From Saccharothrix violaceirubra (GTDB lineage Bacteria > Actinomycetota > Actinomycetes > Mycobacteriales > Pseudonocardiaceae), in assembly GCF_014203755.1 (NCBI RefSeq), contig NZ_JACHJS010000001.1:1426001-1490000 (forward strand): a stretch of DNA of 64,000 bases, written 5' to 3'. Below the pieces are notes generated by a model, which was not told where the DNA came from, did no database searches, and saw only the letters and a list, made by a program, of their open reading frames with translations. Positions 1 through 64,000 of this stretch are shown piece after piece. The position numbers and the translations under genes are program-made. Numbering within the stretch: the stretch's first letter is position 1; each line of letters opens with the position of its first letter.

Positions 1-422
1 TGGTGGTCGCGGAAGTCGACGGCGTGCGGTATGTGAACGACTCCAAGGCGACCAACCCGCACGCGGCCGGTGCGTCGCTGCGGTCCCACGACCACGTCGT
101 GTGGATCGCGGGCGGCCTGCTCAAAGGCGCTTCCGTCGACGATCTCGTGCGCGCCGAAGCGCATCGGCTGCGTGGTGTCGTGCTCATCGGTGCCGATCGC
201 GAGATCATCGCCGCGGCCGTGCGCGCGTACGCGCCTCATGTACCGGTCCACGTGCTCGATGACGCGACCATGTGCGATGCCGTGCACACGGCGCGAACTT
301 TGTCGCAGGCCGGGGACGTCGTCGTGTTGGCGCCGGCAGCCGCGTCCATGGACATGTTCCGTGACTATGCGCACCGCGGCCGTGCGTTCGCGGAAGCGGT
401 CGAGACACTGGTCGAGTCGTAG
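1..422 (+). CDS. murD: UDP-N-acetylmuramoylalanine--D-glutamate ligase, C-terminal part
   Basis: This is the C-terminal 139 residues of MurD, the cytoplasmic ligase that adds D-glutamate to UDP-MurNAc-L-alanine in peptidoglycan precursor synthesis. The gene is cut by the window edge and is read in the third frame. The substrate-binding signature NDSKATNP is visible at residues 12-19 of the part shown, followed by the Mur-ligase C-terminal domain (VVWIAGGLLKG, later VVLAPAAASMDMF). The usual MurD is about 450-480 residues, so roughly two thirds lies upstream. It is the first gene here of the dcw cluster and is separated from ftsW by 62 bases that hold a perfect palindrome. Confidence 0.95.
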   Translation, partial: VVAEVDGVRYVNDSKATNPHAAGASLRSHDHVVWIAGGLLKGASVDDLVRAEAHRLRGVVLIGADREIIAAAVRAYAPHVPVHVLDDATMCDAVHTARTLSQAGDVVVLAPAAASMDMFRDYAHRGRAFAEAVETLVES

Positions 423-450
423 CCGGGACGCGACACGCGGGGGATGTTCG

Positions 451-476
451 CGTCTCCCGCACCGGTGCGGGAGACG
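451..476. promoter_or_regulatory. perfect 26-bp palindrome between murD and ftsW
   Basis: The 26 bases form two exact 13-base arms (CGTCTCCCGCACC and its complement) with no spacer. The right arm contains GGGAG at 469-473, the only purine-rich stretch placed to act as the ftsW ribosome binding site, about 11 bases before the ATG at 485. A transcript hairpin here would bury that site. It could instead be a protein operator or a weak terminator between murD and ftsW; there is no T-run after it. Confidence 0.55.
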
Positions 477-484
477 ATGAGCCC

Positions 485-1924
485 ATGACGACGGAGACCG
501 AGCCGCCACGGCCACGACGACGCGCGGCCAAAGCAGTCGGTGTGCGCGGCTCGTTGACGGCGTGGCTGGGCCGCCCGCTCGCCGACTTCCACCTGCTGCT
601 CGCCGTGTTCGGTGTGCTCACCGTGCTCGGGCTGATCATGGTGCTGTCCGCGTCCGCGCCCGGGGAGGTCGCCGATGGCGCCTCCGCGTACTCGGTGTTC
701 CAGAAGCAGTTGCTGTACGTGGGCGTCGGCGCGGTGATGTTCCTGATCGTGTTGCGCATCCCGCTCAGGCGCATCCGCAACTACAGCATGATGGCGATGC
801 TCGTCTGCGTTGTACTGCTCGGACTCGTGCTTACGCCGCTCGGCACGGTCGCAGGCGGTGCGCAGTCGTGGTTCACGGTCGGGCCGGTGTCCTTCCAGCC
901 GATCGAGGCCGCGAAACTCGCGCTCGCCCTGTGGGGCGCGCACGTACTCGTCACCAAGCGCGCTCTGCTCGACCAATACCGGCACCTGCTCGTGCCCGTC
1001 GTCCCGGTCGCTCTCGTGGTGTTCACGCTGGTGATGCTCCAGCCCGACCTCGGTGGCACGATCACGCTCGGCATCGTGCTGATCAGCCTGCTGTGGTTCG
1101 TCAGCGCTCCGATGCGGGTGTTCGGTGTTCTCGCGACAGCGGCGGTGTCGGCGGCGGTCGTGTTGGCGATCGGGTCGCCGTACCGGCTCAAGCGCGTCGC
1201 CTCCTACCTCAATCCGGAAGCCGATCCGACCGGCGCGGGCATGCAGGCCCGGCAGGCGCTCTTCGCCTTGGCCGAAGGTGGATTTCTGGGCAAGGGACTC
1301 ACCAACGGCAGTTCGAAGTGGCGATACCTGCCCAACGTGCACAGCGATTTCATCTTCGCGGTGATCGGGGAGGAACTCGGTTTCATCGGCGGCATGTTGG
1401 TGCTCGGCCTGTTCGGGTTGCTCGCGTTGGTCGGGCTGCGGATCGCCGCACGCAACACCGACCCGTGGATTCGCATGGTCGCGGCGACGCTCACCGTGTG
1501 GCTGGTGGCGCAGGCCGCGATCAACATCGGTTACGTCGTGCTGCTGTTGCCGGTCACCGGCATCACCCTGCCGATGATCTCGTCCGGTGGCACGTCGATC
1601 GTCACCACCATGATCGTGTTCGGCATCCTCGCCAGCTGTGCCCGCCACGAACCCGATGCGGTGGCCGCGCTGCGTTCGATAGGTCCTGGCCGCGTGGGCG
1701 GAATCCTGCGACTACCTCCGCCGGAGGCGTACAAACCGCCACCCAAACGCAAGGCCGTCCGGCCGACACCTCCACCGCGAAGTCGACGTGCGGCCACGCC
1801 ACCGCCACCGGACGAACGTCGGGTCGCCGGTCGTTCGGCGCCTCCGTCGGACTACCGGCGCCGCGAGACACGTCGCACGCCACCGACCACAGGCCGGAGA
1901 ACCGGACGCGACGGTCGTCGCTGA
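485..1924 (+). CDS. ftsW: lipid II polymerase of the divisome, SEDS family
   Basis: FtsW is the SEDS glycosyltransferase that polymerises lipid II at the septum with its partner class B PBP. The 479-residue product has about ten membrane segments between residues 36 and 390. It carries the family motifs GPVSFQPIEAAKLALALW, QPDLGG, HSDFIFAVIGEELG (residues 286-299, with D288 the likely catalytic aspartate) and PVTGITLPMISSGGTS. Residues from about 395 onward form a basic, proline-rich cytoplasmic tail of about 85 residues, as in other actinobacterial FtsW proteins. It follows murD and precedes murG after an unusually large gap of 722 bases. The start at 485 is the first ATG after the palindrome. 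Confidence 0.95.
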   Translation: MTTETEPPRPRRRAAKAVGVRGSLTAWLGRPLADFHLLLAVFGVLTVLGLIMVLSASAPGEVADGASAYSVFQKQLLYVGVGAVMFLIVLRIPLRRIRNYSMMAMLVCVVLLGLVLTPLGTVAGGAQSWFTVGPVSFQPIEAAKLALALWGAHVLVTKRALLDQYRHLLVPVVPVALVVFTLVMLQPDLGGTITLGIVLISLLWFVSAPMRVFGVLATAAVSAAVVLAIGSPYRLKRVASYLNPEADPTGAGMQARQALFALAEGGFLGKGLTNGSSKWRYLPNVHSDFIFAVIGEELGFIGGMLVLGLFGLLALVGLRIAARNTDPWIRMVAATLTVWLVAQAAINIGYVVLLLPVTGITLPMISSGGTSIVTTMIVFGILASCARHEPDAVAALRSIGPGRVGGILRLPPPEAYKPPPKRKAVRPTPPPRSRRAATPPPPDERRVAGRSAPPSDYRRRETRRTPPTTGRRTGRDGRR

Positions 1925-2054
1925 ACGGTTCCTGTGCCGCGACCGGTAGACGATCGCGTGACGTTCACGTCCGTTTGTCACGAAATCGGTCACCGACGCG
2001 GGTCGTGCGGATCGGAACCGTGCGTTGCACGGCGATCCGGTCCCCGTCGGTAGC

Positions 2055-2405
2055 GGACCGGCGGTCCGTTAGCGGTCATGGGCAGTCGATTGGACGAGTT
2101 GTGTGCCCACGCGACGCGGATTGAGCGGGTCAATGGTCCGGGCTTCGATGTCGGGCGATTGTCGGGTGTGGGTGTGACGTGGTCGCGTCGTGTGCCACTC
2201 CGGAGGCCGTGTCGGGTCGGTGGTCGACGTCTGGTCGCAGGTGCGAGGTGGGTACCACTCTGCGTCCGGGGATGCGTGAAAGCTCGTGTCTGGTGAACCG
2301 GACTGCCGGTCCGGTCGGGGGCGGTGGGGCCTTCGTGGTTTCAGTGATGGACATCCGGTGGGTCGGAGCCGTATGACCGAGAGAAATGGACTACTGGTCC
2401 GCTTT
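2055..2405. repeat. three copies of a dispersed GGACY-N3-GGTCC motif in the ftsW-murG gap
   Basis: The 722-base gap between ftsW and murG holds no convincing gene. It contains three short imperfect palindromes of one design: GGACC-GGC-GGTCC-GTT at 2055-2070, GGACT-GCC-GGTCC-GGT at 2300-2315 and GGACT-ACT-GGTCC-GCTTT at 2388-2405. The same motif occurs in other gaps of this window (near 41.6, 42.7, 47.2 and 51.9 kb). Nothing else definable is visible in the gap, although a promoter for murG could lie here. Confidence 0.5.
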
Positions 2406-2646
2406 AGGTGGTGGGAGCGGGTGTTGTTGTGGACGACTTTGCTGTGCGCGGGTGAAGTGACGCGGTGCGGGCTGTGTGCGTGGGACGGGGACGGGGTGAT
2501 GTCGCGCCCACCGGTACGCGATCGGGTCGCGTGACGGTCAGGGTGTCGGGGATCGGTTTCGGTGACGGCGGATTGGTCGTGGTTGCGTCGGTGTCCACGG
2601 GTGGCGTTGCTAGGCTCGCGGCGTCGCATCGACGCACACCCCAACT

Positions 2647-3765
2647 TTGGAGGTCACCCTGTCCGGCGATCGGCTTGCCCACAACGGTCCGTGCGTGGTG
2701 GTCGCCGGTGGCGGCACCGCCGGGCACATCGAGCCGGCACTGGCCTTGGCGGACGCGGTCAAGCGGCTGCGTCCCGACGCGCGCGTCGTCGCGCTCGGCA
2801 CCGAACGGGGCCTGGAGAACAAGCTTGTGCCCGCGCGCGGTTACCCCCTCGAACTCATCCCGCCGGTCCCCATGCCGCGCAAGCCAAGTCCCGAGCTGCT
2901 GAAGCTGCCGCTCAAGGTCCGCGAATCGGTCAAGCGCACCCGTGAGATCCTGGAGCGGGTCGGCGCGGACATCGTGGTCGGCTTCGGCGGCTATGTTTCC
3001 CTCCCCGCCTACCTCGCCGCACGCGGTCGCGTGCCGATCGTCGTGCACGAGGCCAACGCGAAGACCGGCCTGGCGAACAAGGTCGGTGCCAAGTTCGCCG
3101 AACGCGTCGTCGCCGCCGTCCCCGACTCGGGACTGTCCGACGCCGAGGTCATCGGCATCCCGCTGCGCCACTCGATCACCACCCTCGACCGCGCCGCACT
3201 CCGCGCCCAGGCCCGTGCGCACTTCGGCCTGCACCCGACCGCGCCCACGCTGCTGGTGTTCGGCGGCTCGCAAGGCGCCCGATCCATCAACAACGCGGTA
3301 TCCGGTGCGGCACCCGCGTTCGCCCGCGCGGGCATCGGCGTGCTGCACGCCCACGGGCCCAAGCACACCGTCGCGGTCCAGGCCGTGCCGGGCGCGGCGC
3401 CGTACGTCCCGGTGCCCTACCTGGAACGCATGGACCTCGCGTACGCCGCCGCGGACGCGGTGCTGTGCCGGTCCGGCGCCATGACCGTGGCCGAGGTGTC
3501 GGCCGTCGGCCTGCCCGCCGTGTTCGTCCCGCTTCCGCACGGCAACGGCGAGCAGGCACTCAACGCCCGCCCGGTGGTCGCGGCAGGGGGCGGGCTGCTC
3601 GTGCCCGACGAGGAACTCACCCCGCAGTGGGTCGCGGACAACGTGGTGCCGCTGGTCGCCGACCGTGCCCGGCTCGCCGCGATGACCGCCGCGACGCTGG
3701 GCAGTGGGCACCGCGAGGCCGACGAGGTGCTCGCCCGCATCGTGCTCGAGGTGATCGGGAAGTGA
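2647..3765 (+). CDS. murG: UDP-N-acetylglucosamine--lipid I GlcNAc transferase
   Basis: MurG transfers GlcNAc onto lipid I at the inner face of the membrane to form lipid II. The roughly 370-residue protein shows the glycine-rich loop [20 protein letters not shown] near its N-terminus, [10 protein letters not shown] in the middle, and the UDP-GlcNAc-binding region [20 protein letters not shown] with PHGNGEQ downstream. The start is uncertain. A TTG at 2647 lies on top of the only strong Shine-Dalgarno (GGAGGT, 2649-2654), whereas an in-frame CTG at 2659 sits 4 bases after it, so CTG may be the true start. The stop overlaps the murC start by 4 bases, which implies translational coupling. Confidence 0.95.
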
Positions 3766-5150
3766 GCGTCCTCGACCGGGTGCACCTGGTCGGCATCGGC
3801 GGTGCCGGCATGAGTGGCATCGCGCGCATCCTGCTCGCGCGTGGTGCGCGTGTGTCGGGTTCCGACGCCAAGGACTCGCGCACGGTGCTCGCGTTGCGCG
3901 CGCAGGGCGCGGCCATCGCGGTCGGGCACGCCGCGGCCAACCTTGACCAGTTCGACGGCGGACCGACCGCGATCGTGGTGTCCACGGCGATCCGCGACGA
4001 CAACCCCGAGCTGGTCGCCGCCCGCGCTCGTGACGTGGTCGTGCTCCGTCGCGCCGAGGCGCTCGCCGCGCTCATGCTCGACCACCGGGTCGCGTGTGTG
4101 GCCGGTACGCACGGCAAGACGTCGACCACGTCCATGCTCACGGTCGCGTTGCAGCACTGCCGACTCGACCCGTCGTTCGCCATCGGTGGCGACCTCAACG
4201 AGTCCGGTGCCAACGCGCACCAGGGGACCGGTGGCGTGTTCGTCGCCGAGGCCGACGAGAGCGACGGCTCGTTCCTCTTCTTCTCGCCGACCGTCGCCGT
4301 GGTCACCAACGTCGAGGCCGACCACCTCGACCACCACGGCACGGTCGAGGCGTACATCGCGGTGTTCGACTCGTTCCTCGAGCGCATCGACCCGCAGGGC
4401 GTGCTCATCGCGTGCGTCGACGACCCGGGAGCCGCCGCGCTCGCCGACCGTGCGACGCAACGCGGTTTGCGTGTCCGCACGTACGGCCGCGCCGCCACGG
4501 GACCCGGCGCCGCGACACTGGTCGACTACAAGCCCGCCGACGGTGGCGGACTCGCGGTCGTCTACATCGACGGCGAGACTGTGGACGTGCGTGTCGCGGT
4601 ACCCGGCGAGCACATGGCCGCGAACGCGATCGCCGCGCTGATCGCCGCGCTCGAACTCGGCGCCGACCGCGCCGGCGTGTTGGAAGGACTCGCCGCGTTC
4701 GGCGGCGTCCGGCGCCGGTTCGAGTTCAAGGGTCGTGCCGGCGGCGTGCGCGTGTACGACGACTACGCACACCACCCCACCGAGGTCTCGGCCCAGCTCG
4801 CCGCCGCGCGTCCGGTCGCGGGCGACGGCAAGCTCGTCGTCGTCTTCCAACCGCACCTGTACTCGCGGACGCGCCTGTTCGCCGCCGAGTTCGGTGCCGC
4901 GCTCGGGCTCGCGGACCAGGTCGTGGTGCTCGACGTGTACGGCGCGCGCGAAGACCCCGAACCCGGTGTGACCGGCGCGCTCGTCGCGGGCGCGGTGCCG
5001 CTCGACGACGGGTTCGTGCACTACGAGCCGTCGTTCGACCGGGTTCCCGCGCTGGTCGCGGGGCTGGTGGCGGACGGCGACCTGGTCGTGACGATGGGAG
5101 CGGGCGACGTGACGATCCTGGGCCCGGAGATCGTGGACGCGCTGGCATGA
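3762..5150 (+). CDS. murC: UDP-N-acetylmuramate--L-alanine ligase
   Basis: MurC adds the first amino acid of the stem peptide, L-alanine, to UDP-MurNAc using ATP. The 462-residue product has the N-terminal UDP-binding motif GIGGAGMSG (residues 11-19), the Mur-ligase P-loop GTHGKTST (115-122), [21 protein letters not shown] and the C-terminal [10 protein letters not shown]. The GTG start at 3762 is chosen because it overlaps the murG stop (gTGA) and places the UDP-binding loop at the normal position. Its own stop overlaps the ftsQ ATG (ATGA). Confidence 0.96.
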
Positions 5151-5872
5151 GCGACCGGACGGCACGCCGTCGCACCGCGGCGCGACGGCGTCCGTCCGGT
5201 GGGCTGCCCACGCGGGCCACCGCGTTGCGCCGTCGCGCGGTCGCACTGCTGACCGCGCTCACCGTCATCGGGGTGGTGGTCGTCGTCTGGTTCACCCCCA
5301 CGTTCGGTGTGCGCGAGGTCGCGGTCGACGGTCTGCGCGAGATGAATGCCGACGAAGTGCGCGCCGCCGCCGCGGTAGCGGACGGCTCGCCGCTGGTCAG
5401 GCTCGACGTCGAAGGCATCGCGAGCCGGGTGCGCGCGTTGCCGCGCGTCGGTGGTGTCACGGTGGAACGCGAGCTTCCCGGCACCGTGCGTCTCACCGTG
5501 GACGAGCGCGATCCCGTCGGTGTGATCAAGGCGACTGACGGGGTGCATCTCGTCGACGAGACCGGCAAGGACTACGCCACGGTCGCGCAGGCGCCGATCG
5601 GACTGCCCGAGTTGAAGCTCGGCGGTGACGACCGCGCACTCGTCGCGGCCGTCGGAGTGCTCATCCGGTTGCCCGACTCGGTGCGGACCCTCGTGCAGAC
5701 CGTGTCGGCGACCACGCCCGCCGACGTGACACTCCACCTCACCGAAGGGCGCGAGGCCAGGTGGGGCACGGTCGACGACACACCGCGCAAAGCCGACGTG
5801 CTCCTGGTCCTGCTGACCAGGAAGGGCTCGGTGTTCGACGTGACAAGCCCCGAACTGCCGACCGTGTCGTGA
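5147..5872 (+). CDS. ftsQ: cell division protein FtsQ/DivIB
   Basis: FtsQ is a bitopic membrane protein that links early and late divisome components. The 241-residue product has a basic cytoplasmic N-terminus (residues 1-30), one membrane segment (about 31-49), a POTRA domain starting at [18 protein letters not shown] (about 55-125) and an extracytoplasmic beta domain. Length and architecture fit the actinobacterial family. The ATG overlaps the murC stop. In most dcw clusters ftsZ follows directly; here a DinB-fold gene lies in between. Confidence 0.92.
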
Positions 5873-5937
5873 TTCACAGCGCGTACCGGTGGGTTAATCC
5901 GATCGTGTTCGTCCCAGCGCGCGGACATACTGCCGCC

Positions 5938-6450
5938 ATGACTTCAGAAGTGATCGACGACCGGGTCGAGGTACCGTTCACCGGCTCGGAAAAAGAGCTG
6001 CTCAGCGCCTTTCTGGACTACCTGCGCGGCACGATCGCGCTCAAGTGCGCGGGCCTGTCCGAAGAGGATGCGCGGCGCGTCGTGCTGCCGTCACCGCTGA
6101 CCACGGCGGCCGGGATCGTGAAGCACCTGCGCTGGGTGGAGAACTACTGGTTTCGGGTGGCCCTGGCCGGGGAACCAAGCAGCGCGCCGTATACGCGCGA
6201 AGACCCGGACGCCGACTGGAGGGTCGAGCCGGGCGAGACGATCTCCGGTTTGCTCGCCGACTACGCTGCGGAGTGCACGGCCAGTCGTTCGTACGTCGAC
6301 GGAGTGGAACTCGACCACGAGGTCCCGTTCCGCGGCGACCGACGGCTTTCCGTGCGCTGGGTGTTGATCCACATGATCGAGGAGACGGGTCGGCACGCGG
6401 GACACCTGGACGCGGTGCGCGAACTGCTCGACGGGACGACCGGCGAGTAG
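5938..6450 (+). CDS. DinB/DUF664-family protein
   Basis: The 170-residue product resembles the DinB-like four-helix metal-dependent superfamily (DUF664, sometimes called mini-circle proteins). Several members are thiol-dependent S-transferases; the substrate here is unknown. Typical family elements are LLSAFLDYLRGTIALKCAGLSEEDAR at the N-terminus (given here only as a region, residues about 20-45), LSVRWVLIHMIEETGRHAGH near the C-terminus, and histidines spaced as a three-histidine metal site (KHLRW, HMIEE, RHAGH). The ATG at 5938 is preferred over upstream in-frame codons because the homologous part begins there. It sits between ftsQ and ftsZ on the same strand, with 65 bases before it and 207 bases between its stop and the ftsZ start. 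Confidence 0.8.
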   Translation: MTSEVIDDRVEVPFTGSEKELLSAFLDYLRGTIALKCAGLSEEDARRVVLPSPLTTAAGIVKHLRWVENYWFRVALAGEPSSAPYTREDPDADWRVEPGETISGLLADYAAECTASRSYVDGVELDHEVPFRGDRRLSVRWVLIHMIEETGRHAGHLDAVRELLDGTTGE

Positions 6451-6538
6451 ACCTCGCTCACCCGGTCGGGACAAGACACGGCGTGGCTGCTGGACCAAGG
6501 CATTCCCGATGCATAACGTCCAGCAGGAACATACGGGG

Positions 6539-6600
6539 TTGACATAACTCTGCACCTCTGGTGAAGGGTTTCAATCCGGGTGGAGATCCGTCCGGGCTGT
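6539..6600 (+). promoter_or_regulatory. possible ftsZ promoter region
   Basis: The 207 bases upstream of the ftsZ start include a perfect -35 hexamer TTGACA at 6539-6544. No good -10 follows at 17 bases, so the assignment is weak; CATAAC at 6543-6548 might itself be a -10. The unusually A/T-rich stretch and long leader fit ftsZ having its own transcription start in addition to read-through from ftsQ. Confidence 0.3.
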
Positions 6601-6657
6601 GACACCGGTGGTCATCCACTCCAGCACCAGCACGGACACGATCAGGAAGGCGGCCCG

Positions 6658-7974
6658 ATGACGCCCCCGCACAACTACCTCGCGGTGATAAAGGTCGTCG
6701 GCATCGGCGGCGGCGGCGTGAACGCCGTCAACCGGATGATCGAGGTCGGGCTCAAGGGCGTCGAGTTCATCGCGGTGAACACCGACGCGCAGGCGTTGCT
6801 GATGTCCGACGCCGACGTGAAGCTCGACATCGGCCGTGAACTGACCCGCGGCCTGGGCGCGGGCGCGAACCCCGAGGTCGGCCACAAGGCCGCGGAGGAC
6901 CACCGCGAGGAGATCGAGGAGGTCCTCAAGGGGGCCGACATGGTCTTCGTGACGGCGGGCGAGGGCGGCGGCACGGGTACCGGCGGCGCGCCGGTCGTCG
7001 CGTCGATCGCGCGCAAGCTCGGCGCGCTGACCATCGGTGTGGTCACCAGGCCGTTCTCGTTCGAGGGCAAGCGCCGGGCCAAGCAGGCCGAAGAGGGCAT
7101 CCAGGCGCTGCGCAACGAGTGCGACACGCTCATCGTCATCCCCAACGACCGGCTGCTCCAGCTCGGCGACATCGGCGTCTCGTTGATGGACGCCTTCCGC
7201 TCGGCGGACGAGGTGCTGCTGTCCGGTGTCCAGGGCATCACCGACCTGATCACCACGCCCGGTCTGATCAACCTGGACTTCGCCGATGTCAAGTCGGTCA
7301 TGTCCGGCGCCGGTTCGGCGTTGATGGGCATCGGTTCGGCGCGCGGTGAGGGACGGGCCGTGCAAGCCGCCCAGAAGGCGATCAACTCGCCGCTGCTGGA
7401 GGCGTCCATGGAGGGTGCGCACGGCGTGCTGCTGTCGATCGCGGGCGGGTCGGACCTCGGCCTGTTCGAGATCAACGAGTCGGCGTCGCTGGTGCAGGAG
7501 GCCGCGCACCCGGACGCCAACATCATCTTCGGTACGGTGATCGACGACTCGCTCGGCGACGAGGTCCGGGTCACGGTCATCGCGGCGGGGTTCGACAGCG
7601 GCGGACCGACGCACAAGAAGCTCGAACCCCAGGCGCTGTCGTCGCCGCCCCGGGGGACACCGATGGTGTCCGGGCAGGCGGGTCACGTCAACCCGAACCC
7701 GGCACCGCCGGTCGAGCAGGCGGTGCCGCAGCGTCCGATCGTCCCGCCGCAGCCGCAGCACTCCCAGCCGGCGCAACCGCAGCACCAGCCGCAGCACGCC
7801 CAGGGCAACGGCGGGTACGGCACGTCGTCCACGGTGCCGCAGTCGGTACCCCAGCCGGTGCACCGGACGCTGCCCACGTCGTTGCCGACCTCGGGCACGT
7901 TGCCCAGCCGTGCGGTGCCCGTGACCGACGATCCGGACGACGAGGTCGACGTTCCGCCGTTCATGCGTCGCTGA
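6658..7974 (+). CDS. ftsZ: cell division GTPase, tubulin homologue
   Basis: FtsZ polymerises into the cytokinetic ring. The 438-residue product has the N-terminal nucleotide-binding region [13 protein letters not shown] (residues 15-27), the tubulin signature GGGTGTG (103-109) and the T7 loop NLDFADV. A proline/glutamine-rich linker of about 120 residues follows, ending in the conserved C-terminal peptide [12 protein letters not shown], which binds SepF and FtsW. The ATG at 6658 is chosen because AGGAAGG lies 9 bases upstream and the protein then begins [17 protein letters not shown], the usual actinobacterial N-terminus. A strong terminator hairpin follows. Confidence 0.97.
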
Positions 7975-7978
7975 CCGC

Positions 7979-8004
7979 CCACCGCGCACGTCCGTGCGCG
8001 GTGG
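7979..8004 (+). terminator. terminator hairpin after ftsZ
   Basis: CCACCGCGCAC and GTGCGCGGTGG form an 11-bp perfect stem with the loop GTCC, starting 4 bases after the ftsZ stop. It lacks a U-tract, which is common for actinobacterial terminators. Transcription into pgeF would then need read-through or a promoter in the repeat region that follows. Confidence 0.65.
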
Positions 8005-8068
8005 CGCGGCACGGTCGTGCGCTCGGGGAGCGATCCACGTGGCCGGGACCGTGTGTGGTCGTGTGTCT

Positions 8069-8150
8069 GTTTCTGTCGCGCTGCCGTGTACACAAACGCG
8101 TTTGTGTACACGGGGGGTGCGACGAACGCGTTTCGGTACCCGTGCCGTGT
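8069..8150. repeat. 30-bp-period intergenic repeat with a perfect 30-bp palindrome
   Basis: Two full units and a partial one follow each other: 8069-8099, 8100-8129 and 8130-8150. They begin GTTTCTGTCGCG, GTTTGTGTACAC and GTTTCGGTACCC respectively. The junction of the first two creates a perfect 30-bp palindrome at 8084-8113 (arms CCGTGTACACAAACG and its complement, no spacer). Related units occur at about 19.25, 30.69, 41.46 and 46.76 kb. The function is unknown. It lies between the ftsZ terminator and pgeF, so it could also act as an operator for pgeF. Confidence 0.6.
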
Positions 8151-8197
8151 CCACTCCGGCGACGGGGTCGTGCCGCGGTGCGTGGCAGGCTGTCCAC

Positions 8198-8902
8198 GTG
8201 CAGATCCGTCGTGTGGTGACCACCAGGGAAGGTGGGGCCTCGCGTCCCCCCTTCGACACGTTCAACCTCGGCGACCACGTCGGTGACGACACCGACGCCG
8301 TCGCGGCCAACCGCCGGCGACTGGCCGAGGGGATCGGACTCGCGCCCGACCGGCTCGTGTGGATGGAACAGGTGCACGGACGCACGGTCGGTGTCGTCGA
8401 CGGTCCACGCGCCCGCGCGGTGGAGGCGACCGACGCGCTGGTCACCGATCAGGTCGGGCTTGGTCTGGTCGTCCTGGTCGCCGATTGCGTCCCCGTCCTG
8501 CTCGGCGACCCGGTCGCGGGAGTGGTCGGTGCGGTGCACGCCGGCCGGGTCGGCGCACGGGTCGGCGTCGTCACCGCCGCGCTCGACGCGATGGAGGGAC
8601 TCGGCGCGGTACGTGAACGGATCGAGGTGCTGTTGGGGCCCGCGGTCTGCGGCGCGTGTTACGAGGTGCCCTTCGACATGCGTGCCGACGTCGACAAGCA
8701 CCTGCCCGGCAGTGCGGCCAAGACCCGGGCCGGGAAGCCGGCGCTCGACCTGCGCGCGGGCATCTGGCAGCAGCTCGCCGATTCCGGGGTGACCCGCGTC
8801 GGCGTCGACCCGAGGTGCACCGTCGAGGAACGCACGCTGTTCAGCCATCGACGCGATCCCGGTACCGGGCGCTTCGCCGGCGTCGTCTGGGTGGACGCGT
8901 GA
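8198..8902 (+). CDS. pgeF: peptidoglycan editing factor PgeF (YfiH/laccase-domain family)
   Basis: PgeF-type proteins are zinc enzymes that hydrolyse mis-incorporated UDP-MurNAc-L-Ser (shown for E. coli YfiH); some relatives have purine nucleoside phosphorylase or polyphenol oxidase activity. The 234-residue product carries the metal triad of the family: H60 in EQVHG, C96 in VADCVPV and H113 in AVHAG. The GTG at 8198 gives the expected N-terminus (TTREGGASRPPFDTFNLG). The next gene, yggS, starts within its stop codon. The location between ftsZ and yggS is the common actinobacterial arrangement. Confidence 0.9.
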   Translation: MQIRRVVTTREGGASRPPFDTFNLGDHVGDDTDAVAANRRRLAEGIGLAPDRLVWMEQVHGRTVGVVDGPRARAVEATDALVTDQVGLGLVVLVADCVPVLLGDPVAGVVGAVHAGRVGARVGVVTAALDAMEGLGAVRERIEVLLGPAVCGACYEVPFDMRADVDKHLPGSAAKTRAGKPALDLRAGIWQQLADSGVTRVGVDPRCTVEERTLFSHRRDPGTGRFAGVVWVDA

Positions 8903-9597
8903 ACCGGGTCGAGGAGTTGGCCGCGAACCTGGCCGAGGTCCGCGAACGCATCGACAAGGCGTGCGCGTCCGCCGAACGCGACCCGGCAGGGGTCGAACTG
9001 CTTGCGGTGACGAAGACGTTCCCCGCGTCCGACGTGGCCCTGCTGTGTGATCTCGGGCTCTCCCGCTTCGCCGAGAACCGCGACCAGGAGGCAGGCCCGA
9101 AGTCCCGTGAACTGGCCGAGGCGCGTCCCGACGCCGACGTCCGCTGGCACATGGTCGGGTCGGTCCAGCGCAACAAGGCCCGGTCCGTCGTCGGCTGGGC
9201 GCACCGGGTCGACTCGGTGGACTCGACGCGTCTGGCGGACGCGCTGGCCAGGGCCGCGACCGCGCCGCTGGAGGTGTTGATCCAGGTCAGCGTGGACGGC
9301 GACCCGAAACGCGGCGGCGTGCCGTTCGACGGGTTGGCGGAGTTGGCCGCGCATGTCGCTCGGACGGATGAACTTGTCCTGCGCGGTGTGATGACCGTCG
9401 CACCCCTCGGAACGCATCCAGGACAGGCGTTTGCGGCTCTTGAACAGGCGGTAACCCGCTTGCGGGACGATCATCCCGATGCCACCGTGATCTCGGCGGG
9501 GATGAGCGGTGACCTGGAAGATGCCATCGCACACGGTTCTACGTGCGTGCGTGTCGGAACAGCGTTGCTGGGCAGCCGGAGACTAGCCTCGCCGTAA
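8899..9597 (+). CDS. YggS/PLPBP-family pyridoxal phosphate homeostasis protein
   Basis: This family (YggS, YlmE, PROSC) binds PLP without known catalysis and affects vitamin B6 and amino acid pools. The 232-residue product is a single alanine-racemase-like TIM barrel with the PLP lysine K39 in LLAVTKT. Other family segments are RFAENRDQE, WHMVGSVQRNKAR, and SAGMSGDLEDAIAHGSTCVR near the C-terminus. The usual family sequence at the sixth strand is GENRVQE; AENRDQE here is a mild variation. The GTG start overlaps the pgeF stop (gTGA). It is followed by sepF after 68 bases, the typical Gram-positive neighbourhood. Confidence 0.9.
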   Translation: MNRVEELAANLAEVRERIDKACASAERDPAGVELLAVTKTFPASDVALLCDLGLSRFAENRDQEAGPKSRELAEARPDADVRWHMVGSVQRNKARSVVGWAHRVDSVDSTRLADALARAATAPLEVLIQVSVDGDPKRGGVPFDGLAELAAHVARTDELVLRGVMTVAPLGTHPGQAFAALEQAVTRLRDDHPDATVISAGMSGDLEDAIAHGSTCVRVGTALLGSRRLASP

Positions 9598-9665
9598 CTG
9601 TTCGGAACCTCTGGGACGACCGCGACGTCCTTGCGGGTGGGGTTCGGCGGAGGAAGGGCTCGGAG

Positions 9666-10280
9666 ATGAGCGGGTTTCACAAGCTGAAGGCTTACTTCGG
9701 GATGGTTCCCGCCGAGTACGCCGACGACCCCGGTGCCTACGAGGACGAGCGGCCGAGCCGCTACCGGTCCGACTACGCCGACGGCGACGACTACGAGTAC
9801 CCCGAGCGGGCACCGCGTCGTCGGCCGTCCGGCTACCGCGCCGAGCTCGACGACTCCGACGACTACGAGCCCGACGCGCGCGCCCGGTCCCGCCGGGCGT
9901 GGAGCGTGGAGCCGCCGGTGCACGGCGCGCTCGCGGTCGAGCCCCAGCGCGAGCCCGCGCCCCGGACCCGTCCGGTGCCCGAGCCCGCGGCCAAGAGCCT
10001 GACCGGTCGCATCACCACGCTGAACCCGCGCAGCTACAACGAGGCGCGGACCATCGGCGAGCACTACCGCGACGGCACGCCGGTGATCATCAACCTCACC
10101 GACCTGAACGACGCGGACGCGAAGCGGCTCGTCGACTTCGCGGCCGGACTCGCGTTCGCGCTGCGGGGGTCGATCGACAAGGTGACCAACAAGGTGTTCC
10201 TCCTCTCACCGCCGAACATCGACGTGACGGCGGAGGACCGACGACGACTCGCGGAGGGCGGGTTCCTCAACCCCTCGTGA
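9666..10280 (+). CDS. sepF: FtsZ-ring membrane anchor SepF
   Basis: SepF tethers FtsZ to the membrane, and in Actinobacteria, which lack FtsA, it is the main anchor. The 204-residue protein has an N-terminal amphipathic helix (MSGFHKLKAYFGMVP). A charged Asp/Tyr/Arg linker covers about residues 18-105. The conserved SepF core covers about residues 118-200, beginning NPRSYNEARTIGEHYRDG and including RLVDFAAGLAFAL and NKVFLLSPPNIDV. The ATG at 9666 is chosen because it begins the membrane-targeting helix. Its stop overlaps the next gene. Confidence 0.95.
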   Translation: MSGFHKLKAYFGMVPAEYADDPGAYEDERPSRYRSDYADGDDYEYPERAPRRRPSGYRAELDDSDDYEPDARARSRRAWSVEPPVHGALAVEPQREPAPRTRPVPEPAAKSLTGRITTLNPRSYNEARTIGEHYRDGTPVIINLTDLNDADAKRLVDFAAGLAFALRGSIDKVTNKVFLLSPPNIDVTAEDRRRLAEGGFLNPS

Positions 10281-10585
10281 GTGATGGCACAGTTGACGTC
10301 GTGGATGCCCTGTTGCTTGTGGTCTACTACCTGCTGTTCGCGTTCTGGCTGCTGCTCACGGCCCGCGTGGTGGTCGAGCTGGTCCGAGGGTTCTCCCGGG
10401 ACTGGCACCCGGCGGGCGGCATGGCAGCCGCCCTGGAAGCCGTCTACACCGTGACCGATCCCCCGGTCCTCCTGCTCCGCCGGGTCATCCCGACCGTGAG
10501 GATCGGGGCCGTCGGACTGGACCTGTCCATTATTGTGCTGTTCATGGCCACTCTCATCCTCATGGGAGTAGCCGATCCCAGGTGA
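10277..10585 (+). CDS. YggT-family small membrane protein
   Basis: The 102-residue product has two or three membrane helices (about residues 10-35 and 70-98) separated by the family motif RDWHPAGGMAAALEAVYTVTDPPVLLLRRVIP, here described only as residues about 40-72. YggT proteins accompany sepF and divIVA in most Gram-positive dcw clusters, and the role is not firmly known. The GTG start overlaps the sepF stop (gTGA), so the pair is likely translationally coupled. Confidence 0.88.
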   Translation: MSDGTVDVVDALLLVVYYLLFAFWLLLTARVVVELVRGFSRDWHPAGGMAAALEAVYTVTDPPVLLLRRVIPTVRIGAVGLDLSIIVLFMATLILMGVADPR

Positions 10586-10630
10586 GGGGACCAGGGATGT
10601 CCACAGCCCAGGAGTGCGTGAGGTGATCTG

Positions 10631-11446
10631 ATGCCGTTGACCCCCGCGGACGTGCACAACGTCGCGTTCAGCAAGCCGCCGATTGGCAAGCGGGGCTACA
10701 ACGAGGACGAGGTGGACGCGTTCCTCGACCTGGTTGAGGGCGAACTGGCCCGCCTGATCGAGGAGAACAACGACCTGCGCCAGCAGGTCGAGCAGCTCGA
10801 CCAGCAGGTCGAGACCGCGCGTGCCGACCTCGAGGACGCCCGTGCCAAGGTCGCCGCCGGCGTCGGCGCCGGTCGCGTCGTCGACGAGCCGCGCCGCCTG
10901 GCCCCCGTCCCGCCTCCTTCCGCGTTGGAGCAGACCTCGCCCGGCGGTGGCGGCGACCACCACGTGCAGGCCGCCAAGGTCCTGGGTCTGGCCCAGGAGA
11001 TGGCGGACCGGCTCACCGGCGAGGCCAAGGCCGAAGCCGACGGCATGCTCTCGGAGGCCCGGACGAAGTCCGAGCAGCTCCTCTCCGAGGCCCGTGCCAA
11101 GGCGGACACGATGGTCAACGAGGCGCGTACGCGCGCGGAGACCATGCTCAACGACGCGCGGACGCGTGCCGACACGCTGGAGCGCCAGGCCCGTGAGAAG
11201 GCCAGTGCGCTCGACCGTGACGCGCAGCGCAAGCACGCCGAGGTGATGGGCAACATCACCCAGGAGAAGAACACGCTCGAGAAGCAGATCGACAAGCTCC
11301 AGACCTTCGAACGCGAGTACCGCACGCGTCTGAAGACCATGCTGGAGTCCTCGCTGCGCGACCTCCAGGACCGCGGCCCGGCCGCGCCGTCCGACGGTCG
11401 CCAGCCGGGCGGCTACTCGTTCGGGGCGCGTGCCGAGGCCGGCTGA
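10631..11446 (+). CDS. divIVA: polar growth and septum-site protein DivIVA/Wag31
   Basis: DivIVA (Wag31 in mycobacteria) is a membrane-curvature-sensing coiled-coil scaffold that directs apical wall growth. The 271-residue protein has the N-terminal membrane-binding domain [20 protein letters not shown] followed by [16 protein letters not shown] short coiled coil covers about residues 37-75, a Pro/Gly-rich spacer follows, and a long C-terminal coiled coil covers about residues 115-245. The long coil is built from roughly 11-residue repeats such as [22 protein letters not shown] and [11 protein letters not shown]. The ATG at 10631 follows AGGTGATCTG. Its last 17 bases overlap the next gene. 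Confidence 0.95.
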
Positions 11447-11891
11447 CCGGTCCCGACCACCGTCCGACGTGCTGTTCGCCGTTCTGCTTTCGGTACTGGC
11501 GGCTCTCGGGCTGCTCGTCCCCGCGTTCACGACCGGCCAGGACCTCTGGGCCTGGCTGTCGGTGGGGGCGAGCGGCCTGGCCGCCGTCCTGCTCGTGCTC
11601 GACCGTGCGTTGCGGCGCCGGTCGGGCACGACGCGTTCCGAGGTCACCGGACCGGGTGAGGAACCCGGCGAGGAGGACACGTCCGCCGACGACCTGCTGA
11701 TCGTCGCCGGCCTCCACGACGAGGTGCGGGTGCTCGACGAGCGTCCCCGCTACCACCTCGACACCTGTCCGTGGGTGGGTGCCCACGCGACCTTGCCGCT
11801 GCCCGTGTCCGAGGCGCGGCAACTCGGCTTCACGCCGTGCGACGTGTGCACGCCGGACGTGACGCTGGTGGCGCGTGCTCGTCCGACATAG
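11430..11891 (+). CDS. two-helix membrane protein with a C-terminal Cys/His segment
   Basis: I do not recognise a characterised family. The 153-residue product has two membrane helices near residues 14-33 and 38-58, an acidic linker ([12 protein letters not shown]), and a C-terminal soluble part. That part carries [10 protein letters not shown] and GFTPCDVC, together a C-x(n)-C-x2-C arrangement with a nearby His that could bind a metal. The GTG at 11430 lies inside the end of divIVA, so the gene is probably co-transcribed and coupled with it. It ends just before the ileS T-box. The sequence supports membrane association and possible metal binding, nothing more. Confidence 0.7.
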
Positions 11892-11907
11892 TCGGTTTGC
11901 CCTCCGG

Positions 11908-12115
11908 GTTACGCTGTGACGCACAGGCACCGATCCGGCCATCACCGGGGAGCCTCCGGAAGAACGGGCGCGAGTCCCAGTAGAACCGGACGGGTGGGCC
12001 CGTCACAGCCTCCAACGAGAGGCCGTCGCGTGTGCGTCGGCAAGCGGGGTGGTACCGCGGTGCGTCCGGACCGGGCGTGTCGTCCCCGTGAGCCGGTCGG
12101 GACACACGCGAGGAG
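11908..12115 (+). promoter_or_regulatory. T-box riboswitch, isoleucine type, ahead of ileS
   Basis: The leader contains the conserved T-box core AAGCGGGGTGGTACCGCGG around 12042-12060. Its TGGT pairs with the acceptor end of uncharged tRNA. An upstream stem presents ATC (an isoleucine codon) at 11941-11943 within GGCCATCACCGGGG. This fits the actinobacterial ileS class with an ultrashort stem I, in which the T-box controls translation start rather than transcription. Consistent with that, there is no terminator U-run, and GGAG at 12112-12115 is the ribosome binding site to be sequestered. Limits are approximate. Confidence 0.88.
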
Positions 12116-12124
12116 CACAGCACG

Positions 12125-15100
12125 ATGGCCTACCCGAAGGCGGGCGGGGACTCCGTTCCCTCCCAGCCGTCCTTCCCCGAACTCGAGGAACGGGTCCTGG
12201 ACTTCTGGAAGTCCGACCGGACCTTCCAGGCCTCCATCGACGCCCGCCCCGTCGGGGACGCCGGGGCCAACGAGTTCGTCTTCTACGACGGCCCGCCGTT
12301 CGCCAACGGCCTGCCGCACTACGGTCACCTGCTGACCGGCTACGTCAAGGACGTCGTCCCGCGCTTCCAGACCATGCGCGGCAAGCACGTCGAGCGCCGG
12401 TTCGGCTGGGACACCCACGGCCTGCCCGCCGAGGTCGAGGCCGAGAAGCAGCTCGGGTTCTCGTCGAAGTCCGAGATCGAGTCGTTCGGCATCGAGAAGT
12501 TCAACGACGTCTGTCGCACCTCGGTGTTGCGCTACACCGGCGAGTGGCGTGACTACGTGACGCGTCAGGCGCGGTGGGTCGACTTCGACAACGACTACAA
12601 GACCCTCGACCTGGACTACATGGAAAGCGTCATGTGGGCCTTCAAGACCCTGTGGAACAAGGGTCTGGTCTACGAGGGCTTCCGGGTGCTCTGGTACTGC
12701 TGGCGGTGCGAGACGCCGCTGTCCAACACCGAGACCAAGATGGACGACACCTACCGCGACCGGCAGGACCCGGCCGTCACGGTGGGGCTGCGGCTGGAGA
12801 CCGGCGAACTCGCCCTGGTGTGGACGACCACGCCGTGGACGCTGCCGTCGAACCTGGCCGCCGCCGTGCACCCGGACGTGGACTACGTCGCGGTCGAGGC
12901 GAACGGCGAGCGGTACCTGCTCGCCGAGGCGCGGGTCGCCGCGTATGCGCGCGAACTGGGCGAGGAACCGCCGGTCGTGGCCAGGTACAAGGGCACCGAC
13001 CTGGTCGGACGTCGGTACGCGCCGCCGTTCGGGTTCTTCGTCGGACGCGAGAACGCGCACCAGGTGCTGCCCGCCGACTACGTCACGACCGAGGACGGCA
13101 CGGGCATCGTCCACATCGCACCGGCGTTCGGTGAGGAGGACAAGCTCGTCACGGACGCGGCCGGGATCGAGGTCGTCATCCCGGTCGACCCGCACGGCCG
13201 GTTCACGGCGGAGGCGCCGCCTTACGAGGGTCAGCACGTCTTCGACGCGAACAAGGCGATCATCCGCGACCTGCGCGAAGCCGGTCTGCTGCTGCGCCAC
13301 GAGACCTACGACCACCCGTACCCGCACTGCTGGCGGTGCGACAACCCGCTGATCCAGCGCGCGGTGTCGTCGTGGTTCGTCGCCGTGTCGCGGTTCAAGG
13401 ACCGGATGGTCGAACTGAACCAGCAGATCGACTGGGTTCCGTCGCACATCCGCGACGGTCAGTTCGGCAAGTGGCTGGAGAACGCGCGCGACTGGAACAT
13501 CAGCCGCAACCGGTTCTGGGGTTCGCCGATCCCGGTGTGGGTGTCGGACGACCCGGAGTACCCGCGCGTGGACGTCTACGGCTCGCTTGACGAGTTGGCG
13601 CGCGACTTCGGCGTGCGCCCGACCGACCTGCACCGGCCCGGCATCGACGAGCTGACCCGGCCCAACCCCGACGACCCGACGGGGCGCTCGACCATGCGCC
13701 GGGTGCCCGAGGTGCTCGACTGCTGGTTCGAGTCCGGGTCCATGTCGTTCGCGCAGGTGCACTACCCGTTCGAGAACGCGGACTGGTTCGAGAGCCACTA
13801 CCCGGGCGATTTCATCGTCGAGTACAACAACCAGACGCGCGGCTGGTTCTACACGATGCACGTGCTCGCGACGGCGTTGTTCGACCGTCCCGCGTTCCGC
13901 AACTGTGTCGCGCACGGGATCGTGCTGGGCGACGACGGGCAGAAGATGTCGAAGTCGCGGCGCAACTACCCGGACGTGAACGAGGTGTTCGCGCGGGACG
14001 GGTCCGATGCCATGCGTTGGTTCCTGATGGCGTCGCCGATCCTGCGCGGCGGCGACCTGGTGGTGACCGAGCGCGGCATCCGTGACGCCGTGCGCCAGGC
14101 CGTGCTGCCGTTGTGGAACTCGTGGTATTTCCTCGCGCTGTACGCGAACGCCGACGGTGTCGAGGGGCGGTGGCGTACCGATTCGACGCACGTCCTCGAC
14201 CGGTACGCGCTGGCCAAGGCACACGATCTCGTCGTGTCCGTGACCTCGCAGTTCGAGGCGTACGACGTCTCCGGCGCGTGCGCGTCCGTGCGTGAGTTCC
14301 TGGAGGTGCTCACGAACTGGTACGTGCGCCGGTCACGTGACAGGTTCTGGTCCGGTGACCAGGACGCGGTCGACACCCTGCACACCGTGCTCGAGGTCGT
14401 GTGCCGGGCGGCGGCGCCGTTGCTGCCGTTCACGACCGAAGAGGTCTGGCGCGGCCTGACCGGTGGACGGTCCGTGCACCTGGCCGACTACCCGGTGCCC
14501 GCCGACCTGCCTGCCGACGACGCGCTGGTCGCGGCGATGGACCGGGTGCGCCAGGTGGCGTCGACGGCGTTGGCGTTGCGTAAGGCGGCACGGTTGCGGG
14601 TGCGGTTGCCGTTGGCGAAGTTGGTCGTCGCGGCCGACGAGGTGACGTCGCTGGAGCCGTTCGCGGAGATCCTGCGCGACGAGGTCAACGTCAAGCGGGT
14701 CGAGCTGACCACCGACGTCGACGCGCACGGGCACTTCCAGCTCGCGGTCAACGCGCGGGTCGCGGGTCCGCGGCTGGGCCCGGACGTGCAGAAGGTGATC
14801 AAGGCGGTGAAGGCGGGGGAGTGGTCCGAGGTGGACGGTGCCGTTGTCGCCGCCGGGATCGCGTTGCTGCCCGCCGAGTACGAGCAGCGCCTGGTAGCGA
14901 CCGATCCGGCGGCGACCGCGGCGCTTCCCGGTGGTGGTGGACTGGTCGTGCTCGACACCGTGGTCACCGAGGAGTTGGCGGCCGAAGGTGTGGCGCGTGA
15001 CCTTGTGCGTGTCGTGCAGCAGGCCCGTAAGGACGCCGGGCTCGACGTGTCCGACCGGATCGCGTTGACGTTGAGCGTGCCGGACGACGTCGCGGAGCAG

Positions 15101-15232
15101 GTGCGACGTTTCGAATCCGTCGTCGCGGGCGAGACGCTGTCCGACACCGTGTCGTACGGGGTCGTCGAGTCGGGTACCGAGGGCACCGTCGGTGACGGGC
15201 ACAAGGTGACCGTGTCGGTCGCCAAGAGTTGA
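12125..15232 (+). CDS. ileS: isoleucyl-tRNA synthetase, type 2
   Basis: This enzyme charges tRNA-Ile and edits valine. The 1035-residue protein has the HIGH-type motif as HYGH (residues 65-68, in [13 protein letters not shown]), a CP1 editing domain with [13 protein letters not shown], and KMSKS at 607-611 followed by RRNYPD. HYGH and [11 protein letters not shown] are features of the eukaryote-like IleRS type 2, whose members are usually much less sensitive to mupirocin; resistance here is an inference. It is controlled by the T-box immediately upstream. The ATG at 12125 follows AGGAG at 12111-12115 by 9 bases. A perfect hairpin follows the stop. Confidence 0.97.
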
Positions 15233-15238
15233 GGTGTG

Positions 15239-15267
15239 CCGGGCGGGGACACGCGGTCCCCGCCCGG
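15239..15267. terminator. bidirectional terminator between ileS and the SRPBCC gene
   Basis: CCGGGCGGGGA and TCCCCGCCCGG form an 11-bp perfect stem with a 7-base loop. It lies 6 bases after the ileS stop and directly beyond the stop of the converging minus-strand gene, so it can serve both. Confidence 0.7.
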
Positions 15268-15269
15268 TC

Positions 15270-15722
15270 TCAGCCGCGTGGGCGGAGCGGGAACTTACGC
15301 AGCTTGCGTACCCACCACGACCAGCGCACGGGGCGTGCCGGTGTGCGGCCCGCGGCCTTCTCCGCGTTGTCGAACAGGTCTTCCATCAAGGCGTCGTGCA
15401 GCCAGCGGATCGCCAGCGGCCACCACAGGCGCATCGAGCCGGTCGCCTTGCCGCGCAGGACGTGCCGCAGACCGCCGGGCACGACGTAGAGCGTGTGCGT
15501 ACCCACGAGGCCAAGCCCCGGCGCGAACGTGAACTCGACCCGTGCGCCGGGTTCGTACGCCGTGCACGTGTAGCGCACGAATCCGTGACCGCCGTCGGCG
15601 CCGACGCCCAGCGGTCGGTCCAGTCGCAGTGGTGGCCAGTGGTCCGCCGGCCACAGTTCCATCATCCGGTCCAGGAGCGTGGGCGCGTCGGGCACTTGAC
15701 GCGCGTGCACGTTCTCGATCAC
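15270..15722 (-). CDS. SRPBCC (START-like) superfamily protein
   Basis: The 150-residue product looks like a helix-grip SRPBCC domain, the fold used for lipid or polyketide binding. It shows MIENVHARQV at the start, then LWPADHWPPLRLDRPLGV, FVRYTCTAYEPGARVEFTF as adjacent strands, and a long C-terminal helix with WLHDALMEDLFDNAEK. No catalytic function can be assigned. The GTG at 15722 is chosen because GGAGG lies 10 bases upstream; a GTG three codons earlier is too close to it. The gene is divergent from a TetR regulator across a palindromic operator, which makes it the probable target of that regulator. Confidence 0.7.
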   Translation of the reverse strand: MIENVHARQVPDAPTLLDRMMELWPADHWPPLRLDRPLGVGADGGHGFVRYTCTAYEPGARVEFTFAPGLGLVGTHTLYVVPGGLRHVLRGKATGSMRLWWPLAIRWLHDALMEDLFDNAEKAAGRTPARPVRWSWWVRKLRKFPLRPRG

Positions 15723-15735
15723 CGCTACCACCCCT

Positions 15736-15778
15736 CCATACGGTTCCGTACGGAACCTGTCCGTACGGTAGCGTATGG
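15736..15778. promoter_or_regulatory. candidate TetR operator in the SRPBCC/TetR divergent region
   Basis: A perfect 16-bp palindrome, GGTTCCGTACGGAACC, occupies 15742-15757. It is followed by the related half-site CCGTACGGTA, and the whole is flanked by CCATACG on the left and CGTATGG on the right. This nested symmetry lies between two divergent start codons about 60 bases apart and is the obvious site for autoregulation by the TetR protein and control of the SRPBCC gene. Confidence 0.65.
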
Positions 15779-15781
15779 CCG

Positions 15782-16325
15782 GTGAGGAAGCGACGGACAC
15801 GGGACGACTGGACCGAGGTCGCGCTCAAGGCGCTCGCGGAAGGCGGTGTCGCGGCCGTCGCCGTCGAACCGCTCGCCGCGCGCCTCGGTGCGACGAAAGG
15901 CAGCGCGTACTGGCACTTCCCCAATCGCGACGCGCTGCTCGAAGCCACCCTCGAACGGTGGGATCGCGAGCACACCCAGGCCGTGATCGCCGTGGTCGAG
16001 AAGCAGGCTGATCCCTTCGAACGGCTCCGACTGCTGTTCGGGGTCGTGATGCAGAACGTCGAGGACAGCGCCGTGGAGTTGGCGATGCTGGCCGCCGCGG
16101 ACGATCCGTCGGTCGCGCCCGTGCTCGGTCGCGTGACCGCGCGCCGCATCTCGTACCTGGTCGACCTGTTCATCGCGCTCGGCTTCGACGCGGACGTGGC
16201 GCGGCTGCGCGCCCAGCTCGCGTACTCCGCCTACCTGGGGCAGATGCAGCTGCTGGTCAAGGTGCCGGACGTGGTGGTGGAACAGCGCGCGCTGCTCGAC
16301 GAGACATTGCGATTGTTGACGACGC

Positions 16326-16333
<8 letters not shown>
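15782..16333 (+). CDS. TetR-family transcriptional regulator
   Basis: The 183-residue protein has an N-terminal TetR helix-turn-helix (DDWTEVALKALAEGG, then VEPLAARLGATKGSAYWHF at about residues 30-48) and an all-helical ligand domain. The GTG at 15782 is preferred because it puts the HTH near the N-terminus and lies just downstream of the palindromic operator, suggesting autorepression. The likely target is the divergent SRPBCC gene. The ligand is unknown. Its end overlaps the DUF167 gene by 8 bases. Confidence 0.88.
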
Positions 16334-17659
<1,326 letters not shown>

Positions 17660-17722
17660 TTAGTCCAAATCGGTGGCGGCAGGGAGAATGACCCTCACCG
17701 TCGGGTGAGGCTTGGAGGCTTA

Positions 17723-19204
17723 GTGGGTGGTGTCACGGCCGTACTCGGCATCGGCGCAGCGGTCCTGTTGGTCTCCGTCATCGCGGTCCGGATGTCCGTC
17801 CGGCTCGGACTCCCCTCGCTCCTGCTCTACCTGGGCATCGGCGTCGTGCTCGGCGAATCGGTGTTGGGCATCCAGTTCGAGGACGCCGACCTGACCCGGT
17901 CGCTGGGGACCGTCGCCCTGGTGCTGATCCTCGCCGAAGGCGGGTTGACCACGCGGTGGTCGGCCGTGAAACCGGCCCTCGGTCTGGGCATCGCGCTGTC
18001 CACCGTGTCGGTGGCAGTCTCCATCGGGGCCGTCGGCGTCGGACTTCACTACCTGCTCGGGCTCGACTGGCGCACGGCGCTGCTGTGGGGCGCGGTGCTG
18101 TCGTCGACCGACGCCGCTGCGGTGTTCAGCGTGTTGCGCGGTGTCGGTGTCGGCAAACGGCTCATCGGCGCGCTCGAACTCGAGTCCGGTCTCAACGACG
18201 CGCCCGTGTACATCGCCGTCGTCCTGCTCGCGTCGCCCGATCCCGTGACGTGGACCGCGCCCGCGCTCATGGTGTACGAGCTGGTCGTCGGCGGGGTGAT
18301 CGGCGTGGCGCTCGGCCTGCTCGCCGCCGTCGGACTGCGCCGTGCCGCGTTGCCGGCCACGGGTCTGTACCCGTTGGCGACCGTGGCGGTGTGCCTGCTC
18401 GCGTACACGGTGGGCGATCTCGCGCACGCTTCGGGTTTCCTGGCGGTTTACGTCGCGGCGCTCGTGCTCGGAAACGCGCGGCTGCCGCACCGGTCGGACA
18501 CGCTCTCGTTCGCGGAAGGGCTCGGGTGGCTGTCCCAGATCGGGCTCTTCGTGTTGCTCGGGCTGTACGCGTCGCCGGCGCGTGTGCTCGACGTGTTGTG
18601 GCCCGCGTTGGTATCGGGTGCCGTGCTCGTGCTCGTCGCGCGACCGTTGTCGGTCCTGTGTGCCGCGTTGCCGTTCCGCGTGCCGTGGCGCGAGCAGGTG
18701 TTCCTGTCGTGGTCAGGGTTGCGCGGCGCGGTGCCGATCGTGTTCGCGTTGATCCCGCTGATCCAGGACGTGCCCGGTGCGCAGCGGTTGGTCGACGTGG
18801 TGTTCGTGCTCGTCGTCGTGCTCACGTTGGTGCAGGGGAGCACGCTGCCGCGCTTGGCGAAGTGGCTCGGTCTCGTGCGGTCGGGGGAGGCCTGGGAGAT
18901 GGAGGTCGACTCGGCCGCGCTCGACGAACTCGGTGCCGAGCTGCTCCAGATCCGCGTTCGCGAGGGGTCGAAGCTGCACGGCGTGTACCTGTCGGAGCTG
19001 CGGTTGCCGGTCGGCGCGGCGGTGAGTCTCGTGGTACGGGCCGACGCCGGGTTCACGCCGCAGCCGACGACGCGGCTTCAAGAGCACGACCAGCTCTTGG
19101 TGGTGTGTACGGAGGCCGTGCGCATCGCCGCCGAGCGACGCATCCGCGCTGTGGACCGTGCCGGGCGGTTCGCGCGGTGGAAGGGCGACGAGGGGCTTCC
19201 CTGA
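17723..19204 (+). CDS. CPA1-type cation/proton antiporter with a TrkA-C domain
   Basis: The 493-residue product has about 12 membrane helices (residues 1-380) typical of Na+/H+ or K+/H+ antiporters of the NhaP/CvrA branch. Signatures are SSTDAAAVFSVLRGVGV and LESGLNDAPVYIAVV, which contain the acidic residues of the transport site. The C-terminal part (about 405-480, LLQIRVREGSKLHGVYLSEL onward) is a TrkA-C/RCK_C domain that binds a regulatory ligand. TrkA-C favours a K+/H+ antiporter, but ion specificity cannot be read from sequence. The GTG at 17723 follows GGAGG by 4 bases and is better placed than the upstream GTG at 17705. Confidence 0.88.
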   Translation: MGGVTAVLGIGAAVLLVSVIAVRMSVRLGLPSLLLYLGIGVVLGESVLGIQFEDADLTRSLGTVALVLILAEGGLTTRWSAVKPALGLGIALSTVSVAVSIGAVGVGLHYLLGLDWRTALLWGAVLSSTDAAAVFSVLRGVGVGKRLIGALELESGLNDAPVYIAVVLLASPDPVTWTAPALMVYELVVGGVIGVALGLLAAVGLRRAALPATGLYPLATVAVCLLAYTVGDLAHASGFLAVYVAALVLGNARLPHRSDTLSFAEGLGWLSQIGLFVLLGLYASPARVLDVLWPALVSGAVLVLVARPLSVLCAALPFRVPWREQVFLSWSGLRGAVPIVFALIPLIQDVPGAQRLVDVVFVLVVVLTLVQGSTLPRLAKWLGLVRSGEAWEMEVDSAALDELGAELLQIRVREGSKLHGVYLSELRLPVGAAVSLVVRADAGFTPQPTTRLQEHDQLLVVCTEAVRIAAERRIRAVDRAGRFARWKGDEGLP

Positions 19205-19252
19205 TCCTGTCGGCGTACCGGTCCGCGTTACGTGTCCATGTCACGGTCGCGC

Positions 19253-19314
19253 GTTTCGTCGCAGGGGCTGCGACCGGAACGCGAATCCGTGCACAGCGCC
19301 GGTACGGGAACGTG
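19253..19314. repeat. two units of the 30-bp-period intergenic repeat
   Basis: The 340-base gap between the antiporter and the SAM-IV riboswitch contains two 31-base units (19253-19283 beginning GTTTCGTCGCAG, and 19284-19314 ending CGGTACGGGAACGTG). They share the GTTTCGT...GGTACGsGAACG design of the repeats near 8.1, 30.7 and 41.5 kb. The rest of the gap shows nothing definable. Confidence 0.4.
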
Positions 19315-19545
19315 ACCGCCGATCCGTGTGGTGTCTGGGTCTGGTCCGGGTCCCGGTGCTCGATTATCCATCACAACGTTATCCGGCAAAGCGAGGTGGT
19401 GTGGGCGCTCGCCGAATCCGGCGAGGTGCGGTCGGTGGGGAAGGGGCGCGGCTTCGGTGTCGTGCCCGCGGGCGGCGGACGTGCGTGATCCCGGCATGTG
19501 GACGGGGCTTGGCGGTGACTGGTCCGGTGGTTACCTTGGTGACAG

Positions 19546-19671
19546 GTCATGAGTGCCAGCGCCAAGCCCGAGCTCGCTGGCCGGCAACCCTCCAACCGCG
19601 GTGGGGTGCCCTCGGTGAGGACCTGGTCCGGCGCGCAGGGCGTCGGGCAAGCGCGGGCTCCCTCGACAGGT
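19546..19671 (+). promoter_or_regulatory. SAM-IV riboswitch
   Basis: The stretch matches the actinobacterial SAM-IV aptamer. It begins GGTCATGAGTGCCAGCG, continues with GCTGGCCGGCAACCCTCC and AACCGCGGTGGGGTGCC, and ends with a pseudoknot partner region GGGCAAGCGCGGG. It lies 27 bases upstream of the aminotransferase ATG. SAM-IV elements switch off sulfur-assimilation genes when S-adenosylmethionine is plentiful. No terminator with a U-run is visible, so control of translation start is likely; that is an inference. Confidence 0.88.
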
Positions 19672-19697
19672 GAGTCCCCGGACTCCCGGAGGCTGTC

Positions 19698-21014
19698 ATG
19701 ACCATCGCCGTTCCCCGTCCCACCGCCGCCCTTCCCCGTGTGGTCGGCGCCGGCCTGCGGGTGCCCGTCGTCAGCGGCGAGCGGGTCGAGTACGCGAACC
19801 TCGACCACGCGGCCAGCGCGCCGGCGTTGGAGGAGGTCCGCGACGCCGTCGACGAACTGCTGCCCTGGTACGCGAGCGTGCACCGCGGCGCGGGCTTCGC
19901 GTCGCAGGTGTCGACGCGGGTCTACGAGCAGGCGCGGGCGTCCGTGCGGCGTTTCCTGGGCGCGCGTCCCACCGACACCGTGGTGTTCACGCGCAACACC
20001 ACCGACGCGCTCAACCTGCTCGCCCGCAGCGTGCCCCGACACACCTCGGTCGTGCTGTTCGACGCCGAGCACCACGCGGCGCTGCTGCCGTGGCGCGGTC
20101 CGAACGTCCACCGGCTGCGGACGCCGACCGACCCGGCCGAGGCCGTCGCCGAACTCGACCGCGCCCTGGCCGCCACCCCCGAGGGCCCGCGCCTGGTCGT
20201 GGCGACGGGGGCGTCGAACGTCACCGGCGAGATCTGGCCGGTGGCCGAGCTGGCCCGGGTCGCCCGTCAGCACGGCGCGCGGATCGCGCTCGACGCCGCG
20301 CAGCTGGCGCCGCACCGGCCGGTCGACCTGCGTGAACTCGACGTGGACTACGCGGCGTTCTCCGGGCACAAGATCTACGCGCCGTTCGGTTCCGGCGTGC
20401 TCGTCGGCCGCGCCGACTGGCTCCAGGCGTCGGACCCGTACCTGGTCGGCGGTGGCGCCACGGCCCGGGTCGCCGACCACGGCGACCGGCTCGGCGTGGC
20501 GTGGTCCGCAGTTCCCGAGCGGCACGAGGCCGGGTCGCCCAACGTCGTCGGCGTGCACGCGCTCGCGGTCGCGTGCGAGGTCCTCGGCCGGCATTGGGAG
20601 CAGACCGAGCGTCACGAGCGTGAACTGCTCGCACGGTTGCGTGCCGGGCTCGCGACCGTGCCCGGTGCGCACGAGCTGTCGTTGTTCGACGGCGACCGTG
20701 ACCGGGTGGGCGTGGTCAGCTTCGTCGTCGCCGGGCAGGACGCGGGCTACCTGGCCGCCGCGCTGTCGGCGGAGCACGGTATCGGCGTGCGCGACGGCGC
20801 GTTCTGCGCGCACATCGCAGTGCACCGGTTGACGCACGGTGAACGCGCACTGCGCGCGAGTCTCGGTCTCGGTTCCACCGTCGAACACGTCGACCGGTTC
20901 GTGGCCGCGTTGCGGTCGCTGGTCGTCGACGGTCCGCGCTGGGACTACGAACTCGTGGACGGCCGGTGGACGCCCGTCGGCGACCCGCGTGCACTCCCGC
21001 CGTTCCTGCACTGA
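19698..21014 (+). CDS. class V aminotransferase, cysteine desulfurase/lyase-like, SAM-riboswitch controlled
   Basis: This PLP enzyme of 438 residues resembles cysteine desulfurases and selenocysteine lyases. It shows the conserved TRNTTDALNLLA, the histidine pair in AEHHAALLPW, DAAQLAPHRPVDLRELDVD, and the PLP lysine K225 in SGHKIYAPFGSGVL. An active-site cysteine of SufS type is not obvious; GAFCAHI near residue 373 is a candidate. The SAM-IV riboswitch upstream ties it to sulfur or methionine metabolism. The true substrate is unknown. It is followed, after a 4-base gap, by lspA. Confidence 0.85.
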   Translation: MTIAVPRPTAALPRVVGAGLRVPVVSGERVEYANLDHAASAPALEEVRDAVDELLPWYASVHRGAGFASQVSTRVYEQARASVRRFLGARPTDTVVFTRNTTDALNLLARSVPRHTSVVLFDAEHHAALLPWRGPNVHRLRTPTDPAEAVAELDRALAATPEGPRLVVATGASNVTGEIWPVAELARVARQHGARIALDAAQLAPHRPVDLRELDVDYAAFSGHKIYAPFGSGVLVGRADWLQASDPYLVGGGATARVADHGDRLGVAWSAVPERHEAGSPNVVGVHALAVACEVLGRHWEQTERHERELLARLRAGLATVPGAHELSLFDGDRDRVGVVSFVVAGQDAGYLAAALSAEHGIGVRDGAFCAHIAVHRLTHGERALRASLGLGSTVEHVDRFVAALRSLVVDGPRWDYELVDGRWTPVGDPRALPPFLH

Positions 21015-21018
21015 GGGC

Positions 21019-21675
21019 GTGTTGGACAATGTGCGGGTGAGCACCGACGAGGATGCCGGTACCGGCACCGGGGACGCGGCCACCGCCGACTCCCCGCGGA
21101 CGTCGGAGACGTCCGCCACGGACCCGGGCACCGGGGACGCCGCGCGACCGTTGCCGAAACGGCGGGTACTGCTGCTGGCCCTGATCGCACCGCTGGTGCT
21201 GGCGCTGGACGTGGTGACGAAGATCGTCGCGGTCGACGCGTTGGAGCACGAGCCGCCGGTCGAGCTGTTCGGCGGTCTGCTCTACCTGTCACTGCTGCGC
21301 AACCCGGGTGCGGCATGGGGGATGGCCGAGGGTGCGACCGTGATCCTCGCGCTGATCGCGTGCGGCGTCGTCGGCTTCATCATCTGGATAGCGCGCCGGC
21401 TGCGGTCGGTCGGCTGGGCCATCGGCCTGGGGCTGGTGCTGGGCGGTGCGCTGGGCAACCTGTCCGACCGGATCTTCCGCGCGCCCGGTCCGCTGCGCGG
21501 GCACGTCGTCGACTTCCTGTCGATCGTCGAGCCGTATGGCACGTTCTTCCCCGTGTTCAACGTCGCCGACTCGGCGATCAGCGTCGGCGGCGTCGTGATC
21601 GTGCTGATGGCGATGCTCCAGCGCGACTACGACGGCACGCGCATCGAGAAGAAGCCCGCGAGGAAGGCCGCATGA
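21019..21675 (+). CDS. lspA: prolipoprotein signal peptidase II
   Basis: LspA cleaves the signal peptide of lipid-modified prolipoproteins. The product has an Asp/Thr-rich N-terminal extension of about 45 residues, then four membrane helices. The catalytic aspartates are visible in GNLSDRIFR and [11 protein letters not shown], and [10 protein letters not shown] precedes them. Start choice is uncertain between GTG 21019, TTG 21022, GTG 21031 and GTG 21037; none has a clear Shine-Dalgarno, and 21019 gives 218 residues. Its stop overlaps the rluD ATG (ATGA). Confidence 0.92.
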
Positions 21676-22601
21676 GCGGGTACCGCACGCTGCCTGTGCC
21701 GGACGGGCTCGACGGTATGCGCGTCGACGCGGGCCTGGCCAAGCTGCTCGGGCTGTCCCGGACGGTCGTCGCCGCGTTGACCGAGTCGGGCGACGTGGTG
21801 CTCGACGGCCGGCCCGCGGGCAAGTCGGACCGCCTCGTGGCCGGCGCGTGGCTGGAGGTCACGCTGCCCGAGCCGGAGCGGCCCGTGGTCGTGCAGGCCG
21901 TGCCGGTCGAGGGACTGGTGGTCCTGCACGAGGACGACGACGTGATCGTGGTCGACAAACCGGTCGGTGTCGCGGTGCACCCCAGTCCGGGGTGGACCGG
22001 TCCGACCGTGGTCGGCGGGCTCGCGGCGGCGGGCGTGCGGATCGCCACGTCGGGCGCGGCCGAACGCCAAGGCGTCGTGCACCGGCTCGACGTCGGCACG
22101 ACCGGTGTCATGGTGGTCGCCAAGAGCGAGAGCGCGTACTCCGCGTTGAAGCACGCGTTCAAGGAACGTACGGTCGACAAGCTGTACCACGCACTCGTGC
22201 AGGGACATCCGGACCCGATCAAGGGCACGATCGACGCCCCGATCGACCGGCACCCCAAGCACGACTACAAGTTCGCGGTGATGGCCGACGGCAAGCCGAG
22301 CATCACGCACTACGAGGTGACCGAGGCTTTCCGTGCCGCGTCGCTGCTGGACGTGCACCTGGAGACCGGGCGTACGCACCAGATCCGGGTGCACTTCTCC
22401 GCGTTGCGCCACCCGTGCGTCGGCGACCTGACCTATGGTGCCGACCCCGTGCTCGCCAAGCGTCTCGGCGTCACGCGTCAATGGCTGCACGCGCGGGCCC
22501 TGGGCTTCCGCCACCCGGCCGGCGGATCGTGGGTGGAGTACACCAGCGACTACCCGGCCGACCTCCAGGCCGCGCTCGACCTGCTCCGCGCCGAGGGCTG
22601 A
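21672..22601 (+). CDS. RluA-family pseudouridine synthase, RluD-like
   Basis: The 309-residue product has an N-terminal S4 RNA-binding domain (about 15-75) and a pseudouridine synthase domain. The catalytic motif is [16 protein letters not shown] with its essential aspartate, and [14 protein letters not shown] follows. The pairing lspA-rluD is conserved widely in bacteria. The RluD-like assignment (23S rRNA helix 69) rests on domain order and context; the exact target site is an inference. A 12-bp hairpin terminator follows. Confidence 0.9.
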
Positions 22602-22607
22602 CGGGTG

Positions 22608-22639
22608 CGCCGGTGATCAGGTCGTGATGATCACCGGCG
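22608..22639. terminator. bidirectional terminator between rluD and a convergent gene
   Basis: CGCCGGTGATCA and TGATCACCGGCG form a perfect 12-bp stem with an 8-base loop. It lies 7 bases after the rluD stop and 7 bases from the stop of the minus-strand neighbour. Confidence 0.7.
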
Positions 22640-22645
22640 GCGGTC

Positions 22646-23521
22646 CTAGTCGTCGACCGTCCAGACCAGCGTGTTCAGGTCGGTCTCCGGTCGCGCGCTC
22701 CAGCGGACCGACGTGACCGGCGTGTTCTCCGGCAGTACGTACACCGTGTGCCCGCCCGCCGTCTCGCCCGGCTGCACGCCGATCTTGTGTGCCGGTCGCG
22801 ACGACAGCGACACGGGCGCTTTGGCGACCGCCTCGCCGCTCGCGGTCATCAGCACGAGGTACATGTCCGGCAACGCGTTGAACGGCACCGATCCGATGTT
22901 GGACAGCTCGGTGTGCACGACGACCGCGCGTTCGCCGGCGCCCAGCTTGTAGCCGGCGGCCGTGAACAGGAAGTCGGCCGGGTCGACCACCTCGACGAGC
23001 TGGATGGTGAACCGGGCGCCTTCGAGGCCCTCGGTCTCCAGCGTGCCGCCGACCTTGCCGGTGCGGGCACGGGGTGCGCCCGGTCCTTCGCCGCGTACCC
23101 AGCCCGCGGACTGCGGCGGGCCCCACGTGCTCATCGGTTCGGGTACGGGTGTCTGCATGGGCACCGGGCCCGACGGGTGCTGCACGGGAACGGGGCGGCT
23201 CGGCGGTCCGGGCTGATAGGCGCCCGACGGGGTGCCGCGGACCGTGCCGGGTGCGTACGAGCCCGACGGCGTGCCGCGCACGCCCGACGGTCCCGCGTAG
23301 TTGCCCCACGCCACGCTGTTGGCCAACGCCTTGCGGATGCCGTTGGGGTCGCATTCCACGCCGACGAGCAGGGGGAGTCCGCTGCCCGAGAGCGTGATCA
23401 GTCTGGTGGCGGCCTCGCGCGGGTCCATGCCGAGCCGTGCGGCGACTTCGTGAACGGCAGCACGACCCATCTCGGCGATCATGGCCAGGAGACGGGCATC
23501 CACGGGGTCCGGCGCTACCAC
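22646..23521 (-). CDS. winged-helix protein with a C-terminal beta-sandwich (DUF4352-like)
   Basis: The 291-residue product has an N-terminal winged-helix segment resembling AsnC-type HTHs (DPVDARLLAMIAEMGRAAVH, then VAARLGMDPREAATRLITLS). A Pro/Gly/Ser-rich linker covers about residues 75-145 and contains the repeats VRGTPSGSY and VRGTPSGAY. A C-terminal domain (about 150-291) of predicted beta strands reads FTIQLVEVVDPADFLF, VVVHTELSNIGSVPFNALPD and YVLPENTPVTSVRWS, as in DUF4352-like extracytoplasmic domains. Relatives are often named telomeric-repeat-binding-factor-like in actinobacterial databases, without functional support. No membrane segment is visible. The GTG at 23521 starts the HTH. 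Confidence 0.65.
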   Translation of the reverse strand: MVAPDPVDARLLAMIAEMGRAAVHEVAARLGMDPREAATRLITLSGSGLPLLVGVECDPNGIRKALANSVAWGNYAGPSGVRGTPSGSYAPGTVRGTPSGAYQPGPPSRPVPVQHPSGPVPMQTPVPEPMSTWGPPQSAGWVRGEGPGAPRARTGKVGGTLETEGLEGARFTIQLVEVVDPADFLFTAAGYKLGAGERAVVVHTELSNIGSVPFNALPDMYLVLMTASGEAVAKAPVSLSSRPAHKIGVQPGETAGGHTVYVLPENTPVTSVRWSARPETDLNTLVWTVDD

Positions 23522-23605
23522 GCCTGGAACGCTACCCGTCCTGGCCGGTCGACGCGCCACTGCCCCGCGGCGCGGCGTGCCGCGATTCGATCACGCCCGC
23601 CGATC

Positions 23606-23790
23606 GCGTGATCCGACACGGTGATCCGTTCCGTGCCCGCACACGACACGCGACCTGGGTGCGTGACGTCGCGGGAGACGCGACACAAAGTGCGTGATGT
23701 CTCAGGCGATGCGATACGAGCGCGTGACGTCTTGGGTGATGTGACACGGGTAGGTGACGCGGACCGGCGTACCGAGGCGGTACGTGGCGC
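23606..23790. repeat. degenerate 31-bp tandem repeat upstream of dnaE
   Basis: The 529-base gap before dnaE holds at least three consecutive units starting at 23659, 23690 and 23722. Each reads roughly GTGCGTGACGTC, then RGGYGATGCGACAC. Looser copies flank them (GCGTGATCCGACACG at 23606; GTGACGCGGACCGG at 23754). Unit length is 30-32 bases. I see no gene between 23522 and 24050. The last 100 bases before dnaE hold no recognisable promoter. Confidence 0.5.
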
Positions 23791-24050
23791 GTGCGTGTGC
23801 ACAGCGATGTGCGGCGGACGGTTTGGTGCGTGGTGGCGTGTCGATAACCGTGTTTCAGCGCATGCAGGTGTGCGCGACGCGGACTCGCGCGCAAGGTCGT
23901 GTGCGGCAAGCGAACGCGCGTCCTGGATGCGGACCGGCGCGCCGTGACACCGGGCGTGCCGCCAGAGGCGGTCGGGTGCGATGGATTAGGCTCGTCCCCT
24001 TCTCGCCCGCGCGCTTCGACCCGGGTCAACTGCGAGCTTCAGGGGGTAGG

Positions 24051-27000
24051 GTGGCCGACTCGTTTGTGCACCTCCACGTGCACACCGAGTACTCGATGCT
24101 CGACGGTGCGGCGAAGCTGAAGGACATGTTCGCCGAGTGTGAGCGGCTGGGAATGCCGGCCGCCGCGATCACCGACCACGGCAACATGTACGGCGCCTAC
24201 GACTTCTACCGGCAGGCGACCGCCGCCGGGATCAAGCCGGTGATCGGCATCGAGGCATACATGGCGCCCGACTCGCGGTTCAACAAGAAGCGCGTGCTGT
24301 GGGGAGACCCCGGACAGAAGTCCGACGACGTGTCCGCGTCCGGTGCCTACACCCACCAGACGATCTGGGCCCGGACCGCCGAGGGCCTACACAACCTCAT
24401 GAAGGTCGCCAGCCGCGCCTCGACCGAAGGTCAGCTGGGCAAGTGGGCCCGCATGGACGCCGAGTTGATCGCCGAGCACTCGGCCGGTCTGATGGCGACC
24501 ACCGGCTGCCCGTCCGGCGAGGTTCAGACCCGCCTGCGGCTCGGGCACGAGAAGGAGGCCCTGGAAGCCGCCGCCAAGTGGCGTGACATCTACGGTGCCG
24601 ACAACTTCTTCGTCGAGTTGATGGATCACGGCATCGAGATCGAGAGCCGGGTCCGCGGCGGGCTGCTGGAGATCGCGAAGAAGCTCCGGATCCCGTTCGT
24701 CGTCACCAACGACAGCCACTACACGTTCAAGGAGGACCGCGACGCGCACGACGCGTTGCTGTGCGTGCAGACCGGCAAGACGCTCCAGGACCCGAGCCGG
24801 TTCAAGTTCGACGGCCAGGGCTACTACCTGAAGTCGCCGGACGAGATGCGCGCCGTCGACTCGTCGGACGCGTGGCAGGAGGGCTGCCGCAACACGCTGC
24901 TGGTGGCCGAGAAGGTCGACACGACCGGCATGTTCGGGTTTCAGAACCTGATGCCGCGCTACCCTGTCCCCGAGGGCATGGCCGAGGCGGACTACTTCCG
25001 CGAGGAGGTCTGGGCCGGCATGCGCCGCCGGTTCCCGGAGGGTGTCGACGAGATCCACACCAGGCAGGTGGAGTTCGAGATCGGCGTCATCCTCCAGATG
25101 GGCTTCCCCTCGTACTTCCTGGTCGTCGCCGACTTCATCAACTGGGCCAAGGAGAACGGCATCCGCGTCGGCCCCGGTCGAGGGTCCGCGGCGGGCGCGC
25201 TGATCGCGTACGCGATGGGCATCACCGACCTCGACCCGCTGGCCCACGGCCTGATCTTCGAGCGGTTCCTCAACCCCGACCGCGTCAGCCCGCCCGACAT
25301 CGACATCGACTTCGACGAGCGCCGGCGCGGCGACGTGATCCGCTACGTCACCGACAAGTGGGGCGCCGACAAGGTCGCCCAGGTCATCACGTTCGGCACG
25401 ATCAAGGCGAAGGCCGCGATCAAGGACTCGGCCCGCGTGCTGTACGGCCAGCCCGGCTACGCGGTGGCCGACCGGATCTCCAAGGCGATGCCGCCCGCCG
25501 TCATGGGCAAGGACATCCCGCTGGCGGGCGTGTTCGACCCGCAGCACAAGCGGTACACCGAAGCCGCCGAGGTGCGCGCCCTGTACGAGACCGACCCGCA
25601 GGTCAAGGAGATCATCGACACCGGGCGCGGCCTGGAGGGCCTGATCCGCAACGCGGGCGTGCACGCGTGCGCGGTCATCATGTCCGCCGAACCGCTGATG
25701 GACCACATCCCGGTGTGGAGGCGTCCGCAGGACGGGTCGATCATCACGCAGTTCGACTACCCGACGTGCGAGACGTTGGGCCTGCTCAAGATGGACTTCC
25801 TCGGTCTGTCGAACCTCACCACGATCGACGACGCGCTCAAGAACATCGCCCTGAACGGCAAGGGCGACGTCGACATCACCACTGTCACGCTGGATGACAA
25901 GAAGGCGTACGACCTGCTCGGTCGCGGTGACACGCTGGGCGTGTTCCAGCTCGACGGCAGCGCGCTGCGCGACCTGCTGCGGCTGATGCGCCCGGACAAC
26001 TTCGAGGACGTCTCCGCCGTCATCGCCCTGTACCGACCCGGTCCCATGGGTGCGAACTCGCACACGAACTACGCGCTGCGCAAGAACCGGCAGCAGGAGA
26101 TCGTGCCGATCCACAAGGAACTCGAAGAGCCGCTGGCGGACATCCTTGACACCACCTACGGCCTGATCGTGTACCAGGAGCAGGTCATGGCCATCGCACG
26201 GAAGGTCGCGGGCTATTCGCTGGCCCAAGCGGACTTGTTGCGTCGTGCCATGGGCAAGAAGAAGAAGGAGATCCTGGACAAGGAGTTCGTCGGCTTCGAG
26301 AAGGGCATGCTCGACAGCGGCTACTCGCCCGAGGCCATCAAGACCCTGTGGGACATCCTGGTCCCGTTCGCCGACTACGCGTTCAACAAGGCGCACTCCG
26401 CCGCGTACGGCCTGATCGCGTACTGGACCGCGTACCTCAAGGCGAACTACCCCGGCGAGTACATGGCCGCGCTGCTCACCACGAACTCGGACAACAAGGA
26501 CAAGTCGGCGATCTACCTCGCCGAGTGCCGGCGCATGGGCGTGACCGTGCTGCCGCCGGACGTCAACGAGTCGCAGCGCGAGTTCGTCGCGGTCGGCGAC
26601 GACATCCGGTTCGGACTCGGCGCGATCCGCAACGTCGGCGCGAACGTGGTCGACGCGATCATCAAGGCACGCAAGGAGAAGGGCCGGTTCGCGGACTTCT
26701 CCGACTTCCTGCGCAAGGTCGATGCCACGGTCTGCAACAAGAAGGTCGTGGAATCGCTGATCAAGGCGGGTGCGTTCGACTCGCTCGGCCACCCGCGCAA
26801 GGGCCTGCACATGGTGCACGTCGAGGCGGTCGACGCGGTCATGCTCACCAAGAAGGAGGAGGCGCGCGGCCAGTTCGACCTGTTCGGCGACGGCGGTGGC
26901 GACGACGGCGTCGGCAGTGTGTTCGACGTGAAGATCCCGCAGGAGTACTGGGAGCCCAAGCACCAGTTGACCCTGGAACGGGAGATGCTCGGCCTGTACG

Positions 27001-27584
27001 TGTCGGGACACCCGCTCAACGGCGTCGAACAGGTGCTGGAGTCCTATTCGGACGCTTCCATCGCGCGCATCCTCGAAGGCGACGTGCCCGACGGCACCCA
27101 GGTCACGCTCGGCGGCATCCTCGCGTCGGTGACCCGGCGGGTGAACAAGAACGGCGAGTCGTGGGCGTCCGCTCAGTTGGAGGACCTCGCCGGTGGCATC
27201 GAGGTGCTGTTCTTCCCGAAGAGTTACATCGTGCACGGCATTTCGGTGGTGGAGGACGCCATCGTGCTCGTCAAGGCCCGCGTGGCCAAGCGCGAGGACC
27301 GGGTCTCGCTGATCGCCAACGACCTGGTCGTGCCGGATCTGTCCGAACTGGGTGCCCAGGCGTTGCGGCTCAAGGTGAACGCCGCGCGGTGCGACAAGAA
27401 GCTCGTGGCCTCGTTGAAGGAGGTCCTGGTCGCGCACCCCGGCACCACGGAGGTCCACCTCAACCTGGTGATCAACGCCGGGCGCAACACGATGCTCAAG
27501 CTGGACGACGCGTTGCGGGTCAGTCCGACCCCGTCGCTCATGGGTGACCTCAAGGCGCTCCTGGGACCGGGGTGCTTGGGCTGA
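24051..27584 (+). CDS. dnaE: DNA polymerase III alpha subunit with active-type PHP domain
   Basis: This is the main replicative polymerase (DnaE1 type, 1177 residues). The N-terminal PHP domain keeps its metal ligands in HLHVHTEYS (residues 7-15), [10 protein letters not shown] and TNDSHY. In mycobacteria the equivalent intact PHP domain is the replicative proofreading exonuclease, so the same is likely here. The polymerase active site shows [12 protein letters not shown] starting at P415 (D416 and D418 align with the E. coli catalytic pair). An OB-fold and tau-binding C-terminus follow; a LFGDGGG segment precedes the OB-fold. The GTG at 24051 is preceded by AGGGGG and begins [11 protein letters not shown], the usual N-terminus. 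Confidence 0.97.
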
Positions 27585-27692
27585 ACGGGTGACATTTCCA
27601 CCCCGGGGGGACGAGAGCGCCACTCGGTTCGTTGAGTGAACAGGGTTAACTGAGCAACGGTCGACCCGGACGAACCGAGGAGGGGTTTCCGC

Positions 27693-28919
27693 ATGGGGGA
27701 GACGATCGCCGGTCTGGAACGGTTGGGACTGGAGTATTTCCAGGATCCGCACGCGTTCCACGCCCGGCTGCGGGAGCACGAACCGGCCACCGAGGTGGTG
27801 CTCCCGCGTGGCCTGAAGGTCTGGCTGGTCACGCGCTACGACGAAGCACGCATGGCGTTGGGGGACGCACGGTTCAGCAAGGACCACCGGCAGTTCCCCG
27901 ACATGGTGACGCGCAACCACGTCGGAGAGGCCGGACCGGCGTTGTTCGACCAGAGCCTCGCCGCGCACATGCTCAACATGGACGCCCCCGACCACACCCG
28001 GCTGCGGCGGCTGGTCACCAAGGCGTTCACCGCACGCCGGGTCGAGCAGTTGCGTCCCCGCGTGGCCCAGATCGCCGACGAACTGCTCGACGGGGTCGCC
28101 GACGGGGCCACCGTGGACCTGATCGACGCGTTCGCGTTCCCGCTTCCCATCACGGTGATCTGCGAGATGCTCGACGTGCCTGGCGACGAGCGCGACGACT
28201 TCCGCGAGTGGTCGAACGTGCTCGTGTCCGGCAACGACCCCGAGGCGATGGGGCAGGCCGGTCCGGCGATGGCCGCCTACCTGGGGCGACTGGTGCAGTA
28301 CAAGCGGGACAACCCCGGCGACGACTTCTTCTCCGCGCTGGTGCACGCGTCGGAGGACGACGACCGGCTCACCGAGGGCGAGCTGATCGCGATGGCGTTC
28401 CTGCTGCTCGTCGCCGGGCACGAGACCACGGTGAACCTCATCTCGAACGGTGTGCTCAACCTGCTGCGCCACCCCGACCAGTTGGCGGCGTTGCGCGCCG
28501 ACCGGACGTTGGTGCCCGGTGCCGTCGAGGAGTTCCTGCGCTTCCAGGGGCCGGTGAACCAGGCGACGTTCCGCTTCACGACCGAGGACGTCGAGATGGG
28601 GAACGTGACCATTCCCCGGCACAGCGTCGTGATGGTGTCGCTGTTGTCGGCCAACCGCGACGAGACGCGGTTCCCCGACGCAGACTCGTTCGACATCACC
28701 CGGCCGCCCGGCGGGCACGTCGCGTTCGGTCACGGCATCCACTACTGCCTGGGCGCGCCGCTGGCCCGGCTGGAGGGCGAGATCGCGGTCGGCGCGCTGC
28801 TCGACCGGTTCGACCTGGCGCTCGCCGCCGAGCCGGAGACGTTGCGGTGGCGGGAGAGCACGCTCATGCACGGGCTGTACTCGCTGCCCGTTAGCCTCAC
28901 CCGACGTGGAGCACGATGA
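27693..28919 (+). CDS. cytochrome P450 (CYP107-like), linked to bioA
   Basis: The 408-residue soluble P450 has the oxygen-binding motif AGHETT, the ExxR motif EEFLR, and the heme loop [10 protein letters not shown] with ligand C352. It is of class I type and needs external ferredoxin; no ferredoxin gene is adjacent. Its last 14 bases overlap the bioA start, so the two are almost certainly co-expressed. B. subtilis BioI, a CYP107-type P450, makes pimeloyl-ACP for biotin, so a pimelate-supply role is an attractive but unproven inference. The ATG at 27693 follows GAGGAGG. Confidence 0.88.
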
Positions 28920-30174
28920 GCTGCTGAAGCTGGACCGGGCGCACGTCTGGCACCCGTACGGCCCGATGCCGGGCACCCTGGAGCCGTTGGTCGTCTCGTC
29001 GGCTTCGGGTGTCCGGCTCCGGCTCGACGACGGGCGTGAACTGGTCGACGGCATGGCGTCGTGGTGGTCGGCGATCCACGGCTACCGGCACCCGGTGCTC
29101 GACGCCGCGATCACCGACCAGCTCGGCCGGATGAGCCACGTCATGTTCGGCGGGCTGACCCACGAGCCGGCCGTCGCGCTCGCGACCCGGCTCGTGGAGA
29201 TCACGCCCGAGCCGTTGCAACATGTCTTCCTGTGCGACTCCGGGTCGGTGTCGGTCGAGGTCGCGATCAAGATGGCGTTGCAGTACTGGCGGTCGCGCGA
29301 CCGGCCGGCGAAGCGGCGGCTGCTCACGTGGCGCGGGGGCTATCACGGGGACACGTTTCAGGCCATGTCGGTGTGCGACCCCGAGGGCGGGATGCACTCC
29401 GTGTGGCAGGGACTGCTCGCCGACCAGGTGTTCGTGCCTCCGCCGCCGGCCGCGTTGGACACCGCGTACGTGCAGGAGTTGTCCGACGCCTTGGAGCGGC
29501 ACGCGGACGAGGTCGCGGCCGTGATCGTCGAGCCCGTGGTGCAGAACGCGGGCGGGATGCGGTTCCACGATCCGCGTTACCTGCACGTGTTGCGTGAGCT
29601 GACGTTGGCGCACGACGTGCTGCTGATCTTCGACGAGATCGCGACCGGGTTCGGGCGCACCGGGGAGCTGTTCGCGGCCGACCACGCCGGGATCTCGCCG
29701 GACATCCTGTGCGTCGGCAAGGCGATGACGGGCGGGTACCTGTCACAGGCCGCCGCCCTGTGCACGCCGCGGGTCGCGGACGGCATCTCACGCGGTGAGC
29801 TGCCGGTGCTCGCGCACGGGCCGACGTTCATGGGCAACCCGTTGGCCTCGGCGGTGTCGTTGGCGTCGATCGACCTGCTGCTGTCGCAGGACTGGCGACG
29901 GAACGTCGCTCGCGTCTCGGACGGGTTGCGTGCCGGGTTGGCGGACGCACCGGGTGAGGTGCGCGTGCTCGGGGCCATCGGGGTGGTGCAGCTCGACCAC
30001 CAGGTGGACATGGCCGCGGCCACGGCTGCGGCCGTCGAGCACGGCGTGTGGCTGCGGCCATTCCGTGACCTCGTGTACACGATGCCGCCGTTCGTCAGCA
30101 CGCCCGACGACATCGCGACGATCACCCGGGCGATGGTCGCGGCGGCGCACGCGTCACTGGCGCAGCAGCGTTGA
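28906..30174 (+). CDS. bioA: adenosylmethionine-8-amino-7-oxononanoate aminotransferase
   Basis: BioA transfers the amino group of S-adenosylmethionine to KAPA to give DAPA, the antepenultimate step of biotin synthesis. The 422-residue class III aminotransferase shows the substrate-site start [36 protein letters not shown], the PLP aspartate in [15 protein letters not shown], and the PLP lysine K272 in [10 protein letters not shown]. The GTG at 28906 lies within the P450 gene. No bioF or bioC/bioH is in the window. Two damaged minus-strand genes separate it from bioD. Confidence 0.95.
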
Positions 30175-30660
30175 ACCCCAGATGAACAGCATGAACGCGT
30201 AGGCGATCACGACCCAGCCGATCGCGGCCGTCGTGGGTTCCGCGCGCTTGCCGCGAGCGCTCGTACCGGCCACCACACGAGTGCCACCGCGAGGGCGACC
30301 AATGGGCTGGCGAGGATGCCGTACGCGCCCGCGAACACGCCCGCCCAGTAGTCGACGGGCAGCGACACGTCCACCGCCCAGCCGAACGGCAGGCACAGTA
30401 TCGCGACCGCAGACCACACCTGTGCGATGTGACGTGCACGTGACGAATCGCCGTTCACCATCGCGACGCCGATCGCCATCGCGGCACCGCCCGCGAACGC
30501 CCACCCGGGTCACCGTCGACAACGCGGGTACGCGGCCGGATACCGTGCCGATCGCCGGGATGATCCACGTCCACCACGCGTAGTGCGTGAACACCGCCGC
30601 GACCACGGCGCCGAACACGATCCACCTCTGCTGCGCACCAGTGCGGCGCGTGAACCAGTT
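30154..30660 (-). pseudogene. frameshifted small membrane protein gene
   Basis: Three stretches of plausible membrane protein lie end to end in two frames. The N-terminal part (RRTGAQQRWIVFGAVVAAVF, then HYAWWTWIIPAIGTV) and the C-terminal part ([19 protein letters not shown]) share one frame. The middle (AFAGGAAMAIGVAMVNGD, WAVDVSLPVDYWAGVFAGAY) is in another. A single-base gain near 30505-30515 (CCCGGGTGGG) and a compensating change near 30235-30290 would account for it. The intervening in-frame reading is an arginine-rich shadow. No clear start codon is visible. It overlaps the bioA 3' end tail to tail by 21 bases. Assembly error is the alternative. Confidence 0.6.
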
Positions 30661-30687
30661 CGGTGACGTGGCGTTGTCACGGATTCT

Positions 30688-30749
30688 GTTTCTGTGCACA
30701 CGGCGGGTACGCGATCGGTTTCCGTGCCCACGTGCGGTACGCCGTCCCG
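30688..30749. repeat. two units of the 30-bp-period intergenic repeat
   Basis: Units at 30688-30717 (GTTTCTGTGCACACGG, then CGGGTACGCGATCG) and 30718-30749 (GTTTCCGTGCCCACGTG, then CGGTACGCC) are adjacent and in phase. They lie between the two damaged minus-strand genes. Confidence 0.5.
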
Positions 30750-30780
30750 ATCCGGTCCCGCGTTTGTCACCTGGCGCCAT

Positions 30781-30987
30781 TCAGCGGCCGAGCGCGGTCG
30801 CGAGTTCGGTGTCGGTCGGTTCGACGAGGACCGTGCCGTCGGGGAGCACGACGGCCTGGTCGCGGGCGGCCTCGTCGTGTTCGACGTCGACGTCGCCGAA
30901 GGGCACCCCGTGCTCACGCAGCCAGGTTTGGTCCGGCGGCAGTCACCACACCAGTCCGCCCGCACCGTAAACGACGAGTTCACCCAT
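30781..30987 (-). pseudogene. remnant of a mycoredoxin/glutaredoxin-like gene
   Basis: Reading from ATG at 30987 gives MGELVVYGA, then a stop 14 codons in. Shifting by one base restores ADWCGDCRRTK, the CxxC redox motif of glutaredoxin-like proteins. A second shift restores WLREHGVPFGDVDVEHDEAA, and the frame continues to PDGTVLVEPTDTELATALGR and a stop at 30781. The usual segment with the cis-proline (NGG...VPTV) between these last two pieces is missing, so the gene is decayed and not merely misread. The normal protein would be about 80 residues. Confidence 0.7.
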
Positions 30988-31047
30988 GTCGGTGACTCTG
31001 GAACGCCGCGTGCGACCACGCTCCGTGTAGTCGTAATGTGAACGGCC

Positions 31048-31764
31048 GTGAGCGTCCTGGTGATCACGGGAACGGGCACCGACGTGGGCAAGACCGTCGT
31101 CGTCGCCGCGTTGGCCGCATTGGCGCGTGCCGAGGGCCGTCGGGTCGCGGTGCTGAAACCGGCGCAGACCGGTGTCGGTCCTACCGAACCGGGTGACCTG
31201 GCCGAGGTCGAACGGTTGGCGGGGCCGGTCACGACGCGTGAACTCCGTCGGTATCCCGAACCGCTTGCGCCAGCCACTGCGGCACGGCGCGCGGGTGAGC
31301 CGACCGTGCACCCGCGCGACATCGCGGGCGCGGCCGTGACGCTCGACGAGACCCATGACCTCGTCCTGGTCGAAGGTGCGGGCGGACTACTGGTCCGCTT
31401 CGACGACGAGGGCGCGACGATCGCGGACGCGGCGTGGGCGCTCAACGCGCCCGTGCTCGTGGTCGCGCACGCGGGACTGGGCACGCTCAACACCACGGCA
31501 CTCACCGCGGAAGCGCTCCTGCGCCGGGGACTGGAGTCCGTCGGCGTCGTCGTCGGCCGGTGGCCGGTCGAACCCGATCTCGCGGCCCGGTGCAACCTCG
31601 GCGACCTGCCCGAGGCGGCGGGCGCGCCGCTGCTGGGCGTGCTGCCCGACGGCGCGGGCGGCCTCGGTCGGTCGGAGTTCCTCCACGTCGCGCGGGCCGG
31701 GCTGTCGCCGTGGTTCGGCGGCACGTTCGACCCGGAGAAGTTCGCCGCGCCGCACGCGTGCTGA
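31048..31764 (+). CDS. bioD: dethiobiotin synthetase
   Basis: BioD carboxylates DAPA with ATP and CO2 to close the ureido ring of dethiobiotin. The 238-residue product has the P-loop variant GTGTDVGKT (residues 8-16), VLKPAQTG, VLVEGAGGLLV and a P-loop GTPase-like fold throughout. The GTG at 31048 gives MSVLVITGTGTDVGK, the standard N-terminus. It is followed by bioB after 95 bases. A 17-base copy of the dispersed palindromic motif (31384-31400) lies inside the coding sequence, possibly by chance. Confidence 0.95.
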   Translation: MSVLVITGTGTDVGKTVVVAALAALARAEGRRVAVLKPAQTGVGPTEPGDLAEVERLAGPVTTRELRRYPEPLAPATAARRAGEPTVHPRDIAGAAVTLDETHDLVLVEGAGGLLVRFDDEGATIADAAWALNAPVLVVAHAGLGTLNTTALTAEALLRRGLESVGVVVGRWPVEPDLAARCNLGDLPEAAGAPLLGVLPDGAGGLGRSEFLHVARAGLSPWFGGTFDPEKFAAPHAC

Positions 31765-31859
31765 ACACGTTCGGGGTGACGTAAGTCGCTGTGGGGTGGC
31801 ACACGGCGTGCGGCAGACTGTCCTGCGCACGTCCCCCGTCGACGGATTGAGGAGCAGTC

Positions 31860-32876
31860 GTGACCGCAGCCCCTGAGCAGGTCGATGTCCTCGGCACCGC
31901 GCGTGAGCAGGTGCTGGAGCGAGGCGTCGGGTTGTCCGAGGAGCAGGTGCTGGCAGTGCTCCGGCTGTCCGACGACCGCATTCCCGAGCTGCTCGCGTTG
32001 GCGCACGAGGTGCGCATGCGGTGGTGCGGACCCGAGGTCGAGGTCGAGGGCATCGTGTCGCTCAAGACCGGCGGCTGCCCCGAGGACTGCCACTTCTGCT
32101 CGCAGTCCGGCCAGTTCCCCTCGCCGGTGCGGTCGGCGTGGCTCGACATCCCCGGCCTGGTGCGCGCGGCCCGGCAGACCGCCGACACCGGCGCGACCGA
32201 GTTCTGCATCGTCGCGGCCGTCCGAGGTCCGGACAAGCGGCTGCTGTCGCAGGTGCGCGACGGGATCAAGGCCATCCGCGCGGACGGCAACGACATCCAG
32301 ATCGCGTGCTCGCTCGGCATGCTCACCCAGGAGCAGGTCGACGAACTGGTGGCGATGGGGTGCCACCGCTACAACCACAACCTGGAGACGGCCCGGTCGC
32401 ACTTCCCCAACGTGGTGACCACCCACTCGTGGGAGGAGCGCTGGGAGACGTTGACGATGGTGCGCGAGGCGGGCATGGAGGTCTGCTGCGGCGGCATCAT
32501 CGGCATGGGCGAGACGCTGGAGCAGCGCGCGGAGTTCGCCGTGCAGCTCGCGTCGCTGGAGCCCGACGAGGTGCCGATGAATTTCCTCATCCCCAACCCC
32601 GGCACCCCGTACGAGAACTACCCGGTGGTGGAAGGCCCTGACGCGCTGCGCACGATCGGTGCGTTCCGCCTGGCGTTGCCGCGTACGATCCTGCGGTTCG
32701 CTGGCGGGCGTGAGCTGACGCTCGGCGACCTCGGCGCCAAGCAGGGCATGCTGGGCGGCATCAACGCGATCATCGTCGGCAACTACCTGACCAACCTCGG
32801 CCGGCCCGCCCAGCAGGACCTGGACATGCTGGGCGAGCTGTCGATGCCGATCAAGGAACTGAGCAAGACGCTGTGA
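31860..32876 (+). CDS. bioB: biotin synthase
   Basis: BioB is the radical-SAM enzyme that inserts sulfur into dethiobiotin. The 338-residue product has the SAM cluster motif C73-x3-C77-x2-C80 ([10 protein letters not shown]). The residues holding the auxiliary cluster in E. coli-type BioB are kept: cysteines in [15 protein letters not shown] and EVCCGGIIG, and the arginine in ILRFAGGRE. It is therefore a conventional type. The GTG at 31860 follows GAGGAG. Its stop overlaps the bsaP start (gTGA), so the two are translationally coupled. Confidence 0.96.
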
Positions 32877-33061
32877 CCTACTGCGGTTTCTGCGGTCGCG
32901 GGAGCGAGGACGTCGACCACTCGGCGTGTGAGGCGCGGTTGCGCCTCATCGACCCGCCTCGGTTCTGCGTGTCATGCGCGCGACGCATGGTCGTGCAGGT
33001 GACGCCGGCGGGGTGGACGGCGAAGTGCAGTCGGCACGGCGAGATCACGTCGGCGCGGTAA
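32873..33061 (+). CDS. bsaP: biotin synthase auxiliary protein
   Basis: The 62-residue product matches the small cysteine-rich protein encoded after bioB in Actinobacteria (Rv1590 in M. tuberculosis). It has been named biotin synthase auxiliary protein and is proposed to support BioB iron-sulfur function. The cysteines are C4, C7, C19, C32, C35 and C52, with H16 and H55, arranged as [12 protein letters not shown] and KCSRHGE. The GTG overlaps the bioB stop. Whether it binds an iron-sulfur cluster or zinc cannot be decided from sequence. Confidence 0.85.
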
Positions 33062-33100
33062 CCTCCCTGACGTCGGTTCGGTGCGCGGGGAGGTCGTCGG

Positions 33101-33667
33101 GTGACGGAACAGCCGGTGGACGATCGGGTCGTCGTCTACCACTACGTTCCACCGCGGCCCCGGGTCGTGGTGAAGCGCGACCTGCTGCCCGCGTTCTCGG
33201 TGCTGTCCACGACGGCGTTGTTCGGCCTGCCCCTCGGATGGGTGTGGGCGTGGCTCGCGCCGCCGCAGAACGTGATCGTCGCGCAGGACGGGTCACTCGT
33301 CCCCGTGACAGGGGAGAGTTATCACCGGCTCGACGGTCTGATGATCTTCGTGTTGATGGGGCTCGGCGCGGGACTGCTCACCGGGATCGCGGTGTGGCTG
33401 CTGCGGTCGCGGCGGGGTCCGGTGGTGATGGTCGGCGCGGTGCTGGGCTCGGGTGCCGCGGCGTTCCTGGGGCAGCGGACGGGAGTCGGCTCGGCGGCGG
33501 GCCGCTACGCCGTCGAGAACGCGCCCAAAGTCGGCGACCTCCTCTTGAAGGCACCCGTGTTGGAGTCGTGGTGGGGGCTTCTCGCGTGGCCGCTGGGCGC
33601 GTCGTTGGCGTACGGCTGCCTGGCCGCGTGGAACGGCCTCGACGACCTGGGCCGCCGGCTCGCCTGA
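33101..33667 (+). CDS. DUF2567-family membrane protein
   Basis: The 188-residue product has about four membrane helices (near residues 28-52, 77-102, 110-128 and 158-178) and the family segment VTGESYHRLDGLM. It corresponds by position to Rv1591, which follows bioB and Rv1590 in M. tuberculosis. The function is unknown. The GTG at 33101 follows GGGGAGG by about 10 bases. A perfect hairpin follows the stop, after which the insertion-sequence island begins. Confidence 0.75.
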   Translation: MTEQPVDDRVVVYHYVPPRPRVVVKRDLLPAFSVLSTTALFGLPLGWVWAWLAPPQNVIVAQDGSLVPVTGESYHRLDGLMIFVLMGLGAGLLTGIAVWLLRSRRGPVVMVGAVLGSGAAAFLGQRTGVGSAAGRYAVENAPKVGDLLLKAPVLESWWGLLAWPLGASLAYGCLAAWNGLDDLGRRLA

Positions 33668-33672
33668 TCGAG

Positions 33673-33700
33673 CGCCCCGGCGTGGTCGCACGCCGGGGCG
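33673..33700. terminator. terminator hairpin after the DUF2567 gene
   Basis: CGCCCCGGCGTG and CACGCCGGGGCG form a perfect 12-bp stem with loop GTCG, 5 bases after the stop. Before the IS insertions this hairpin would have stood directly between DUF2567 and the converging LON-domain gene and served both. Confidence 0.75.
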
Positions 33701-33729
33701 ACGTCACTAGGAGCTGTTTGAGGTTTGGA

Positions 33730-34752
33730 TCATGTGGTTGGGGTCAGGGTCTTCAGCCACATGATCGCTGCACGTAGGTGTAACCCGGCTTCGTAGTTTT
33801 CTGGCGACTTGTCATAGCGTGTGGCAAGGCCACGCCATGTCTTGATCTTCTGGAAGCAGCGTTCGACGGTGTTGCGCCGCGTGTAGCGCACGGGATCGAA
33901 CGAGACCGGTCGTCCTCCGGCGGAGCCCTTGTTCTTCCGGTTGGCCTGCTGGTCGGCCTTCTCCGGGATCACCGCCGTGATCCGGCGGCGGCGCAGGTAG
34001 GCCCGGTTGGCCTTGGAGGAGTAGGCCTTGTCCGCCGCCACCGCGCCCGGACGGATGCGGGGGCGACCGGCTCCGCGGGGGGACCCGGATCCGGTCGAGC
34101 AGGGCCTGGAACCGCGGGCAGTCCGCGGCCTGGCCGGGGGTGGGCACGAACGCCAACGGCAGCCCGGCGGCGTCGACCGCGGCGTGGATCCTGCTGCTCA
34201 GCCCGCCCCGGGACCGGCCGAGCCCGGCCGCCGCAGCCCGCGTCGTCCGGCGCCGCCGGAGGGCGGCACGGTCCCGACCGGCAGACGTGCCCGCGTCGGC
34301 GGTGTCCGGTGCGGCCTGCGGCGCATCACCCGCAGTACCCGCCGTTGCGTGGGCAACGGAGCCCCTTTTTCCTCGGTCAGTGCCTGTTCCAGCGCGTCGA
34401 GGGTCTCCCCGGCCACCGCCAACCCGGCCGATTCGTGGTGCGCCCGCACGATCGTGGAGTCCACACCCACCAGTTCCAACCCGACCTGCCCGCGCGAGGC
34501 GGCCTCGGCGATCAGCGCGTCCATCAGCACTTGGAACACCCCGGCCTTGGCCCACGCGTTGAACCGGGAGTAGACGGTGGACCAGGGACCGTACCGTTCC
34601 GGAACGTCACGCCAGCCCGACCCGGTCCGGAACCGCCACAGGATCCCGTTGAACCGCTCTCTCACCCGCCGCGGCAACGGCCCGGTGGCCGCCACCGGCA
34701 CGTGCGGCTCGATCAACGCCCACTCGGCATCGGTCAGGTCAAAACGCGCCAC
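33730..34752 (-). pseudogene. IS5-family transposase of copy 1, frameshifted
   Basis: The N-terminal part (MARFDLTDAEWALIEPHVPV, first catalytic aspartate in VDSTIVRAHHES) runs from 34752. The middle (GGLSSRIHAAVDAAGLPLAF) requires the family's normal -1 frameshift at AAAAAGGGG. The C-terminal part (ADKAYSSKANR with the second aspartate; NTVERCFQKIKTW with the catalytic glutamate) is in yet another frame. Compared with copy 2, one additional base lies within the G-rich stretch near 34055-34085. The gene therefore cannot give a complete DDE transposase. Confidence 0.8.
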
Positions 34753-34797
34753 ATCCGTGTTCTACCAGCCCGACCAGCACACACCGAACCCCACCTA

Positions 34798-35906
34798 GGA
34801 GCTGTTTGGGGTTGGGATCATGTGGTTGGGGTAAGGGTCTTCAACCACATGATGGCTCCTCGTAGATGCAGTCCGGCCTCGTAGCTTTGTGGTGTCTTGT
34901 CGTAGCGGGTGGCCAGTCCGCGCCATGTCTTGATCTTCTGGAAGAGGCGTTCGACGGTGTTGCGCCGCCGGTAGCGCACGGGATCGAAGGACACAGGCCG
35001 CCCGCCGGCGGAGCCCTTGTTCCTGCGGTTGGCCCGCTGGTCGGTCTTCTCCGGGATCACAGCCGTGATCCGGCGGCGGCGTAGGTAGGCCCGGTTGGCT
35101 TTGGAGGAGTACGCCTTGTCCGCGGCCACCGCGTCCGGACGGGTGCGCGGCCTTCCGACCGGGCCGGGAACCCGGATCCGGTCCAGCACCGTCCGGAATT
35201 GCGGGCTGTCCCCGGCCTGGCCAGGGGTGAGCACGAACGCCAACGGCAGCCCGGCGGCGTCGACCGCGGTGTGGACCTTGCTGCTCAGCCCGCCCCGGGA
35301 CCGGCCGAGCCCGGCCGCCGCAGCCCGCGCCTTCCGACGGCGCCTACGGGCGGCACGGTCCCGACCGGCAGATGTGCCCGCGTCGGTCGTGTCCGGCGCG
35401 GACCGCGACGCACCACCCGCAGCACGCTCCGCTGGACGGGCAACGGAGCCCCTTTTTCCTCGGTCAACGCCTGTTCCAGCGCGTCAAGGGTCTCCCCGGT
35501 CACCGCGAGTCCGGCCGATTCGTGGTGTGCCCGCACGATCGTGGAGTCCACGCTCACCAGTTCCAGGTCGACCTGTCCGCGGGAGGCGGCCTCGGCGATC
35601 AGCGCCTCCATCAGCGTCTGGAACACTCCGGTCTTCGCCCAGGTGTTGAACCGGGAGTAGACGGTGGACCAGGGACCGTACCGTTCGGGCACGTCACGCC
35701 AGCCTGACCCGGTGCGGAACCGCCACAGGATCCCGTTGAACTGCTCCCGCACCCGACGTGGCAACGGCCCGGTGGCCGCCACCGGCATATGCGGCTCGAT
35801 CAACGCCCACTCGGCATCGGTCAGATCAAAACGCGCCACATCCGTGTTCTACCAGCCCAACCAGCACACCACCGGGCCCACCTAGATCCGAACTTCAAAC
35901 AGCTCC
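34798..35906 (-). mobile_element. IS5-family element, copy 2, apparently intact
   Basis: The 1109-bp element begins GGAGCTGTTTGGGGTTGGGA and ends with CTTCAAACAGCTCC. The terminal inverted repeats are about 22 bp and imperfect, and the target duplication is TA. It sits inside copy 1 near that element's right end. It differs from copy 1 at many positions, so it arrived independently and is not a local duplication. Confidence 0.85.
34818..35839 (-). CDS. IS5-family DDE transposase made by -1 frameshifting
   Basis: Two overlapping reading frames together encode one transposase. The first (35839 to 35285) starts MARFDLTDAEWALIEPHMPV and carries the first catalytic aspartate (VDSTIVRAHHESAG). The second, open from the A-run at 35453-35457 down to 34818, carries VAADKAYSSKANRAYL (second aspartate) and NTVERLFQKIKTWRGLATR (glutamate). 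The second frame is -1 relative to the first, and the junction GAGGAAAAAGGGGC is a typical slippery run for this IS group. The product would be about 340 residues. All DDE residues are present, so the element may be active. Confidence 0.85.
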
Positions 35907-35933
35907 TAGATCCGAACCCCAAACAGCTCCTAG

Positions 35934-37384
35934 TAGGGCTTTGTTAGGTCGAGTGATGGGATGTGTGGGTGGTGTGGTCTCCTGCGGCGGTGACGCCGGA
36001 GGAGATGGCCGAGGTTCGGCCGGTGATCGAGGAGTTCGCCGCGGGGGTGTTCGGCGGGTTCGCCCGTCGTGATCAGCGCGGGACGGGCGAGTTGTATCTG
36101 CGTGGGCTGCTGTTGGACGGCAAACGGAAGTCGATGCAGCCCATGGCCGAACGCCTCGGCGTCGATCATCAGCAGTTGCAGCAGTTCGTCACGACCTCGA
36201 CCTGGGACCATGTCGAGGTCCGACGCCGGTTGGCGGTGTGGGCGGCGGGGTTCGTCGATCCGGACGCGTTGGCCGTGGACGACACCGGTTTCCCCAAGGA
36301 CGGCACTTCCTCGCCCGGGGTGGCGCGGATGTACTGCGGGGCGTTGGGCAAGCGGGGCAACTGTCAGGTCGGCGTCAGCGTGCACGCCGTGACGGATTGG
36401 ACCTCGGCGGCGGTGGACTGGCGACTGTTCCTGCCCGAGTCGTGGGACGACGCCAAGGCCGACGACGAGTCGGCAGCCGCGGAGATCGCGCGGAAGCGGG
36501 CCCGGTGTTCGATCCCGGACCAGGTGCGGCACCGGGAGAAGTGGCGGCTGGCGTTGGACATGATCGACGAGCTGCTGGGCTGGGGCATGCCCCGACGGCC
36601 GGTGGTGGCCGACTCGGCCTACGGCGACAGCACCGCCTTCCGTCAGGGGCTGACCGACCGCGGCCTGACCTACGCAGTGGCGGTCTCGGCCTCCACCAGC
36701 CTGCATCCCGCCACGTCGGCCCCGGTCCCGCCGAGCTGGTCGGGCACCGGCCGCCCACCGACGAAGACGACCTACCCGGACAAGCCCGTCACCGCCGGAA
36801 CCCTGGTCACCGAGGCGGGACGCTCGGCGGGGCGGTTCGTGCTCTGGCGCCACGGCTCCCGCACGAGCGCCGGCAACCCGGCCGCGACCATGCGCTCGCG
36901 CTTCCTGGCGCTGCGGGTGCGCCCGGCCAATCGCAACATTCCCAGGGCGGCCGACGGCAGCCTGCCCGAATGCTGGCTGCTGGCCGAATGGCCCACCGGC
37001 GAACCCCGGCCCACCGACTACTGGCTCTCCACCCTCCCGCCCGACATCCGGCTGCGCGACCTGGTGAAACTGGCCAAGATCCGGTGGCGCATCGAGCACG
37101 ACTACCGCGAACTCAAGGACGGGCTCGGCCTGGACCACTTCGAGGGCCGCTCCTGGCTGGGCTGGCACCGCCACGTCACCCTCGCCTCCGTCGCCCAGGC
37201 GATCTGCACTCGGCTGCGCCGCACCCCAAAAGCCCCTGCGCGGGACTGACCCTCTACGCCGTCCTGCGCGAACTCCAAGCCTTACTCGCGGCCTGGACCG
37301 GCGTCTGTCACACCTGCCGACGACCCCTCCAGGCCACAACCACCCCACAAAAACCGCAAGTCAACAGCACCTAACAAAGCCCTA
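35934..37384 (+). mobile_element. IS701-family element
   Basis: The 1451-bp element has 16-bp perfect terminal inverted repeats (TAGGGCTTTGTTAGGT at the left, its complement at the right). It is flanked by a 4-bp duplication CTAG (left copy reconstructed from 33707-33709 plus 35933, right copy 37385-37388). The YTAR target and the transposase both fit IS701. The left CTAG was later split when IS5-family copy 1 inserted at its TA. The right CTAG supplies the stop codon of the minus-strand LON-domain gene. Confidence 0.88.
35963..37249 (+). CDS. IS701-family transposase
   Basis: The 428-residue DDE transposase (DDE_5 type) has TGELYLRGLLLDGKRKSMQP near the N-terminus, the first aspartate in AVDDTGFPKDG, the second in VVADSAYGDS, and the glutamate in WRIEHDYRELKDGLGLDHFE. 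It ends TPKAPARD. Directly beyond, the -1 frame encodes a continuation (SPCAGLTLYAVLRELQALL, then AAWTGVCHTCRRPL) typical of the family C-terminus. A perfect -1 slippery heptamer C-CCA-AAA sits just before the stop, so a longer frameshift product is possible. The GTG start is the first in the element; its exact position is uncertain. Confidence 0.85.
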   Translation: MWVVWSPAAVTPEEMAEVRPVIEEFAAGVFGGFARRDQRGTGELYLRGLLLDGKRKSMQPMAERLGVDHQQLQQFVTTSTWDHVEVRRRLAVWAAGFVDPDALAVDDTGFPKDGTSSPGVARMYCGALGKRGNCQVGVSVHAVTDWTSAAVDWRLFLPESWDDAKADDESAAAEIARKRARCSIPDQVRHREKWRLALDMIDELLGWGMPRRPVVADSAYGDSTAFRQGLTDRGLTYAVAVSASTSLHPATSAPVPPSWSGTGRPPTKTTYPDKPVTAGTLVTEAGRSAGRFVLWRHGSRTSAGNPAATMRSRFLALRVRPANRNIPRAADGSLPECWLLAEWPTGEPRPTDYWLSTLPPDIRLRDLVKLAKIRWRIEHDYRELKDGLGLDHFEGRSWLGWHRHVTLASVAQAICTRLRRTPKAPARD

Positions 37385-38059
37385 CTAGTTGTGGTGTGGC
37401 AGGTGACCCAGTTCGGACAGCGGGGCCGGGATGGCGTTGAGCGCGGTGAGGATGCCCGCCTCGCGGTGCAGCACCGTGCGGACCAGCCGTAGGCGACGGG
37501 ACGCAGAAGTCTCTTCCAGCAGGAGCTGCCGGTCCTCCGCGGTGAGCACGCAGTCCGCGGCCAGGGCGTACGCGAGTTCGTGCGGCGGGATGGCCGCGTC
37601 CGGTCCGCCGCGTGACGGGTGGTCGCCCGCCGCCGCGCGATAGCGGCCGTGCGCGGCACGGGCGCTGTCCACGAGCCGGGGCAGGACGTCGGCCATGCCC
37701 GGCGGCTCGGCGGTGTCCGGCAACCACTCGATCTCGCCGATCCGGTACGGGGCGGCGGTATCGTCGACGTCCAGCAGCCGGAACCGGCGCCCGCCTGTGG
37801 TGTCCAGGTCGAACCGGCCGTCGGGCAGCCTTCGGGCGTCGTCGAGCACCGCCGAGCAGCCGACCTCGTGCAGCGACTCCGCGCCGTCCGCGCCGACCTC
37901 CCAGCCCTGGCGGATGGCGACCACGCCGAACGTCCTGTCGGGCACCTCGCCCGACAGCAGGTCCACGGTGAGCTGCCGGTAGCGCGGCTCGAACACGTGC
38001 AGGGGCAGGGCCGCGCCGGGCAGCAGCACGGTGCCCAGCGGGAACAGGGGGAGTCTCAC
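37385..38059 (-). CDS. LON substrate-binding-domain protein
   Basis: The 224-residue product is a stand-alone N-terminal LON domain. It shows [20 protein letters not shown] and HVFEPRYRQL at the start, then a helical C-terminal part. There is no AAA+ or protease domain. Such proteins are common in Actinobacteria and the function is unknown. Its TAG stop comes from the CTAG target duplication of the IS701 element, so the insertion fell exactly at the stop codon without altering the protein. Its ATG overlaps the end of the upstream nrtR-type gene by 4 bases. Confidence 0.88.
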   Translation of the reverse strand: MRLPLFPLGTVLLPGAALPLHVFEPRYRQLTVDLLSGEVPDRTFGVVAIRQGWEVGADGAESLHEVGCSAVLDDARRLPDGRFDLDTTGGRRFRLLDVDDTAAPYRIGEIEWLPDTAEPPGMADVLPRLVDSARAAHGRYRAAAGDHPSRGGPDAAIPPHELAYALAADCVLTAEDRQLLLEETSASRRLRLVRTVLHREAGILTALNAIPAPLSELGHLPHHN

Positions 38060-38748
38060 GAATCCACGCTACGGGCGGCCGGTGGTCGCAGCACGGCGAA
38101 CGGGTCGGTCACCCGCATCTCCCGGGACACGAACCGGAACAGGGCGGCGGGACGCCCGCCCGACGGTCCGGGGGGCGCGGTCGCGCCCGTCGCTTCCAGC
38201 AATCCGCGTCGGGACAGCACGCGTTGCAGGTTCGTGGCTGACACCTTGTACCCCAACGCCGCCGAGTACAGCGCCCGCAGCGCGGAGATCGTGAACTCCG
38301 GCGGCGCGAGCGCGAAGCCGACGTTGGTGTACGACAGCTTCGCCGCCAGCCGGTGGCGGGCGCGCCGCACGATCGCCTCGTGGTCGAACGCCGACGGCGG
38401 CAGCGCCGACACCGGGTACCAGGACGTGTCGCCGGGTACGACCGGGTCGATCGACGACGGCACCAGGCCGAGGAACGCGGTCGCCACCACGCGCGTGCCG
38501 CCGGGGACCCTCGACGGTGCGCTGAAGACCGCCAACTGCTCCACGTGGGACAGTTGGCGCACGTCCACCTTCTCGGCGAGTTGACGCCGGATGGACGCCT
38601 CGACGTCCTCGCGATCGCCCAGTGCGCCGCCGGGCAGGGACCACCGGTGAGCGTGCGGTTCCCGTGCGCGTTGCCACAGCATGACCTGGAGTGATCCGGC
38701 TCTCACCTGGAGCACTGCGGCCAGCACCTCATGTCCCGCGAGCCCCAT
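38056..38748 (-). CDS. nrtR: NrtR-type NAD biosynthesis regulator (Nudix plus winged helix)
   Basis: The 230-residue product has an N-terminal Nudix domain and a C-terminal winged-helix region (about 150-225, [20 protein letters not shown] then [17 protein letters not shown]). The Nudix box at residues 41-63 keeps G41, E47 and R55 but has RQLAEK in place of REUXEE. Two catalytic glutamates are lost, as in NrtR regulators that sense ADP-ribose or NAD metabolites instead of hydrolysing them. It is divergent from nadA across a perfect palindrome. The equivalent M. tuberculosis gene is Rv1593c. The name is inferred from architecture and context. Confidence 0.82.
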
Positions 38749-38768
38749 CCGCTGATACTATCGGCCCT

Positions 38769-38791
38769 GTTTTCGCCCGAAAGGCGAAAAC
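38769..38791. promoter_or_regulatory. candidate NrtR operator ahead of nadA
   Basis: GTTTTCGCC and GGCGAAAAC form exact 9-bp arms around the spacer CGAAA, a 23-bp site between the divergent nrtR and nadA starts. A plausible nadA -10 (TACTAT) lies just upstream at about 38755-38760, so protein bound here would block transcription. The A/T-rich arms stand out in this GC-rich sequence. Confidence 0.65.
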
Positions 38792-38811
38792 CCGGAACAC
38801 GAGGAGGACCC

Positions 38812-39831
38812 ATGGTCGCTACCGCTTATGTGGAGCGGACCACCGACGGCGCGTACGACGGCATCGCCCCGGACGCGGCATGGCGGGACGAGGTGCTGGA
38901 ACTGGCACGCCGCCGGGACGCGGTCATCCTGGCGCACAACTACCAGCTGCCCGAGATCCAGGACATCGCGCACCACACGGGTGACTCGCTCGCGCTCAGC
39001 CGCATCGCCGCGGCGAGCGACGCGTCGACCATCGTGTTCTGCGGCGTGCACTTCATGGCCGAGACCGCCAAGATCCTGGCCCCGCACAAGACCGTGCTGA
39101 TCCCCGACGAGCGGGCGGGCTGCTCGCTGGCCGACTCGATCACCGGTGAGCAGTTGCGCGCGTGGAAAGCCGAGCACCCCGGCGCGGTCGTCGTGTCCTA
39201 TGTGAACACCACCGCCGAGGTGAAGGCCGAGACCGACATCTGCTGCACGTCGTCGAACGCCGTCGACGTCGTCGCGTCGATCCCGGCGGACCGCGAGGTG
39301 CTCTTCCTGCCCGACCAGTTCCTCGGTGCGCACGTCAAGCGCGAGACCGGGCGCGAGAACCTGCACATCTGGGCCGGCGAGTGCCACGTGCACGCGGGCA
39401 TCAACGGTCCCGAACTGGCCGAGCGCGCCGCCGCGAACCCGGACGCCGACCTGTTCATCCACCCCGAGTGCGGCTGCGCCACGTCGGCGCTCTACCTCGC
39501 GGGCGAGGGGACCGTCCCGGCCGAGAAGGTCAAGATCCTCTCGACCGGCGACATGATCACCGCGGCCCGTGCGACGAGCGCGACGTCGGTGCTCGTCGCG
39601 ACTGAGATCGGCATGCTGCACCAGTTGCGCCGCGCCGCGCCGGAGATCGACTTCCGGGCGGTCAACGACCGGGCCTCGTGCCGGTACATGAAGATGATCA
39701 CCCCCACGGCCCTGCTGCGCTGCCTGCGCGACGGGCTCGACGAGGTGCATGTGGACGCCGACACCGCGCGTCGTGCGAAGGGCGCCGTGCAGCGCATGAT
39801 CGAGATCGGCAAGCCCGGCGGCGGCGAGTGA
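38812..39831 (+). CDS. nadA: quinolinate synthase A
   Basis: NadA is the [4Fe-4S] enzyme that condenses iminoaspartate with dihydroxyacetone phosphate to quinolinate. The 339-residue product has [51 protein letters not shown] and [10 protein letters not shown], which hold the conserved cysteines and substrate residues. The ATG at 38812 follows GAGGAGG by 5 bases. It heads nadA-nadB(-nadC), and its stop overlaps nadB (gTGA). Control by NrtR at the palindrome upstream is likely. Confidence 0.96.
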
Positions 39832-41456
39832 ACACCCCGCCGAGCGGCCCGCTGTGGGAGGCCCGCGCCGACCTGGTCGTGGTCGGCACGGGCGTTGCGG
39901 GTCTGACCGCAGCGCTTCGGGCCCGCGAACTCGGTCTGCGCGTCCTGGTCGTGACCAAGGCCGGGCGTGGGGACGGCAACACGCGGTGGGCCCAGGGTGG
40001 TGTCGCCGTCGTGCTGGCGGACGAGCACGAGGACGGTGACTCTGTCGAGGCACACGTCGCCGACACGCTCGTCGCCGGCGCGGGACTGTGCGACGAAGCC
40101 GCCGTGCGCGCCATCATCGCGGACGGTCCCGCCGCTGTCGCACGGCTGCGTGCACGTGGCGCGGTCTTCGACACCGGCGCCGACGGTTTTCTGGCACGTA
40201 CCCGTGAAGGTGGACATTCCGCGTTCCGTGTCGTGCACGCGGGCGGGGACGCGACCGGCGCCGAGGTCGAGCGCGCGTTGCTCGCCGCGGCGGTGGACGG
40301 GCGTGTGCCCGTGTTGGAGGACCACGTCGCGGTCGATGCCGTGCGCACGCCGCTCGGTCATGTGTGCGGGTTGCTGGTCTTGGACGGCAACGGTGTCCCC
40401 GGAGTGCTCACCGCGCCTGCCGTGCTGTTGGCCAGTGGCGGTCTCGGGCAGCTCTACCAGGCGACGTCCAACCCCGAGGTGGCCACGGGTGACGGATTGG
40501 CGCTCGCGTTGCGCGCGGGCGCGGTGGCGGCCGACGTGGAGTTCGTCCAGTTCCACCCGACCGTGCTCTACACCGGACGCGGCGCGCGCGGTCGGTGTCC
40601 GTTGGTGACCGAGGCGGTGCGCGGTGAAGGTGCCGTGCTCGTCGACGCGACCGGTGCACGTGTCATGCGCGGTGTGCACCCGTTGGAGGACTTGGCGCCG
40701 CGCGACGTCGTCGCCGCCGCGATCACCCGGCACATGGCGGCAGGTCCGGGCGGCGTCGACGACCACGTGTTCCTCGACGCGACCGGCATCGCCGACTTCG
40801 CGCGTCGGTTCCCGACCGTGTACGCCGCGTGCGTCACCGCGGCGGTCGACCCGTCCGTCGACCCGATCCCGGTCGCGCCCGCGGCGCACTTCGCGTGCGG
40901 CGGCGTAGTGGCGGACGTGGACGGCCGCACCGGTGTGCCGGGCCTGTACGCGGCGGGTGAGGTCGCTCGTACCGGGTTGCACGGGGCCAACCGGCTGGCG
41001 TCCAACAGCCTGTTGGAAGGGCTGGTCGTGGGCACGCGTGCGGCCGAAGCGGTCGCGGCGGACCTGGCGCTCGGTGTCGTCGTGAAGTCGGTGGGCAACC
41101 CCGGGCTGCCGACCGCGCCGGTCGCGGATCGGGACTCGTTGCAGCGGGTCATGAGCCGATACGCGGCGATCGGTCGCGACGCCGAAGGGCTCGCGGTCGT
41201 CGGTTCGGTGCTCGACCTGTCCACGGTGGACACCGTGCTCGACTCGAAGCGCGCGGTCGAGGACGCGGCGTTGACGCTCGCCGCGCGGGCGTTGATCGCG
41301 GCGGCGGCCGAACGTGACGAGTCGCGTGGCTGTCACGTGCGCACCGACTTCACGACGCGCGACGACGTGCGCTGGCAACGAAGCCAACTGCTTCGACTCA
41401 ACCCGTCGGGCCAGCCGGTACTCGCCGATCCCGTGGCGGCACGGGGTGTTGCGTGA
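39828..41456 (+). CDS. nadB: L-aspartate oxidase
   Basis: NadB oxidises aspartate to iminoaspartate with FAD and hands it to NadA. The 542-residue flavoprotein has the FAD dinucleotide motif [15 protein letters not shown] near residue 18, [13 protein letters not shown], the substrate-site [41 protein letters not shown] (residues about 360-385) and the C-terminal fumarate-reductase-type helical domain. The GTG overlaps the nadA stop. A 349-base gap containing repeats separates it from nadC. Confidence 0.96.
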
Positions 41457-41460
41457 CTCG

Positions 41461-41550
41461 CATGCTCGACCAGGGCGCGGTACGCGAACGGTTTGTGTAC
41501 CGCACCCGGATACGGATTTCGTCTCGGTAGGCAGGCGGGTGACGTCGTGG
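41461..41550. repeat. three units of the 30-bp-period intergenic repeat
   Basis: In the nadB-nadC gap three 30-base units follow in exact phase: 41461-41490 (ends GCGGTACGCGAACG), 41491-41520 (starts GTTTGTGTACCGCACC) and 41521-41550 (starts GTCTCGGTAGGC). They resemble the units at 8.1 and 46.8 kb. The remaining gap to nadC holds one dispersed GGACC palindrome (41639-41655) and no gene. Confidence 0.5.
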
Positions 41551-41638
41551 TGTCACGATCTCGGTCGGCGTACCGCGCCACGTGCACGTCACAGGTCCGA
41601 CGCCCGCCGTCGAGGGGTTGGCGGTGTCCGCAGTAAAC

Positions 41639-41655
41639 GGACCGTCGGTCCGGTT
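41639..41655. repeat. dispersed motif GGACC-GTC-GGTCC-GGTT
   Basis: One copy of the GGACY-N3-GGTCC-GGTT motif lies in the nadB-nadC gap, 151 bases before the nadC start. The 5-bp arms are exact. Confidence 0.5.
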
Positions 41656-41805
41656 ACTTTGGGGGATTGGCCCGTCTCAGGAAATGCGGTTACGAGCGCG
41701 GGAACCACGCGGGGTGCATGACGGCAGTAGTGGGAACGTTCCACCGTCCGGTACGCGAGTCGGTTGCCGTGTCGGCGGATTCGACGATTCGATAAGGGAG
41801 TGGGC

Positions 41806-42642
41806 ATGACGACCGGGCTGGACCAGGACGATCTGCGTCGGGTGATCCGCACGGCGTTGGACGAGGACCTGCGGTACGGCGTCGACGCGACCACCGAGGC
41901 GACAGTGCCCGTCGACGCCGTGTCGGTGGCGGAGTTGACGCCTCGGGCGCACGGGGTGCTTGCCGGCATTCCGGTGGCGTTGGAGGTGTTCCGCCAGGTC
42001 GTCGACGTCGAGGTGGTCGAGAGCAAGCGCGACGGTGACAAAGCCGTCCCCGGTGAGCCCGCGCTCGTGGTGCGCGGACCTGTGCGCGGGCTGCTGACCG
42101 CGGAGCGCACCGCGTTGAACCTGTTGTGCCACCTGTCGGGCGTGGCGACGTCGACCGCCGCTTGGGTGGACGCGATCGTGGGCACCGGTGCGGCCGTGCG
42201 CGACTCCCGTAAGACGTTGCCCGGCCTGCGGCTGCTGGAGAAGTACGCGGTGCGGTGCGGTGGCGGCGTCAACCACCGGCTCGGGCTCGGTGACGCGGTG
42301 CTGATCAAGGACAACCACGTCCAGGCGGCCGGTTCGGTGACCGCCGCGCTGGCCGCCGTCCGCGCACACGCACCGCACCTGCCGTGCGAGGTCGAGGTCG
42401 ACTCACTGGACCAGTTGGACGAAGCCGTCGCGGCGGGCGCGGAACTGGTGCTGCTGGACAACTTCACCGCGGCAGAGTGCGCCGAGGCCGTCCGCCGGGC
42501 GCATGGGGTGCGCTTGGAGGCGTCGGGTGGACTGACGCTCGACGTGGCCAGGGTCTACGCGGAGACCGGCGTCGACTACCTCGCAGTCGGCGGGTTGACG
42601 CACTCGGCACCGGCCCTCGACCTGGGGATGGACCTGCGCTGA
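41806..42642 (+). CDS. nadC: quinolinate phosphoribosyltransferase (decarboxylating)
   Basis: NadC converts quinolinate and PRPP to nicotinate mononucleotide. The 278-residue product has the type II phosphoribosyltransferase fold. Visible motifs are GPVRGLLTAERTALNLLCHL, the substrate-binding RDSRKTLPGLRLLEKYAV, GGGVNHRLGLGDAVLIKDNH, VEVDSLDQLDEA, and LEASGGLTLD. The ATG at 41806 follows AAGGGAG. It completes the de novo NAD precursor set with nadA and nadB. Confidence 0.96.
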   Translation: MTTGLDQDDLRRVIRTALDEDLRYGVDATTEATVPVDAVSVAELTPRAHGVLAGIPVALEVFRQVVDVEVVESKRDGDKAVPGEPALVVRGPVRGLLTAERTALNLLCHLSGVATSTAAWVDAIVGTGAAVRDSRKTLPGLRLLEKYAVRCGGGVNHRLGLGDAVLIKDNHVQAAGSVTAALAAVRAHAPHLPCEVEVDSLDQLDEAVAAGAELVLLDNFTAAECAEAVRRAHGVRLEASGGLTLDVARVYAETGVDYLAVGGLTHSAPALDLGMDLR

Positions 42643-42713
42643 CGTCCGACGTGGTCGTGCCCGTCCGTCTCGGAGCCGGTCCGGATCCGCGCGGATGCCG
42701 GTCACACCGGAAC

Positions 42714-42730
42714 GGACCGCCGGTCCGGTT
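42714..42730. repeat. dispersed motif GGACC-GCC-GGTCC-GGTT
   Basis: A further copy of the dispersed palindrome lies in the gap between nadC and the convergent PRC-barrel gene. In this gap nothing else is evident. Confidence 0.5.
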
Positions 42731-42790
42731 CGCTGGGCGGGTTCGGTACGCGTCGCGGCACACGAGTGCTTCCACGTCGACCGCGATGTG

Positions 42791-43105
42791 TCAGAGTTCG
42801 ACGCCGTAGTGCCGACAGAGGCGGGCGTCCTCGTCCGGCGACAGGTGGTGGTCGCGAACGTGGACGTGGGGCGCGTCCTGGACGCGTTCTTTGTCCACGT
42901 GCACCGTGATGTGCCCGACGCCGACACGCGCGCCCTGGAGAGGGACGAAAGTTTCCGATCCGATCAAGCCGGTGTGCACGGACGCCCAGCGCGGTCGACC
43001 GGTGTGGTCGTCGAGCCACACCCGCTTTACCGAGCCGATCCGGTCGCCGCGCCGGTCGAGCACCGCGCAGTCGTACAGCCTCTTCGAGTTGGCCTGGCGC
43101 CTCAT
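42791..43105 (-). CDS. PRC-barrel domain protein
   Basis: The 104-residue product looks like a single PRC-barrel. It shows LYDCAVLDRRGDRIGSVKRV, WLDDHTGRPRWASVHTGLIG and ETFVPLQGARVGVGHITVHV, followed by a short charged tail. Such domains occur in photosynthetic reaction centre H subunits and in RimM, and stand-alone forms are common in Actinobacteria with unknown roles. The ATG at 43105 begins the domain. It is next to and in the same direction as the nitrilase-family gene, 94 bases away. Confidence 0.8.
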   Translation of the reverse strand: MRRQANSKRLYDCAVLDRRGDRIGSVKRVWLDDHTGRPRWASVHTGLIGSETFVPLQGARVGVGHITVHVDKERVQDAPHVHVRDHHLSPDEDARLCRHYGVEL

Positions 43106-43199
43106 GGTGGCCGCCTCCCGTGGTGTCGTCTGTTTCGCCCCGTGTGGGCGGACTACCCCGGTGCGTGGAACGGACTGTCGGCACCCACTCGACGGTGGG

Positions 43200-43985
43200 T
43201 CACCCGGCGGAGGACAGCCTGCGGTTCGCCAACACCGGCAGGGTGCGGCGGGCCTGTGCCACCGCCGCGTCGTCCACGTCCACCATAACGACACCCGGCT
43301 CCGGGCCCAACCCGACGAGCACCTCGCCCAACGGCGACGCGGCCAGGCTGTGCCCGATGCCCGTCGGGGCGCCGCCGTGATCGACACCGGGGTCGGCCTG
43401 CCCGCACGCGAGCACGTACGACGTGCTGTCCAGCGCACGTGCCCTGACCAGCAGTTCCCACTGTTCGCGCTTGCCCGGACCGGCACCCCAGGACGCGCCG
43501 AGCAGCACCGCGGTCGCGCCCCGGTCGGCCAGGGTGCGGAACAGTTCGGGGAAGCGGACGTCGTAGCAGGTCGCGAGTCCGAACGTGACGTCGTCGACGG
43601 TCACGGTGACCGGTTCGGTGCCGGGCGCGACGGTCCTGGACTCGGCGAACCCGAACGCGTCGAACAGGTGGATCTTGTCGTAGCCCACGTGCAGGTCACC
43701 GCCGGTCACGAGAAGTGTGTTCACCACTCGGCCATCCGCTGATGGGGTGAACATGCCGGCGACCACGACGACGCCCGCCGCGTCCGCCAACTTCCGCACC
43801 GCGCTCGCCCACGGACCGTCCAGCGGCTGCGCGACCGGACCCAGCGGCACGCCGAACCGGCACATCGCCGCCTCGGGGAACACCACCACACGCGCCCCGT
43901 GCGCCTGGTCGACACCCGCGCGCAGCAGGTCGAGGTTGGCCTCGGGGTCGGCGGTCGAGGCGATCTGGCAGAGGGCGACACGCAT
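43200..43985 (-). CDS. carbon-nitrogen hydrolase (nitrilase superfamily)
   Basis: The 261-residue product carries the nitrilase-superfamily catalytic triad: Glu in VVFPEAAM, Lys in YDKIHLFDAFGFAES, and Cys in GLATCYDVRFPELFR. The pattern resembles the branch of deaminated-glutathione amidases and related omega-amidases, but the substrate cannot be fixed. The ATG at 43985 gives MRVALCQIASTADPEANL, the standard family start. It is divergent from the solute-binding lipoprotein gene, with only 17 bases between the two starts. Confidence 0.88.
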   Translation of the reverse strand: MRVALCQIASTADPEANLDLLRAGVDQAHGARVVVFPEAAMCRFGVPLGPVAQPLDGPWASAVRKLADAAGVVVVAGMFTPSADGRVVNTLLVTGGDLHVGYDKIHLFDAFGFAESRTVAPGTEPVTVTVDDVTFGLATCYDVRFPELFRTLADRGATAVLLGASWGAGPGKREQWELLVRARALDSTSYVLACGQADPGVDHGGAPTGIGHSLAASPLGEVLVGLGPEPGVVMVDVDDAAVAQARRTLPVLANRRLSSAG

Positions 43986-44002
43986 GAACCACACTCTAGG
44001 TA

Positions 44003-45559
44003 GTGTCAGAGTCCGTGCGCTCCATGCTGCTCTCCCTTTCCCTGGTCGTCGCCTCGGCGGCGGCATGCACGGGGTCGACCACGCCGAGCGCCGAGGGGAC
44101 CTCGGACGGCAGCGCGATCGTGTTGGCCGACCGTGTCGAGCCGACGTCGCTGAACCCCCTGCTCGGCTACGGCGTCGAGGGCGTGTCCAAGATCTACGAC
44201 GGTCTGGTGGAGCACCGCGCGGACGCGTCGCTGCGACCGCAACTCGCGTCCGAGGTACCCGTACCCGCCGCCGACGGCCTGTCGTGGACGGTCAAGTTGC
44301 GCGACAACGTCACGTTCGGCGACGGCACGCCGTTCGCCGCGGACGACGTCGTGGCCACGTACCGAGCCCTGCTCGATCCCCGGACGGGTTCGACCGAACG
44401 GGCGACTTACGCGGGACTCACCGGCGTGGAGCAGCTCGACGTGCACACCGTGCGCTTCACGCTCGACCATTCGTGGGCCGCGTTCCCCCATCTGCTTACG
44501 CTCGGCATCCTGCCCAGCGAGTCGCTCACCGGCGCTCCGCTCGCCGACATCAAGCCCGTCGGCACCGGCCCGTACCGGGTCGTCGAGTGGCGCAAGGGCG
44601 ACAGGCTCGTGCTCGAGGCCAACCCGACGTACTTCGGCGGCGTGCCCGAGGTGCGCAAACTGACGGTCGTGTTCGTGCCCGACGACAACACGCGCGCGCA
44701 GCGCATGCGTGACAACGAGTTCGACGGCACCGAGTTGCCGCCGCGCCTGGCCGCCGGGTTTTCCGGTTCCGGTGACCTGCGCGTGCTCACCCACGAGTCC
44801 GCCGACCTGCGTTCCGTGACGCTGCCGAGCGGTCCGGTCACCGGCGACCCCGCGATGCGACTCGCGCTCAACTACGCCGTGGACCGCAAGAAGCTCGTCG
44901 ACGGACTGCTCGGCGGCCAGGGCACGCCCGCGAGCGCGCCATTGCCGGCGGCGCTGCCCGAGTTCGCCACGACCGAGGTCGACTTCGCGTTCGACAAGGC
45001 GCGCGCCGAGCAGACGCTCGATTCCGCCGGCTGGACACGCGGTGGCGACGGTTTGCGCGCACGTGCCGGCGTCGTCGCCCGATTCACGTTGATGTACCCG
45101 ATCGGCGACGTCGTGCGCGCCGACCTGGCCACGGCGTTCGCCGCTGACGCCCGCGCCGTGGGTGTCGACGTGCAGCTCGCGGGTCTGAGCTGGGACTCGA
45201 TCACGCCCCGGCTGGGTACCGACGCGCTGCTGCACGGCGACGGCAGCCCGTTCGACCCTGACCTGGCCGCGTACCGCGTGCTGCACACCGGCAACCCGTG
45301 GGGCTACTCGAACACCTCCGTCGACGCCGCGTTGGAGTCGGGACGCGCGCTGCTCGACGCGGGTCAGCGCGCGACCGCGTACAAGCAGTCCCAACGTGCG
45401 TACGCGACCGCGCCCGGACTGGTGGTCCTCGCCTCGGTGAAGCACACCTACGTGGTGCGAGAGAACTGGAACGGGTACGAGCAGGTCGTCGACCCGCACC
45501 GGCACGGTGCCCTGTCGTGGGGCCCGTGGTGGAACCTGGAGAAGTGGACCGCCAAGTAG
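44003..45559 (+). CDS. ABC-transporter solute-binding lipoprotein (peptide/nickel family 5)
   Basis: The 518-residue precursor has a signal peptide with a lipobox ending ASAAAC, giving the acylated C22. The mature part is an SBP_bac_5 domain with VEPTSLNPLLGYGVEGVSKI, DGLSWTVKLRDNVTFGDGTP, PVGTGPYRVVEW, ALNYAVDRKKLVDGLL. Such proteins bind oligopeptides, nickel chelates or similar solutes at the cell surface. No permease or ATPase gene is adjacent, so it is an orphan and must use a transporter encoded elsewhere. The GTG at 44003 is the first in-frame start after the divergent gene. Confidence 0.88.
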   Translation: MSESVRSMLLSLSLVVASAAACTGSTTPSAEGTSDGSAIVLADRVEPTSLNPLLGYGVEGVSKIYDGLVEHRADASLRPQLASEVPVPAADGLSWTVKLRDNVTFGDGTPFAADDVVATYRALLDPRTGSTERATYAGLTGVEQLDVHTVRFTLDHSWAAFPHLLTLGILPSESLTGAPLADIKPVGTGPYRVVEWRKGDRLVLEANPTYFGGVPEVRKLTVVFVPDDNTRAQRMRDNEFDGTELPPRLAAGFSGSGDLRVLTHESADLRSVTLPSGPVTGDPAMRLALNYAVDRKKLVDGLLGGQGTPASAPLPAALPEFATTEVDFAFDKARAEQTLDSAGWTRGGDGLRARAGVVARFTLMYPIGDVVRADLATAFAADARAVGVDVQLAGLSWDSITPRLGTDALLHGDGSPFDPDLAAYRVLHTGNPWGYSNTSVDAALESGRALLDAGQRATAYKQSQRAYATAPGLVVLASVKHTYVVRENWNGYEQVVDPHRHGALSWGPWWNLEKWTAK

Positions 45560-45580
45560 TCGTCGCTTTGGGGGACGAGC

Positions 45581-46747
45581 ATGTTCGACCTGGCTTCCGT
45601 GCGCGCCGACACGCCCGGCGCGGCGCGCGTCTTCCTCGACTCGGCGGGCTCGTCGCTGCCGCCGTCGTCCGTGCTGGACGAGGTGATCGGGCACCTGCGG
45701 CGTGAGGCCGAGGTCGGCGGGTACGTCGCCGCGCAGGAGCGTGCGGCCGATCTCGACGCCGGGTACGAGGTGTTCGCCCGGCTCCTCGGCGCCGAACGGG
45801 ACGAGATCGCGTTCACCGACAGTGCCACGCGGTCGTGGCTTTCGGTGTTCGACGCGGTGCCGCTCGCGGTAGGCGATCGCGTTCTCGTGACGGAGGCGGA
45901 GTACGCGGGCAACGCGGTGCCGATCTTGGCACGCGCGGCCGAGACCGGCGCGGTGGTCGACGTCATCCCGTCCGACGTGCACGGCCAGGTGGACGTCGAC
46001 GCAGTACGCGCGCTGCTCGACGAACGGGTCAAGCTCGTGTCGCTGGTGCATGTGCCGACCAACGGCGGACTGGTCAACCCGGTGCGTCCGGTGGCCGACG
46101 CCGCGCACGAGGTCGGGGCGCTGGTGCTGCTCGACGCGTGCCAGTCGGTCGGACAGTTGCCCGTGCACGTGGGCGAACTCGGTGTCGACCTGCTGACCGG
46201 TACGGGCCGCAAGTGGTTGCGCGGCCCGCGCGGGACCGGGTTCCTGGTCGTGCGCCGCGACGCGCGCGAGCGACTGCGTCCCCGGTTGGTCGACCTGCAC
46301 GGCGGCGAGTGGACCGGTGAACGCGAGTTCCGGTTCCGTGACGACGCGCGTGTGCTGGAACTGTGGGAGTGCTCCGTCGCCGATCGGCTCGGGTTGATCA
46401 CGGCCGCCCGGTACGCGCTCGACCTGGGGCTCGACACGATCACCGCCGAGGTCGCCGACCGCGCGGACCGGTTGCGTGCGGGACTGCGCGAGGTGCCCGG
46501 TGTGGAAGTGCACGATCTCGGCGCACGTCACGCGGGTCTGGTGACGTTCACGAAACAGGGCACGGATCCGGGCGAAGTACGTGAACACCTCGCCGCACAT
46601 GGGGTCACGGTCACGACCAGCGGTCTGAGTTCGACACGCCTGGACATGACACGCCGCGGCTTGACGACGGTGGTGCGTGCGTCGCCGCATTACTTCGTCG
46701 ACCCCGCGCAACTGGACGAGGCGGTGGCGGCGGTCGGGACCGCGTGA
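45581..46747 (+). CDS. class V aminotransferase, cysteine desulfurase-like
   Basis: The 388-residue PLP enzyme shows VFLDSAGSSLPPSSVLDEV, ATRSWLSVFDAVPL, VTEAEYAGNAV, VLLDACQSVGQLPVHV and the PLP lysine K211 in GTGRKWLRGPRGTGFLVV. These fit the branch of class V enzymes that includes isopenicillin-N epimerase-like proteins and EgtE, the ergothioneine C-S lyase. No egt genes are nearby, so the reaction is open. It lies 21 bases after the lipoprotein gene in the same direction, and GGGGGA precedes its ATG. Confidence 0.82.
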   Translation: MFDLASVRADTPGAARVFLDSAGSSLPPSSVLDEVIGHLRREAEVGGYVAAQERAADLDAGYEVFARLLGAERDEIAFTDSATRSWLSVFDAVPLAVGDRVLVTEAEYAGNAVPILARAAETGAVVDVIPSDVHGQVDVDAVRALLDERVKLVSLVHVPTNGGLVNPVRPVADAAHEVGALVLLDACQSVGQLPVHVGELGVDLLTGTGRKWLRGPRGTGFLVVRRDARERLRPRLVDLHGGEWTGEREFRFRDDARVLELWECSVADRLGLITAARYALDLGLDTITAEVADRADRLRAGLREVPGVEVHDLGARHAGLVTFTKQGTDPGEVREHLAAHGVTVTTSGLSSTRLDMTRRGLTTVVRASPHYFVDPAQLDEAVAAVGTA

Positions 46748-46763
46748 CGGTGCGGCGCACAGT

Positions 46764-47095
46764 TCGTGTACACGGGCCGTGCGCCGAACGCGATCATGCG
46801 TCGGCGCCGTGTGCGCGATGCGGTCGTGTACCAGTGCTGTGTGCGCAATGCGGTCATGCGCGACTCGGCGTACGCGACGCGAGTCGTGTACCGACGTTGT
46901 GCGCGTGATGCGAATGGTGCACGGGGTGGTGTGCCGAACGCGGTCGCGCACCAGACGTTGCACGCAAACGCGGAAGTAGCAGCGGATGGGGCACGCGGAC
47001 GCTTCGTGTATTGGTGCCGGTACGCCGATGGGACTTCGTACCGGTGCTGGTACGCGATGCGGGTTCGTACCGGTGCTGTGCGCGGAGCGGGAGTG
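46764..47095. repeat. large array of the 30-bp-period repeat
   Basis: About eleven units follow each other at a nearly exact 30-base period (starts at about 46764, 46794, 46824, 46854, 46884, 46914, 46944, then after a slightly irregular unit 47003, 47035 and 47064). A typical unit reads TCGTGTACCAGTGCTGTGTG then CGCAATGCGG. Units differ at many positions, but the spacing of TCGTGTA and GCGATGCGG elements is kept. A frame reading ten-residue repeats exists (ending -DAV/-NAV) but lacks a ribosome binding site. The array lies between converging genes. Confidence 0.65.
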
Positions 47096-47141
47096 TGCGC
47101 CGGGCGGGATCCAGCGACATGGCGGCGGGTGGGAGTGAAGC

Positions 47142-47228
47142 CGACCATCGGTCCGGTTCGACCGTTGGTCCGCTTTGACCATGGGTCCGCTTTGACTGTC
47201 GGTCCGGTTCGACCGCGGGTCCGTTTCG
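47142..47228. repeat. five tandem copies of the GACC-N3-GGTCC motif
   Basis: Five units of about 17 bases stand head to tail: GACC-ATC-GGTCC-GGTT, GACC-GTT-GGTCC-GCTTT, GACC-ATG-GGTCC-GCTTT, GACT-GTC-GGTCC-GGTT and GACC-GCG-GGTCC-GTTT. It is the same motif found singly in other gaps. It lies between the 30-bp array and the terminator of the carboxypeptidase gene. Confidence 0.6.
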
Positions 47229-47246
47229 TTCCCGACTGCGGCGGTA

Positions 47247-47276
47247 CCGGGCCGTCCCCTGTGCGGGACGGCCCGG
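47247..47276 (-). terminator. terminator hairpin after the M14 carboxypeptidase gene
   Basis: CCGGGCCGTCCC and GGGACGGCCCGG form a perfect 12-bp stem with loop CTGTGC, ending 12 bases beyond the minus-strand stop. Confidence 0.7.
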
Positions 47277-47288
47277 CGTCCTCACCGG

Positions 47289-48590
47289 TCAGCAGGTGCG
47301 GTTGATGATCCGCGGCACGCAGTCGGAGTACTGGAGGAACAGTTCGACCGCCGTGTCGTTGCGTGTCGTCTGCGGTCCGATCTGGGTGTCACGCGGGTAG
47401 AACCCGGACGTCCCGCTCGACGTCTTCGGGTACATCTCGAAGGTGTAGCTCCAGATCTTGTGCTGGAACCACATCCAGTCGTTGACCGACCCGTCCGTGA
47501 TGTACAGGTCGCTGGACTGCTGCGGCGTGTACCCGTTGCGCGACGCCATCTGCCGACCCAACGTCGAGAACGCGCTCTGCTGCGTGGCGTCCAACCCCGG
47601 AGCCGTGTCGTTGTACGTGTACCCGTACGGCCACAGGATCAGCTCCGAGTACGTGTGCCAGTCGATGTGCGTCTTGATCTGCTGCACACCGCCGACCACA
47701 CGCGAGTTCACGAAGTCACGCACGCGCTGCGTCTCCGGCGCCGAGAACGCCGACGGCCCGCGATAGGTCTCCGACGACGTGCTCCCGCTCGAACCGCCGC
47801 AGCACCCCCACTGGTAACCCCAGTTCCGGTTGGGGTCGGTGCCAGGGCCCTGGCGGTTCTTGCGCCACGCCCGGAAGGACCCGGACGCGATGTCGTACTC
47901 CTTGCCGTCCGGGTTCACGATCGGCAGGACCCAGATCTCGCGGCTGTCGACCAGGTTCTTGATCGTGGCGTTGGACGCGTAGTTGTCCGTGTACCGCTTG
48001 ATGATGTGCAAGCACATCTCCACAGTCAGGTGCTCACGCGCGTGCTGGTTGCACGTGAACAGCACCTCGGGCTTCGCCTGGTCGGTCGCCGGGCTGTTGC
48101 TGATCTTCAACGCCCAGATGTCGCGGCCCTCGTGCGACTTGCCGATGCTCTGGAGCTTCACCAGGTCGGCGTGGTCGCGCACGGTCTGGTTCAGCTCGGC
48201 GACGGTCTCGGCGTAGTTGTGGTAAGCGGTGTACCCGGACGGGAAGTCGAGCTTGCCGACCTGCGGGTCGGCAAAGTCGACCTTGCCCAGCGCGGCGAGC
48301 TGGGACTCGGCGCTGCCGACGGCGCGCACCGGGAGCCCGGTGGCGGCGAGCGCGAACCGCTGACCGCGCTCGGCGATCACGGTGAGCTTGTCGCCGACGA
48401 GGCCGAGCACGTCGACGCCGGTCTTGGCCACGCGCGAGCGCGCTTCGGGTGTCGCGGCGGTGATCTCGAACACGGTCCGGTCGTCGCGCTGTGCGGTCGG
48501 CTGCTGTGCCGAACCGCTGTGCACGGGGACGACCAGGGCCAGGCACACACCGACGGCTGCGGCGACGAGGCCGCGGCGCTTGGTGAGCAT
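47289..48590 (-). CDS. secreted M14 zinc carboxypeptidase
   Basis: The 433-residue precursor has a signal peptide (residues 1 to about 28, TKRRGLVAAAVGVCLALVVP) and a propeptide-like region (about 30-125). A peptidase M14 domain follows. Zinc ligands are visible in HAREHLTVEM (His and Glu) and KTHIDWHTYSE (His), the catalytic glutamate in YTFEMYP, and the substrate arginine/tyrosine region in WPYGYTYNDTAPG. It resembles the S. griseus carboxypeptidase T/SG branch. It probably trims C-terminal residues outside the cell. GGAGG precedes its ATG. It is divergent from hisD. Confidence 0.92.
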   Translation of the reverse strand: MLTKRRGLVAAAVGVCLALVVPVHSGSAQQPTAQRDDRTVFEITAATPEARSRVAKTGVDVLGLVGDKLTVIAERGQRFALAATGLPVRAVGSAESQLAALGKVDFADPQVGKLDFPSGYTAYHNYAETVAELNQTVRDHADLVKLQSIGKSHEGRDIWALKISNSPATDQAKPEVLFTCNQHAREHLTVEMCLHIIKRYTDNYASNATIKNLVDSREIWVLPIVNPDGKEYDIASGSFRAWRKNRQGPGTDPNRNWGYQWGCCGGSSGSTSSETYRGPSAFSAPETQRVRDFVNSRVVGGVQQIKTHIDWHTYSELILWPYGYTYNDTAPGLDATQQSAFSTLGRQMASRNGYTPQQSSDLYITDGSVNDWMWFQHKIWSYTFEMYPKTSSGTSGFYPRDTQIGPQTTRNDTAVELFLQYSDCVPRIINRTC

Positions 48591-48668
48591 GGGGGTCCTC
48601 CATCATCAGGCAGGGTTGGCGACGGAGAGTTGCCTACGCAGCGTGACGTGGTGATCCGATGCCGGTAA

Positions 48669-51756
<3,088 letters not shown>

Positions 51757-51760
<4 letters not shown>

Positions 51761-51915
51761 CCAAGACGCTGGTCGTCATCGGACTGCTCGCATTGGCCGG
51801 GTTCCTCGCCGGCGGCGTGTACGCGACGTGGAAGACGACGCGCGGACTCGCCATCGCGCTGGCCGTGCTCGTCGTCGTCGCGCTCGGTGGCGCGGTGGCC
51901 TGGTACCTGGGCTGA
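51757..51915 (+). CDS. 52-residue two-helix membrane protein after hisB
   Basis: A GTG at 51757 overlaps the hisB stop and opens a 52-residue frame. It encodes two hydrophobic helices, [19 protein letters not shown] and [19 protein letters not shown], joined by the short loop TWKTTRG. The gTGA overlap matches the style of the whole operon, which supports real translation. I do not recognise a family. Such small two-helix proteins may modulate a membrane partner; no function is claimed. Confidence 0.65.
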
Positions 51916-51942
51916 TCGTCGAGGGTATCCGGCCTGATCAGC

Positions 51943-51959
51943 GGACCTGCGGTCCGGTT
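51943..51959. repeat. dispersed motif GGACC-TGC-GGTCC-GGTT
   Basis: One copy of the dispersed palindrome lies 23 bases before the ATG of the frameshifted TetR gene. Here it would be well placed as an operator, but its occurrence in unrelated gaps argues for a more general role. Confidence 0.5.
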
Positions 51960-51982
51960 GGCCGGTGCGTATCGTGGATCGC

Positions 51983-52574
51983 ATGTCCGGCCCCGGCAGC
52001 GGCGGGGCGTCCGCGCCACGCGAGCGCGCCGACGCCGCACGCAACCGGGCCCGGGTGCTGGCGGCGGCCGATCGGCTGTTCGCCTCGTCGCGCGACGTCG
52101 TGACGATGGAGGACATCGCCCGTGCCGCGGGAGTCGGCCGGGCCACGCTGTACCGGCGCTTCCCCGATCCCGCGTCGGTCGCGCGGGCGTTGCTGGAGGT
52201 CCACGAGGCACGGTTGCGCGACCACGTGCTGCACGGTGCACCCCCCGCTGGGGCCCGGTGCTCCGGCGGTCGACCGGCTCGTGGCGTTCTTCCGCGCGTC
52301 GGTGGACCTGCTCGACCGGCAGTTGCACCTGGTGCTCGGCGCGGAGACCGGACGTGCCCGGTTCCGGGGCGAGATCTACGCGTTCCGGCGACGGCACGTC
52401 GAGGACCTGCTCGCCGGCGCGGCACCGGCGGCCGTGGTGGATGCCCTGCTGGCACCGTTGGCACCCGAGGTGTACGAGTACCAGCGCGACGTGCGCGGGT
52501 TGACCTCCGCCGAGATCGCGGACGGCCTGACGTGGCTGGCCCGGCGGGTGTCGGACCAGGTCACAGACCGCTGA
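51983..52574 (+). pseudogene. TetR-family regulator with a frameshift in a C6 run
   Basis: From ATG 51983 the sequence encodes a normal TetR N-terminus (RARVLAAADRLFASSRDVVT, then MEDIARAAGVGRATLYRRFP). After HVLHGAPP the frame turns into an arginine/glycine-rich shadow. One base over, the C-terminal ligand domain continues cleanly (GAPAVDRLVAFFRASVDLLD, then EVYEYQRDVRGLTSAEIADG) to a stop at 52574. The shift lies in CCCCCC near 52242-52247; five Cs would give one open frame of about 196 residues. This is a pseudogene, a phase-variable tract or a sequencing error. Confidence 0.75.
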
Positions 52575-53070
52575 GGAACTCCGGCGGTACCGCGTCGACC
52601 AGCCACACCCCGTTGGCGCTGACCCGGAACACGTGCCCGGCCTCCTGCATGGCCGCCGCGTCGACCACGAGCACGGCCGGACGGCCATGGCGCCCGCCGA
52701 CCTGACGGGCGGTGTCCACCGCCGTCGACAGGTGTACCGCGTGCCGACGCATGGGCCGCAGGCCCTTGTCCAGGATTTCGGGCACCACGCGTTCGGCCGT
52801 GCCGTGGTAGAGCACGGCGGGTGGTTCGGTCGCCGGCAGGTCGAGGTCGACCTCGATGGTATGGCCCTGGTTGGCGCGGATCCGGCCGTCCTCGACGGCG
52901 TACCGCTGTTTGTTGTCGCGTTCCACCACTTCCAGCACGTGGTCGCGTGGCACGCGCAGCGCGGCGACGAACGCGTCCAGGTCCACCCAGCCCGCCGGGT
53001 CCGGGGTCAGGCCGATCTCCTGCGGGGCGTGCCGCAGGTGTCGTGACATCCGCTTCGACAAGCGGACCAT
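52561..53070 (-). CDS. kptA: RNA 2'-phosphotransferase, Tpt1/KptA family
   Basis: KptA removes an internal RNA 2'-phosphate by transferring it to NAD+; in yeast Tpt1 this finishes tRNA splicing. The 169-residue product has the family signatures KRMSRHLRHAP (with the catalytic Arg-His-Arg residues), VLYHGTAERVVPEIL, GLRPMRRHAVHLS and ANGVWLVDAVPPEFL. The physiological RNA in bacteria is not established. The ATG at 53070 is chosen because GAAGAGAG lies just upstream; a GTG at 53085 is the alternative. Its 3' end overlaps the TetR gene tail to tail by 14 bases. Confidence 0.92.
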   Translation of the reverse strand: MVRLSKRMSRHLRHAPQEIGLTPDPAGWVDLDAFVAALRVPRDHVLEVVERDNKQRYAVEDGRIRANQGHTIEVDLDLPATEPPAVLYHGTAERVVPEILDKGLRPMRRHAVHLSTAVDTARQVGGRHGRPAVLVVDAAAMQEAGHVFRVSANGVWLVDAVPPEFLSGL

Positions 53071-53128
53071 GTTTCTCTCTTCCACGGCCGTCAGTGCACC
53101 ACGGACCCGACGCCGCGGGCCAAGGATT

Positions 53129-53590
53129 TCAGGTGCCGCCCTCGCTCGACGGCTTCAGCCTCGGCGCGCCCGGACCGTCGGCGGCGAGCTTGTCGTCGAA
53201 ATTCGTCAGGAAGCAGCTGCGCAGCGACAGGCAGCCGCAGCCGATGCACGACGTGAGCCGGTCCCTCAGTCGGTGCAGGGCGTCGATTCGCGCGTCCAGT
53301 TCGGTCTGCCACGTCGTGGACAGCCGGTGCCAGTCGGTCTTGGTCGGCGTGCGGCCCTCCGGCAGCGTGGCCAGGGCGGCGTGCACGTCCTCCAGCGTCA
53401 GGCCCACGCGCTGGGCGGTGCGGATGAACGCGAGCCGGCGCAGCACCGTGCGCGGGTAGCGGCGCTGGTTGCCCGCCGTGCGCTCGGACGAGATCAGGCC
53501 GCGCTCCTCGTAGAAGCGCAACGCGGTGTGGGGCACCCCGCTGCGCTCGGCCACCTGGCCGATGGTCAGCATGTCCGGCAGCTTGCTCAC
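53129..53590 (-). CDS. soxR: redox-sensing transcriptional activator SoxR
   Basis: SoxR is a MerR-family activator switched on when its [2Fe-2S] cluster is oxidised, usually by redox-cycling compounds. The 153-residue product has the MerR DNA-binding domain (MLTIGQVAERSGVPHTALRF then YEERGLISSERTAGNQRRY) and the cluster motif C115-x2-C118-x-C120-x5-C126 (CIGCGCLSLRSC). The GTG at 53590 gives the usual start. It is divergent from a split transketolase, with a SoxR-box-like palindrome in the 50-base gap. That pair is the likely regulon member here. Confidence 0.93.
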   Translation of the reverse strand: MSKLPDMLTIGQVAERSGVPHTALRFYEERGLISSERTAGNQRRYPRTVLRRLAFIRTAQRVGLTLEDVHAALATLPEGRTPTKTDWHRLSTTWQTELDARIDALHRLRDRLTSCIGCGCLSLRSCFLTNFDDKLAADGPGAPRLKPSSEGGT

Positions 53591-53603
53591 GCCGCCATCG
53601 TAC

Positions 53604-53628
53604 TTGACCTCCAGTTAAGTGGAGATTG
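53604..53628. promoter_or_regulatory. SoxR box between soxR and the transketolase genes
   Basis: The sequence TTGACCTCCAGTTAAG followed by TGGAGATTG contains CCTCCAGTTAAGTGGAGA (53608-53625), close to the SoxR-box consensus CCTCAAGTTAACTTGAGG. TTGACC can serve as a -35 for the transketolase side, with the palindrome filling the overlong spacer, the geometry MerR-family activators need. The -10 is weak. Confidence 0.75.
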
Positions 53629-53640
53629 TTTCGTGGATGC

Positions 53641-54321
53641 ATGACAGCGACACGCTTCGCGGACATCCCGGCGCTGTTCGCCCGGATGACCGGCGACGAG
53701 AAGCACGAGTGGGCCGCCGCGTCGACCCTCGACGTGCTGTGGGTGCTCTACGACCTGGTCCTCGACGTCTCCCCTTCGCGCCTCGACGACCCCGACCGCG
53801 ACCGGTTCCTGCTCTCCAAGGGGCACGGGCCGATGGCGTACTACGCCGTGCTCGCCGCGAAGGGATTCCTCGAACCGTCCACTCTGGACGACTGGACCGC
53901 GTTCGACTCGCCGTTGGGCCAACATCCCGACCGGGTGCTCGTGCCGGGTGCGGAGATCGGCAGCGGGTCGCTCGGGCACGGGCTGCCCATCGGCGTCGGC
54001 ATGGCCATGGGACTGCGACTCCAGGGGCGGGACGCGCGGGTGTTCGTGCTCGTCGGCGACGCCGAGCTGGACGAGGGCAGCAATCACGAGGCGATCGCGA
54101 TCGCCGGGCGGTTCGGGCTGGACAACCTCGTCGTCGTGGTCGTGGACAACGAGTCGGGCACGACCGGCTGGCCCGGTGGCGTCGCGACCCGGTTCGAGGT
54201 GGAGGGCTGGTCCTCGTCCACCGTGGACGGACGCGACCAGGAGGGGCTGTTCGACTCGTTGACGCGTGAGCACGCCGGACGTCCGCACGTGGTCGTGGCC
54301 CGGATCAGGGGTGCGCGGTGA
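53641..54321 (+). CDS. transketolase-like N-terminal subunit (TPP domain)
   Basis: The 226-residue product matches the thiamine-diphosphate-binding half of transketolase. It shows FLLSKGHGPMAYYAVLAAKG, GSLGHGLPIGVGMAMGL, and the TPP/Mg motif GDAELDEG...DNES (residues about 141-175). The usual GHPGG segment at the N-terminus is replaced by DEKHEWAAASTLDV, so substrate use may differ from central-metabolism transketolase. The ATG at 53641 is preferred to a GTG at 53626. It overlaps the C-terminal subunit gene by 4 bases, and the two should form a heterotetramer. Confidence 0.82.
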   Translation: MTATRFADIPALFARMTGDEKHEWAAASTLDVLWVLYDLVLDVSPSRLDDPDRDRFLLSKGHGPMAYYAVLAAKGFLEPSTLDDWTAFDSPLGQHPDRVLVPGAEIGSGSLGHGLPIGVGMAMGLRLQGRDARVFVLVGDAELDEGSNHEAIAIAGRFGLDNLVVVVVDNESGTTGWPGGVATRFEVEGWSSSTVDGRDQEGLFDSLTREHAGRPHVVVARIRGAR

Positions 54322-55211
54322 AGACCATGCGTGAGGTGTTCGTGTCGACGGTCCAGGATGCCATGCGCACCGACCCCCGGATCGCGGTCGTGCTCGCGGA
54401 GATCTCGCGGGACGTGTTCGCGCCGCACGAGCGCGTGATCAACGTCGGCATCCGGGAGCAGGCGCTCGTCGGCGTCGGCAGCGGACTCGCGCTCAGCGGT
54501 CTGCGCCCGGTCGTGCACACCTACGCGCCGTTCCTGGTCGAGCGGCCGTTCGAGCAGATCAAGCTCGACTTCGGGCACCAGGACGTAGGCGGACTGCTGG
54601 TCAGCATCGGCGCGTCCTACGACGCCCCGGTGTGGGGACGTACGCACCAGGCGCCCGGCGACGTGGCGCTGTTCGACACGCTGCCCGGGTGGACGGTCGT
54701 CGTGCCCGGTCACCCCGACGAGGTCGGACCGCTGGTGTCCGACGCGCTGTCACGTGACGATCGGATCTACATCCGACTGTCGCTGCGGAGCAATACGCGC
54801 ACCGTTCCTGTCACACCGGCCGCGACAAGAATCCGTTCCGGTCGCAGAGGCGTGATCGTGTCGGTGGGGACGACGCTGGACACGGTGCTGGCCGCGACCG
54901 CGGACCTGGACGTGACCGTGTTGTACGCGACGACGGTGCGACCGTTCGACGCGGCGGGGCTGCGCGCGGCCGTGTCCGGTGTGGACCACGCGGACGTACT
55001 CCTCGTCGAGCCCTACCTGGAGGGCACGTCCGCGCACGAGGTGACTGTCGCGTTGTCCGACGTACCGCACCGGTTGCGGTCGCTGGGCGTGCGACGTGAC
55101 GCGGAATTGCGCGCGTACGGCACGGCCGACGACCACGACGCCGCGCACGAACTCGACGTGGTCGGGATCGCGGCGGCGGCGCACCGGTTGTTCGACCACC
55201 CGGTGGTGTGA
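54318..55211 (+). CDS. transketolase-like C-terminal subunit
   Basis: The 297-residue product has the pyrimidine-binding domain of transketolase with the catalytic glutamate in RVINVGIREQALVGVGSGLA, the segment GASYDAPVWGRTHQAPGDVA, and a C-terminal transketolase domain (VIVSVGTTLDTVLAA, then VLYATTVRPFDAAGLRAA). It completes the enzyme begun by the preceding gene, whose stop its GTG overlaps. SoxR control would link it to redox stress or to a redox-active metabolite. The pathway is unknown. Confidence 0.82.
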   Translation: MKTMREVFVSTVQDAMRTDPRIAVVLAEISRDVFAPHERVINVGIREQALVGVGSGLALSGLRPVVHTYAPFLVERPFEQIKLDFGHQDVGGLLVSIGASYDAPVWGRTHQAPGDVALFDTLPGWTVVVPGHPDEVGPLVSDALSRDDRIYIRLSLRSNTRTVPVTPAATRIRSGRRGVIVSVGTTLDTVLAATADLDVTVLYATTVRPFDAAGLRAAVSGVDHADVLLVEPYLEGTSAHEVTVALSDVPHRLRSLGVRRDAELRAYGTADDHDAAHELDVVGIAAAAHRLFDHPVV

Positions 55212-55272
55212 CGCGGAACCCGACGCGCGTCGGATGTCCGGGCGTTCGTCGGCTGCGGCATGATCTCCGGCC

Positions 55273-55749
55273 GTGAGCGTGCCTAGAACACTCATCTGGA
55301 CACCCGCGCCCACCGCGGAGTTGCAGCGCAACCTGCACCGCGCGGGCGCCGGACCCGCGGCACTCGTCCCGGTCGTGTCCGGGACGGTGCTGCTGCCCCG
55401 GCGCGGGATCGGGTTCGCCGACGCGCAGAAGCTCGCCGGGCGCAGCCGTGACGTGGCCGAACAGGCGACTCTCGTGCGGTGGAACGAGCACGCCGAGGTG
55501 TGGTCGGACGGGACGGACACCGGCTACCGCGGGCGGGCACGTCCCCTCGTGGGCACGGTGCGGTGGTGGCGGCTCAAAGCCGTCGAAGGGACGCTCGACC
55601 TGCCCGCCGACGTCGCCGAGGTGCGCGACCTGGTCGACGAGGGCCGCGCCGACACGTGGATCACGAACCTGCCCGAGCGGTCGGCGCTGCCCATCAACAT
55701 GGTGCTGCCGGTGGTCCCGGTGACGCAGGGCGGTGCGCCGTTGGCCTAG
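55273..55749 (+). CDS. hypothetical protein of 158 residues
   Basis: I do not recognise this family. The product is soluble, without signal peptide or membrane helix. It contains SVPRTLIWTPAPTAELQRNL, LVRWNEHAEVWSDGTDTGYR and RADTWITNLPERSALPINMV. The base composition and third-position GC match the neighbours, so it is very likely a gene. It lies 9 bases before hisH in the same direction and may be co-transcribed with it. The GTG at 55273 is the first good start. Confidence 0.6.
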   Translation: MSVPRTLIWTPAPTAELQRNLHRAGAGPAALVPVVSGTVLLPRRGIGFADAQKLAGRSRDVAEQATLVRWNEHAEVWSDGTDTGYRGRARPLVGTVRWWRLKAVEGTLDLPADVAEVRDLVDEGRADTWITNLPERSALPINMVLPVVPVTQGGAPLA

Positions 55750-55758
55750 CCTGGTGAC

Positions 55759-56391
55759 GTGGCACGAGTCGTCGTACTGGACTACGGATCAGGCAACCTG
55801 CGGTCGGCGGAGCGTGCGCTCCAGAGGGTCGGGGCGGACGTCGAGGTGACCGCCGATCCCGACGCGGTGCTCGACGCGGACGGCCTCGTCGTGCCCGGTG
55901 TCGGCGCGTTCGCGGCGTGCATGGCCGGGTTGGAGCAGGTCAGGGGCGCCCGGCTGATCGGACGGCGACTCGCCGGCGGCCGTCCCGTGCTGGGCATCTG
56001 CGTCGGCATGCAGATCCTGTTCGACGAGGGCGTCGAGCACGGCGTGCGCACCGAGGGCTGCGCGGAGTGGCCGGGGACGGTCGAGCGGCTCGACGCGCCG
56101 ATCGTGCCGCACATGGGCTGGAACACCGTCCGCGCGCCCGGCGACTCCGTGCTGTTCGACGGACTCGACGACGACACGCGGTTCTATTTCGTGCACTCGT
56201 ACGCGGTGCGGAAGTGGACGCTGGAATCGTCCGACACGCTGCGCGCGCCTTTGGTCACATGGGCCGACCACAGTGGCGACCCGTTCGTGGCCGCGGTGGA
56301 GAACGGTGCGCTGAGCGCGACGCAGTTCCACCCCGAGAAGTCCGGCGACGCCGGCGCCCACCTGCTCCGGAACTGGCTCAAGTCCCTGTAA
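55759..56391 (+). CDS. hisH: imidazole glycerol phosphate synthase, glutaminase subunit
   Basis: HisH supplies ammonia from glutamine to HisF. The 210-residue class I glutamine amidotransferase has [13 protein letters not shown] at the start, the nucleophile C81 in [19 protein letters not shown], and the H191/E193 pair in QFHPEKSG. The GTG at 55759 gives the standard N-terminus. It begins the second histidine block (hisH-hisA); hisF is 3.7 kb further on. Confidence 0.96.
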
Positions 56392-56478
56392 TCCGCGAGT
56401 CCTCCACCCGGGCACCCCGGAATACCCACGCGAAACCCGCGCTCGGGCACCCCGAGCCGCGCGTATTAGGGTGTCCGG

Positions 56479-57213
56479 GTGACTTTCACGTTGTTCCCGG
56501 CCGTCGACGTGGCCGATGGTCGTGCCGTCCGACTGGTCCAGGGCGAAGCCGGCACCGAGACCAACTACGGCCACCCGTTGGACGCGGCGCTCGCGTGGCA
56601 GCGCGACGGTGCCGAGTGGGTGCACCTGGTCGACCTCGACGCCGCGTTCGGGCGGGGGAGCAACCGCGAACTGCTCACCCGGGTCGTGGGCGAGCTGGAC
56701 GTCAAGGTGGAGTTGACCGGCGGCATCCGCGACGACGAGTCGCTCGCCGCCGCGCTGTCCACCGGCTGTGCGCGCGTCAACCTGGGCACGGCGGTGCTGG
56801 AGCACCCCGAGTGGTGCGCGAAGGTGCTGGCCGAGCACGGCGAGAAGATCGCCGTCGGCCTCGACGTCCGGATCACCGCCGAGGGGCACCGGCTGGCCAC
56901 GCGTGGCTGGACCAAGGACGGCGGCGACCTGTGGGAGGTGCTGGAGCGCCTCGACCGCGAGGGGTGCGCCCGCTACGTGGTCACCGACGTGGGCAAGGAC
57001 GGCACGTTGCAGGGTCCGAACGTCGACCTGCTGCGCGACGTGTGCGCGCGCACGGACGCGCCCGTCGTCGCGTCCGGCGGCGTGTCCAGTGTGGACGACC
57101 TGGTCGCGCTCGCCGCGCTGACCGGCGACGGACTCGAGGGCGCGATCGTGGGCAAGGCGCTGTACTCGGGCGCGTTCACGCTCCCCGAGGCGCTGGCGGC
57201 TGTACGCCGCTGA
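56479..57213 (+). CDS. hisA: phosphoribosyl isomerase A (HisA, probably bifunctional PriA)
   Basis: HisA isomerises ProFAR to PRFAR. In many Actinobacteria the enzyme, PriA, also does the TrpF reaction of tryptophan synthesis. The 244-residue (beta/alpha)8 barrel has the first catalytic aspartate in [35 protein letters not shown], the loop [15 protein letters not shown] (the Arg and Trp used by PriA for dual specificity), and [13 protein letters not shown] with the second aspartate. No trpF is in the window, but trpE is near. Bifunctionality is an inference from the loop and lineage. Its 3' end overlaps the convergent Clp-N gene by 38 bases. Confidence 0.95.
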
Positions 57214-57889
57214 TCGCCCGGCGGAACTCGGCGACGATGTGGGACTCGGCGTCCTCCAGCGTCACGCCGGTCGCCGCCAGGGCCTTCGCCGCCGTGCCCT
57301 CGGTTTCGGCGAGCAGGCCCAGCAGGAGGTGCTCGGTGCCGACGAACGGCTGACCCAGCCGCAGCGACGCCCGGACTCCCAGCTCCAGCGCCTTCGTGCA
57401 GTGCGCGCTGAACGGCTGCGGGTCCGGGCGCGGCCCGGTGTCGCGGAGTTCGGCCAGCACGACCATGCGGGTCGTGCCGTCGGACGCCTCCAGGTGGGCG
57501 ATCGTCTTGGCCGCCTGCCCGCCGGACTCGTCGAGCAGGCCGAGCAGCACGTGCCCGGTACCGATCCGCTCGCTGAACCGGGCGTGGTGGCGGGCCAGCA
57601 CGACGACCCGGTGCGCGCGGTCGGTGTACCTCGGCGTGCGGGCGGGTTCGACCGACTCGCGGGGGACGAACCGCTTCTGTGCGGCCTGCTTGGTCACGCC
57701 GATGCTCGCGCCGATGTCGGTCCAGCTCGCACCCGAGCGCCGGGCCTCGTCGACGAAGTGGCCGATGAGGTGGTCGCCGAGTTCGTCGAGTTGACCGCTG
57801 AGCTCGACGGCCGAGGTCAGCCTCGTCAACGGGTCGACGTGCTCCTGGGCGACCGCGACGATCAGGTCGGTCAACTGGACGGGCGTCAT
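57176..57889 (-). CDS. HTH regulator with Clp-N repeats
   Basis: The product (about 237 residues) has an N-terminal part with an HTH ([20 protein letters not shown], then RF) and two Clp amino-terminal repeats, [20 protein letters not shown] and [11 protein letters not shown] in the first, [19 protein letters not shown] in the second. There is no AAA+ ATPase domain, so it is not a Clp chaperone. The Clp-N domain may act as a sensor or substrate-binding module. The ATG at 57889 is preferred over GTG codons at 57895 and 57892. Two identical palindromes lie immediately upstream, suggesting autoregulation. Confidence 0.8.
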
Positions 57890-57897
57890 CACCACTC

Positions 57898-57943
57898 GTC
57901 AACTGTAGGTTGACGGTGCGTGGTGCGTCAACCTTGGGTTGAC
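57898..57943. promoter_or_regulatory. paired operator GTCAAC-N5-GTTGAC before the Clp-N regulator
   Basis: Two 17-bp palindromes of the same form stand 29 bases apart centre to centre: GTCAAC-TGTAG-GTTGAC at 57898-57914 and GTCAAC-CTTGG-GTTGAC at 57927-57943. They fill the 38-base gap between the PPOX stop and the Clp-N regulator start. The second covers the PPOX stop codon. The regulator's own HTH makes it the obvious ligand. Confidence 0.7.
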
Positions 57944-58302
57944 GGAATGACGCGGATGCCGATCGTGCCCTGTCGGCCACGCCTGAGCCGGCTGCCCAGC
58001 AGCGTCAACCTGCCGAGCAGGCCGTACTTGCGCGCGATCAGCCGGCGGCTGAACTCGCTGCCCTCGGCGTCGAGCAGTTCCGCGTGCGCCTCGACCTGGT
58101 CGCCGGTCGGGCGACCGCGGAGATCGCACGGTCCGATGTGGACGCGGCCGTCGCGCCGGATGCGCTTGACCTTGCCCGCGTCCGCCGTCGACCACACGTA
58201 GAGCGCACCGTCCTCCTCGCCGACCCAGACCGGCGTCGGCACGCCTTCGCCCGACTTCCGGTAGGTGGTCAGCAGGACGTACTTCTCGCGACCCAGAGTC
58301 AT
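57928..58302 (-). CDS. PPOX-class (F420-type) flavin/deazaflavin-binding protein
   Basis: The 124-residue product is a single split-barrel PNPOx-like domain: REKYVLLTTYRKSGEGVPTP, VWVGEEDGALYVWSTADAGK, VKRIRRDGRVHIGPCDLRGR. It resembles the actinobacterial PPOX class often linked to F420 or heme cofactors. The substrate is unknown. The ATG overlaps the stop of the MFS gene upstream (ATGA), so both are read from the same message, and the Clp-N regulator follows. Confidence 0.82.
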   Translation of the reverse strand: MTLGREKYVLLTTYRKSGEGVPTPVWVGEEDGALYVWSTADAGKVKRIRRDGRVHIGPCDLRGRPTGDQVEAHAELLDAEGSEFSRRLIARKYGLLGRLTLLGSRLRRGRQGTIGIRVIPSTQG

Positions 58303-59612
58303 GCGGCAACGCTAGTCCGCGATCGGAACGCGAACAGCGCGACGGCGAGCGCCGCGATCGCGAACACGGCGGCGGTACCGAACGCGATTCCGTACCCGCC
58401 CCGGGCCGCGACCACCGTCAGCACCGCGAGTCCCCACGCGCCACCGATCTGCTGGGTCGTGCCGAGCACGCCCGACAGCACGCCCGCGTCGCGTTCCGTC
58501 GCCGCGGCCATGCCGAGCATGGTCGACGCGGGCATCGCCAAGCCGAACCCGGTGCCCAGCGCCACCATCGCCGGCAGCGCCGTGACGAGGTACGACGACG
58601 GTCCGAGCGCGAACCCCGCCAGTCCGGCGGCGAGCAGCACGAGTCCGGTCGCCAGGACCGGGCGTTCGCCGAACCGCGTCGTCAGCCGTGCCGACAGGCC
58701 CAGCGACACCGCACCGATCACCACCGCGACCGGCAGCATGCCCAGGCCCGTGGTCAACGCGTCGAAGCTCAACCGTTCCCGCAGGTAGAGCACCGAGAAG
58801 AAGAGGAACCCGAACGCGGCGCCGACCATCAACGCCTGCACGACGTTCGCACCCACCAGCGTCCGCGACCGGAGCAGGCGTGGTGGCAGCAGCGGTTCCG
58901 CGACCACCGTCTCCCACCACGCGAACGCGCCGAGCGACGCGACCGCGACCACGCCGACGAGCGGTTCGGCGACCACGGCGTAGACCGCCGCCGTGACACC
59001 GGTCGTGACAAGTGCCGCGCCGACGACATCCACCCGTGTCCGGAAACCGGTTTCGTGCGGCAGCGTGTGTCGGGAAACGAGAATCGTGCACACCCCGATG
59101 GGCACGTTCACGAGGAAGACCCACGGCCACGAGACAGCGTGTGTCACGACACCGCCCAACAACGAACCGAGTGAACCGCCCGACGCCTGGACGAACCCGA
59201 AGACGCCGAGCGCGCGGGCGCGCGTCGCGGGTTCCGGGAACAGCGACACGATCATCCCGAGCGTCACGGCCGTCGCCATCGCGCCGCCGACACCCTGCGC
59301 GAACCTCGCCGCGACGAGCGCCGCCGCGTTCCCGGCCAACCCGCAGCACAGCGACGCGAGCGTGAACACGCCGACACCCGCGACGAAGACGCGACGGCGT
59401 CCGAGCAGGTCGCCCATCCTCCCGGACAGCAGGAGCAGTCCGCCGAACGGCAGCACGTACGCGTTCACCACCCACGCCAGTCCCGTCGCGGTGAACCCCA
59501 GGTCGTCGCGGATCGCCGGCAGCGCGACGCTCACCACCGTCTGGTCCACGACCACCATCAGCGCCGACACGCACAGCACCGCGAGTGCCGTCCGACGTGA
59601 TCCGTTCTCCAT
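58299..59612 (-). CDS. MFS drug exporter (DHA2/EmrB-QacA type)
   Basis: The 437-residue product has 12 to 14 membrane helices with major-facilitator motifs. Examples are ALMVVVDQTVVSVALPAIRD, GRMGDLLGRRRVFVAGVGVF (motif A, with the GxxxDrxGRRR pattern) and GVFGFVQASGGSLGSLLGG (motif C-like). Such pumps export hydrophobic or cationic compounds with proton antiport. The ATG at 59612 follows AGGAGAGG. It is divergent from an HxlR regulator, the likely controller, and is followed by the PPOX gene with a 4-base overlap. Confidence 0.9.
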   Translation of the reverse strand: MENGSRRTALAVLCVSALMVVVDQTVVSVALPAIRDDLGFTATGLAWVVNAYVLPFGGLLLLSGRMGDLLGRRRVFVAGVGVFTLASLCCGLAGNAAALVAARFAQGVGGAMATAVTLGMIVSLFPEPATRARALGVFGFVQASGGSLGSLLGGVVTHAVSWPWVFLVNVPIGVCTILVSRHTLPHETGFRTRVDVVGAALVTTGVTAAVYAVVAEPLVGVVAVASLGAFAWWETVVAEPLLPPRLLRSRTLVGANVVQALMVGAAFGFLFFSVLYLRERLSFDALTTGLGMLPVAVVIGAVSLGLSARLTTRFGERPVLATGLVLLAAGLAGFALGPSSYLVTALPAMVALGTGFGLAMPASTMLGMAAATERDAGVLSGVLGTTQQIGGAWGLAVLTVVAARGGYGIAFGTAAVFAIAALAVALFAFRSRTSVAA

Positions 59613-59688
59613 GGCCTCTCCTTGGTGCATGACTTGTAACAGGGGCCATGTTCTGTGACCATCGGGAGCGGCGGAAGGAGGCACTTTC

Positions 59689-60087
59689 GTGTCCCAGGGG
59701 AACAGCGATGTGTCCGTCGAGGTCACGCCCGATGGAATCGTGGCGCACGCGTGCCCGGTGGTGGAGGTCCTCGATCGCGTCGCGGGCAAGTGGAGCATCC
59801 TCGTTCTCGTCGCTGCGGCACACGGCCCGATCCGGTTCACCGAGTTGGAACGGGCCGTCGAGGGCATCAGCCGGCGCATGCTGACGCTCACGCTGCGCAC
59901 GCTGGAACGCGACGGGCTGCTGACCCGTACCGTCCACGCCACGGTCCCGCCCAAAGTGGAATACGCGCACACCCCGATGGCCCGTGAGCTGCACGCCTCC
60001 CTGCTCCAGCTCACCGACTGGGCGCACCGCCACCGCACCGTCATCCAGGCCGCCCGCGCCGCGTACGACGGGCGCACGTCCCCGTAG
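59689..60087 (+). CDS. HxlR-family transcriptional regulator
   Basis: The 132-residue winged-helix protein shows [40 protein letters not shown] and [15 protein letters not shown], the HxlR signature. C22 occupies the position of the redox- or electrophile-sensing cysteine of YodB/HypR-type members. It is divergent from the MFS exporter with 76 bases between starts, so it probably represses that gene in response to a reactive compound. The GTG at 59689 gives the normal length. Confidence 0.88.
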
Positions 60088-60097
60088 GCTGCATGCC

Positions 60098-60871
60098 ATG
60101 TCGGTCGCGGTACGTGTCATCCCCTGTCTGGACGTCGACCGGGGGCGGGTGGTCAAGGGCGTCAACTTCACCGACCTCGTCGACGCGGGCGACCCGGTCG
60201 AACTGGCCCGGCTCTACGACGCCGAGGGTGCGGACGAGCTGACGTTCCTCGACGTGACCGCGTCCTCCGGCGACCGTGAGACGACGTTCGACGTCGTGCG
60301 CCGCACCGCCGAGCAGGTCTTCATCCCGCTCACCGTCGGCGGTGGCGTGCGCAGCGTCGAGGACGTCGACAAGTTGCTGCGCGCGGGCGCGGACAAGGTC
60401 GGCGTGAACACCGCCGCGATCCTGCGCCCGGAACTGCTCGGCGAGCTGTCACGCCGGTTCGGCGCGCAGTGCATCGTGCTGTCGGTCGACGCGCGTCGCG
60501 TGCCGGCGGACGGGCAGCCGACCCCGTCCGGGTTCGAGGTCACCACGCACGGCGGGCGCAAGGGCACGGGCATCGACGCGGTCGAGTGGGCCGCGCGCGG
60601 CCAGGAACTCGGCGTCGGCGAGATCCTGCTGAACTCCATGGACGCCGACGGCACCAAGAACGGGTTCGACCACGAGTTGATCCGCCGGGTGCGTGCGGTC
60701 GTGGACGTGCCGCTGATCGCCAGCGGCGGCGCGGGCACGGTGGAGCACTTCCCGCCCGCGGTCGAGGCCGGCGCGGACGCCGTGCTGGCCGCGAGCGTCT
60801 TCCACTTCGGCACGCTGCGCATCGCCGAGGTCAAGGACGAGCTGCGCCGCGCGGGAGTGGTGGTCCGGTGA
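60098..60871 (+). CDS. hisF: imidazole glycerol phosphate synthase, cyclase subunit
   Basis: HisF uses ammonia from HisH to close the imidazole ring of IGP and release AICAR. The 257-residue (beta/alpha)8 barrel has the catalytic D12 in [38 protein letters not shown], the second catalytic Asp in VLSVDARR, and [17 protein letters not shown]. It begins the third histidine block (hisF, a membrane gene, hisI). The stop overlaps the next gene (gTGA). Confidence 0.96.
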
Positions 60872-61242
60872 TGCGACGTCCCGACGTGCCGATCGAGGTG
60901 TTCGGCGCGCTGGCCATCGGCGCTGGCGCCGCACTGGTGTTCGTCCTCGAAGGACTCGTGCTGTGGCAGGTCGAGTCCGATCCGGGCTGGCTGCGGTTCC
61001 CGATCATCGTCGCGGCGCTCGAACTGCTCGCCGTCGGCGCGCTGCTCACCCGCGTGCGGTTCGCGCGGACGTTCGCCTCCGCGGTGTTCGGACTGATCGG
61101 CCTCGTGCACCTGCTCGCCACCCTCAACGAGGGACCGGTGTGGCTGCGCGTGCTGTCCGGCCTGCTCAGTGCGGTGCACGTACTCGCACTCGTCCTGCTC
61201 AACACCCGTTCCGCACTGCTGCACTTCGGAGGCCGCCGGTGA
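60868..61242 (+). CDS. four-helix membrane protein between hisF and hisI
   Basis: The 124-residue product has four predicted membrane helices, visible as [58 protein letters not shown] and [21 protein letters not shown] do not recognise a characterised family. It overlaps hisF at its start and hisI at its end by 4 bases each, so it is translated as part of the histidine block. GTG 60868 or ATG 60871 could be the start. Confidence 0.72.
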
Positions 61243-61589
61243 CCCTCGACCCGTCCCTGTCCGCTCGGCTCAAGCGCAACGCCGACGGTCTGGTGTGCGC
61301 CGTGGCGCAGGACCGGACCACCGGTCGGGTGCTCATGGTCGCGTGGATGGACGACGAGGCGTTGCACCGCACGCTCACGACACGGCGTGCCACGTACTAC
61401 TCCCGCAGCCGACGACAGTTGTGGGTGAAGGGGGAGACGTCCGGGCACACGCAGTACGTGCACGAGGTGCGCCTGGACTGCGACGGCGACACCCTCCTGC
61501 TGACCGTCGACCAGACCGGCGGCGCGTGTCACACCGGCGACGACACGTGCTTCGACGCGGACGTCCTGCTCAGCCCAGATCGCCCGTGA
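61239..61589 (+). CDS. hisI: phosphoribosyl-AMP cyclohydrolase
   Basis: HisI opens the adenine ring of phosphoribosyl-AMP, the third step of histidine synthesis. The 116-residue metalloenzyme has [56 protein letters not shown] and [12 protein letters not shown] with the metal cysteines. It is monofunctional, so a separate hisE is needed and is not in the window. The GTG overlaps the stop of the membrane gene. Its 3' end overlaps the convergent TetR gene by 20 bases. Confidence 0.95.
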
Positions 61590-62184
61590 GGTAGCGCTGG
61601 AGGTTCGGCGCGATCGCCCTGACCAGCGTTTCCGCGTCGATGCTCGCGAAGGGTTCGAAGCGCACGACGTAGCGCACGATGCCCATGCCGAAGATCTGCG
61701 TGGCGATCAGCGTGGCGCGCAGCTCGCGGTGGTCGGCGTCGATCGCGGCGAGCACCCGTCCGATCAGCGTGTTCACGAAGAACTCGCGCAACGCGGTCGC
61801 GACGCCGTCGTGTGAGGTCACGCTGCGCACGAGAGCGCTGAACTGGCCGCCGTCCGTCGCGTCCCACACCGACAGGAACGTGCGCACGACCCGTTCGCCG
61901 AGCGCGTCCGCCGGTCCGTCGATCAGCCGCGCGATGATCGCGGACGGGTCGAACGGCACCTGGAGCACGGCTTTGGCGAACAACCCCTCCTTGCCGCCGA
62001 ACCAGTGGTTGACCATCGCGGCGTCGACACCGGCACGTGACGCGATCGCGCGCACGGTCGCGTGTTCGTAACCGCGTTCGACGAACACTTCGCGCGCGGC
62101 GGTGAGCAACGCGGCCTTGGTGTCCTCGCCGCCCGTGCGACGTCCCCGACGGCGGGGTGCGGATGGCGGCTCCGGTTCGCTCAT
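61570..62184 (-). CDS. TetR-family transcriptional regulator
   Basis: The 204-residue protein has a TetR HTH ([20 protein letters not shown] then [20 protein letters not shown]) after a basic tail, and a C-terminal domain of the TetR_C_17-like type ([20 protein letters not shown] in outline). The ATG at 62184 is chosen as the only start close to the HTH. It is divergent from trpE across an A/T-rich palindrome, which is probably its own operator; control of trpE is possible but unproven. Confidence 0.88.
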
Positions 62185-62212
62185 CCCACCATTCTGCGGG
62201 TTGGGGGGAATT

Positions 62213-62232
62213 ATTTCAACAAGTGATGAAAT
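62213..62232. promoter_or_regulatory. candidate TetR operator between the TetR gene and trpE
   Basis: ATTTCAACA and TGATGAAAT form 9-bp arms matching at 8 of 9 positions around AG. The 20-bp site is strikingly A/T-rich for this genome, lies 29 bases upstream of the TetR ATG and 37 bases upstream of the trpE ATG. Confidence 0.55.
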
Positions 62233-62268
62233 GGGTGGCGCACGGGGTGGTGCGGGCGCCACGGCAGA

Positions 62269-63819
62269 ATGACGTCCATGGTGAGCGTCATCGGTGCTGG
62301 AACGGGGCTCGGGGAGATCAGCCCGACCCGTGAGGAGTTCCGCGAACTCGCGGCGCATCGGCGGGTCGTGCCCGTGGTCCGCAGGCTGCTCGCGGACGCG
62401 GAGACCCCCGTCGGCCTCTACCGCAAACTCGCCGGCGACCGGTCCGGCACGTTCCTCCTGGAGTCGGCCGAGAACGGCCGCTCGTGGTCGCGCTGGTCCT
62501 TTGTCGGCGCACGCAGCGCGGGCGCGCTCACCGCGACCGGCGGCGAGGCGTTCTGGCTGGGCACCCGTCCGGTCGGCCTGCCCGAGGGCGGCGACCCGCT
62601 GGCTGCGTTGCGGGAGACGATCGAGGTGCTGCGCACCGACCCGCTGCCCGGACTTCCGCCGCTGACCGGCGGCATGGTCGGCTACATCGGCTACGACGCG
62701 GTGCGCCGGCTGGAGCGGCTGCCGTCGCTGGCTGAGGACGACCTCCAGGTCCCCGAACTGGTGATGCTCCTGGCGACCGACCTGGCCGCGCTGGACCACC
62801 ACGAGGGCACCGTCACGCTCATCGCCAACGCCATCAACTGGGACGACTCACCCGAACGCGTCGACGCCGCGTACGACGACGCGGTCGAGCGCCTGGAGCG
62901 GATGACGCTCGACCTCCAGAGCCCCGCGCCACCGACCGTCGCCGTGTTCTCCCGGCCCAAGCCGGAGTTCGTCCGCCGCAGGTCCCAGAAGGAGCACTAC
63001 GCGGCGGTCGAGAAGGCCAAGGCCGCGATCCGCGCTGGTGAGGCGTTCCAGGTCGTCCTGTCGCAGCGGTTCGAGATGCCGACCTCCGCCGACGCGCTGG
63101 ACATCTACCGCGTGCTGCGCACCTCCAACCCCAGCCCGTACATGTACCTCCTGCGGCTGGACGACTTCGACGTGGTCGGGTGCAGTCCGGAGTCCCTGGT
63201 CACGGTCCGGGACGGCAAGGCCACCACTCACCCGATCGCGGGCACCCGGTGGCGCGGGGTCGACGACGAAGAGGACGCGCTGCTGGAGAAGGACCTCCTG
63301 CACGACCACAAGGAGCGCGCCGAGCACCTGATGCTGGTCGACCTCGGCCGCAACGACCTGGGCCGGGTGTGCAAACCGGGCTCGGTCACGGTCGTCGACT
63401 TCTTCAAGGTCGAGCGGTACAGCCACGTCATGCACATCGTGTCGACGGTCAGCGGCGAGCTGGCCGAGGGGCGCACCGCGTTCGACGCGGTGGCGGCCTG
63501 TTTCCCGGCGGGCACGCTGTCGGGCGCGCCGAAGCCGCGCGCGATGGAGCTGATCGAGGAGTTGGAGCCCACGCGGCGCGGCCTGTACGGCGGCGTCGTC
63601 GGCTACCTGGACTTCGCGGGCGACGCCGACACCGCGATCGCGATCCGGACCGCGCTGGTCCGTGACGGGGTGGCGTACGTGCAGGCGGGTGGCGGCATCG
63701 TGGCCGACTCGGACCCGGTCGCCGAGGACAACGAATGCCTGAACAAGGCGGGTGCGGTGCTGTCGGCGATCGCCACGGCGCAGACCATGGCCCCGGCGGT
63801 GGACCCGGCCCGTGTCTGA
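62269..63819 (+). CDS. trpE: anthranilate synthase component I
   Basis: TrpE makes anthranilate from chorismate with ammonia supplied by TrpG. The 516-residue product has the tryptophan feedback motif LLES (residues 63-66), [81 protein letters not shown] and [12 protein letters not shown]. It is monofunctional. No leader peptide with tryptophan codons was seen in the 84 bases to the divergent TetR gene. ATG 62278 is an alternative start. Confidence 0.96.
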
Positions 63820-64000
63820 CAAGCCGGCGCCCGACGCCTGCTCGCGCACATCGGCGTCGGGTGTCCCGGCGTCCGGCGGCGAACCGGGTGACGTGTCGTC
63901 GACGGGTACCGGGCCGGGCACGGAACCGTCGCCGGTTCCGGAGCCGCCGATCGTGCCGCCGACCGCGTCGACGGCACGAACCACACCCTTGGCCGATGCG
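63812..64000 (+). CDS. start of a gene after trpE, probably the Trp-associated membrane protein
   Basis: A GTG at 63812 overlaps the trpE stop by 8 bases and opens a frame that runs to the window edge (63 codons). The visible part is low-complexity and rich in Pro, Ser, Thr and Gly (for example [20 protein letters not shown]). In related Actinobacteria, including M. tuberculosis Rv1610, trpE is followed by a TIGR02234-type Trp-biosynthesis-associated membrane protein. The assignment rests on that context only. Confidence 0.45.

What the first reader, a model, noticed from the sequence alone, without database searches (positions are those of the whole stretch)
46764..47095. Large intergenic array with a fixed 30-base period but drifting sequence
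About eleven units follow each other. The first seven keep a 30-base period almost to the base while individual units have diverged strongly. Each unit carries a TCGTGTA-like start and a GCGATGCGG-like end. Conserved spacing with eroded sequence suggests selection on helical phasing (30 bp is about three DNA turns) or on a repeated protein-binding platform. It lies between converging genes, where a chromosome-organising or boundary role would be possible. A ten-residue-repeat peptide can be read, but nothing else supports coding.
Basis: seen in the sequence. Interest (0 to 1): 0.75.

Follow-up and report, generated by a model that had tools for sequence, protein, structure and literature searches.

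The report
Decayed tandem repeat between converging genes
A stretch of old, worn 30-letter repeats fills a gap that opened in this bacterium between two genes that overlap in most of its relatives; it is probably spacer DNA, but it lies in a part of the chromosome strewn with an unexplained mirror-image DNA signal.

Summary
In detail: 46764-47095 has a 30-bp period (z 9.6; 0 of 1000 shuffles reach it at any period 5-60). It is non-coding and derived: in 15 of 24 same-genus loci the converging neighbours overlap by 17-20 bp, in 5 they are 54-119 bp apart. A unit profile finds no dispersed family, though only 150 of 20,334 candidates were scored. Helical phasing is not supported: 30 bp is 2.86 turns. 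Two results resist plain decay: 3-4 of nine units carry internal +/-1 shifts that return to the 30-bp register, and in a gapped alignment some columns are kept more than even decay gives (P 0.01-0.02; not seen ungapped). Best reading: a decayed minisatellite-like spacer array. Outside the given coordinates, the same gap holds a 17-bp array of a degenerate dyad, AAGC-GGACC-NNN-GGTCC-GCTT. Of 44 whole-genome sites of its core, 27 lie in 340 kb (1.218-1.558 Mb), arms conserved and centre variable. Its 16-base form is commoner here than in any of 199 other genomes searched. That is the novel lead.

The parts
46764..47095 (+). degenerate tandem array, 11 units of 29-31 bp, consensus TCGTGTACCGGNGCNGTGTGCGCGACGCGN; non-coding
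47142..47228 (+). 17-bp array of five degenerate GACC-NNN-GGTCC dyads (each one or two mismatches off GGACC-NNN-GGTCC, read by eye) followed by G(C/G/T)TT
   Evidence: sequence
47229..47288 (-). strong hairpin just downstream of the carboxypeptidase gene (-40.6 kcal/mol as RNA), terminator-like without a T run
45581..46747 (+). aminotransferase class V gene, left neighbour
   Evidence: PF00266 E 3e-56
47289..48590 (-). zinc carboxypeptidase (peptidase M14) gene, right neighbour, converging
   Evidence: PF00246 E 5e-69
2055..2067 (.). exact GGACC-NNN-GGTCC dyad, intergenic
41639..41651 (.). exact GGACC-NNN-GGTCC dyad, intergenic
42714..42726 (.). exact GGACC-NNN-GGTCC dyad, intergenic, between converging genes
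51943..51955 (.). exact GGACC-NNN-GGTCC dyad, intergenic

Best explanation
The array is an old, decayed tandem (minisatellite-like) expansion in spacer DNA. In the ancestor the two converging genes probably overlapped at their 3' ends. In this lineage the overlap was lost, a gap opened, and local duplication (replication slippage or unequal exchange) filled it with roughly 30-bp units made of 13+17-bp sub-repeats, next to an independent 17-bp array. The units then diverged by point mutation and small indels. It probably has no sequence-specific role of its own beyond separating two converging transcription units. Shown: period, non-coding character, lineage specificity among the genomes compared, no dispersed unit family found. 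Inferred: the slippage mechanism and the lack of function. Not explained: the return to register after internal shifts, and the mild unevenness of column decay.
For: Converging genes overlap by 17-20 bp in 15 of 24 same-genus loci, and in two Umezawaea loci, so the 541-bp gap is derived. At the same junction L025 (119-bp gap) holds an 18-bp tandem repeat (lag 18 match 0.60) and L019 (100-bp gap) a roughly 15-bp one by eye, so this spacer gains arrays repeatedly with unrelated units. Periodic gaps are about as common in four relatives: z>6.5 in 21 of 237 tested gaps here, and 5/67, 7/67, 6/62, 5/57 there (some with periods that are multiples of 3 may be missed genes). In the 7 clean units, ungapped, column conservation is as expected for even decay (P(variance >= observed) 0.55-0.83). 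Unit profile: 8 of 14 whole-genome matches at E<=1 are the array itself, the best other is E 0.1 (150 of 20,334 candidates scored).
Against: Units 46854, 46914 and 46974 exceed the 99% level for an internal shifted segment and 46944 has P 0.024; each is back on the lattice at the next unit. If these are indel pairs, the number of indels is about what the ratio in non-coding Actinosynnema DNA predicts (35 indels to 325 substitutions in one 20-kb stretch, 31 of the 35 in two gaps), but they cancel. The lattice was part of how the array was chosen, so I give no formal odds. When the 11 units are aligned with gaps, 4 columns are invariant and column variance exceeds even-decay simulations of matched identity (P 0.01-0.02; invariant columns P 0.04-0.13; one search used simulations that were too diverged). 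The + strand folds better than shuffles (z -3.8), which plain decay does not predict.
Confidence: 0.52

Rival explanations
1. A lattice of binding sites for a DNA-binding protein: each unit is a weak site and the 30-bp distance is selected for cooperative binding.
For: Register kept despite internal +/-1 shifts; uneven column conservation in the gapped alignment (P 0.01-0.02); arrays of period 30, 31 or 33 in 6 of 125 tested gaps at 1.03-1.63 Mb (this array is one of the six) and 1 of 325 elsewhere (that one looks coding by eye), Fisher P 0.002; conserved dyads in the same segment.
Against: Ungapped columns decay evenly; unit not dyad-symmetric (P 0.62); no orthologous array seen in relatives; 30 bp is not a whole number of turns; the region was chosen after the arrays were seen, and 40 kb more of it (1.26-1.30 Mb, 12 gaps) held no such array.
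Confidence: 0.25
2. An RNA structure in the 3' untranslated region of the aminotransferase transcript: the + strand folds into long G-U-rich hairpins that stop read-through or protect the end.
For: + strand -182.6 kcal/mol, z -3.8, 0 of 100 shuffles fold as well. A 22-bp array of a relative (L125) shows a similar G-U-dependent excess (z -3.2), and some other arrays fold well on both strands (L072 z -7 to -8, L093, L089).
Against: The effect vanishes without G-U pairs (z -0.2) and on the other strand (z -0.3); the first seven units alone give z -1.5; several other arrays show nothing (L070 z 0.4, L047 z 1.3 and 0.5, L094 z 0.1); no Rfam match at gathering score.
Confidence: 0.1
3. A short repeat protein with ten-residue repeats.
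For: One + frame is open for 179 codons.
Against: Best of six frames scores -0.09 per codon; genes average 0.43 and their 1st percentile is 0.09; no Pfam domain; other long frames are open here on both strands; the class includes 17-, 20-, 22- and 31-bp periods that keep no frame.
Confidence: 0.02

Closest known systems
bacterial minisatellites / VNTR-type intergenic tandem repeats (recalled)
   Same: head-to-tail units of tens of bp in a spacer, lineage-specific, substitution-decayed
   Different: units far more diverged than a typing VNTR (mean pairwise identity 0.47 ungapped), so Tandem Repeats Finder sees only the tail; register kept through internal shifts
REP / BIME / REPIN palindromic repeats (PMC3116915, PMC3733652, PMC2817692: search listing and abstract starts only)
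   Same: intergenic, repeated; the dyads nearby are palindromic
   Different: this array's unit is not dyad-symmetric; the dyads nearby have a variable centre and are clustered in one segment; the only Y1 transposase match of the genome (3.92 Mb) has no exact dyad in its 3.4-kb locus
matS sites of MatP (PMC3330122, abstract start in search listing: 13-bp target repeated 23 times in 800 kb)
   Same: for the nearby dyads only: short palindromic site, 27 of 44 copies in 340 kb
   Different: segment lies about 1.48-1.82 Mb from dnaA if the contig is circular, neither origin nor opposite it; no such cluster by eye in the relatives G001-G007 whose site lists one search printed (at most 5 within about 275 kb); no binding protein known

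Membership tests
minisatellite-like intergenic tandem array | head-to-tail units with a fixed period above chance | tested here: met
   z 9.6
minisatellite-like intergenic tandem array | non-coding spacer, length variable between relatives | tested here: met
minisatellite-like intergenic tandem array | unit number varies between strains of the species | not testable with these tools
   one genome per species is held
REP/BIME | palindromic unit | tested here: not met
   dyad P 0.62
REP/BIME | many dispersed copies | tested here: not met
   (150 of 20,334 first-look candidates scored)
matS-like domain site (nearby dyads, not this array) | conserved palindrome clustered in one chromosome segment | tested here: met
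   borders drawn after seeing the data
matS-like domain site (nearby dyads, not this array) | lies in the terminus region | tested here: not met
   dnaA at 7.091 Mb; circularity assumed
matS-like domain site (nearby dyads, not this array) | bound by a MatP-type protein | not tested
   no search for MatP was made; no binding data
Rfam RNA element | match at gathering score | tested here: not met
   the one sub-threshold match, RF03134, has 27.4 of 47.4 bits

The most novel reading that the evidence does not exclude
The gap belongs to a chromosome domain of about 250-350 kb that is marked by a sequence-specific 21-bp dyad (AAGC-GGACC-NNN-GGTCC-GCTT), single and in arrays with 17-, 30- and 33-bp spacing. 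A dimeric protein reads it to fold or handle that segment: a domain-marking system outside the terminus, in an actinomycete. The 30-bp array would then be a decayed or auxiliary part of the same platform.
Probability: 0.15. Interest if true: 0.85.

Novelty: new member of a known kind. Interest (0 to 1): 0.42.

Why it matters
For the array: it shows that, in this genus, a junction between converging genes can go from a 20-bp gene overlap to 541 bp of tandem repeats, and that a period can outlive the sequence. For the dyads: a palindrome with conserved arms and a variable centre, 27 of 44 copies within 4.6% of the chromosome, is what a domain-specific binding site would look like; a single pull-down would test it. 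Domain-marking sites are known mainly from the terminus and origin (recalled).

Tried and rejected
Helical phasing: rejected on arithmetic and on the range of periods in other arrays. Dispersed unit family: profile, position-weight chains (best other hit 26.0 in L034, against a maximum of 23.0 in 20 column-permuted matrices) and local alignments (L196 z 4.0, L034 z 2.2, but one of 140 control gaps reached 6.6) leave a link to the 30/31-bp arrays L034 and L196 suggestive only. A post-hoc core shared with L196, GCGGTCGYGTACC, failed the whole-genome test: 11 own hits, 6 at 1.217-1.473 Mb but all already seen, 5 elsewhere; 24 relatives have 1-11 each.

Segment-wide exclusion of the 22-bp array family: its exact core has 76 hits and none between 1.032 and 1.662 Mb, but a looser form occurs at 1.175 Mb (z 9.3) and the array count is not significant (0 of 125 against 8 of 325, P 0.11), so I do not claim it.

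Introgression of the segment: GC3 is lower inside (0.904 against 0.931) and the difference exceeds that of relatives' orthologues (0.043 here, 0.018 there; 26 and 35 pairs), but protein identity to relatives is not lower inside (medians 79, 78, 88 against 59, 69, 82 for G007, G011, G021, small numbers); undecided. A first register analysis over-fitted (17 shifts) and a second stuck at one shift; one search is the one I rely on. The 22-bp matrix drifted (108 of 189 hits lie outside gaps). and one search also show that folding and register results differ among arrays; the one shift of L196 (gain 49) is a real change of register, not a cancelled one.

Literature: searches listed no report that I recognised of these arrays or dyads; no paper was opened. 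Minisatellites and known domain sites other than matS are recalled.

Full report
OBSERVATION. The array at 46764-47095 is real. Folded at period 30 its mean column identity is 0.394, z 9.6 over dinucleotide shuffles, and 0 of 1000 shuffles reach it at any period 5-60. Unit starts lie within 1 bp of 46764 + 30n up to 47004, then at about 47034 and 47063. Extra autocorrelation at lags 17, 43 and 47 shows that the unit itself is built of 13+17-bp sub-repeats. Tandem Repeats Finder reports only the better-preserved tail and, separately, a 17-bp array at 47142-47228.

SETTING. The neighbours are an aminotransferase class V gene (45581-46747, +) and a peptidase M14 gene (47289-48590, -), both clear by Pfam. 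The window is 1,426,001-1,490,000 of a single 7,354,386-bp contig. The closest named relatives of the carboxypeptidase are Saccharothrix, Umezawaea and Actinosynnema. In 15 of 24 same-genus loci the two genes overlap by 17-20 bp; in 5 they are 54-119 bp apart; in one 577 bp, where the spacer reads like an extra gene (my reading); 3 could not be measured. Two Umezawaea loci also show the overlap, so it is probably ancestral and the 541-bp gap is derived. The short gap of L025 holds an 18-bp tandem repeat and that of L019 a roughly 15-bp one by eye, so arrays have arisen at this junction more than once.

CODING. All six frames of the array score below zero per codon (best -0.09); genes average 0.43 and their first percentile is 0.09. 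No Pfam domain in the 179-codon frame, no Rfam family at gathering score.

IS THE UNIT A FAMILY? A sequence profile of 11 units was run over the whole genome: 14 matches at E<=1, 8 of them the array, 6 elsewhere from E 0.1 (the tool scored 150 of 20,334 first-look candidates). Of the three that I could place, one lies in another intergenic array (L196) and two lie in genes. Weaker signals to the arrays L034 and L196 did not survive a whole-genome test of a shared core.

THE CLASS. Degenerate tandem arrays are common in gaps of this genome and its relatives. With z>6.5: 21 of 237 tested gaps here, 5 of 67, 7 of 67, 6 of 62 and 5 of 57 in four relatives. In 1.66 Mb of this genome (450 tested gaps), periods with z>6 are 10-21 (21 gaps, several likely missed genes), 22 (8), 30-33 (7) and 36-48 (3). 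A 22-bp family recurs: its core CTCGCGGTGTCCGA has 76 exact hits in the genome and 0-12 in each of 24 relatives. Its commonest 13-mer is in 13 of 501 gaps and in no predicted gene of an 864-kb sample. By a looser matrix it is in 11 of 81 convergent, 16 of 320 tandem and 5 of 100 divergent gaps.

DECAY OR CONSTRAINT. The evidence is divided. Ungapped, the seven clean units have no invariant column and a column variance that even decay gives (P 0.55-0.83). But some units are internally displaced, which blurs such columns. In the gapped alignment of 11 units 4 columns are invariant, and column variance exceeds even-decay simulations of matched identity at P 0.01-0.02, the count of invariant columns at P 0.04-0.13 (one search used simulations that were too diverged). 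Pairwise identity does not fall with distance between units (0.43 to 0.57 for separations 1-6), so the copies look like one burst. A leave-one-out test finds internal +/-1 displaced segments in units 46854, 46914, 46944 and 46974 (P 0 of 2700 null units, 0.007, 0.024, 0.0004), each back in register at the next unit. A repeat puts three of them over the 99% level; four of five other arrays tested show one or two units over that level. Non-coding DNA of two Actinosynnema genomes has 35 indels for 325 substitutions, 31 of them in two gaps. At that rate several indels are expected here, and several seem to be here; the odd thing is that they cancel.

HELIX AND RNA. 30 bp is 2.86 turns at 10.5 bp per turn (recalled constant), so units face round the helix, not one side. 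The + strand folds better than shuffles (z -3.8) only thanks to G-U pairs; the other strand does not (z -0.3). Other arrays are mixed: the dyad array L072 folds strongly on both strands (z -7 to -8), L089 and L093 moderately, L125 with the same G-U dependence, while L070, L047 and L094 show nothing.

WHAT LIES AROUND IT. All exact dyads of two 5-base arms spaced 0-12 were counted in gaps of the 1.66-Mb sample. In the segment 1.21-1.565 Mb, CGGAC-5-GTCCG (25 copies in 15 gaps, 1 copy outside) and GGACC-3-GGTCC (23 in 12 gaps, 1 outside), which are largely the same sites, stand alone; the next has 7. Against the outside density the excess is 22.7 sites with no mismatch, 17.3 with one and none with two or more. 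The three central bases vary (though biased, for example no A at the third) and the outer flanks vary more: arms conserved, centre loose. The extended form is the 21-bp palindrome AAGC-GGACC-NNN-GGTCC-GCTT. It occurs singly and in arrays of spacing 17 (this gap, each copy one or two mismatches off), 30 (L066) and 33 (L072). In the sample 23 of 28 exact sites at 1.03-1.63 Mb are in gaps, against 1 of 3 elsewhere. Whole-genome: 44 distinct sites of GGACCNNNGGTCCG, 27 between 1.2178 and 1.5582 Mb (binomial P 3e-25, with borders drawn after seeing the data). The density is uneven: three sites in one array at 1.218 Mb, none to 1.312 Mb, the other 24 in 246 kb; two further stretches at 1.26-1.30 Mb hold none in gaps. 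In 200 genomes of the family the 16-base form has 21 hits here, 12 in the next and 0-9 in the rest, and its backward control 0 here. dnaA is at 7.091 Mb and parS-like sites at 7.085-7.096 Mb, so, if the contig is circular, the segment is about 1.48-1.82 Mb from the origin on one replichore. Genes there have lower GC3 (0.904, n 212, against 0.931, n 942, P 2e-25).

CONCLUSION. The array is best read as a decayed minisatellite-like expansion in a newly opened spacer, a known kind of thing (0.52, lowered from 0.6; the binding lattice raised from 0.2 to 0.25). The bolder idea, a domain-marking dyad system to which this gap belongs through its 17-bp array, is not excluded (0.15) and is the part worth an experiment.

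Noticed in passing
genome 1.2178-1.5582 Mb, in the window at 2055, 41639, 42714, 51943 and 47142-47228: Intergenic 21-bp dyad AAGC-GGACC-NNN-GGTCC-GCTT, strongly clustered in one segment, arms conserved and centre variable.
   Followed up: yes
whole genome, e.g. L047:13945-14100, L035:7711-7866, L046:18280-18450: Dispersed 22-bp intergenic array family (core CTCGCGGTGTCCGA), 76 exact core hits here against 0-12 in each of 24 relatives; in 11 of 81 convergent gaps of the sample.
   Followed up: partly
genome 1.21-1.565 Mb: Genes have lower GC3 than the rest of the sampled genome (0.904 against 0.931), only partly mirrored in relatives' orthologues.
   Followed up: partly
L196:17560-18460 (genome about 1.2176-1.2185 Mb): A 31-bp intergenic array of about 900 bp in which three GGACC-NNN-GGTCC dyads lie 122-123 bp (four units) apart, a higher-order repeat.
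   Followed up: partly
L141, L142, L143, L144 downstream of the M14 gene: Kibdelosporangium, Rhodococcus-labelled and Saccharomonospora loci seem to show other degenerate tandem arrays (about 20-22 bp) after the same gene; seen by eye output.
   Followed up: no
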